Source: Treponema sp.
GTDB taxonomy: Bacteria > Spirochaetota > Spirochaetia > Treponematales > Breznakiellaceae
Length of the DNA: 40,222 bases
Direction: 5' to 3'
Assembly: GCA_031281555.1 (NCBI GenBank)
Contig: JAITFK010000003.1
Coordinates: 1-40,222 of the forward strand
The notes under the pieces were generated by a model that was not told where the DNA came from, ran no database searches, and worked only from the letters and a program-made list of their open reading frames with translations. Both the position numbers and the translations under genes were made by a program. Positions 1 through 40,222 of this stretch are shown one piece after another (the stretch's first letter is position 1; each line of letters opens with the position of its first letter).

Positions 1-1
1 T

Positions 2-208
2 ATGCGGCAAGGACTTGGAATGATAAATAATTTTGTCAATGCCAAAGAAATATGGGAAGAAGCTTTTTCCGAAGCGATTAACAACAACCATTCTGTTTAC
101 GATATGTTTTATATGGTAACCGCAAGAAGACATGCCGGGACGTTGGTTACCAATGACTCAACTTTAGCGGCGGTTTGTAAGAAGAATCATGTTCAGGTTT
201 GTTGTTGA
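2..208 (+). CDS. PIN-domain (VapC-like) toxin, C-terminal part, 5' truncated by window edge
   Basis: Residues VYDMFYMVTARRHAGTLVTNDSTLAAVCKKNHVQVC match the PIN-domain C-terminal pattern (YDxxYxxxARxxxxxLVTxDxxL). The upstream part is outside the window. Confidence 0.65.
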   Translation: MRQGLGMINNFVNAKEIWEEAFSEAINNNHSVYDMFYMVTARRHAGTLVTNDSTLAAVCKKNHVQVCC

Positions 209-238
209 ATGAGGGGGTGATGAGGTGTTTTTAAAGAA

Positions 239-268
239 TTGAAGGGGATTGAATAAGTGTGGTATGAT
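239..268 (+). promoter_or_regulatory. Possible sigma-70 promoter for the five-gene cassette
   Basis: TTGAAG (239-244), 18-nt spacer, TATGAT (263-268), upstream of the ATG at 327. Confidence 0.35.
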
Positions 269-326
269 CAAAAAAGTTATAAATAAATTGGGATTAATAA
301 AGGAATACATAAGAAAAGGAGTTTTT

Positions 327-1343
327 ATGAATAAAAAATTTACAATTAATTTGGACGGTATAAAAACTGAAGTTGAGAGAAGGAAAATACCCCTAAATAA
401 GATTATATTGGATATTAAAAATCCTCGAATTCAGTATTTTTTAGATACAAAACTTAATACTGATGTTACACCAGATCAAGTAAAATTTGCATTAGCAGAG
501 TCAAATGACCAGTATTTAAAACTAAAAGAACTTATTGAATCAAATAAGGGAATATATGAAGCTATTTGGGTATTTCCAAACAAAGATAAGTTTATTGTTA
601 TAGAAGGTAATACCCGTGCTTTTATCTACGAGGAATTATCTCAAAAATACAGTAATGACCGAAAATGGAAAGAAATAGACGCTTATATTTTACCACGAGA
701 AATTGATCGATCAAGGATTAACTTTATAAGGCTTGAAAAACATCTGTTTGGTCCCACACCATGGTCAGCATATGAAAAAGCAAGAGAATTACACCGATTA
801 TTCAAAGATGAATATTACCCCATAAAGCGTTTACAGCAATTAACTAAACTCGGTTCAACAGAAATTAAAAACAGTATTCAAGCATTTAAAGATATGGAAG
901 AACAATATTTGCAAAAATATAAAGGACCTACACAAAGACTGAAGTTTAGCTATTTTGTTGAATTTCGTAAAAACAAAGAATTGCAAACATTGATGAATAA
1001 AAATGAATTGTCACTTGAACAATTTTGTGATTGGGTTGGTGAGGACAAGTTTAGAAGAGGTGAAGATATAAGGAAATTACCTTTAGTACTAAAAGACGAG
1101 CAAGCAAAAAAAGAATTGATAAACAATGATTTTCAAGCTGCGTTGGATCAGCTTGGGCAAAAGAATCCATCTGCAAATTCAAAATTGTTTGAAGACATTC
1201 AAAAAGTAATAAAAGGTATAGATAAGATATCATTTTCTGAATTAAGTGAAATAAAAGGCGGCCTTCAGCCAGGAAAGGTAAATGATTTAAAATTATTATA
1301 TAATAAATTATATAAATTATTACAAAATATAGGTGTTTTATAA
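327..1343 (+). CDS. ParB/Srx-like domain protein (paralog A)
   Basis: The preferred start is ATG 327, preceded by AAAAGGAG; the ORF track's 249 start is alternative. N-terminal IPLNKIILDIKNPRI and FIVIEGNTRAFIYEEL resemble ParB-like motifs. It is similar along its length to 3178-4203. Confidence 0.65.
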   Translation: MNKKFTINLDGIKTEVERRKIPLNKIILDIKNPRIQYFLDTKLNTDVTPDQVKFALAESNDQYLKLKELIESNKGIYEAIWVFPNKDKFIVIEGNTRAFIYEELSQKYSNDRKWKEIDAYILPREIDRSRINFIRLEKHLFGPTPWSAYEKARELHRLFKDEYYPIKRLQQLTKLGSTEIKNSIQAFKDMEEQYLQKYKGPTQRLKFSYFVEFRKNKELQTLMNKNELSLEQFCDWVGEDKFRRGEDIRKLPLVLKDEQAKKELINNDFQAALDQLGQKNPSANSKLFEDIQKVIKGIDKISFSELSEIKGGLQPGKVNDLKLLYNKLYKLLQNIGVL

Positions 1344-1345
1344 TA

Positions 1346-1753
1346 ATGGCTGGAAAACAACATCAGTTTATTATCGGGTTAATAAATAAAAAGATACTCG
1401 AGTATGGTTTTACAATAGTATTTATTGATGGTCATGTTTCTGGAGCATTTGATAAAAAATATAATTTACCACCGAAAATTCTACGACATCGTCCCGATGT
1501 GATTGGAATAAACAATAAAGGGTGTATTTGCATTGGAGAGGCAAAAACAAAAAATGATATATTTAATATAAGAACCAAAGAAGAACTTTTTGATTTTTCA
1601 AATTACAAATTTAATGGGAATGCTTGTTTGCTAATTATTGGTATTCCAAAATCTTCACAAAATGATCTTGATAAATTATTGAGTGAACTTTGTATACAAA
1701 ACAACGATAATATTGAAATTTTATCAATTCCGGATGAAATAATAAATGAATAA
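1346..1753 (+). CDS. Small PD-(D/E)XK-like nuclease candidate
   Basis: 135 aa. The motif HRPDVIGINNKGCICIGEAKTKNDI fits PD-(X)n-(D/E)XK. It starts 2 nt after the preceding stop and its 3' end overlaps the SNF2 gene by 8 nt. Confidence 0.5.
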   Translation: MAGKQHQFIIGLINKKILEYGFTIVFIDGHVSGAFDKKYNLPPKILRHRPDVIGINNKGCICIGEAKTKNDIFNIRTKEELFDFSNYKFNGNACLLIIGIPKSSQNDLDKLLSELCIQNNDNIEILSIPDEIINE

Positions 1754-3176
1754 ATTAATACAAAATTTTAAACCTAAAACGGAACCGCTTCCCCATCAAT
1801 TAGAAGTAATAAATTATATTCATAATAATGCTATTATTGCTTTATTTGATGAGCAAGGATTGGGAAAAACAAAAATAGTTATAGATGCACTGTCATTGGA
1901 TATGCGCGAAGAGAAAATACAAGGAGTATTGGTCATATCCCCGATGTCTCTACTTTTTAATTGGGAACAAGAAGTACAAAAACACTCTTTTTTACTACCT
2001 ATAGTTTTAAAAGGATCAAATAGAGAAAAAAGATATAAATTTTTGACCGGAGCAAACTTTTATTTAATAAATTATGAATCAGTAATTTCAGAACTACAAA
2101 GAATAGAACGTTTTTGTAAAAGTAGAAAAATTGCTATTGTTCTTGATGAATCAACAAGAATAAAAGACCCTAATTCAAAAACAGCTCAATCAATATTTCA
2201 ATTGTCTCAATACTCTGTTAAAAGGATAATTATATCTGGTACGCCTATAGCTAATAAACCATATGACATTTGGTCTCAATTTTATTTTCTAGATAAAGGT
2301 ATTATTTTATCTAATAATTATAAGAATTTCAAATCAAAATTTAATATTAAAAATATTGAATATGAAAGGAATTTAATAAATTTAAATAAGTGTATTAATG
2401 AAAATTCTGTTCGTCGATTAAAAGAAGACGTTCTTCATCTCCCTGAAAAAGAATATATAAATATTTTTGTCGATCTTTCAGGGAAACAAAAAAAACTATA
2501 CAATGAGCTATGTAAAGAATTAAAAATAGAAATAATAAATACTAATGGAGATCTTATTCTTGATGAATCAGAGGCTATTCTAAAAAAATTGTTACGCTTA
2601 GCCCAAATTGCATCCAATCCTTTCCTTATTGATAAAAGTTATAACGAGACTCCCGTAAAATATTTAAAGTTAGATGAATTAGTAAATTCAATAGTTTCAA
2701 ATAAAGAAAAAATAGTTATTTGGACATGTTTTGTTGAAAATATTAAATTATTAAAAAAGAGATATAAACTTTTTTCACCATTAGTTATTTATGGAGAAAC
2801 TCCAATAAATAAACGTGCAGAGTATATTAAAATGTTTCAAGATGCAGAAGAAAATAAAATTATGATACTTAATCCTTCTGCTGCAAGAGAAGGCATAACG
2901 CTTACAAAAGCAAATAATGCGATTTATCTGGATAGAAATTTTAATTTGGTTGATTATTTACAGTCACAAGATAGAATACATAGAATTTCACAAGAAAAAA
3001 AATGTAAAATTTATAAACTAATTGGCAAGAATACAATAGATGAGTATATTGATAAATATATAGAAGTAAAAAAAGATATAGCAAAATTTATTCAAGGTGA
3101 TAAAAAAGAAATTGAAGAACAAGTATTTCAATTTCTATATAATAAGTCTCAAATATTAAAGACATTAGGAGGATGA
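1746..3176 (+). CDS. Compact SNF2-family DNA helicase/translocase
   Basis: Motif I DEQGLGKTK, Ia LVISPMSLLFNWEQE, II VLDESTRIKDPNSK, III ISGTPIANKPYDIWSQF, V/VI AREGITLTKANNAIYLDRNFN...QSQDRIHRISQEKKCKIYKL. Confidence 0.9.
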   Translation: MNKLIQNFKPKTEPLPHQLEVINYIHNNAIIALFDEQGLGKTKIVIDALSLDMREEKIQGVLVISPMSLLFNWEQEVQKHSFLLPIVLKGSNREKRYKFLTGANFYLINYESVISELQRIERFCKSRKIAIVLDESTRIKDPNSKTAQSIFQLSQYSVKRIIISGTPIANKPYDIWSQFYFLDKGIILSNNYKNFKSKFNIKNIEYERNLINLNKCINENSVRRLKEDVLHLPEKEYINIFVDLSGKQKKLYNELCKELKIEIINTNGDLILDESEAILKKLLRLAQIASNPFLIDKSYNETPVKYLKLDELVNSIVSNKEKIVIWTCFVENIKLLKKRYKLFSPLVIYGETPINKRAEYIKMFQDAEENKIMILNPSAAREGITLTKANNAIYLDRNFNLVDYLQSQDRIHRISQEKKCKIYKLIGKNTIDEYIDKYIEVKKDIAKFIQGDKKEIEEQVFQFLYNKSQILKTLGG

Positions 3177-3177
3177 T

Positions 3178-4203
3178 ATGAAAAACACTATTACAGTGCA
3201 AGGTAGAGCAATAACATATGAGATTAAGGATGTTGATATTAATGAAGTTCAATATTATCCCGAAAATCCACGAATAAATTATATCATAAGTAGTTATCCA
3301 AAGAATGAAATAACACAAGATTTAATACAGAATGAATTACTAAAATTGGATCAGACACGAGAAAGAATAAAGGATCTTGAAGAAAATAAGGGATTAATAG
3401 ATGAAATATATATATTAAATAAAAAAGTTATTGAAGGTAATACAAGACTATGTGCTTTTAGAATATTAAGTAAAAAATATCCAAATGACAAACGATGGGA
3501 AACAATAAAAGCAAGAATTTTACAAGATAATGTTTCAGAAGAAGAATTATTTTATATATTAGGAATATTCCATATAAAAGGAAAAACGGAATGGAATGCA
3601 TATGAAAAGGCGGCATATATATATAAAATGATTGTAACATTAAAAAAGAGTCCTGATGATATAGGAAAACAGCTTCGTATGCAACCAAAAAACATAGTAG
3701 CAGCATTAAAATCATACAAAGCAATGAAAGATAAATATCTTACTAAAAATAAAGATAAAAGTATTGATAAACAATATGAAGATTTAAGAAAATTTAGTTA
3801 TTTTGATGCTTTTTATCACCAGAAAGAGCTGGTCGAACGAGAAGAAAACACGCCCGAATTTTTGAATAACTTTGTTGCATGGGTTAAAGAGGATAGATTT
3901 AAAAATGCTCAAAGTGTAAGAGATTTACCAAAAATATTAAATAATAAAAGAGCTCAAAAAATATTCTGTGTCAATGAACCAGAAACTGCATATTTTGAAG
4001 CAATGCAAATATTACATCAAGATAAGCCTGGTAAAGTCGATAAATTTTATAAAAAATTCGAAGAATTTTCTGATTTTTTAGATGGTGCTGAGATAAATAA
4101 AATCAAAGAGGAAATTATTGAAAATCGTAATAAAAAACATGTAATAGAAACTTGTTATAAAAAACTAAAAAGATTTACAAAAGATTGTGGACTGGAAGTA
4201 TAA
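3178..4203 (+). CDS. ParB/Srx-like domain protein (paralog B)
   Basis: KKVIEGNTRLCAFRILSKKYPNDKRWE aligns with IVIEGNTRAFIYEELSQKYSNDRKWK of paralog A. Shared KFSYF, WVxEDxF and xxVRDLPxIL/xxIRKLPLVL blocks. RBS AGGAGG just upstream. Confidence 0.65.
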   Translation: MKNTITVQGRAITYEIKDVDINEVQYYPENPRINYIISSYPKNEITQDLIQNELLKLDQTRERIKDLEENKGLIDEIYILNKKVIEGNTRLCAFRILSKKYPNDKRWETIKARILQDNVSEEELFYILGIFHIKGKTEWNAYEKAAYIYKMIVTLKKSPDDIGKQLRMQPKNIVAALKSYKAMKDKYLTKNKDKSIDKQYEDLRKFSYFDAFYHQKELVEREENTPEFLNNFVAWVKEDRFKNAQSVRDLPKILNNKRAQKIFCVNEPETAYFEAMQILHQDKPGKVDKFYKKFEEFSDFLDGAEINKIKEEIIENRNKKHVIETCYKKLKRFTKDCGLEV

Positions 4204-4204
4204 A

Positions 4205-5551
4205 ATGGGTAAGTTGAAAGTTTTACTTGTAGAACCATCATATAAATGTAAATATCCACCTTTAGGATTAATGAAATTATCAGCATTTCATAAAAAACGC
4301 GGTGACGAAGTTGTTTTTGTAAAAGGAACCATTAAGGAAAAAAAAGATATAATGTGGGATAGGATTTATATATCGACATTATTTAGTTTTTATTGGGATT
4401 TAACAATAAGAACAATAGATTATTATGAATTTAGTGTAAAAGATCCTAGAAATTTTTATATTGGTGGTCCTATGGCTACAATAATGGCGGAAGAAATAAA
4501 AGATGTAACTGGATTTATTCCGGTGCAAGGATTACTAAATAAAGAAGGACAAATAAATTTACCTAATGAGCAAAATATTGATAATATGATACCTGATTAT
4601 AATTTATTAAACCAAATCTCATATAAATATTTATCTGATAATGCGTATTTTAGTTATACAACACGTGGCTGTATTAGAAAATGTCCTTTTTGTGCAGTTC
4701 CAAAAATAGAACCATTATACCAAGAATATGTTCCACTAAGTAAACAAATAAAATCCATAAATTTAAAGTATGGAAGAAAAAAGGATTTGTTGCTCTTAGA
4801 TAATAATATTCTTGCATCATCGTGTTTTGAAAAAATAATTGATGAAATAAAAGAAATAGGATTTTTTAAGGGTGCAAAATTAAATGGTATATCAAGATAT
4901 GTAGATTTTAATCAAGGTATTGATCTCCGTAAACTTTCAAAACAAAAAATGAAATTGCTAGCAGAAATATCAATAAGACCATTACGAATAGCATTTGATG
5001 ATATACGACTAAAAGAACAATATATTAAAGCGATAGAAATGGCAGCAGAATATGGAATACTTAATTTATCAAATTATATATTGTATAATTATAATGATAC
5101 ACCGAAAGATTTTTTTGAAAGATTAAAAATAAATGTTGATTTAAATGAAAGATTGGGAACAAAAATATTTTCATTTCCAATGAAATATATTCCAGTAACA
5201 AATAAAGATAGATTATATGTAGGAACACATTGGAATCCTCGCTTTTTAAGAGGAATTCAATGTATTTTACATGTTACTCATGGGGTCGTTGGTCCTAATA
5301 AATCTTTTTTTGAAGCTGCTTTTGGAAAAAATTATTCTGATTTTAAAAAAATATTATTGATGCCGGATTCTTTTATAATGTATCGAGAAAGTAGAAAAAA
5401 AAATAAAGTGAAACAATGGCAAAATATATTAAATAATTTCTCCAATAACCAAAGGTCTTTCTTTATGAAAAATATCTTACAAAACAGCTATTCCTGTGTT
5501 TCAAACGATAAATTGATTAAAAAAATAATATCTTTTTACAAAGAAAAATGA
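4205..5551 (+). CDS. Radical SAM protein with B12-binding-like N-terminal domain
   Basis: CIRKCPFCAVPK is a CxxxCxxC radical SAM motif. The N-terminus KVLLVEPSYKCKYPPLGLMKLSAFHKKRG is typical of cobalamin-binding-like radical SAM enzymes. ATG 4205 is preferred over 4187, which overlaps the upstream gene. Confidence 0.85.
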   Translation: MGKLKVLLVEPSYKCKYPPLGLMKLSAFHKKRGDEVVFVKGTIKEKKDIMWDRIYISTLFSFYWDLTIRTIDYYEFSVKDPRNFYIGGPMATIMAEEIKDVTGFIPVQGLLNKEGQINLPNEQNIDNMIPDYNLLNQISYKYLSDNAYFSYTTRGCIRKCPFCAVPKIEPLYQEYVPLSKQIKSINLKYGRKKDLLLLDNNILASSCFEKIIDEIKEIGFFKGAKLNGISRYVDFNQGIDLRKLSKQKMKLLAEISIRPLRIAFDDIRLKEQYIKAIEMAAEYGILNLSNYILYNYNDTPKDFFERLKINVDLNERLGTKIFSFPMKYIPVTNKDRLYVGTHWNPRFLRGIQCILHVTHGVVGPNKSFFEAAFGKNYSDFKKILLMPDSFIMYRESRKKNKVKQWQNILNNFSNNQRSFFMKNILQNSYSCVSNDKLIKKIISFYKEK

Positions 5552-5724
5552 TAATTTTTATTCTATACATAAATATTGAATAATTATTATCTTTCACAGA
5601 ACTATACATACAAAGAAAAACTTATTATTATAAAAGAATATTATTACTCAAAAAGTAAAAAAAAATATTAAATAACGATAATTCTTATTACGAATAATTC
5701 GATGTCTGCTAATTTGCAATAATC

Positions 5725-5753
5725 TTGATAAAATAAATAATTTTTAGTATAAT
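5725..5753 (+). promoter_or_regulatory. Near-consensus sigma-70 promoter for the DUF433/DUF3990 cluster
   Basis: TTGATA (5725-5730), 17-nt spacer, TATAAT (5748-5753), 20 nt before the ATG at 5773, with AAGGAG as RBS. Confidence 0.65.
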
Positions 5754-5772
5754 CTAAGTATAAGGAGAAAAA

Positions 5773-6003
5773 ATGCCCCTCGAACATTTTAACCGCATAA
5801 CAAATGACCCCGACATAATAAGTGGCAAATCCTGTATTAGAAATATGCGTATTACTGTGAGCAGAATACTCTCCAAAATTGATGCAGGAGAAACAATTGA
5901 TGAACTGCTGGTTGACTACCCATACCTTGAACGAGAAGATATTCTGAAATCTTTGAAATACGCCGCATGGCTTACCGAAGGCCATGAAGTTACTCTTACT
6001 TGA
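5773..6003 (+). CDS. DUF433 family protein (antitoxin-like)
   Basis: FNRITNDPDIISGKSCIRNMRITVSRILSKIDAGETIDELLVDYPYLEREDILKSLKYAAW matches the DUF433 pattern (P.i..GkpcIrg.RitV..il..l..G.s.eEil.dyP.L..edi..al.ya). Confidence 0.9.
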   Translation: MPLEHFNRITNDPDIISGKSCIRNMRITVSRILSKIDAGETIDELLVDYPYLEREDILKSLKYAAWLTEGHEVTLT

Positions 6004-6019
6004 TAAAGGAGCAACCATA

Positions 6020-6526
6020 ATGATCCTATACCACGGCAGCGACCAAATTATAAAAACTCCAGAACTTCGCTCCTCAACCAGAACTCTCGACTTTGGAGCA
6101 GGTTTTTACACAACCACTAACAAGGAACAGGCTGTCAATTTTGCTGTTAAAGTTTATACCCGCTCAATTAGGGAAGGCATTGCTCCAAAAGGTAAATTTA
6201 TCAGCGTCTATGAAGTTGACTACGAAAAAATAAAACAGGAACTTGATGTATTACATTTTAAATCAGCGGATGAATCGTGGCTTGATTTTGTTATGGCTAA
6301 CAGACGTAATACTTATAACAGCAAAAAATATGACGTAATCTATGGACCTGTAGCAAATGATACTATATATCGAACATTAATAGCTTTTGAAGATGATGTA
6401 TTGTCAACAGAGGATACTATCGCCAGATTAAAAGTCCGACAATTATTTGATCAAATGACTTTTGTTTCGGAACATTCCCTTTCGTTCCTGAAATACTCAG
6501 ATTTTATTGAGGTTCAAAATGATTGA
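6020..6526 (+). CDS. DUF3990 family protein, ADP-ribosyltransferase-like putative toxin
   Basis: MILYHGSDQIIKTPEL...LDFGAGFYTTTNKEQAVNFA...YDVIYGPVANDTIYRTL matches DUF3990 (YHGS and GxGFYTT blocks). ATG 6020 is preferred over 5984. Confidence 0.8.
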   Translation: MILYHGSDQIIKTPELRSSTRTLDFGAGFYTTTNKEQAVNFAVKVYTRSIREGIAPKGKFISVYEVDYEKIKQELDVLHFKSADESWLDFVMANRRNTYNSKKYDVIYGPVANDTIYRTLIAFEDDVLSTEDTIARLKVRQLFDQMTFVSEHSLSFLKYSDFIEVQND

Positions 6527-6758
6527 CACTCAATTTAAGGCAACATTGGAAATGCTGATTCCTCTTGTTATCAAAGAAATAATGAAAAGCCGCAATATAA
6601 GCGAGAAAGAAGCTTTTGAAATGTTGTATTCCTCGTTCTTGTACAGTAAACTTGAAACAGAGTCCACCAAATTATGGCATTTAAGCCAATTGACTTTGGC
6701 AAATTTATTAAACGAGGAAATTGAGACGGGAAATATTATTTTTCCGGAGGAAACATAA
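6519..6758 (+). CDS. Small protein of the DUF3990/DUF3791 cluster (putative antitoxin component)
   Basis: 79 aa (MIDTQFKATLEMLIPLVIKEIMKSRNISEKEAFEMLYSS...). Overlaps the DUF3990 gene by 8 nt and precedes the DUF3791 gene. Confidence 0.65.
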   Translation: MIDTQFKATLEMLIPLVIKEIMKSRNISEKEAFEMLYSSFLYSKLETESTKLWHLSQLTLANLLNEEIETGNIIFPEET

Positions 6759-6759
6759 C

Positions 6760-6963
6760 ATGAGCGGCAATGCCGAATTTATTACCTACTGTATGGAAGA
6801 ATACAAGGCTGTAAAGGGTATAACAGGAAAAGAAGTCATTACACTTTTCAAGAAACACAATATTATTGATTATATTGTTACTTGTTACGGAGCTTTGCAT
6901 ACTATGGGCGGTCTTGCCATTGCGGAAGATATAGATTCACTAATTGAAAATAAAAAAAGATAA
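6760..6963 (+). CDS. DUF3791 family protein (putative antitoxin component)
   Basis: AEFITYCMEEYKAVKGITGKEVITLFKKHNIIDYIVTCYGALHTMGGLAIAEDIDSLIENKK matches DUF3791. RBS GGAGG. Confidence 0.8.
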   Translation: MSGNAEFITYCMEEYKAVKGITGKEVITLFKKHNIIDYIVTCYGALHTMGGLAIAEDIDSLIENKKR

Positions 6964-7030
6964 TAGTATCTGATATTTGTATAATGCATTTCTCTTCATA
7001 CAACTTTCACCTATAAACAATAATTTTCTA

Positions 7031-7579
7031 CTACACACCCAGCCTTGTTTCCTCAATACGCTTTAAAAGACCGACCAGTTCATGGTTGTCCTTTGTTTCT
7101 TCCCGGATTTTTTCGATCTGACGGAGCATCGGTTTAGCAAGGGGCCGTGCCCATTCCCGGTATTAATCAAAAGTAGAAACATCCATTCGCACCGGAGTAA
7201 CCGACTTTCCAGCAATATTTTGAATGTGCTGTAAAATAAGAATTCCATCGGGGGCTAAATCACCGGCATAGTAAAAAGAAAAACCGGAAGCGGCAAGAAT
7301 CTTTATGATAATAACGGTGGCGCGGTTTGAATAACCACCGATGTAAAGGAAGTAGTCATAACGTGAAAGCTCTTTGCTGTGTTTTTGCGGACTTCCCAAA
7401 GCGTAAAAAGTTTCTTTGTTTTCAATAATTAATACAATTTTATATTTTTTCTCTGATAAAAGATGTATTGTTTTGATCGCTTCTGTACTCTCAAGGGGAA
7501 GACCGAGTATATGACATCCGGTATCGACCAATGGCGGTTCCTGATTTTTGTATTGAATAATGATTTTACAGGCGATCAT
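7031..7579 (-). pseudogene. Degraded JetD-like (Wadjet; DUF2220/DUF2399 Toprim) C-terminal fragment
   Basis: Minus-strand IVLIIENKETFYAL...YDYFLYIGGYSNRATVIIIKIL...FSFYYAGDLAPDGILILQHIQ...PVRMDVSTFD, then TAA (7163-7165), then the same frame continues YREWARPLAKPMLRQIEKIREETKDNHELVGLLKRIEETRLGV and stops at 7031. An in-frame stop also lies 1 codon upstream of the apparent ATG. Confidence 0.65.
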
Positions 7580-7827
7580 GGTTTAAGGATAAGAGCGTTC
7601 CAGAAAAGAAAGATCAGGGATTTTAGTATTTTTCTGTATGCGGTATAAAAATGGATTGCAAAGAACCAAGAGGTTTCAACTGTAAAAATTATTAGGCAAT
7701 AGGTTATATTGACTATATAGCGCAAAGCAAAGAATAATGAGTAATGGTATTAATATGATGACAATGAATAGAGTTGTTTACCATATTCAGCGGTAACATA
7801 ACGAATTTATATTGGGGATGTGCTGGT

Positions 7828-10800
7828 GTGAAATCCGTAAGGTTTTTTAATTCCTTGATTACACAGATGCTTTTATTTCTTGTGATGTTGGCGGTAGCAA
7901 TATCTGTAGGTACTGTTACTACTCAAATGCGTGTATCCAGAAAAGGAACGCATGATAGATATGCTTCTCAGGCTGAAATTGCCGTTCGCTTGGCAGCGTC
8001 TTTTATCTCAGCGAAAGAGATAGATTTCTATTTAAAGACATTGGAAGAAGATGATAATTACCGCAGATTACTTGATATCCTAAAGTCCATACAAACCATG
8101 TCGGGTATGACATATGTATTTGTTACCCAAATAACCGATGGCGGCGAGTTATTTGTTTTTGACACCGACCCCGATGATGATACCCATATGGTGCTTGGCA
8201 GTTTCTCTGATTGGGCGGAATCCGGGATTGATTCCCCGCTGCAACCCGTTTTATCAGCCGGGAAAAAGCCGGCCCCTTATATTTCCGATACCGAGTGGGG
8301 TTTTTTTCTAACCGCCAGGGAACCTATATATAGATATGACGGGACGACTGCCGGTTATGCCGGAGCAAATTTTTATATGGGAACCGTTTTGGCCGATCAG
8401 GCAAGTGCATTGCGTACCAATATAATTGTTACTGCTTTTGTATTTGTGATCAGTTTGGCAGTGTATTTTTTAATCGTATATAAACTTGTAGCTGCCCCGT
8501 TAAGAACATTGACAGTCAATGTCGGCAGGTTGTCTGCCGGTGAAGTGCTTTCGCGGGTTTTATCATCCAGGGAAAATGAATTCTCACTTTTGGAAGATAC
8601 TTTTTCCGATATGAGCAAGCGTAATGCTCACAGTAAAAAAATAACGGATGTCCTTAACAAGACGGCTATAATTTTTCTGTCGCATCGTGATGGAGCATTT
8701 GATAATATGATGACAGCAGGGGTGAGTCTGATTGCCGATATGGCTGAAATTGACAGGCTGATTCTATGCCGCAATCATATAGCAGCCGACAGTTTGTGTG
8801 CGTCTGAAGTTTACCGCTGGGACAGAAGTTCCGGGGGCAGCACCGAATTAATTGAGTCTCTCATTAACGTACCTTATGCGCAGTTGATACCGGATTGGGA
8901 AGCACTTTTGTCCGAAGGGAATCATATAAATAGTCCGTCAAGACTGCTGCTTGAAAGAGTCGCTAACACACTTAAATCATTTGGGGTACTGACAGCCGCT
9001 GTCATACCGATACATATAAACAATGCGTTTTGGGGCTTTGCGCTTTTCGGCGATACCAGAAATGAACGTTATTTTGAGGATGATATTATTGAGATGCTGC
9101 GCTCGGCGGCATTTTTATTTGCGAACGCGTTCATTCGCGCCGACATGGAACGTGATATTAAAGAAGCGTTGAATAATGCGATGGAAGCAAGCAAAGCAAA
9201 AAGCGATTTCCTCTCCAACATGAGCCATGAAATGCGGACACCGATGAATGCGATCCTGGGTATCACTGAAATTCAACTGCAAGACAAAACGCTGCCGCCG
9301 GGTATATGGGATGATTTGAACAGGATCTACAATTCAAGCTATTTATTGTTGGGTATTATCAACGACATATTGGACCTGTCCAAAATTGAAGCGGGCAAGC
9401 TGGAACTGGTGCCGTCCAGCTATGATGTTTCAGGCCTCATCAACGACACCGTTCATCTCAATGTCATAAAGTACGAGGGTAAGCCGATTGAATTCAATCT
9501 TCAGGTGGATGAAAATATCCCGTCAACGCTGTACGGCGATGAATTACGCATCAAACAGATTTTAAACAACCTGCTTTCAAACGCATTCAAATATACGGAT
9601 GAGGGTGAGGTTTCGCTGTCAGTTGCCGCCGAATATGCGCAGCATGAAGAGCCGCAGATAACGCTTGTGTTCTGCGTAAGCGACACGGGACAAGGTATGA
9701 CCCCTGAGCAGTTAGATACACTGTTCGATGAGTACACGCGTTTTAATTTGGAAGCCAACCGTACAATCGAAGGTACGGGCCTAGGTATGAGTATTACGAA
9801 GCATCTCATCCGCATGCTGGAAGGCGAAATCTCCATTGAAAGTGAACCTGGTAGAGGTTCGGTATTTACCGTACGTTTGCCCCAGGGGATTATCAGCGAC
9901 GGGGTTTTAGGCAGGGAAATGGCTGAAAACCTCAAGCAGTTTCGTCTTGGCAAAACAGAAAAAATAAAAAAATCGCCGCAAATAGTACATGAATATATGC
10001 CCTACGGCAGAGTTTTGATAGTAGATGACGTGGAAACGAATTTGTATGTCGCCAAAGGGCTCATGGCCCCTTACGGCTTGTTGATTGAGACCGCCACAAG
10101 CGGTCTAGAAGCGGTTAACAAAATCAAGAGCAGCGCTGTCTATGATATCATATTTATGGACTATTTTATGCCAGGAATGGATGGCATAGAAGCGGTAAAA
10201 ATCATACGCAGTCTGGGGTACGCTCATCCGATCATCGCCCTAACCGCCAACGCTCTGGCAGGGCAGGCGGAGATGTTCATGGAAAACGGGTTTGATGGTT
10301 TTATCTTTAAACCGATAGATATACGCCAGTTGGACCTTTCGTTGAACAAACTGATACGTGACAAACAACCGCCCGAGGTGATTGAAGCGGCACGGCAGCA
10401 AGCTCTCAAGGATGTACAGCCTGCCTCAGGCTCGGAACTGGCGGCAATTTTCGTGCGGGATGCCGAAAATGCCCTTGAGCGTCTGAACGCGATACACTCA
10501 AACGCATACCGTAGAATCGACGATATCCGGATGTTTGTAATCAACGTCCACGCGATGAAAAGTGCCCTTGCAAACATCGGTGAAACCGAGCTTTCCGCTG
10601 CCGCGTACAAATTAGAACAGGCAGGACGGACGGAAGATATAAAGGTAATGAGATCAGAAACCCCGGTGTTTCTGGAAGCATTGCGTGAAGCGATCGAAAG
10701 AAACAAACCCAAAGAAGACGATGGTGAAGCGGTACAGGAAGATTCTGAGGGCATATGGACGTATTTTTGTGGGAAACTGCTTGTTATTCAAAAAGCGTGC

Positions 10801-10983
10801 GAGGAGTATGATGAAATAACCGCTAATACGGAATTGGCTGAACTGAGACAAAAGAAATGGCCGCGTTCTACCAATGAACTGCTGAACACTATCGGTGAGC
10901 ATTTATTGCACAGTGATTTTGAGGAAGCCGCGAAACTTGCGGATGATTATGCGAAAAATAAAGATATGCACCAAGTATCGTGA
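7828..10983 (+). CDS. Hybrid sensor histidine kinase/response regulator with HPt domain
   Basis: N-terminal TM segments, SNMSHEMRTPMNAILG (H-box), DTGQGMTP and GTGLGMSITK (ATPase), IIFMDYFMPGMDG (receiver), VHAMKSALANIG (HPt). GTG 7828 is preferred; the ORF track gives TTG 7774. Confidence 0.9.
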   Translation: MKSVRFFNSLITQMLLFLVMLAVAISVGTVTTQMRVSRKGTHDRYASQAEIAVRLAASFISAKEIDFYLKTLEEDDNYRRLLDILKSIQTMSGMTYVFVTQITDGGELFVFDTDPDDDTHMVLGSFSDWAESGIDSPLQPVLSAGKKPAPYISDTEWGFFLTAREPIYRYDGTTAGYAGANFYMGTVLADQASALRTNIIVTAFVFVISLAVYFLIVYKLVAAPLRTLTVNVGRLSAGEVLSRVLSSRENEFSLLEDTFSDMSKRNAHSKKITDVLNKTAIIFLSHRDGAFDNMMTAGVSLIADMAEIDRLILCRNHIAADSLCASEVYRWDRSSGGSTELIESLINVPYAQLIPDWEALLSEGNHINSPSRLLLERVANTLKSFGVLTAAVIPIHINNAFWGFALFGDTRNERYFEDDIIEMLRSAAFLFANAFIRADMERDIKEALNNAMEASKAKSDFLSNMSHEMRTPMNAILGITEIQLQDKTLPPGIWDDLNRIYNSSYLLLGIINDILDLSKIEAGKLELVPSSYDVSGLINDTVHLNVIKYEGKPIEFNLQVDENIPSTLYGDELRIKQILNNLLSNAFKYTDEGEVSLSVAAEYAQHEEPQITLVFCVSDTGQGMTPEQLDTLFDEYTRFNLEANRTIEGTGLGMSITKHLIRMLEGEISIESEPGRGSVFTVRLPQGIISDGVLGREMAENLKQFRLGKTEKIKKSPQIVHEYMPYGRVLIVDDVETNLYVAKGLMAPYGLLIETATSGLEAVNKIKSSAVYDIIFMDYFMPGMDGIEAVKIIRSLGYAHPIIALTANALAGQAEMFMENGFDGFIFKPIDIRQLDLSLNKLIRDKQPPEVIEAARQQALKDVQPASGSELAAIFVRDAENALERLNAIHSNAYRRIDDIRMFVINVHAMKSALANIGETELSAAAYKLEQAGRTEDIKVMRSETPVFLEALREAIERNKPKEDDGEAVQEDSEGIWTYFCGKLLVIQKACEEYDEITANTELAELRQKKWPRSTNELLNTIGEHLLHSDFEEAAKLADDYAKNKDMHQVS

Positions 10984-11262
10984 ACGTATTGATTTTTAAT
11001 AAAGGACTTATTTCCGGATAAGCTCTTAGTCTAAGCTTGACGGGAATATGCAGTGTTCCGTCTGTCTATTTCATCTTGCGGTGAAGGACAAGGTAGTTCA
11101 TAAATTCCCGAACCACAAGTTTCCGCTTTTAACGGTAAGTAAAGGAATACTCTTTGTAAAGAAGACCGACTTGCATTAAATTAATAATTATTCTATTATT
11201 TGCAATGGTTTGCCTGTGTGAGACTGCGTTTCAGTTGATTTTTACGGTATTTGGAGGAGAAA

Positions 11263-12255
11263 ATGACAAGACCGGTAACTATTTTTTCAGGACAGTGGGC
11301 GGATTTGCCCTTTGAGAAATTTTGTGAAAAGGTAAAATCTTTCGGTTATGACGGAATTGAAATCGCCTGCTGGGGTGATCATCTGGATTTAAAAAAAGCG
11401 GCGACTGATCTTAAATATGCGGAAGATCGTAAAAACATTTTAAAAAACTTCGGTCTTAAAGTATGGGCTATCGGGACTCATTTAATCGGACAGTGCGTGG
11501 GTGATAACTGGGACCCTCGCCTGAACGGTTTTGCACCGTCCAATCTTGCAGGGAAACCTGAGGATATTCGCAAATGGGCTATTCAGGAGATGAAATACGC
11601 TGCTGTCGCAGCAAAGAATCTGGGAATAAAAATCGTTACAGGTTTTATGGGCAGTCCCATTTGGGCTTACTGGTATTCCTTTCCTCAAACTACGGAACAG
11701 ATGATAGATGACGGGTATAAGCAAATCATTAAAAACTGGACACCTATTTTTGACGAGTTTGACAAGAACGGTGTTAAGTTTGCTCTGGAAGTACACCCTA
11801 CGGAAATAGCGTTTGATTATTATTCCGCCGAGCGGCTTCTAAAGGAATTCAAGAACAGAAAAACACTTGGTTTTAATTTTGATCCTTCTCATCTTATTTG
11901 GCAGGGAGTGACACCTCATATTTTTATAAGAGATTTTGCGAAACAAATTTTACATGTTCACATGAAAGATACGGCGGTTACCCTTGACGGTAAGGCAGGA
12001 ATTCTCGGCTCCTTCCTGACTTTTGGCGATGTAAGGCGCGGCTGGAATTTCCGTTCGCTCGGGCACGGCGATGTAGATTTTGAAAATATTATCCGGGAAC
12101 TTAACGCGATTAATTATAAGGGACCGTTATCTGTTGAATGGGAAGATTCCGGCATGAACAGGGATTTTGGTGCGAAAGAAGCCTGTGATTTTGTTAAGAG
12201 TATTAATTTTTCTCCTTCGGATGTTGCTTTTGACAGCGCGTTAAAAGCTGAATAA
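11263..12255 (+). CDS. Sugar phosphate isomerase/epimerase (xylose isomerase-like TIM barrel)
   Basis: SFGYDGIEIACWGDHLDL, VKFALEVHPTEIAFDY, LGFNFDPSHLIWQG, HVHMKDT, GHGDVDF, GPLSVEWED. RBS GGAGGA before ATG 11263. Confidence 0.85.
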   Translation: MTRPVTIFSGQWADLPFEKFCEKVKSFGYDGIEIACWGDHLDLKKAATDLKYAEDRKNILKNFGLKVWAIGTHLIGQCVGDNWDPRLNGFAPSNLAGKPEDIRKWAIQEMKYAAVAAKNLGIKIVTGFMGSPIWAYWYSFPQTTEQMIDDGYKQIIKNWTPIFDEFDKNGVKFALEVHPTEIAFDYYSAERLLKEFKNRKTLGFNFDPSHLIWQGVTPHIFIRDFAKQILHVHMKDTAVTLDGKAGILGSFLTFGDVRRGWNFRSLGHGDVDFENIIRELNAINYKGPLSVEWEDSGMNRDFGAKEACDFVKSINFSPSDVAFDSALKAE

Positions 12256-12273
12256 GGCAAAGCGGCTGTAAAC

Positions 12274-12345
12274 GGACGATTAACTCAGCGGGAGAGTGCT
12301 ACCTTCACACGGTAGAAGTCACTGGTTCAATCCCAGTATCGTCCA
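12274..12345 (+). tRNA. tRNA-Val (anticodon CAC)
   Basis: Cloverleaf: acceptor GGACGAT/ATCGTCC, D stem ACTC/GAGT, anticodon stem CTACC/GGTAG with loop TTCACAC (anticodon CAC), T stem ACTGG/CCAGT with loop TTCAATC. Confidence 0.92.
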
Positions 12346-12395
12346 CAAAATTAGTTTTGTTACTGGTTCAATCTTTATTACGGGGGAAATAAAGA

Positions 12396-13325
12396 ATGAA
12401 AAGTTTTTTGCCTGTTCTTTTATTTTTTCTTTGCGGGGTATTGTACTCTTCTGAATATATTTGGGACTTTATCAACGCGCTTGCAAGGAATGATTTTTCC
12501 GTTATAGAAAATATACTTAAAGAAAATATTAATAAAATACCGGCAGAGGAAAAAAGACTCCTGATGAATTTTTCCCTGAATTATTGTTGGGGAGAAAATG
12601 CGGTAAAAGCAATGGATATTCTAGAAAGATACAATATCCGTCCGACAGGTTATGATTTATTTACGGCAATTAACAGGAATCAGCCGGATATAGTTATTCA
12701 ATCCGTAATAAGCAGGGGAGTGCAGGCTAACGGTGAAATACTTCTTTTGTTAACGGAAAAACAGAGGTTTAATCTTGCTGCGCGGTTAATAGAGTTAGGA
12801 ATAGATGTTAATTATCAGTATCCGCTGTCGAAAAGTTATGCGGACGGCATGACACCGCTTTTATATGCCTGTAAAGCGAATAATTTTGAACTTGTGAAAA
12901 TGCTCGTTGAGCACGGAGCCAATGTTCAGACAAGGAATAAAAACGGAAGCACCGCTTTATCAATAGCCCGCGTAAACGGAAACACTCAAATTGCGGATTT
13001 TTTGATCGAAAAAGGAGCTGTTGAATCCGGAAATTATTTACCGCCGCGGCAAAGTACGGGTATTTCAGGTTTTCCGGAAAACGAAACTGTTTTTCAAACA
13101 GGAACTTACTATGTTCTCGGCGGGAGTATTAGTATGAGGTTTTCAGGTAACGCTAATTCAGGCAGTATAAATTACATCGTAAGCGGAATGTCAAGAACAG
13201 GTGTTTACAAAGTTGAAGGGAGTAATTTATCTTTAGCAATGGACGGGCGTACATTTATATATAAAGTTGATTCCAATATGTCATTTTCAGGTAACGGTGA
13301 AGTTTGGGTAAGATCCGGAAATTAA
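12396..13325 (+). CDS. Exported ankyrin-repeat protein
   Basis: N-terminal signal peptide MKSFLPVLLFFLCGVLYSS. Repeats DGMTPLLYACKANNFELVKMLVEHGANVQTRNKNGSTALSIARVNGNTQIADFLIEKGA. Confidence 0.8.
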   Translation: MKSFLPVLLFFLCGVLYSSEYIWDFINALARNDFSVIENILKENINKIPAEEKRLLMNFSLNYCWGENAVKAMDILERYNIRPTGYDLFTAINRNQPDIVIQSVISRGVQANGEILLLLTEKQRFNLAARLIELGIDVNYQYPLSKSYADGMTPLLYACKANNFELVKMLVEHGANVQTRNKNGSTALSIARVNGNTQIADFLIEKGAVESGNYLPPRQSTGISGFPENETVFQTGTYYVLGGSISMRFSGNANSGSINYIVSGMSRTGVYKVEGSNLSLAMDGRTFIYKVDSNMSFSGNGEVWVRSGN

Positions 13326-13332
13326 GCAGTAT

Positions 13333-13887
13333 TTACCCTTTTAGATCTACAAGTGAAGCTGAGTTTGAATCATTGAAATTGGTTTTTCTTCCGCCTGCCG
13401 TGTATGGATTGTTTCGCAGAGCTTTGATTTCTAAACGAAGTTCAACCATACGCTTGGAAAGCAATTCCCTGTTTTTGGTTGAACGTACAACGGCCTCATT
13501 TTTAAGCTTTTCCAAAGATGCCTTTAAACCATGTACCTCATCAGGGGCTTCGAATTTTTCCGCGCTTTTTTGCGTTGTAACTGCCGCTGTTGAAATGAGG
13601 GAATTGTACATTTCCTCAAGAGGATCTATAACTTTTTGTATTGAAAAAATATCAGCGACAATTTTTTCTTCTATTTCTACATAATTTAAAAGGTCTTCAG
13701 TGCTGCCTGATTCAATTACGCTCTGTTGTTTATCAAGCAGATTCAGATAGGAGCGAAAGCGATCCCGCTGTTGTGATAAAAGAGTTTTAAAACGTTTTAA
13801 AACCGCGACTCTCTGGGCAAGTTCCGTTGAATCAATGTTATCGTTTACATCTGCCGGTGTATTTTGCCTGTTTGTTAAAGCCGCCAT
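13333..13887 (-). CDS. FlgN-like flagellar chaperone (putative)
   Basis: 184-aa, probably helical protein (LAQRVAVLKRFKTLLSQQRDRFRSYLNLLDKQQSVIESGSTEDLLNYVEIEEKIV) immediately downstream of fliS. Confidence 0.55.
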   Translation of the reverse strand: MAALTNRQNTPADVNDNIDSTELAQRVAVLKRFKTLLSQQRDRFRSYLNLLDKQQSVIESGSTEDLLNYVEIEEKIVADIFSIQKVIDPLEEMYNSLISTAAVTTQKSAEKFEAPDEVHGLKASLEKLKNEAVVRSTKNRELLSKRMVELRLEIKALRNNPYTAGGRKTNFNDSNSASLVDLKG

Positions 13888-13904
13888 TTTTCTCCGTTTT
13901 CCTT

Positions 13905-14354
13905 TTATCCGGCTATATTTAAGCCTACAACCTCACGGTTTGAATGGTCAACTGTATTCTGACTTGCTATTTTACTCCATGAATCCCTTAGTTCACAAAG
14001 CAAATTTTTAACTGTTAACAATCTGCTTGTATCTTTTGTGATATTTGCTTCTATTAATTCCCTGTTAAACCATGTATATAATGAAAAGAGGTTTTTTGAA
14101 ATTTCACCGCCCTGTTCAAAATCCAGGGAAACCATTAATTCAGTCAATATTTCTTCGGTTTTCATAATCGCTTTATTGACTTGTTCTATTCGGCTGGGGT
14201 CTTTTTTTTGCTGTTTATTGTCTTCTTCAAGGAGATTAATTGCTTTAGCCAGCTGTTTCGCCGCTTCATCATACAGCATGACAATAAGCTGTCCTTGTCC
14301 GGCAGTTATTATTGTAGTTTCTTTATATGTAGATGACGCGTTTTTATATGCCAA
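13905..14354 (-). CDS. fliS: Flagellar export chaperone FliS
   Basis: YKETTIITAGQGQLIVMLYDEAAKQLAKAINLLEED and SLYTWFNRELIEANITKD fit FliS. Confidence 0.88.
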   Translation of the reverse strand: MAYKNASSTYKETTIITAGQGQLIVMLYDEAAKQLAKAINLLEEDNKQQKKDPSRIEQVNKAIMKTEEILTELMVSLDFEQGGEISKNLFSLYTWFNRELIEANITKDTSRLLTVKNLLCELRDSWSKIASQNTVDHSNREVVGLNIAG

Positions 14355-14408
14355 AATAGTCCTCCCAAATTAATATCGGTAAAAAAAAACTTTACTTGAG
14401 TAATAAAG

Positions 14409-14519
14409 GATTTTCCAAAACTTCAGTTTTTGGGAAATCTACTTTAGATTTAAAGGAAAAACTGGCCTTTTGGACAGCTTTTCCAGAGCATTTTTTAAAA
14501 CTAACCGAGTTTTGGAAAA
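14409..14519. repeat. Cluster of three adjacent inverted repeats sharing TTTTCCA/TGGAAAA arms
   Basis: GATTTTCCAAAA...TTTTGGGAAATC (14409-14439), GGAAAA...TTTTCC (14455-14484), TTTTCCA...TGGAAAA (14479-14519). Confidence 0.55.
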
Positions 14520-14533
14520 GGCTCAATATTTAA

Positions 14534-15205
14534 TCAATTTGTTTTTATTACCAGTATATGTCTTTCCTCTTCAAGAAAAGGTACATTATAAGAAATTGTT
14601 TCCCAATTACAACCAAAATCCTTAAAAGGAGCCATTTCATGTTCTGTTTTTTTAAGCCGCCCCTTATACGCGGCAATGATACCTCCTTTTTTCAATACAT
14701 GGATAAGGATTTTTAACAATTTCGGTTCCATAGGTTTAAAGGCGCGGAAGGTTACCATGTTAAAACTTTCTTTTTTGGTTTTTTCAAGTTCCCCCTCTTC
14801 TACGGTGATGTTGGGAATTTTTAATATTGCTTTTACGTTGCATAAAAAGGCTGCCTTGCGTCCCATTCGTTCAATAAGGGTAAAATCGCAGTTTGGCATA
14901 GCAATGGCAAGCGGTATTCCGGGGAAGCCCGCTCCAGAACCTGCGTCCGCTATTACGGGTTTTTTTGTTTCTCCCAGTAAGCGGTATAAAATTCCAAGCG
15001 GTGCAAGAGAATCAAGAATATGCTTTATTATGAGTTCTTTTGTATTATTTGTTCCGGTAAGTCCGTAAGCGGAGTTAAAAAGCTCGATCTCGTTTTTGTA
15101 ACGGTCAAGAAGAGATACTACTTCTTCAAAGCGGCAGGAAAGCAGGCCAGCGATTTCTTTGTCGCTTTTCAGCAGGGCTCTGATGCCTTCGGTAATTAAT
15201 TCCAT
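14534..15205 (-). CDS. rsmG: 16S rRNA (guanine(527)-N(7))-methyltransferase RsmG
   Basis: IADAGSGAGFPGIPLAIAMPNCDFTLIERMGRKAAFLCNV is characteristic of RsmG/GidB. Confidence 0.92.
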   Translation of the reverse strand: MELITEGIRALLKSDKEIAGLLSCRFEEVVSLLDRYKNEIELFNSAYGLTGTNNTKELIIKHILDSLAPLGILYRLLGETKKPVIADAGSGAGFPGIPLAIAMPNCDFTLIERMGRKAAFLCNVKAILKIPNITVEEGELEKTKKESFNMVTFRAFKPMEPKLLKILIHVLKKGGIIAAYKGRLKKTEHEMAPFKDFGCNWETISYNVPFLEEERHILVIKTN

Positions 15206-15218
15206 CCAAGACGCGTTT

Positions 15219-16454
15219 TTATATAAACCGTACCAGGTGTTTTTCTTCTATAAGACCATTGGTACGGGCCAGGATATAAGAACCAAACGCGCATAACATA
15301 ATGTCGATAAATGTACCGACAGCTACAAGGTAAAAAGCCAGCGGTCTTAAGATCAGATAGCCCGCCTTGAATTCACCGCCCCCGTAGCTCAGGCATATTG
15401 CGGCTAACGCAATGTATGCTCCGTCGCCGGGATGGCGCGCGAGCAGGAATGAAATTACAAAAGCGTATAAGCCAATCTTAAATAATTCAACTGAACCAAT
15501 TCCCATATACGAATAAGATTTGATAATGACGATAAACCCCGCCGCCGCTGTCATGGCGCTGCCGCATCTGCAAAAAGTTGTAAAAAGAGCGATGGATAAA
15601 GAGCTGGATCGCCTGCGTATGCCGAAATTTTCTTTTGAATGGCGCTGAAGTACCGGAATTGTTAAATTGATGTCTCCCGAAAAAAACGCTGAAAGCGCAG
15701 GCCCAAGGAAACCGGTAAGAACGAGCCATGGATTGACTCTGGGTTTTAAAAAATAGAGAAACAACGGGAGAATACCGAAGCACAACACTACGCTGAATAT
15801 TCCAAGCATAACTACAAGGTCTTTATAAACTTTGGCTTCCAATATGCCGTTGAAGCGAACTGCCCAATATGAAGAAAGTACAATAATAATAAACCCGAGT
15901 ATTTCAGAGAAGAATGACGCTATATGGTAAAAAATACGTGAAAGCGAATCAACAAGTGATATAACAAGTTTTGAATAATTCCTGTCGTAGTTGAGCCCCA
16001 TACCAAGGAAAAAAGCAAACACACAGACAGGGAAAAGGTATATTCCGTTTCCGCCAAGTACGCTGAGCATATTTGACGGAAATAGTTCTAGAATGTCTGC
16101 CGCAGGATCAACGTTTGTTATTTCCGTAAGTTCAGCTGATTCTATAGGCACTCTGTTAGGTGAAAACATGACTGTAGTTATAATACCGGAAAATATTACA
16201 AAAGCGGTCATCACAATTATAAGCAGGAGATTTTTTAAAACCATCGACCAGAACTGTTCGTCCATACGCAGTTCGTAAACTGCGACTGTAAGTGAAAAAA
16301 CCAGCACAGGAACTACCGCGTAACGCCCAATACCAAGGGCCAGTTTTTCCAGCCAGCTTAAAACAGAAATTACTCCATGACTTTCGGTAGGAAGCAAAAA
16401 GCCGATTGTCATTCCCAAAATGGAACCGATTAATAATTTTACCCAAACTTTCAT
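15219..16454 (-). CDS. Dicarboxylate/amino acid:cation symporter family protein
   Basis: 411-aa multi-TM protein. KLLIGSILGMTIGFLLP at the N-terminus and FSGDINLTIPVLQRHSKENFG resemble the DAACS/SLC1 family. Confidence 0.7.
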   Translation of the reverse strand: MKVWVKLLIGSILGMTIGFLLPTESHGVISVLSWLEKLALGIGRYAVVPVLVFSLTVAVYELRMDEQFWSMVLKNLLLIIVMTAFVIFSGIITTVMFSPNRVPIESAELTEITNVDPAADILELFPSNMLSVLGGNGIYLFPVCVFAFFLGMGLNYDRNYSKLVISLVDSLSRIFYHIASFFSEILGFIIIVLSSYWAVRFNGILEAKVYKDLVVMLGIFSVVLCFGILPLFLYFLKPRVNPWLVLTGFLGPALSAFFSGDINLTIPVLQRHSKENFGIRRRSSSLSIALFTTFCRCGSAMTAAAGFIVIIKSYSYMGIGSVELFKIGLYAFVISFLLARHPGDGAYIALAAICLSYGGGEFKAGYLILRPLAFYLVAVGTFIDIMLCAFGSYILARTNGLIEEKHLVRFI

Positions 16455-16486
16455 AGTTGAAGGATAATATATTTTAAGATACTGGG

Positions 16487-17632
16487 CTAGAGGCGTATAA
16501 TACGCGCAGTTGTCAGAATTTCCTGGCCTTTTTCGGTTATGAGGATGTCGTTTTCAAGACGGCAGCCGCCAAGCAAGGTGTCGTAAAGACCAGGCTCTAT
16601 TGTAAAGATCATTCCCGGTTTCAAAACCCACTCGTTGTCGCTGCGGTTTCTGATTACCGGGTATTCATGTTCCTGAAGACCGATGCCGTGCCCAAGACCA
16701 TGCGGCATTTCCTTTTTTGATTTGGCGAAAAAAGTATCGACAGCGGCGGCAATATCCTTAGCAGGCGTTTCGTTATGTGCCATTGCGGTTGCCAGCTTTG
16801 CGGCTTTTTCTACCAAATTAACAATTCTTTCCTGTTTGGGATTAAGATCGCGGGCAAAGGTAAGCGTTACATCGGTGCAGTAACCGTTGTATTTTACACC
16901 AAAGTCAAGAATTGACAATCCCTTCTCGCCGAACGGAAAATTTGTCCATGCGGGAAAAGCGTGAATTGCGAAACTGCGGAATGACCCTGCGGCAAGAGTC
17001 TCAAAACTTGTTCCTTCACAGCCTCGTTTGCGGGCTTCAATTTCTATAAACAAGGCCGCGTCGGCCTCGGTTTTAATTTTTTCTTCCCGTACATTTTTTT
17101 CCAGAAGATCAATTAATTCATTTGTTATATCCGCCGCTTTCCTTATATCCGCAATTTCTTCTTCGTCCTTAACCGCGCGTAATTTGTCAAGCTCAACGTT
17201 TGCGCCGTTATTGCGGCACAGGATATCATAACCTGAAAGCTCTCCTACATAGTCAAGGAAAGAAGGATAGGGAGTAACGGAAGGTATTTCGATTTTTGAG
17301 CCTGAGGGAATTTTAAATAATTGTAATGCCGCGGCAATTGCTTTTATGGGCTGTCTGCCGAAATCATTGTAAGCCGCAATCATAACAGGAGATAAGCCTG
17401 CGTAAAGCTTTGCAAGGTTAATATCCCATGCCGCGAGTATCGCTTTGCTATTTATTTTTCGTGAAGGAACTTCTTCCTGTGTGATAAAAAGAAGCGCGTC
17501 TCCGGGATGTCCTGTAAGCCAGCGGATATTTTTATCGCGCCTTCCTTCCGTATCTTCAAGCATTAATAGGCTTATGCCTTCTTCTGTCATCCAGTCCTGA
17601 ATCTTAGCCAGACGAGTTGAATAGTTTTCCAT
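16487..17632 (-). CDS. Aminopeptidase P / Xaa-Pro peptidase family (M24)
   Basis: ILDFGVKYNGYCTDVTLTFARD, MPHGLGHGIGLQEHEYP and GMIFTIEPGLYD metal-ligand motifs. Confidence 0.88.
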   Translation of the reverse strand: MENYSTRLAKIQDWMTEEGISLLMLEDTEGRRDKNIRWLTGHPGDALLFITQEEVPSRKINSKAILAAWDINLAKLYAGLSPVMIAAYNDFGRQPIKAIAAALQLFKIPSGSKIEIPSVTPYPSFLDYVGELSGYDILCRNNGANVELDKLRAVKDEEEIADIRKAADITNELIDLLEKNVREEKIKTEADAALFIEIEARKRGCEGTSFETLAAGSFRSFAIHAFPAWTNFPFGEKGLSILDFGVKYNGYCTDVTLTFARDLNPKQERIVNLVEKAAKLATAMAHNETPAKDIAAAVDTFFAKSKKEMPHGLGHGIGLQEHEYPVIRNRSDNEWVLKPGMIFTIEPGLYDTLLGGCRLENDILITEKGQEILTTARIIRL

Positions 17633-17646
17633 GAAATCAGGCCTTC

Positions 17647-17937
17647 CTACCGCTTTTCTTTAACCTTTTCCTTTTCCTTTGTAATCTTTAATTCAAGTTT
17701 ATCCATCATCTTGTCGATTGCTTCCGTTATGTCAAAATCTTCTTCCTTGACATGAATAGAAACTCCCCAGCGGAAATTTACAGTCGCTTCCGCGTCAAAG
17801 TCTTTTTCTTTTTTTATTGTAATAATGAGATCCACAATCATGCTTTCCGCATTGTGAATTCTTTCGATTTTTTTATTTAAATATCCCCTTACATCATCAT
17901 TCATTGTAAAGTGTACAGCTTTAATGTCTGTGTTCAT
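17647..17937 (-). CDS. hpf: Ribosome hibernation-promoting factor (HPF/RaiA, short form)
   Basis: KAVHFTMNDDVRGYLNKKIERI...ATVNFRWGVSIHVKEEDFDITEAIDKMMDKLELKITKEKEK. Directly downstream of rpoN. Confidence 0.85.
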   Translation of the reverse strand: MNTDIKAVHFTMNDDVRGYLNKKIERIHNAESMIVDLIITIKKEKDFDAEATVNFRWGVSIHVKEEDFDITEAIDKMMDKLELKITKEKEKVKEKR

Positions 17938-19316
17938 TTAAACCTCCAATTTTTTTTATGTACTTTTCGGGTGTAAGAAGAACCCATATTAAGTTCCTTT
18001 CTATATTTTGCCACAGTTCGGCGCGCAAGCGCAATTCCCTTTTGGCTTAATAAAGCGGAAATTTCCTGATCCGAAAGAAGCCTGTTTTCTGCGGTAACAA
18101 TTTCTTTTATTGTTTCTTTTACGCTTTCTTTTGAGAATTTAATGCCTTCTCTGCCTATTCCGCTGACGGAATTTGTAAAAAAGTATCGGATTTCGTAAAT
18201 TCCCCATTCAGTCTGGATATATTTACCGTTGGCTGTTCTGGAAACAGTCGTTTCATGAACTTCCAGTTCTCCGGCTATATCCGCAAGGGTAAGCGGAGCA
18301 AGATATTTCGGGCCGTTAATAAAAAAAGCCTTTTGGAACTTAAGAATAGCGTTAGTTACCCGTATCAGCGTTTGATTCCGTTGTTTTAAATGCCGGATAA
18401 AAAGCTGCGCGTCTTTTGCCTGTTTCATTGCGAAATCCCTTGCTTCTTTTTCCGCCAATTTTCCGGGTTCCTTGTAAAAAGGACTTATTCCGAGAACGGG
18501 AAATACTTCATCGTTCAGGATAATATTAAAATCATCGCCGTCTCTTATAACGCGAATGTCAGGTATTACATAACGCACTTCGGCGGGAGCGAAAGCTCTG
18601 CCCGGGAAAGGCGACAATTTTTTTATAAATTCACCCGCGCTTCTTACATCATCCTCCGAGAGTCCTGTTTTTTTTGCCAAGACAGAATATTTTTCCCGCT
18701 CCAGAAGCTCAAGGTTATCAAGAACTTTTTCGATTTCCTGTATGTTTATTTTCTCCGGCAGTAAATCCTCTGAAAGTCCGATTTGTACAATGAGCGACTG
18801 GCGGTAATCGCTTGTGCATGTTCCGGCAGGCTCAAGTCCCTGTACAAGTTTCATTGCTTCCTGTAACCGGTTTTGCGGAGAAGGGAAAAGTGTTTCAGGG
18901 TTTTCTTTGTGAAAACCGTCGTCATCAAGGTTTTGAATAAGTGTACCCGCAACGGAACGAAGCTCATCATCAACCGGCTCAAGCTGCAGCTGCCACAAAA
19001 GGTGTTCCTGCAGGGTTTCAGGGCGCGTAAGTACGCCCTCAATAAAACGCCTGTGTTCTTCCGCGGCGTATTCCGATCTGCCGGGATCGGAAGATGTTTC
19101 AAAGTACTCGTATTCCTCTTTACGCTGGTTGTCTGTCTCATTCAAGGAAACTGTGCTTTTATCTTCTATTACTTCCAAAGCGGGGTTGATTTCCAATTCC
19201 TGTTCAATTCTTTCGTGCAGTTCGACAATAGGCAGTTCCATTAATTTTATGGACTGGTAAAGCTGCGGATTCATTTTGAGCTGCTGCTTTTGAACAAAAG
19301 ACTGATACAGTTGCAT
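17934..19316 (-). CDS. rpoN: RNA polymerase sigma-54 factor
   Basis: QLKMNPQLYQSIKLMELPIVELHERIEQELEINPALE (region I). HETTVSRTANGKYIQTEWGIYEIRYFF (HTH). C-terminal RpoN box ARRTVAKYRKELNM. Confidence 0.95.
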   Translation of the reverse strand: MQLYQSFVQKQQLKMNPQLYQSIKLMELPIVELHERIEQELEINPALEVIEDKSTVSLNETDNQRKEEYEYFETSSDPGRSEYAAEEHRRFIEGVLTRPETLQEHLLWQLQLEPVDDELRSVAGTLIQNLDDDGFHKENPETLFPSPQNRLQEAMKLVQGLEPAGTCTSDYRQSLIVQIGLSEDLLPEKINIQEIEKVLDNLELLEREKYSVLAKKTGLSEDDVRSAGEFIKKLSPFPGRAFAPAEVRYVIPDIRVIRDGDDFNIILNDEVFPVLGISPFYKEPGKLAEKEARDFAMKQAKDAQLFIRHLKQRNQTLIRVTNAILKFQKAFFINGPKYLAPLTLADIAGELEVHETTVSRTANGKYIQTEWGIYEIRYFFTNSVSGIGREGIKFSKESVKETIKEIVTAENRLLSDQEISALLSQKGIALARRTVAKYRKELNMGSSYTRKVHKKNWRFK

Positions 19317-19445
19317 TATTTATATTAAACCTGCTGAAGGCTTTTTTCAATGTAAATTTGTATTAGTGATATTAAAACCGTTAAGGCTTACTTTGACGGT
19401 TTTTCTTTTATCAGTTATAGTAGGGCATTACGTTAAGGAGATGAC

Positions 19446-20387
19446 ATGAAAGATCCGATTTTGGCAGTGCTTGCTGCAGGCATGGGGAGCCGTTACGGCG
19501 GTCTAAAACAGATTGACAAACTGGGAAAGAACGGTGAAGTTTTGCTTGACTACTCAGTGTATGACGCAGTTCACTCAGGTTTTGAAAAGGTGGTATTTAT
19601 TATCCGCCGAGATATCGAAAATGATTTTCGGGAATTGATACTTGCCCGAATGGGATCAAAGGTACGATGGGAACTTGCATTTCAGGAACAGGACAGCCTG
19701 ATACCGGCAGGTATTTTTGCAGAGGCGCAGAAAGCGGGGAGGGTAAAGCCATGGGGTACAACCCACGCTCTTCTTTGCGCTGCGGATAAAATTGACGCTC
19801 CCTTTACGGTTATAAATGCCGATGATTTTTACGGAAGAGAAGCTTTTGCGGTAATCGGAAAACATTTGTGCGGTCCCGCCGCAAATGAGCCGGTAATAGT
19901 TCCATACCGACTGGATAAAACCTTAAGTTCTCAGGGAACCGTTGCCCGCGGCGTTTGCGCAATAAAAGATGATTATCTTGTTTCGATTGAAGAACTTACC
20001 GCTATTGAGCGGAAAGACGGCCGCATCATCAACACCAACCCTGACGGTTTAATCCGCGAACTTGCGGCAGACAGTCCCGTGTCAATGAATTTCTGGGGGT
20101 TCCCTGAAACTATTCTGCCTGAATTCAAAAAGTATTTTGAAGAATTTTTAGGAATCTTTGCCGCAGATATAACAGGCCATATTAAAAGCGAATGTTATAT
20201 TCCTCTTGCCGCAGATCAATTTATCAAGCGGGGAATAACAAGAATTAAAGCTCTGCGCTCAGATTCCGACTGGTTTGGCGTTACATACCGGGAAGACCGT
20301 GAGGCAGCGGTTAAAAAGCTGGCTGAGCTGACCCAAGCGGGCGTTTACCCGCAGTCGCTCTGGCAGACAAACGGAGGAACTCATTAA
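19446..20387 (+). CDS. NDP-sugar pyrophosphorylase-like nucleotidyltransferase
   Basis: ILAVLAAGMGSRYGGLKQIDKLGKNGEVLLDYSVYDA and FTVINADDFYG. Confidence 0.85.
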   Translation: MKDPILAVLAAGMGSRYGGLKQIDKLGKNGEVLLDYSVYDAVHSGFEKVVFIIRRDIENDFRELILARMGSKVRWELAFQEQDSLIPAGIFAEAQKAGRVKPWGTTHALLCAADKIDAPFTVINADDFYGREAFAVIGKHLCGPAANEPVIVPYRLDKTLSSQGTVARGVCAIKDDYLVSIEELTAIERKDGRIINTNPDGLIRELAADSPVSMNFWGFPETILPEFKKYFEEFLGIFAADITGHIKSECYIPLAADQFIKRGITRIKALRSDSDWFGVTYREDREAAVKKLAELTQAGVYPQSLWQTNGGTH

Positions 20388-20388
20388 A

Positions 20389-20901
20389 ATGAGCGTAACG
20401 GCAATTTTATTATGGACCGCCGTCCTGTCCTTTATGCCGATTTCCGAATTGCGGGGGGCCATTCCTTTTGCCGTTGCGCATAACGTCCCATGGTACTGGG
20501 CATATCTTTTTGCCGCCGCTGTTAATGCGCTGGTCGCTCCGGCATGCTGGATATTTCTGGCAACTGTACACAGACTCTTTTACGGCACAACGCCTGAAAA
20601 AGGCATACGCTGGTATAAAAACATTTTTGACAAGTTTGTTGAAAGAGCGCGGAAAAAACTTTCGGTTAAATTTGAAAAATGGGGCTGGCTGGGCATTGCC
20701 GTTTTTGTCGCTATTCCGTTGCCGATAACGGGCGCATGGACAGGAACTCTCGGCTCATGGGTACTGGGAGTTTCACGGCGGCGTACCATGCTTGCTGTAA
20801 TAATCGGAGTTTTGGTAGCTGGAGCCATAGTCAGCGCGGTGGTAATGTTAGGAATAGAAACTTTTAATATTTTTATAAACAGCAAATGGAGATCGGCTTG
20901 A
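20389..20901 (+). CDS. COG2426-type small multidrug export/membrane protein
   Basis: MPISELRGAIPFAV...ARKKLSVKFEKWGWLGIAVFVAIPLPITGAWTGTLGSWVLG is characteristic of the family. Confidence 0.8.
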   Translation: MSVTAILLWTAVLSFMPISELRGAIPFAVAHNVPWYWAYLFAAAVNALVAPACWIFLATVHRLFYGTTPEKGIRWYKNIFDKFVERARKKLSVKFEKWGWLGIAVFVAIPLPITGAWTGTLGSWVLGVSRRRTMLAVIIGVLVAGAIVSAVVMLGIETFNIFINSKWRSA

Positions 20902-21701
20902 TTATCGGTATTGACATTGGAGCTACTATCACCAAAGCGGTCTCAATTGAGAATGGTAAGCTTATCCGCAAGGTAAGAACCAAGGCCTTGGACGCAGTAA
21001 CTTCCGCTACCGGCGCTTTTGGAAAAATTGTTCTTGAAAATGAAATTGCCATGGATGTAATTAAAGGAATCAAAATTACAGGCGTCGGCGCTTCCAAAAT
21101 AAAAAACGATATTTTCGGGATTCCCACAAGCAGGGTTGACGAGATAAAAGCCATTGGCACAGGCGGGATGTTTCTTTCGGGAATGGACAATATTATTATT
21201 ACAAATATAGGAACCGGGACCGCGATTATCGAAGCAAACGAAAAAGGTATCTCCCATTTTGGAGGATCAGGCGTCGGCGGAGGCACCATTATCGGACTTG
21301 CGAAAAAACTTCTGCCTACTGCGGAGTTCAGCGGCATTATCAAACTCGCTCAGACAGGTAATCTAAGCAACGTAGATTTATTACTGGAAGACATTATGGA
21401 AACGGATATAAGTTTTCTTAACAAAGAAGCTACCGCCGCCAATTTCGGGAAAATGTCAGATAACGCCTCTGGCGAAGACATTGCGCTGGCGATTATCAAC
21501 ATGGTGTATCAGGTTATCGGGGTTCTTTCCGTATTCGCTGCCAGAGCAAAAAACATCAAACGGGTTATTGTTACAGGTAACGGCAGCGATAATAAACTGG
21601 GACAAAAAGTACTTTCTGATATTACATCATTATATGGCGTTGAATTTATCTACCCTGCCGACGCAGAGTATACCACAGCAGTCGGCGCGGGGCTTGCGTA
21701 A
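20886..21701 (+). CDS. Type II pantothenate kinase-like protein (CoaW-like)
   Basis: IGIDIGATITKAVSIENGKL, VGASKI, NIGTGTAIIEANEKGISHFGGSGVGGGTIIGLAKKLL. Confidence 0.75.
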   Translation: MEIGLIIGIDIGATITKAVSIENGKLIRKVRTKALDAVTSATGAFGKIVLENEIAMDVIKGIKITGVGASKIKNDIFGIPTSRVDEIKAIGTGGMFLSGMDNIIITNIGTGTAIIEANEKGISHFGGSGVGGGTIIGLAKKLLPTAEFSGIIKLAQTGNLSNVDLLLEDIMETDISFLNKEATAANFGKMSDNASGEDIALAIINMVYQVIGVLSVFAARAKNIKRVIVTGNGSDNKLGQKVLSDITSLYGVEFIYPADAEYTTAVGAGLA

Positions 21702-21716
21702 AATTGGTATAACGCT

Positions 21717-22913
21717 ATGAAATATTTAACACTGATATTTATTTTTTTGACCGCTTTAATTGTTTCATGCATTTCTGCCGGGAACCCAAATAACAGATCA
21801 AAAACGAAAATAGAGTCTGTTGAAATTTACCCGGTTACAGCTCCTGCCGCGGGCAATTACCCGCAAAATCTGTATAAATTACCGTATAAGGCTCACACAA
21901 ATGAGTATCTTGATTATTCGCAAACCGTACAATGGGAACCGGATGTACGAAAAACCTTCGATACGAATACCGTGTATACAGCTATAGTACGTCTCGATCC
22001 TTTACATAAAAATTTTACTTTTAAAGGTAATGAAATAAATGACATAAAAGGACTTCCTTCAGAAGGCGTGGACTCAATAACAATGGAAACAAAGGGAGAT
22101 TCAATCGTTTTAAGAATAGTTTATGAAAAAACAGCGGGTAAAAATGCGGAAAGCAAACTTATCTTTTGGGACGACTTTAACGGAAACTCTCTGGATTTTT
22201 CCAAATGGGATAACGCTCCTGAATGGGACAGGCAGGGACGCAGTTCATGGAAAGACGATATGGTTTCTGTGAACGCCGGATTCCTTCATCTTGGTTTTAA
22301 ACGCGATCCTGTACTGGGAGCGGAAAAGTCCAAAAACAAGACTCTCGCGAATAACTGGATTCGCTGCGGAGCTATTCGTACTCAAAAGAAGAACGGTTAT
22401 ATGCTGTTTTCAAACGGTTTTGGTTTTTATGAAGCGCGTATAAAATTACCGAAGATAAACGGAATATGGGGAGGATTTTGGCTGATGAGTCCGTCTCAGT
22501 GGATTATGACGGATGAAGGCGTTATCGGAACCGAAATTGATATTGTAGAAACATTCGACAGCCCGCGTCATCTTTATAACGCGGCTCTTAACTGGAACGG
22601 ATACGGAAAAAACAGAAAAGCTGTACATAGCTTTGAAAGTAAACTTCCTGATATTGATATTTTTGACGGCGAGTTTCATGTTTTCGCGCTTGACTGGTCG
22701 CCTTCGGAGTATATTTTTTTTGTGGATGGGGAAATATTTTGGCGCGTAGACGGCGGCGCGAGATTTAAAAACAGCGGTATTAACCAAAACCCGAACTATA
22801 TCAAACTGACAACGGAAAGCGGCGAGTTTTCAGGCGCGATACCAGAGGATTTTACAGATGGCGAAATGCTGGTCGATTACGTTCGTGTTTACAATCAGCC
22901 GCAATACAATTAA
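21717..22913 (+). CDS. Glycoside hydrolase family 16 lipoprotein-like protein
   Basis: Signal/lipobox ALIVSC. Catalytic motif TEIDIVETF (ExDxxE). FHVFALDWSPSEYIFFVDGEIFW. Confidence 0.88.
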   Translation: MKYLTLIFIFLTALIVSCISAGNPNNRSKTKIESVEIYPVTAPAAGNYPQNLYKLPYKAHTNEYLDYSQTVQWEPDVRKTFDTNTVYTAIVRLDPLHKNFTFKGNEINDIKGLPSEGVDSITMETKGDSIVLRIVYEKTAGKNAESKLIFWDDFNGNSLDFSKWDNAPEWDRQGRSSWKDDMVSVNAGFLHLGFKRDPVLGAEKSKNKTLANNWIRCGAIRTQKKNGYMLFSNGFGFYEARIKLPKINGIWGGFWLMSPSQWIMTDEGVIGTEIDIVETFDSPRHLYNAALNWNGYGKNRKAVHSFESKLPDIDIFDGEFHVFALDWSPSEYIFFVDGEIFWRVDGGARFKNSGINQNPNYIKLTTESGEFSGAIPEDFTDGEMLVDYVRVYNQPQYN

Positions 22914-22973
22914 GTTATCAGGAGTTTAACAGTATAGCCAGGCAGCGTTTTATTCGCAAGCGGGTTTAATACC

Positions 22974-22990
22974 CCGCCCCTCTGGGGCGG
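22974..22990. repeat. GC-rich hairpin 1 (REP-like)
   Basis: CCGCCCC-TCT-GGGGCGG in the convergent intergenic region. Confidence 0.6.
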
Positions 22991-23060
22991 TTTCGCGCCC
23001 ATGAAAATATTTTGTATCAATTGGTATTAAATCCCGCATACAATCCATTCCTTACAGAAC

Positions 23061-23094
23061 GACGATACCCCGCTGCTCTGCGGCGGGGTTCGTC
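23061..23094. repeat. GC-rich hairpin 2 (REP-like / bidirectional terminator candidate)
   Basis: GACGA-T-ACCCCGC...GCGGGGT-TCGTC. About 12-bp stem overlapping the 3' end of the minus-strand GH5 gene. Confidence 0.6.
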
Positions 23095-24715
23095 ATTCCG
23101 AAAAAATTACCTTGTCAAGTTGAATAACGCCTTTTTGAACAGTTATCTTTACCTGCAATTTTTCCGCTTCCGGCAGTAATACACCTTTGGTTGTGATAAC
23201 ATCTTTTGACGCCTTCAAGTCCAGGGTTTCAAGCAAGGTCTCCCCGGCTGAAATATCAACAAGCGAATCCTCTGTGACAACCAGTTCCAAAGTTGTTTTT
23301 CCCCGCCCTGACGTATCGTAAATACTGTAAACGGCAAATTCACCCTGAGTTAATTCCAAAGTAAGAGAGTCCCATCCGCAGTCAAAACCGGCTTTTTTCT
23401 TTTTTTCTTTTTCCCTTCCGGTTTTAATTTCCATGCCGCAGTCTGACCTGTACTGCGATTTACCGCTCTCTTTACAGACACCGCTGTAGGAAACACCCTT
23501 ACCCGGAAAAAGATCAAAATCGGTTCCCCGCACAGCGCAGCCCGGCTGTCTGAGACAATGGCGCGTAACGCCGGTATTTTGCGTACAATTTTTTACAAGC
23601 ATATTTTCAAGATATTCCCGAAGAATTGCCTGCGATTCCTCATAAGAAGGGCGCGGCCCTCCTTCCGCGTAACCTGTAATCTTTTCCCATTGAGCGGGTT
23701 TATTAACTGATAATGGCGAATTAACGGTGTTCATTTTTTTCCAGGGCCAAACATTATACCCAATACCGAGATCAGCTGACAGAGGATACATGGCTGTAAA
23801 CCATTCAAGCGCGTTTTCACCTGTTTCTCCCAGCCATAACGGCTGGTTCAGGTGTTTGGAAACGTCCATAAATTCTTTAAAAGAATTTATATCAGGCAGA
23901 CAACCGTACCTGTGAAAGTGTATTACCATATTATCGTCATAACGTTTGTTAAAAATATCCGTCTTAGTAGACCAGCAATGCCCTTCAATAGAAAGCAAAT
24001 GTTTATTGTCATGTTTTCTTATAGCGGCCGCAGCCTCATCGTAAAACCGCACAAGCTCAGGAATCAGGTGATCGCAATCAATGATCCCTTCTCTGGGCGG
24101 GCGGATCGGTTCATTAAGGATATCATATCCGCCGACAATCCATCTGTTCACATAACGGGCGGCCAATTTTTCCCAAATTGCGATGGCTTTGTCCCAACTG
24201 TCCTTATCCATAAACAAGCGCGGTAAATCATCGGTACAGTCATCAATATTAGCGCCTGTCTGTCCTCCCGGCGCACCGTGCATATCCAGAAAAGCATATA
24301 AGTTATATTCCTCACACCAGTTTATACAATTGTCCAGAAGCGTAAAACCGTCGTCAATCCAATTTAAGCCGGGCTCGTCTTCAAGCAGAATCCTCGAGTT
24401 AAACGGAATACGCACCGAATTGTAACCCAGTTCAGCCATTAATCGGATATCTTCCTTGGTAATATACCTCATTCGAAATTCTTTCCAAAAATATTCGGAA
24501 AAAACTGAACCGGTTAATTCTCGGACAACTTTTTCTATTATTCTTGGACGATCAAAGCGCTTATTATGGCTGAGCCACATATAACCTTCGCAGAGAAGCC
24601 AATTGCCCAAACCCCATCCGTTTAGAAGTACAATGTCGCCTTTTTCATTGACGACGTTTCTTTCAGATGCCCTCAGGTAACCTTTTACAAGGCTGCGATC
24701 CATTTCTTTTCTCAT
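23093..24715 (-). CDS. Glycoside hydrolase family 5-like protein with C-terminal beta-rich domain
   Basis: NGWGLGNWL, AYLD-type FLDMHGAPGGQTG, DILNEPIRPP (acid/base NEP) and LWLGETGEN (nucleophile region). Confidence 0.88.
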   Translation of the reverse strand: MRKEMDRSLVKGYLRASERNVVNEKGDIVLLNGWGLGNWLLCEGYMWLSHNKRFDRPRIIEKVVRELTGSVFSEYFWKEFRMRYITKEDIRLMAELGYNSVRIPFNSRILLEDEPGLNWIDDGFTLLDNCINWCEEYNLYAFLDMHGAPGGQTGANIDDCTDDLPRLFMDKDSWDKAIAIWEKLAARYVNRWIVGGYDILNEPIRPPREGIIDCDHLIPELVRFYDEAAAAIRKHDNKHLLSIEGHCWSTKTDIFNKRYDDNMVIHFHRYGCLPDINSFKEFMDVSKHLNQPLWLGETGENALEWFTAMYPLSADLGIGYNVWPWKKMNTVNSPLSVNKPAQWEKITGYAEGGPRPSYEESQAILREYLENMLVKNCTQNTGVTRHCLRQPGCAVRGTDFDLFPGKGVSYSGVCKESGKSQYRSDCGMEIKTGREKEKKKKAGFDCGWDSLTLELTQGEFAVYSIYDTSGRGKTTLELVVTEDSLVDISAGETLLETLDLKASKDVITTKGVLLPEAEKLQVKITVQKGVIQLDKVIFSE

Positions 24716-24726
24716 TTTTCACTCCG

Positions 24727-24942
24727 TTATAAGTCCATTATTTTATCTAGCTTTTTATTTTCTTTTTCCAATAATTCAATTGTACTGTTTTGTTTTTCAA
24801 TTTCCAGCTTTAATATTTCTTTTTGTAATTCCATTTCACGTATTTTGTCTGTTTGGGTCTTCCGTTTATGTGAAAGGATAATAGCCGTAATCGGTATGGA
24901 TAACGCGGCTAATGGTATTAATAACCCTGTTAAACTTCCCAT
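24727..24942 (-). CDS. Small membrane-anchored coiled-coil protein
   Basis: N-terminal TM GLLIPLAALSIPITAIILSHKR, then heptad-like MELQKEILKLEIEKQNSTIELLEKENKKL. Confidence 0.6.
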   Translation of the reverse strand: MGSLTGLLIPLAALSIPITAIILSHKRKTQTDKIREMELQKEILKLEIEKQNSTIELLEKENKKLDKIMDL

Positions 24943-25313
24943 TATTATAAACTCCTTGTTTCAGTCCGGTTTATTTAAATGAAGGATCATTGGACGGAAA
25001 TCATGATAAGCGTTAAGGCAATTAAAATAAGCGGTAACTTCTTCATTAATTATGAATTATAACAGAAAAACGCTGTTTCTGTAAATTGCTGCGGTATTAT
25101 CATTGTTTTTTCAAGATTTTTATTTTGAAAATAGTTTATCTCTTAAAAAATATATTGAAAAGGTTGCTTTGCATCTTTGTGAGACATCTTTTCGGTAAAT
25201 TTACCGCAATTAACTCTTGTCAAATCGCCGCAAAAGATTCGCTCTGAAGCCTTGAGACAGCTATGGATTTTTACAGGGTTACATCATAAGCCGTATTGTA
25301 CTATTGTAAAAAC

Positions 25314-26096
25314 ATGGTCATAGATTTCCATACGCATATTTATCCCGATAAAATAGCGGCAAAAGCGGTCGCCAATATTTGGGAATTTTACACAATTAAA
25401 ATGCAAAAAGACGGTACTGTGAATGCTCTGCTTGAATGCGGGAAGGGAGGCATCGACCATTTTGTTATTTTTTCCGCCGCCGCTGTTCCTGAGCAGGTGC
25501 GGTCAATTAACGATTATATAGCGTCAGTCTGCCGTGAATATCCTCAGATGACGGGCTTCGGAACGCTTCACAAGGATATGGAAAACCCGCATGAGGAAAT
25601 TGAAAGGCTGATTGGGCTTGGCTTAAAAGGAATTAAACTGCATACTGACATGCAGAAATTTAATATTGACGATGACCGCATGATGGATATTTACGCGGTT
25701 CTAGAAGGCAAACTACCTGTTATTTTTCATACGGGCGATTACAGGTTTACATTTTCCCACCCTTCAAGAGTTGCCCGCGTGCTTGATAACTTCCCCAAGT
25801 TATGTGTGATAGCGGCTCATTTCGGCGGCTGGTCTATTTTTGATATTGCCTGGGATTACCTTCATAACCGCAGTTGTTATTTCGATGTTTCAAGTTCTCT
25901 CCCGTTTATCGGTAAAAGGAGAGCGGCGGAGCTTATACGCGGTTACGGAGCGGAACGTTTTCTTTTCGGCTCGGATTACCCGATGTGGAACCCTGTCGTT
26001 TGTCTGGAGGAATTTTCACAGCTTGACTTATCTGACAGTGAAAAGGAAATGATTCTATGGCGAAACGCGGCGGAGATTTTACAGATAAAAAGATGA
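25314..26096 (+). CDS. Amidohydrolase family protein (metal-dependent hydrolase)
   Basis: VIDFHTHIYPDK, GIKLHTDMQ, VIFHTGD, CVIAAHFGG, FLFGSDYPMW. ATG 25314 is preferred over TTG 25296. Confidence 0.85.
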   Translation: MVIDFHTHIYPDKIAAKAVANIWEFYTIKMQKDGTVNALLECGKGGIDHFVIFSAAAVPEQVRSINDYIASVCREYPQMTGFGTLHKDMENPHEEIERLIGLGLKGIKLHTDMQKFNIDDDRMMDIYAVLEGKLPVIFHTGDYRFTFSHPSRVARVLDNFPKLCVIAAHFGGWSIFDIAWDYLHNRSCYFDVSSSLPFIGKRRAAELIRGYGAERFLFGSDYPMWNPVVCLEEFSQLDLSDSEKEMILWRNAAEILQIKR

Positions 26097-26166
26097 ACTG
26101 CGCTTGCGCAATTTTATTATAGAAAAAATCCCCTGTTTGTGGCATATTTTTTTACAGGAGCAGCGT

Positions 26167-29100
26167 ATGTATAAAACAGTTGATGCGAAAGTAAATTTTC
26201 CCAAACTTGAGGAAGAAATCCTCAAATTCTGGGAACAAAATAAAATATTCCAGAAATCCGTTTCTCAGCGGGAAAAAGAGAGCGAGTTTGTTTTTTACGA
26301 CGGCCCTCCTTTTGCCACAGGTCTTCCTCATTTTGGACATTTTGTGCCAAGCACAATAAAAGACATTATTCCGCGCTACCAGTGCATGAAGGGTAAAAAA
26401 GTCGAGCGCCGTTTCGGCTGGGACTGCCACGGCCTTCCTGTCGAAAACCTGATTGAAAAAGAGCTTGGTCTCAATTCCAAAACGGAAATAGAAAACTACG
26501 GTGTTGCCAATTTTAACGAAGCCTGCCGCGCTTCAGTCCTCCGTTATGTTAAAGAATGGCGGCAGACTATCACGCGGCTTGGCCGCTGGGTAGACTTCGA
26601 CCATGACTACAGGACAATGGAAGCTGATTATATGGAAACAATCTGGTGGGTCATGAAGTCCCTTTGGGATAAGGGTTTGCTTTATGAAGGCCACTATATC
26701 CTCCCGTACTGTCCCCGCTGCGCCACAGTACTCTCCAACCACGAATTAAATTTGGGAGGTTATCAGGATGTGCATGATCCCGCAATCACTGTAAGGTTCA
26801 AAGTAACTGGGGGGCCGGAGAATACCCCTCTTAACACCTACCTGCTGGCATGGACAACGACCCCCTGGACTTTACCTTCAAACCTTGCCTTAACGCTTGG
26901 CCCTGAGATTGACTATGTTTTAATAGAAGACCTCTCTGATCTCCACGACCAATACATTCTTGCAGAAGCGCGTCTTCCCGCTTACTACAAAGATTCGTCC
27001 GAATATAAAATCGTTTGGCGCAAAAAAGGCGCTCAGCTTGCAGGCATTCAATATGAACCGCTTTTTCCGTATTTTAAGGACGCACCCGCCTCTTTCCGCA
27101 CTTTTACGGGCGATTTTGTTACTACGGAAGACGGTACAGGTATTGTGCATACCGCACCCGGTTTCGGCGAAGATGACGCGCGCGTACTCAAGGGAACGGG
27201 TATACCTGTTATCTGTCCTGTGGACTCTGAATGCAGGTTTACAGACGAAGTGAGTGATTTTACAGGATTGTTTGTAAAAGACGCTGACAAGGCGATTATT
27301 GAAAAATTAAAAGCGGAAGGCAAACTTGTAAAACGCGATCAGATTCTGCACTCATATCCACACTGCTGGAGGTGCTCAAGCCCGCTCATTTACCGCGCTG
27401 TCGGTTCGTGGTTTATCAGTGTGGAGAAAATAAAAAAATATATGCTGGAAGCCAACAGCCAAATCTACTGGGTTCCCGAACATATCAAGGAAGGCAGGTT
27501 TGGCAAATGGCTGGAAGGAGCTCGCGACTGGGCAGTCAGCCGCAGCCGCTATTGGGGCAACCCGCTTCCAATCTGGAGGTGTCCCGACTGCGGAAAAAAA
27601 ATCTGCGTGGGAAGCCGAGCCGAACTGAAAGAGCTTTCAGGCGTATACCCGGAAGACCTTCACAAACACTTTGTCGATGAAATAACGATTCCCTGCGGCT
27701 GCGGCGCGAAAATGACACGTGTTCCTGAAGTTCTTGACTGCTGGTTTGAATCGGGGGCGATGCCATACGCTCAAAACCACTATCCGTTTGAAAACAAGGA
27801 ATTCTTTGACAGCCACTTTCCCTCGGATTTTATCAGCGAAAGTCTTGATCAAACCCGAGGTTGGTTTTACACGCTGACAGTTCTTGCGGCCGCGCTGTTT
27901 AAAAAGCCGGCTTTTAAAAACTGCATTGTAAGCGGTCTTGTCCTTGCAAGCGACGGAAAAAAAATGAGCAAAAGCCTTCGCAATTTCACAGACCCCAATG
28001 AAGTTATCAATACATTCGGCGCTGATGCCTTGCGGCTATTTTTGGTGCATTCAGCGGTATTAAAAGCCGACGATCTTCGTTACAACGACGAAGGCGTGCG
28101 CGATATTATGAAAAGTATAATAATTCCCTTATGGAACGCGTACAGTTTCTTCGTTACTTACGCGAATATCGACAAAGTTACCGCCAAGAGCGCTCCCGAA
28201 AAACCTGTTAATCCGCTTGATCAATGGATACTTTCTGAGGCTCAAACCCTTGTAGAAAAGACAGGCGGCGCTCTTGACGCATATGACCTCAGCCGTTCTG
28301 TCGATCCAATCCTGCGCTTTATTGACCTCCTTAACAACTGGTACATCCGACGCTCACGCCGCAGATTTTGGCGGAGCGAGAATGACAGCGACAAACTTGA
28401 AGCATACGGCGCTCTTTATGAAGCGCTCAAAACATTGATAATGGTTGCGGCTCCCTTTATGCCTTTTACAACAGACGCAATCTGGCAAAATCTGCGGCAG
28501 GAAAGCGATCCGGAATCCGTACATCTGGCGGATTTCCCTGTTCCCGCCGAGAAGCGCCGCAACAAACCGCTCGAATTCCGCATGGCTTCGGTTATGTCCG
28601 CGGTTTCAATCGGCCGCGCCTTGCGCTCACAGTGCAATATCAGGTCGCGCCAGCCTCTTCGCAGGGCGGAACTTGTTACGCGCAATAATGATGAAAAAAA
28701 GGCGCTGGTTGAAATGGCTGACATTATCCGTGAAGAGCTTAATGTCAAGGAGATTATCTTTTCAGATAACGAAGAAGATCTTGTCGAATATGAAGTAAAG
28801 GCAAATTTCCGCATATTGGGAAAGGAACTCGGCAAGGACATGAAAGCCGCCGCCGCTCGTATTGAGAATTTAAACCACGCTGAGATTCAAAGCGTTCTTG
28901 AAGGCTCGTCCCTTTCGATAGATATTCAATGTGAAGGCGGTGTAAGGGCGCTTGAAATAACAGTGGATAAACTGGATATCAGGCGCAATGAAAAAGCAAA
29001 TCTGCGTGTCCTTAACGAAGGCACTCTAACCGTCGGACTTGACACGGAAATAACGCGCGAGCTTTCAATGGAAGGCGATATACGCGACCTTATCCGCGGT

Positions 29101-29316
29101 ATACAAAATACCCGTAAAGAAATGGGGCTTGAAGTTACCGATCGTATAGAACTTTATATTTACGGCTCTGATTCCCTTAAAGAAGCGTGGGATCGTTTCA
29201 ATTTATTGGCCGCTGATGAAACTCTGGCGACAAAAACAACATGGGCGAAAGTGGACGGACAGATTGAGATCGAAGCAGGGGATGAAACATGGTTTGTAAA
29301 AATAGCAAAAGCATAA
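26167..29316 (+). CDS. ileS: Isoleucyl-tRNA synthetase (IleRS2/eukaryote-like type)
   Basis: [15 protein letters not shown] (HIGH region), [23 protein letters not shown] (KMSKS). ATG 26167 has RBS AGGAG; the ORF track's 26104 start is less likely. Confidence 0.93.
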   Translation: [1049 protein letters not shown]

Positions 29317-30182
29317 AAATTATTCCGGCGGTAATAATATTTTTTCTTTTTCTGTCATGCCAAACTGCGCCGAAAGTTCAGGATATGCCCGAGGGAACGC
29401 TTCCTCTTGCAAAAGGCGCTTCTGTTTATATCATTGCGAACGCAAGGCAGGCTCATCCCATTATTGAACTGCTTCCAATAGTAGAATTAAATAACAAACA
29501 AACCAGGCAAATGCTTGAAAAAACTGATTCCTTTGCGGCCGCTGTGTTTCCGCAGACAAGCGTCCAAAAAATACAGATTGCGGCAAACGGGAATTACCCT
29601 GGTTTATCAGGACTTGCATTCACTTTCAATAAGAACTGGAAGAAACAGCGCGTTAAATCAGGAGGGAGTTACTGGTATTCGGCAGCTAACGGGCTTTCAA
29701 TAGCAATGAACACAAATCAGGCATTTGTTGTTTCTTCAGTTGATAAAACTCCTGTAGACCCTGTAACAAGCGAAAGCGGTGTAACAATGCCCGAAGGATT
29801 TTACGAATTCAGCCGCGGATATCCTGTTTCCTGCTGGCTGGAAGATACGGCTCCTTTATTAAGCAGGATTTTTAGTGAAAAGGAGATACCTATACAACTT
29901 AATGTACAATATGTTTTTATCAATCTTTATCCCGCAGATTCTTTTGATTTACAAAACCAATACGAAGCGCTGATAAGGCTCCGGTTTGAAAACGCGCTCC
30001 AGTCGCGGGGTATGGCGGCTATTTTCAATCTGGCTGCGGGTTTAATGCCAAATGACAATTCAACACTTGCTTCCATTTTCTTTGCCAATCCGGCTGTACA
30101 AAACGGACGCAGTCTTGATATAAAAACAAAACGCCTTACGGAAAAAGACATTACTTTACTTTTGGAAACATTTTTATTATAG
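29289..30182 (+). CDS. Putative lipoprotein of unknown function
   Basis: Signal peptide with lipobox IIFFLFLSC. Start overlaps the 3' end of ileS by 28 nt. Confidence 0.7.
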   Translation: MVCKNSKSIKIIPAVIIFFLFLSCQTAPKVQDMPEGTLPLAKGASVYIIANARQAHPIIELLPIVELNNKQTRQMLEKTDSFAAAVFPQTSVQKIQIAANGNYPGLSGLAFTFNKNWKKQRVKSGGSYWYSAANGLSIAMNTNQAFVVSSVDKTPVDPVTSESGVTMPEGFYEFSRGYPVSCWLEDTAPLLSRIFSEKEIPIQLNVQYVFINLYPADSFDLQNQYEALIRLRFENALQSRGMAAIFNLAAGLMPNDNSTLASIFFANPAVQNGRSLDIKTKRLTEKDITLLLETFLL

Positions 30183-30193
30183 TAAAAATAAAT

Positions 30194-30517
30194 ATGCCTA
30201 CTTATGAATATGAATGTACAAGCTGCGGACATGGCTTTGAAGTTTTCCAGTCCATGAGTGATCCGCCTCTTAAAGACTGCCCGGAGTGCGGTAAAGAAAT
30301 TCGTCGGCTTATTAACGGCGGAGCCGGTGTCATTTTTAAGGGTTCCGGTTTTTATGTTACCGACAAGGGGAAAACAACAAATTCCGGTACAGTAAAGAAA
30401 GAAAAGGCGGATTCACCTGCCGCTTGCAGCGGATGTCCCGCAAAAGGCGATAAGGCCGCATGCCCTGCAAGCGGAGAAACTTTAAAAGCGTCTTCGGCTG
30501 AAACAAAAACGGCTTAA
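30194..30517 (+). CDS. FmdB-family zinc ribbon protein
   Basis: MPTYEYECTSCGHGFEVFQSMSDPPLKDCPECGKEIRRLINGGAGVIFKGSGFYVTD. Confidence 0.9.
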   Translation: MPTYEYECTSCGHGFEVFQSMSDPPLKDCPECGKEIRRLINGGAGVIFKGSGFYVTDKGKTTNSGTVKKEKADSPAACSGCPAKGDKAACPASGETLKASSAETKTA

Positions 30518-30521
30518 AATT

Positions 30522-30845
30522 TTGAACAAGAGGCCTCGTTATTTCTGTGATAATTGCGGTTATGAAGTAGATCATCAAGTAAAAGCATGCCCGTATTGCG
30601 GACGTCATTTTGCTTCGGTCCGCTGTCCTATCTGTGATTTTTCCGGTCCTGAAAAAATGTTTCAGAACGGCTGTCCGCTTTGCGGTTATTCGTCTGATCC
30701 GGCATTGAATAAAGCGCCGAAAACAGTAAAAAAACGTAAAAATAAACGTTTGCGAGGCGAATCTTTGCCTGTATGGACATATATATTATTAGTTATAGTT
30801 CTGATTTTTTTTATCGGGCTTTTTTCCTGGTTTATTACTCAATAA
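30522..30845 (+). CDS. Zinc-ribbon membrane protein
   Basis: Several CxxC pairs (CDNCGY, CPYCG, CPICDF, CPLCG) and a C-terminal TM segment. TTG start. Confidence 0.7.
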   Translation: MNKRPRYFCDNCGYEVDHQVKACPYCGRHFASVRCPICDFSGPEKMFQNGCPLCGYSSDPALNKAPKTVKKRKNKRLRGESLPVWTYILLVIVLIFFIGLFSWFITQ

Positions 30846-30894
30846 TTTACTGAGCAGGTAAAATCGCGAAACCTTAAAAAAATTTCCAAACTAC

Positions 30895-30923
30895 TTGACC
30901 TTTTTTTTTCATTTTGTTACATT
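30895..30923 (+). promoter_or_regulatory. Possible sigma-70 promoter for rpsL-rpsG
   Basis: TTGACC, 17-nt spacer, TACATT, about 95 nt before the rpsL ATG. Confidence 0.4.
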
Positions 30924-31017
30924 CTATTCTCATCCCTTGTTTTTTAGGGAATTAGGAGTATGACCGTTAACTTTTTATAATAAAGGTTCGCGGATAAACT
31001 TTAGGAGTTTTTGAAGA

Positions 31018-31392
31018 ATGCCTACTATTAATCAATTGGTTCGTTCGGGGCGGCAGAAGGTAACTACCAAGACGAAATCCCCGGCTTTACAATCCTGCCC
31101 GCAAAAGCGGGGAGTCTGCACCCGTGTAATGACTGTAACGCCGAAGAAACCCAATTCAGCTTTGAGAAAAGTAGCCCGTGTACGCCTTTCCCATGGGACA
31201 GAAGTAACAGCATATATTCCGGGAATTGGCCATAATTTACAGGAACACTCGGTAGTTTTGGTAAGGGGCGGACGTGTTAAGGACCTTCCCGGCGTACGTT
31301 ATCATATTATCCGCGGAGCGAAAGATACTTTAGGCGTCGCGGACCGCAAACGCGGACGTTCAAAATACGGCGCGAAACGGCCTAAGGCATAG
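31018..31392 (+). CDS. rpsL: 30S ribosomal protein S12
   Basis: [13 protein letters not shown]...[57 protein letters not shown]. Confidence 0.98.
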
Positions 31393-31399
31393 GTGTAGT

Positions 31400-31870
31400 A
31401 TGGGTAGAAAGAAAAAATCCATTGATCGCGGAATCCTTCCGGATCCAAAGTACAACAGCGTTATAGTGTCAAAATTTGTAAACAGAATGATGTGGGAAGG
31501 CAAGCGTTCTTTAGGCTTGCGTATTATTCATGAAGCGCTTGACGCGCTTCAATCAAAAACCGATAAAGAGCCTCTTGAAGTTTTTCTTAAAGCTTTGGAT
31601 AATGTGAAGCCTGTAATTGAAGTTAAGTCGCGGCGCGTAGGCGGTGCGACTTATCAGGTTCCGGTTGAGATTCGGGAACCAAGGCGTGAAGCTCTGGGTA
31701 TGCGGTGGATAATCAATGCGGCGCGCGCCCGTTCCGGTAAAGGAATGGGAGATCGTCTTGCAGCTGAACTTCTTGACGCATATAATAATACAGGAACTGC
31801 CTTCAAAAAGAAGGAAGATACGCATAAAATGGCCGAGGCAAATAAAGCCTTTGCTCATTATAGATGGTAA
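31400..31870 (+). CDS. rpsG: 30S ribosomal protein S7
   Basis: [30 protein letters not shown]. Confidence 0.98.
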
Positions 31871-31898
31871 AAAACTTGGTTTTTTTACTTTAGTTAAG

Positions 31899-31932
31899 TA
31901 TCCGGCGTTATAAATTGCCGGATGGGTTTTTT
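31899..31932 (+). terminator. Rho-independent terminator downstream of rpsG
   Basis: ATCCGGC-GTTATAAATT-GCCGGAT, then GGGTTTTTT. Confidence 0.75.
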
Positions 31933-32012
31933 GAAATTATCTTGCTGTTTAATATTAATTAAGCAGCAAAAGCCGCGCGGCGGTAAACCTTACGGTTTGT
32001 CATTAGGAGGTT

Positions 32013-32138
32013 ATGCAGGTTAAAATCATAGATTTTAAATCCGGAGCAAAAGCTCATGTATTTCTGCGCGGCGGCTTTACCTGGTGTCTTTATATGATGC
32101 AGGGAAAGCATAAAAAGACCGGTTTAGCTATCGGATAG
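32013..32138 (+). CDS. Possible 41-aa small ORF in the rpsG-tuf gap
   Basis: ATG after TAGGAGG; MQVKIIDFKSGAKAHVFLRGGFTWCLYMMQGKHKKTGLAIG. Below the ORF-track length cutoff; no family recognised. Confidence 0.3.
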   Translation: MQVKIIDFKSGAKAHVFLRGGFTWCLYMMQGKHKKTGLAIG

Positions 32139-32395
32139 TTTTTCCAAACCGATCATCGCCGCAGTGTTACTGCAGGATGAGACAGGTGGAACGAATGTGA
32201 GTTAAAATTGCGTAACGCGTTTTGCGTCTAACCGCTGATTTTCCGCTTATGATCGTTTCTCCTCTTGATGGTTATTGTACGGAAGTACAATGCTTAGGAT
32301 ATTGCGCCGTCAGGCAGTATACCGTTGGTTATACAGCCGGACAGCGGATCAATTTATTTTGTAGATTTTATTAGTGCCCATAAGGAGGACACAAA

Positions 32396-33586
<1,191 letters not shown>

Positions 33587-33681
33587 AGTTATCTGACCAC
33601 TTAAACTTTGGTTTACCGTTTATTTGTTTTGATATAAAAAGCGGTTATTCAGAAGGTATAAAAGTGGTCAGAGGAGGAATG

Positions 33682-33990
33682 ATGGCAAAAGAAGGAATTC
33701 GCGTACGGCTGCGCGGCTTCGATGTAGAGTTAATTGATCAGAGCGCCAAGTCTATTGCCGCGGCAGTGCGAAAGGCCGGAGCGAAAGTTACTGGTCCGAT
33801 TCCGCTGCCGACTCGAATTAACAAGGTTACGGTGCTGCGTTCACCGCATGTAAATAAAAAGAGCCGCGAACAATTTGAGATGCGGACACATAAACGGTTG
33901 ATCGATATTATCAACCCTTCGGTAGAAGTTATGGATTCGTTAATGAAACTTGAACTTCCCGCGGGTGTTGATGTAGAGATTAAACAATAA
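33682..33990 (+). CDS. rpsJ: 30S ribosomal protein S10
   Basis: [20 protein letters not shown]...[42 protein letters not shown] 33682 is preferred over 33664. Confidence 0.97.
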
Positions 33991-34054
33991 TTTTTTGCCG
34001 TAGACGGTTCTGGAGTGAAAAACTTCCGAATAACGTGCGGTCAGGAGTACAACT

Positions 34055-34681
34055 ATGTTAGGGCTTTATGCCAGAAAAGTTGGAATGACTCAAGTTTTTG
34101 ACGACGCGGGTAACCTGCTGCCGGTAACGGTGATGCGGTTTGATCCGAATGTAGTTATTGCCAAAAAAACAAAAGAAGCTGACGGTTATGAATCGGTAAT
34201 TGTCGGCATAAACGATGAAAAGAAAAATCGTATAACAAAATCCCGCGCGGGGCAGTTTCCAAAGGATATTCCGCCCAAAAAACGCATTCGCGAATTACGC
34301 GATTTTGAGAAAGACGTGACAGTCGGAGACGCTCTTGGAGTTGAGGTGCTGGAAGGAATCAGGTATGTTGACGTTTCAGGCGTATCCAAGGGTAAGGGTT
34401 TTCAGGGTGTTGTTAAACGCTATGGTTTCGGAGGCGGACGTAAGACGCATGGTTCCAAATTTCACCGTGAACCCGGTTCTACAGGACAGAATACTTATCC
34501 GGCAAAAACCTTTAAAAACAGGAAACTGCCCGGACGAATGGGAAGGGAAGGGGTAACTGTTTTAAGTCTTAGAGTTGTAAAAACAGATAGTGAAAAACAA
34601 CTCCTTATGGTAAAAGGCGCCGTTCCCGGTATTAATAAGGGTCTGGTTTTTGTCCGGGCTGCGGTCAAGAAAGGACGGTAA
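34055..34681 (+). CDS. rplC: 50S ribosomal protein L3
   Basis: LYARKVGMTQVFDDAGNLLPVTV...KGFQGVVKRYGFGGGRKTHGSKFHREPGS. Confidence 0.97.
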   Translation: MLGLYARKVGMTQVFDDAGNLLPVTVMRFDPNVVIAKKTKEADGYESVIVGINDEKKNRITKSRAGQFPKDIPPKKRIRELRDFEKDVTVGDALGVEVLEGIRYVDVSGVSKGKGFQGVVKRYGFGGGRKTHGSKFHREPGSTGQNTYPAKTFKNRKLPGRMGREGVTVLSLRVVKTDSEKQLLMVKGAVPGINKGLVFVRAAVKKGR

Positions 34682-35323
34682 ATGATGAACTGTAAAGTGT
34701 ATTCAAAAGAAGGAAAGGAACTGCGTACTATGGTTCTGGACGATACTGTCTTTGGATTGCCTTTTAATGAAGAATTGGTTTGGTACGCTATTAATAACGA
34801 ACTTGCCAATAAACGGCAGGGTAATGCCAGTACAAAGGGACGAGCCGAAGTTCACGGCTCGAATGCCAAGCCGTATAAACAGAAAGGCACGGGACGCGCA
34901 AGGCGCGGTGATAAAAAGTCACCGATACTTACAGGCGGCGGCACTATCTTTGGACCGAAACCCAGAGATTTTTCATGGTCGATGCCGAGAAAAGCAAAAC
35001 GTCAGGCGCTTAAAACAATCTTAAGCTTAAAAGTGCAGAGCGATACATTAAAAATAGTCGAGGATTTTTCTGTAGAATCGGGAAAAACAAAAGACCTTGC
35101 AAAACTTCTTGATAATTTCCAGCCGGGTTTAAGAACAGTGTTAGTCCTTAAAGATGATGATACTATGCTAAAGCGCGCGTCCGCAAATATTCCATGGTTA
35201 AAGTTTCTTTCGTATAACCGTTTAAGAGCTCATGATTTGTTTTACGGCAGACAGGTGATAATGCTTGAGACAGCGGCAAAAAACCTCAACGAATTTTACA
35301 GCGCAAAGGAGACCGGTGAATGA
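34682..35323 (+). CDS. rplD: 50S ribosomal protein L4
   Basis: KPYKQKGTGRARRGDKKSPILTGGGTIFGPKPRDFSWSMPRK. Confidence 0.97.
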   Translation: MMNCKVYSKEGKELRTMVLDDTVFGLPFNEELVWYAINNELANKRQGNASTKGRAEVHGSNAKPYKQKGTGRARRGDKKSPILTGGGTIFGPKPRDFSWSMPRKAKRQALKTILSLKVQSDTLKIVEDFSVESGKTKDLAKLLDNFQPGLRTVLVLKDDDTMLKRASANIPWLKFLSYNRLRAHDLFYGRQVIMLETAAKNLNEFYSAKETGE

Positions 35324-35607
35324 CACAGTATGAAGATATCTTAATTGAACCGGTGCTTTCCGAAAAAGCAAATCAACTGCGTGAAGAGGGGAAGTATGTA
35401 TTTAAAGTAGCCCAGAAAGCTACAAAGACGCAGATTAAGGAAGCGGTGCATAAGTTGTTCAATGTAAATCCTATTTCATGTACAACTATGGTAGTCGGCG
35501 GTAAGCCGAAAAGACTGCGTTACCGCAAGGGATATACTTCAACCTGGAAGAAGGCGATTGTCAAACTTCCCAAAGATGAAAAGATTTCAATTTTTGAAGG
35601 TGTATAA
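35320..35607 (+). CDS. rplW: 50S ribosomal protein L23
   Basis: DILIEPVLSEKANQLREEGKYVFKVAQKATKTQIKEAVHKLFNV. Confidence 0.96.
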   Translation: MTQYEDILIEPVLSEKANQLREEGKYVFKVAQKATKTQIKEAVHKLFNVNPISCTTMVVGGKPKRLRYRKGYTSTWKKAIVKLPKDEKISIFEGV

Positions 35608-35628
35608 AGGTTTTAACAGAGGATAAAT

Positions 35629-36459
35629 ATGGGAATTAAAACATACAAACCGATTACACCGGGTATGCGTCAATGGGCAAGCCTTGATTATTCAGATTTG
35701 ACCAAGGGCGCCAAGCCGGAAAAATCCCTGACTAAAGGGAAGAAAGACAGAGCGGGGCGTGATTCGTTTGGGCGAATAAGCGTCCGCCATAAGGGCGGCG
35801 GTCATAAACGTCTTTACAGGGATATTGACTTTAAAAGAGACAAAATCGGTATTCAAGGGAAAGTTTCTTCAATTGAGTACGATCCAAATCGCAGTGCGAA
35901 TATTGCGCTTATTTATTACAAAGACGGTGAAAAACGGTACATTATCGCTCCCAAAGGATTAAAAAAAGGCGCTGTTGTTGTAAGCAGTCCCAACGCTCCG
36001 ATAGAACCGGGTAATGCGCTGCCTTTGGAAAATATTCCGCTTGGTTTTAATGTTTATAATATTGAGCTTACACTCGGCAAGGGCGGACAAATGGCGCGTT
36101 CTGCGGGTACAGGCGCTCTTGTAGCCGCCAAGGAAGGCGACTATGTTACGCTTAAACTGCCTTCAGGCGAGATGCGGATGGTATTTAAAAAGTGTTATGC
36201 GACAATCGGTACTGTCGGCAACGAAGATCACATGAATGTAGTTTTGGGCAAGGCAGGCCGCAAGCGCTGGATGGGGGTGCGCCCGACAGTACGCGGTATG
36301 GCAATGAACCCTGTAGATCACCCTCATGGCGGCGGTGAAGGAAGGAGTAAAGGTATTCACCCTGTTACCCCATGGGGTCAACCGACAAAAGGTTACAAGA
36401 CCCGTAAAAAACATAAACCTTCTTCACGGTTTATTGTCAGCCGGGGTAAAAAGAAGTAG
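35629..36459 (+). CDS. rplB: 50S ribosomal protein L2
   Basis: [25 protein letters not shown]...[23 protein letters not shown]. Confidence 0.98.
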
Positions 36460-36532
36460 CATGAAACACATTTCTATATTTAATAAAGTGTACGGTTATT
36501 TTGCCGTAACATATAAAGATTAGGAAGGGAGT

Positions 36533-36814
36533 ATGTCAAGATCCGTAAAGAAGGGACCTTTTATAGAAAAGAGCCTGTATAAAAAGGTGTTGGAGTTGAA
36601 TAAGTCAGGGGAAAGGAAAATGATAAAAACTTATTCCCGCTGTTCTACTATTATTCCCGAAATGGTAGGCGGAACAATTTCCGTTTATAACGGTAAAATC
36701 TGGGTTCCGGTGTACATTACTGAAAACCTTGTTGGTCATAAACTCGGCGAGTTCGCTCCCACTCGTATTTTCCGGGGACAATCTGGCTCCGATAAAAAAG
36801 CCGCGGCAAAGTAG
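36533..36814 (+). CDS. rpsS: 30S ribosomal protein S19
   Basis: [19 protein letters not shown]...[45 protein letters not shown]. Confidence 0.98.
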
Positions 36815-36822
36815 GCAGGATT

Positions 36823-37233
36823 ATGAAAGATACGAAAACAGGTTACATGGCAATAAGTAAATACTTAATCGGTTCTCCGTATAAAATCAGGCCGGTTGCC
36901 GATTTAATACGCCGCCGTCCGTATCCTGAAGCTGTTTCCCTTCTGGAAAACATGCCTCACAAAGGAGCGCGGTTAATCCGCAAGACGGTAAAATCAGCCG
37001 CTTCAAATGCGCTTTCAGATAATAAAAAACTTGACGAGGATATGCTTTATGTACGCGATATTTTTATAGATGAAGGTCCCCGTCTTAAAAGAATTTGGTT
37101 TCGCGGCAGGGGGCGTGCTGATATGCAGCAGAAAAGGTTATGTCACATAACTGTAGTAGTAGATGAGACCGTAAAGCATGATAACGCTAAGCATGGAAAT
37201 GCTAATTCATCATCCAAAAAGGCGGCGAAATAA
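36823..37233 (+). CDS. rplV: 50S ribosomal protein L22
   Basis: [46 protein letters not shown]. Confidence 0.96.
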
Positions 37234-37937
37234 TGGGACAAAAAGTAAACCCGACAGGGCTTAGGATTGGGATTAATAAAACATGGAATTCGCGCTGGTA
37301 TGTTGACCCGAAGGAATATGTTGAAGCACTGCATGAAGATTTGAAATTACGCAAGCTCATTATGGATATGCCGGAGACAAAGGGAGCTGATATTGCGGAA
37401 CTGGAAATTATTCGTCATCCGCAGAGGATAACCATTACAATTCATACAGCCCGTCCAGGCGTAATCATCGGCGTAAAGGGTGCGAATATTGAAAAAATCG
37501 GCAATGATCTGCAGAAGAAAGTAAGTAAAAAAGTACAGATAAAAATCAAGGAAGTCAGAAACGCGGATAATAACGCGCAGATAATCGCGCAAAATATCGC
37601 CCGTCAGCTTTTAGCGCGATCTTCCTTCAGAAGGACAATGAAGCAGGCAATTTCAAACGCTATTAAAAAAGGCAATGCCCAGGGTGTAAAGGTAAGGCTT
37701 TCCGGCCGTCTCGGCGGCGCGGAAATGTCACGTACCGAAGAAGCAAAAGAAGGGCGTATTCCTCTTCATACTCTTAGAGCGGATATAGATTATGGTTTCG
37801 CCGAAGCTCACACTCCGTTTGGTTCTATCGGAGTAAAAGTCTGGGTTTATAACGGTATGAAATACGGGAAAGAACAGAAAGAAGACGCAGGCGTTCTTGT
37901 CCGCAAACGGCGGGAACGTGTTCCTGCCAGGAGTTAA
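37233..37937 (+). CDS. rpsC: 30S ribosomal protein S3
   Basis: [25 protein letters not shown]...KH-type [15 protein letters not shown]. Confidence 0.98.
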
Positions 37938-37943
37938 GCTGAT

Positions 37944-38372
37944 ATGTTAAGTCCAAAACGTGTAAAGCGCCGCAAGGTGCAAAGAGGCAATATGCCCGGA
38001 AATGCCACAAGATGTAACAATGTGGTATTTGGAGATTATGGGTTGGTTGCTTTAGACAGGATGTGGATCACCAACCGGCAGATGGAAGCGGCTCGTATAG
38101 CGATAAACCGTCATGTAAAACGCGGCGGTAAAATGTGGATCAGGATATTTCCGGATAAGCCTTTTTCCAAGAAACCAGCGGAAACCCGCATGGGTAAGGG
38201 AAAGGGAGCGCCTGAATATTGGGTAGCGGTTGTAAAACCCGGGACAGTTATGTTTGAGCTTGGCGGCGGTATTAACCGCGCTCTTGCGGAAGAAGCGATG
38301 ACTCTCGCAGGTTCCAAGCTTCCTATTAAAACAAAATTTGTTGCGCGTTCCGATATGGAACTTGGAGCTTAG
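37944..38372 (+). CDS. rplP: 50S ribosomal protein L16
   Basis: [25 protein letters not shown]...[40 protein letters not shown]. Confidence 0.98.
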
Positions 38373-38380
38373 GAGGCAGG

Positions 38381-38629
38381 ATGAAAAATTCATTTAAAAC
38401 CCTGTCTTTTCAGGAACTTAAAACCAAACGGGACGAGTTGAAAAAAAAGTACATGGAATTCCGTTTTAAAGTTGTTATTGGTCATGTTGATAATCCGCTG
38501 CAAAAACGTACAATGCGCAGGCAGATCGCGCGCCTTAACACATTAATCCGCGCGCATGAAATTGAGGAACAAAAAGCGGCGTTTTCAAAAAACGCTGCCG
38601 GAGCTAATTCCTCGGTGGGAGCTAAATAA
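38381..38629 (+). CDS. rpmC: 50S ribosomal protein L29
   Basis: [47 protein letters not shown] between rplP and rpsQ. Confidence 0.93.
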
Positions 38630-38892
38630 TGACAGGACAGGTTAAGAGCAGGAAAAAAGAATTTATCGGAATAGTAAAGAGCGATAAAATGGAAAAAACC
38701 ATTGTTGTAAGTATCGAAACGCTTACGCTCCATCCTCTTTACAAGAAATATATAAAGCGATCAAAAAAAATAAAAGCTCATGATGAAAAAAATGAAGCGA
38801 AGATCGGCGATCGTGTCCGTGTGATAGAGTGCAGGCCGCTTAGCAGGGAAAAATGCTGGAAGCTTGTAGAAATTTTAGAGCGCGCCAAATAA
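38629..38892 (+). CDS. rpsQ: 30S ribosomal protein S17
   Basis: [72 protein letters not shown]. Confidence 0.97.
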
Positions 38893-38907
38893 GGGGAGAT
38901 AGAGAAA

Positions 38908-39279
38908 ATGATTCAAGTTGAAACCTTCCTGAATGTGGCGGATAATTCAGGCGCCAAGAAGGTACAGTGCATCAAGGTTTTGGGCGGTACCCACAGGAGA
39001 TATGCCGGGATTGGGGATATCGTTGTAGTAGCAGTGAAAGAAGCCCTGCCCACATCAACTGTTAAAAAAGGAACTGTGGAAAAAGCTGTGATAGTGCGTA
39101 CACATAAGGAGTTTCGCCGCCCGGATGGGACATATATCAGGTTTGATGATAACGCGTGTGTTCTTATTGACGCGGCGTTAAATCCAAAGGGAAAACGTAT
39201 CTTCGGCCCTGTCGCGAGAGAATTGAGGGAAAGAAGCGAATTTATGAAAATCGTATCCCTGGCGCCGGAAGTGTTGTAG
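38908..39279 (+). CDS. rplN: 50S ribosomal protein L14
   Basis: [27 protein letters not shown]...[12 protein letters not shown]-type [13 protein letters not shown]. Confidence 0.98.
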
Positions 39280-39288
39280 GAGAAAATT

Positions 39289-39612
39289 ATGGCTCAAGCA
39301 TTGCATAAATTTAAGATAAAAAAAGAAGATACAGTCCAGGTAATTGCCGGAAAAGACAAGGGGAAACGCGGCAGGGTACTGAGAATCCTTCGTGATAAAG
39401 ATCGTGTCCTGGTTGAAGGTGTAAATATTGTTAAAAAAACACAGAAGCGCAGAAAACAACAGGACAGAGGCGGTATTCTGGAAGTGGAAGCAGCGTTACA
39501 TTCGTCAAACTTGATGATTGTTTGTAAAAAATGCGGTCCTACCCGTATCGGGTATAAGACAGACGGAACAGACAAGATCAGGGTTTGTAAAAAGTGCGGG
39601 GAGGCTTTGTAA
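39289..39612 (+). CDS. rplX: 50S ribosomal protein L24
   Basis: [28 protein letters not shown]...[34 protein letters not shown]. Confidence 0.96.
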
Positions 39613-40166
39613 TGAGTAAGAATTATGTACCCCGGCTTAAAAAGATTTACACAGAGCAAATCGCTCTCGAGCTTTTTAAAGAGTTTAACTATAAATCAAC
39701 CATGCAAATTCCTAAACTGGATAAGATTGTGGTAAGTATGGGTGTAGGCGAGGCGCTGCAGAATAAAAAGCTTTTGGATGCCGCGATTGATACATTAACG
39801 CAGATCACAGGGCAGAAGGCTGTAAAGACAAAAGCCAAAAAGAGTATCGCGAATTTCAAGATCAGGGCAGGTCAGGAAATCGGCGCTAAAGTAACATTGC
39901 GCGGTACAATAATGTATGAGTTTTTCGACAGGCTTGTTAACGCGGCTCTTCCGCGTGTAAAGGATTTTCATGGTATAAATCAGAACGCTTTTGACGGTCA
40001 TGGAAATTATTCACTTGGAATACAGGAACAAATAATTTTTCCTGAAATTGACTTTGACAAGATTGAAAAGGTATCCGGGTTAAATATCGTAATAGTTACA
40101 ACAGCGCAGACAGACGCGGAAGCAAAGGCATTTCTCTCGAAATTCGGAATGCCTTTCAGGAAATAG
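39612..40166 (+). CDS. rplE: 50S ribosomal protein L5
   Basis: [17 protein letters not shown]...[30 protein letters not shown] 39612 overlaps the rplX stop. Confidence 0.97.
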
Positions 40167-40174
40167 GAGGTAAA

Positions 40175-40222
40175 ATGGCACGAAAAGCGATGATTATTAA
40201 GGCGCAAAGAACGCCAAAATAT
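40175..40222 (+). CDS. rpsN: 30S ribosomal protein S14, N-terminal part (truncated by window edge)
   Basis: MARKAMIIKAQRTPKY after AGGAGG, in the expected position after rplE. Confidence 0.88.
   Translation, partial: MARKAMIIKAQRTPKY

Follow-up and report, generated by a model that had tools for sequence, protein, structure and literature searches.

A multi-phylum ParB–nuclease–SNF2–ParB operon carries a radical SAM enzyme shared among different restriction-type modules

A 40,222-nucleotide stretch of Treponema sp. DNA, here called the window, carries five tightly spaced genes on the forward strand near its beginning. A Shine–Dalgarno sequence with its spacer (AAGGAG; 313–326, forward strand) precedes the ATG of the first gene at position 327, and the unit then encodes the ParB/sulfiredoxin-superfamily protein ParB1 (327–1343; 338 amino acids), a small PD-(D/E)XK nuclease (NUC; 1346–1753; 135 amino acids), a stand-alone SWI2/SNF2 translocase (SNF2; 1746–3176; 476 amino acids), a second ParB/sulfiredoxin-superfamily protein (ParB2; 3178–4203; 341 amino acids) and a radical SAM enzyme (rSAM; 4205–5551; 448 amino acids). 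Successive genes are separated by 2 nt (1343/1346), overlap by 8 nt (1746–1753) or are separated by 1 nt (3176/3178 and 4203/4205); every open reading frame, gap and overlap proposed by the sequence-only reading lies where it was placed. With a GC content of 25–30%, the unit forms an island in a contig of ~43% GC. It is flanked by small toxin–antitoxin-like genes and, beyond them, by ordinary chromosomal genes, and the contig runs on into genes for isoleucyl-tRNA synthetase, EF-Tu and a ribosomal protein; the operon is chromosomal. Scanning the region for consensus promoters returned sites no more numerous than in shuffled sequences, the level of chance, and a search of relatives with the flanks for an empty site gave scattered matches to toxin–antitoxin-like repeats only and no clean empty site.

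Pfam recognised SNF2 (SNF2-rel_dom, 1.2e-38; Helicase_C, 4.9e-13) and, weakly, rSAM, and none of the other three proteins. The GLGKT, DEST and QDRIHR motifs of SNF2 are intact, its plasmid orthologues are 35–40% identical to it and its nearest phage family is the helicase phrog_62. For NUC, the 135-residue frame matched no curated family and its sequence profile gave chance matches only against the PDB. In the family alignment, H6, P50, D51, E65 and A66 are invariant and K67 nearly so (PD...ExK), with the catalytic lysine varying in a few members. In a Foldseek search, the AlphaFold model (pLDDT 92) matched EndoMS (5gke, 6.7e-5; 2vld, 1.1e-4). Because the model matches EndoMS/NucS, YaeQ, XisH and EcoO109I, and the motif is kept, we assign NUC by predicted fold and motif to the EndoMS/EcoO109I-type PD-(D/E)XK nucleases. 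Its small size and the lysine variation in a few members weigh against a restriction–modification-like role.

ParB1 bears DxxNPR and EGNTR motifs, and its 16-row profile matched ParB 4umk among solved structures (E = 3.7e-5); the ParB2 profile found no match in the PDB. NPR and EGN[TS]R motifs are kept in both families, and the two proteins, 27% identical, are paralogues whose single sequences fall below the Pfam cut-off. PADLOC offered PD-Lambda-5 and PDC-M38A as candidates, which we rejected: the matches are confined to short N-terminal ParB-like stretches (5e-7 to 0.03), with neither a full-length match nor the partner gene.

The last gene matches the Pfam radical SAM family at 1.7e-5 and phrog_9298 at 5.8e-46. 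The three cysteines of its CxxxCxxC motif (C156, C160 and C163) are invariant in 49 of 49 alignment rows. An AlphaFold model (pLDDT 93.9) comprises an N-terminal B12-binding-like Rossmann domain, a radical SAM barrel and a helical C-terminus. The motif and the modelled barrel place the protein in the radical SAM superfamily, and the Rossmann domain predicts a fold of the cobalamin type. Foldseek ranked the cobalamin-dependent enzymes TsrM and MgmA best, followed by AprD4, MiaB, OxsB and RimO; the model appears to share its overall fold with TsrM and MgmA, both class B radical SAM methylases, at 14–15% identity in the structural alignments. The reaction may be C-methylation or other carbon-centred radical chemistry. 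We rejected a methylthiotransferase of the MiaB/RimO type, which has three extra N-terminal cysteines for an auxiliary cluster; these are absent here, and the cluster is excluded because only the three radical SAM cysteines are conserved. Enzymes with the closest solved folds take amino acids, proteins, aminoglycosides, nucleotides or tRNA as substrates, and such non-DNA targets weigh against DNA marking by this enzyme. For all five genes, then, motifs, profiles and folds bear out the families first named from the sequence: ParB-like for genes 1 and 4 (shared motifs, the ParB1 match to 4umk), PD-(D/E)XK for gene 2 (kept motif, nuclease fold), SNF2 for gene 3 (Pfam, intact motifs) and radical SAM for gene 5 (Pfam, phrog_9298 and fold).

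PADLOC found no system covering this gene set, and comparison with individual systems agrees with the earlier impression that it matches no named one. DISARM membership was rejected, as none of the five proteins matches DrmA or DrmB (DUF1998) in PADLOC; these two are found only in sister loci that carry a related rSAM. Pfam and PADLOC searches of the unit found no methyltransferase (DrmMI or DrmMII), and the PADLOC DrmD models match the window SNF2 only as a general SNF2 protein. Its best PADLOC match is the SNF2 part of ZorD (3.1e-61). ZorD, however, joins SNF2 to an Mrr-like nuclease, whereas nuclease and SNF2 are separate genes here and the other four proteins match no Zorya model; with the membrane motor proteins ZorA and ZorB absent, the resemblance to Zorya is limited to SNF2. 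The ParB/sulfiredoxin superfamily is common to Dpd, Dnd and the window unit, and DGQHR proteins adjoin rSAM at other loci; the unit itself has no match to DpdA, DndC, DndD or DndE and the host no DGQHR protein, so we rejected Dpd membership. PADLOC likewise found no DndD-/PbeC-type ABC ATPase and no DndE/PbeD cognate, both of which Dnd and PbeABCD require. The unit thus differs from PbeABCD in lacking PbeA, PbeC and PbeD and in having rSAM as its putative marking gene. Beside the published CxC–DndE core, the marking component consists of phosphorothioation genes or cytosine methylases (PMC10853773), and radical SAM comes up in Rakesh et al. (2024) solely in connection with DndC (PMC10853773). 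Sister loci of the PbeABCD/CxC-ABC ATPase–DndE type (PMC6459918; PMC10853773) instead place rSAM in the position of the marking gene.

We followed the genes beyond Treponema with tblastn on plasmids, then by scanning contigs from genomes and viruses with the rSAM alignment and building HMM-based neighbourhoods. Alphaproteobacterial plasmids carry homologues of ParB1, SNF2 and rSAM together, nearly all in the order ParB1, a ~140-residue protein, SNF2 and ParB2 (a Bradyrhizobium variant has extra ParB-like genes), and these ParB modules adjoin a DGQHR protein, rSAM and a GHKL ATPase. All five genes occur together at 43 loci, some of them near-copies (the Rhizobium group; L057/L064/L070), with exact duplicates removed before tree building. 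The order ParB1–NUC–SNF2–ParB2 holds in 42 of the 43, and rSAM is always adjacent: downstream in 34 loci, upstream in 4 and encoded on the opposite strand in 5. The carriers belong to Pseudomonadota, Bacillota, Nitrospirota, Chloroflexota, Thermodesulfobacteriota, Planctomycetota, Latescibacterota and Binatota, among others; the nearest relative of the window unit, L014, is from Syntrophaceae, with an rSAM 66% identical. Since dozens of unrelated genomes repeat this gene order with homologues of all five, the arrangement is not due to chance, and the window operon is one example of a conserved multi-phylum gene system.

Because the 43 loci had been found through rSAM, we also searched from the ParB and NUC genes. 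Starting from ParB1 on plasmids, rSAM lay nearby in 6 of 6 distinct plasmids; starting from ParB1 or ParB2 in viral contigs, it was present in 8 of 8, orthologous in seven and divergent in the eighth (L189), where it shares 4 nt with ParB1. A NUC search of 297 genomes of the window’s phylum added a single genome (G180). There the ParB module sits at one contig end and rSAM at another; both ends break inside a GHKL gene, and the two are most simply read as one locus. The same search of another class (337 genomes), to which a Jannaschia locus had led, returned the centre genome only, which indicates a rare and sporadic system.

The rSAM gene family also adjoins modules of other kinds. It directly follows PbeA–PbeC–PbeD (L020–L028, L033 and L052), accompanies DrmA–DrmB–NERD helicase–nuclease genes (L031, L047, L055, L058 and L083), in most cases with GHKL, and is found with nuclease-like–DGQHR (DpdB-like) fusions whose DGQHR domain is recognised by NCBIfam (L046, L054, L059, L069 and L086), with b395–b556–GHKL (L044, L050 and others) and with PIN–GHKL genes. 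DGQHR proteins lie next to rSAM in about a quarter of loci. By motif check only, four DISARM-like rSAM operons examined with flanks of up to 20 kb have no methyltransferase in the operon, and methyltransferase motifs near rSAM are sporadic (7 of 100 loci). Module labels switch at least 34 times along a 100-row tree built with a ‘quick’ method, and its well-supported branches require no fewer than 15 changes of the ParB module. Partner modules have been exchanged recently, since rSAMs 88–92% identical adjoin different modules (L049/L069, 88%; L062/L086, 89%; L081/L089, 92%); the GHKL proteins of these pairs are 63–81% identical. rSAM is thus the one element common to DISARM-, Pbe-, DpdB- and ParB-type modules.

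A GHKL ATPase adjoins 65 of 68 long rSAM forms (525 amino acids or more) versus 2 of 27 short forms, contig ends being left out of these counts. The GHKL proteins retain Bergerat-fold motifs, and their similarity to Hsp90, MutL and BbrUII/HgiDII-type restriction ATPases is weak. The window rSAM is a short form that lacks the extension of the GHKL-linked ones, and its unit has neither a GHKL nor a DpdB-like partner; their absence weighs against a restriction–modification-like reading. In the host genome (83% complete), a DGQHR protein was not found and the sole GHKL protein found is HtpG-like, so the window unit is probably a complete five-gene minimal form, one also seen at L038 and L042. The five-gene set first proposed stands as a real unit; the system as a whole is usually larger, with GHKL, sometimes DpdB-like and PIN/GHKL genes, and has rSAM as its shared element.

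We lean slightly towards a restriction–modification-like defence in which rSAM writes a self-mark on DNA and SNF2, NUC and the ParB/sulfiredoxin proteins restrict unmarked DNA. In the window unit, rSAM alone would write a radical-chemistry mark on host DNA, likeliest C-methylation or a similar carbon modification; in other lineages it may work with a GHKL ATPase and/or a DpdB-like protein in marking. ParB1 and ParB2 would be NTP-binding proteins forming an NTP-gated DNA-binding or reader pair, and SNF2 would move along DNA and bring NUC to unmarked invading DNA. According to the literature, DISARM-, Pbe- and Dpd-type modules work with a DNA mark in known systems. That rSAM is the sole element shared by several otherwise different restriction modules, with its cluster motif fully conserved, suggests that it is the writer of a ‘self’ mark, as does the need of some of its partner types elsewhere for a DNA mark while the effector modules are otherwise unrelated. 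More tentatively, and at slightly less than an even chance, the rSAM family (often as rSAM–GHKL) could represent a novel form of epigenetic immunity, a plug-in ‘self’-writing cassette that installs a DNA modification not yet observed and serves at least five restriction modules: ParB–NUC–SNF2–ParB, DISARM DrmAB, PbeA/C/D, nuclease–DGQHR fusions and b395–b556–GHKL. The initial suggestion of an undescribed defence or DNA-modification system thus gains strong contextual support from synteny fixed in many phyla, from rSAM in every reverse search and from its interchange with DISARM, Pbe and DpdB/DndB-type modules. None of the genomic results that would have counted against it was obtained, the genes being neither seldom together nor confined to prophage replication modules nor a match to a named system; what we infer is the function, namely DNA as the rSAM substrate, ‘self’ as the meaning of the mark, defence as the outcome, and the chemistry.

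The most serious rival keeps the defence, with the nuclease still degrading invader DNA, and has rSAM modify a protein partner (ParB, SNF2 or GHKL) or make a small-molecule signal or nucleotide analogue. Among the folds nearest to rSAM, MgmA methylates a protein, TsrM methylates free tryptophan and OxsB processes a nucleotide, and the pairing of long rSAM forms with GHKL could mean that the two act on each other. What the modules have in common, however, is rSAM and not a protein substrate; rSAM can occur without GHKL, and DISARM-like loci have it where a methyltransferase would be expected and, by motif, none is seen. We therefore consider this rival unlikely. Less probable again is a type IV-like or abortive system in which the ParB/sulfiredoxin proteins, SNF2 and NUC attack foreign-marked DNA, or self DNA upon infection, with rSAM as sensor or activator. 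ParB/sulfiredoxin proteins such as GmrS and Osa are reported as NTP-regulated DNases (PMC5512222), and suicidal cleavage is among the mechanisms put forward for CxC/Pbe systems (PMC10853773), but the core has no toxin or membrane effector, and the conservation of the cluster motif in every aligned rSAM argues for catalysis over sensing.

The least probable reading is a replication, partition or segregation module of a mobile element or phage, with no role in defence; we regard it as improbable. Plasmid carriage, the ParB-like genes, the phage helicase family nearest to SNF2 and small rSAM homologues in phages speak for it. Yet most loci lie on ordinary genome contigs, ParA and replication genes are absent from the fixed set, and rSAM swaps partners with defence modules. 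At the window itself, no phage structural genes stand beside the unit and housekeeping genes follow on its chromosomal contig, so a prophage or replication module there was rejected; the genes are not confined to prophage replication modules, an alternative that the sequence-only reading had raised.

In the open-licence literature we found no description of a radical SAM enzyme with a DISARM, Pbe, DndE, DpdB, SNF2 or ParB set, although an earlier mention is possible. Relatives of the unit are carried by cultured, genome-sequenced strains, Novosphingobium aromaticivorans DSM 12444 with plasmid pNL1 and Rhizobium leguminosarum WSM1325 with plasmid pR132505, and the system is therefore directly testable. 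If the favoured reading is true, a widespread and apparently unnamed class of defence marks self DNA by radical chemistry, the lack of a methyltransferase in some DISARM- and Pbe-like loci would be explained, and one writer would prove able to serve many restriction modules. Such a mark would lie beyond methylation, phosphorothioation and 7-deazaguanine, as one more DNA modification to look for, and modification-based restriction would take a new form whose chemistry could itself be new.

Across the four DISARM-like operons that carry a radical SAM (rSAM) gene (L192-L193, L194, L195-L196 and L197), the order d646, DrmA, DrmB, NERD helicase, rSAM was found in all four. In 3 of 4 there was also a d353 gene, and GHKL, an ATPase often adjoining rSAM, lay upstream; a motif check found no methyltransferase motif inside any of these operons.

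Other rSAM-bearing loci are built differently. The operon b395-b556-GHKL-rSAM-GHKL occurs at L044, L050, L060, L061, L073, L074 and L085; b395 and b556 of L050 had no family match in Pfam, PADLOC or NCBIfam. A compact three-gene variant consists of a ~780-aa fusion protein (L046:7556-9895; L069:7556-9895; L086:7572-9887) followed by rSAM and GHKL; its N-terminal nuclease-like domain, joined to a DGQHR domain, carries the motif IDVxxKDxxxxIVEC, with the catalytic lysine mostly missing. A Dehalococcoidia MAG holds a separate multi-gene cluster ending in rSAM (L043:910-9557), which includes genes absent from the other loci.

Viral contig L189 (5669-7027 and 7024 onward) encodes ParB1-NUC-SNF2-ParB2 with a divergent rSAM in place of the usual one; this rSAM and ParB1 share a 4-nt overlap. 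Next come genes for a LexA-like S24 protein and for a protein of 514 aa.

Toxin-antitoxin-like genes (6020-6950) adjoin the window's five-gene unit, with a 92% identical repeat copy elsewhere in the same genome (G000:C104) and partial repeats in relatives. The unit itself (within 1-6000) is strongly AT-rich, at 25-31% GC versus ~43% in the remaining contig, a composition consistent with horizontal gain.
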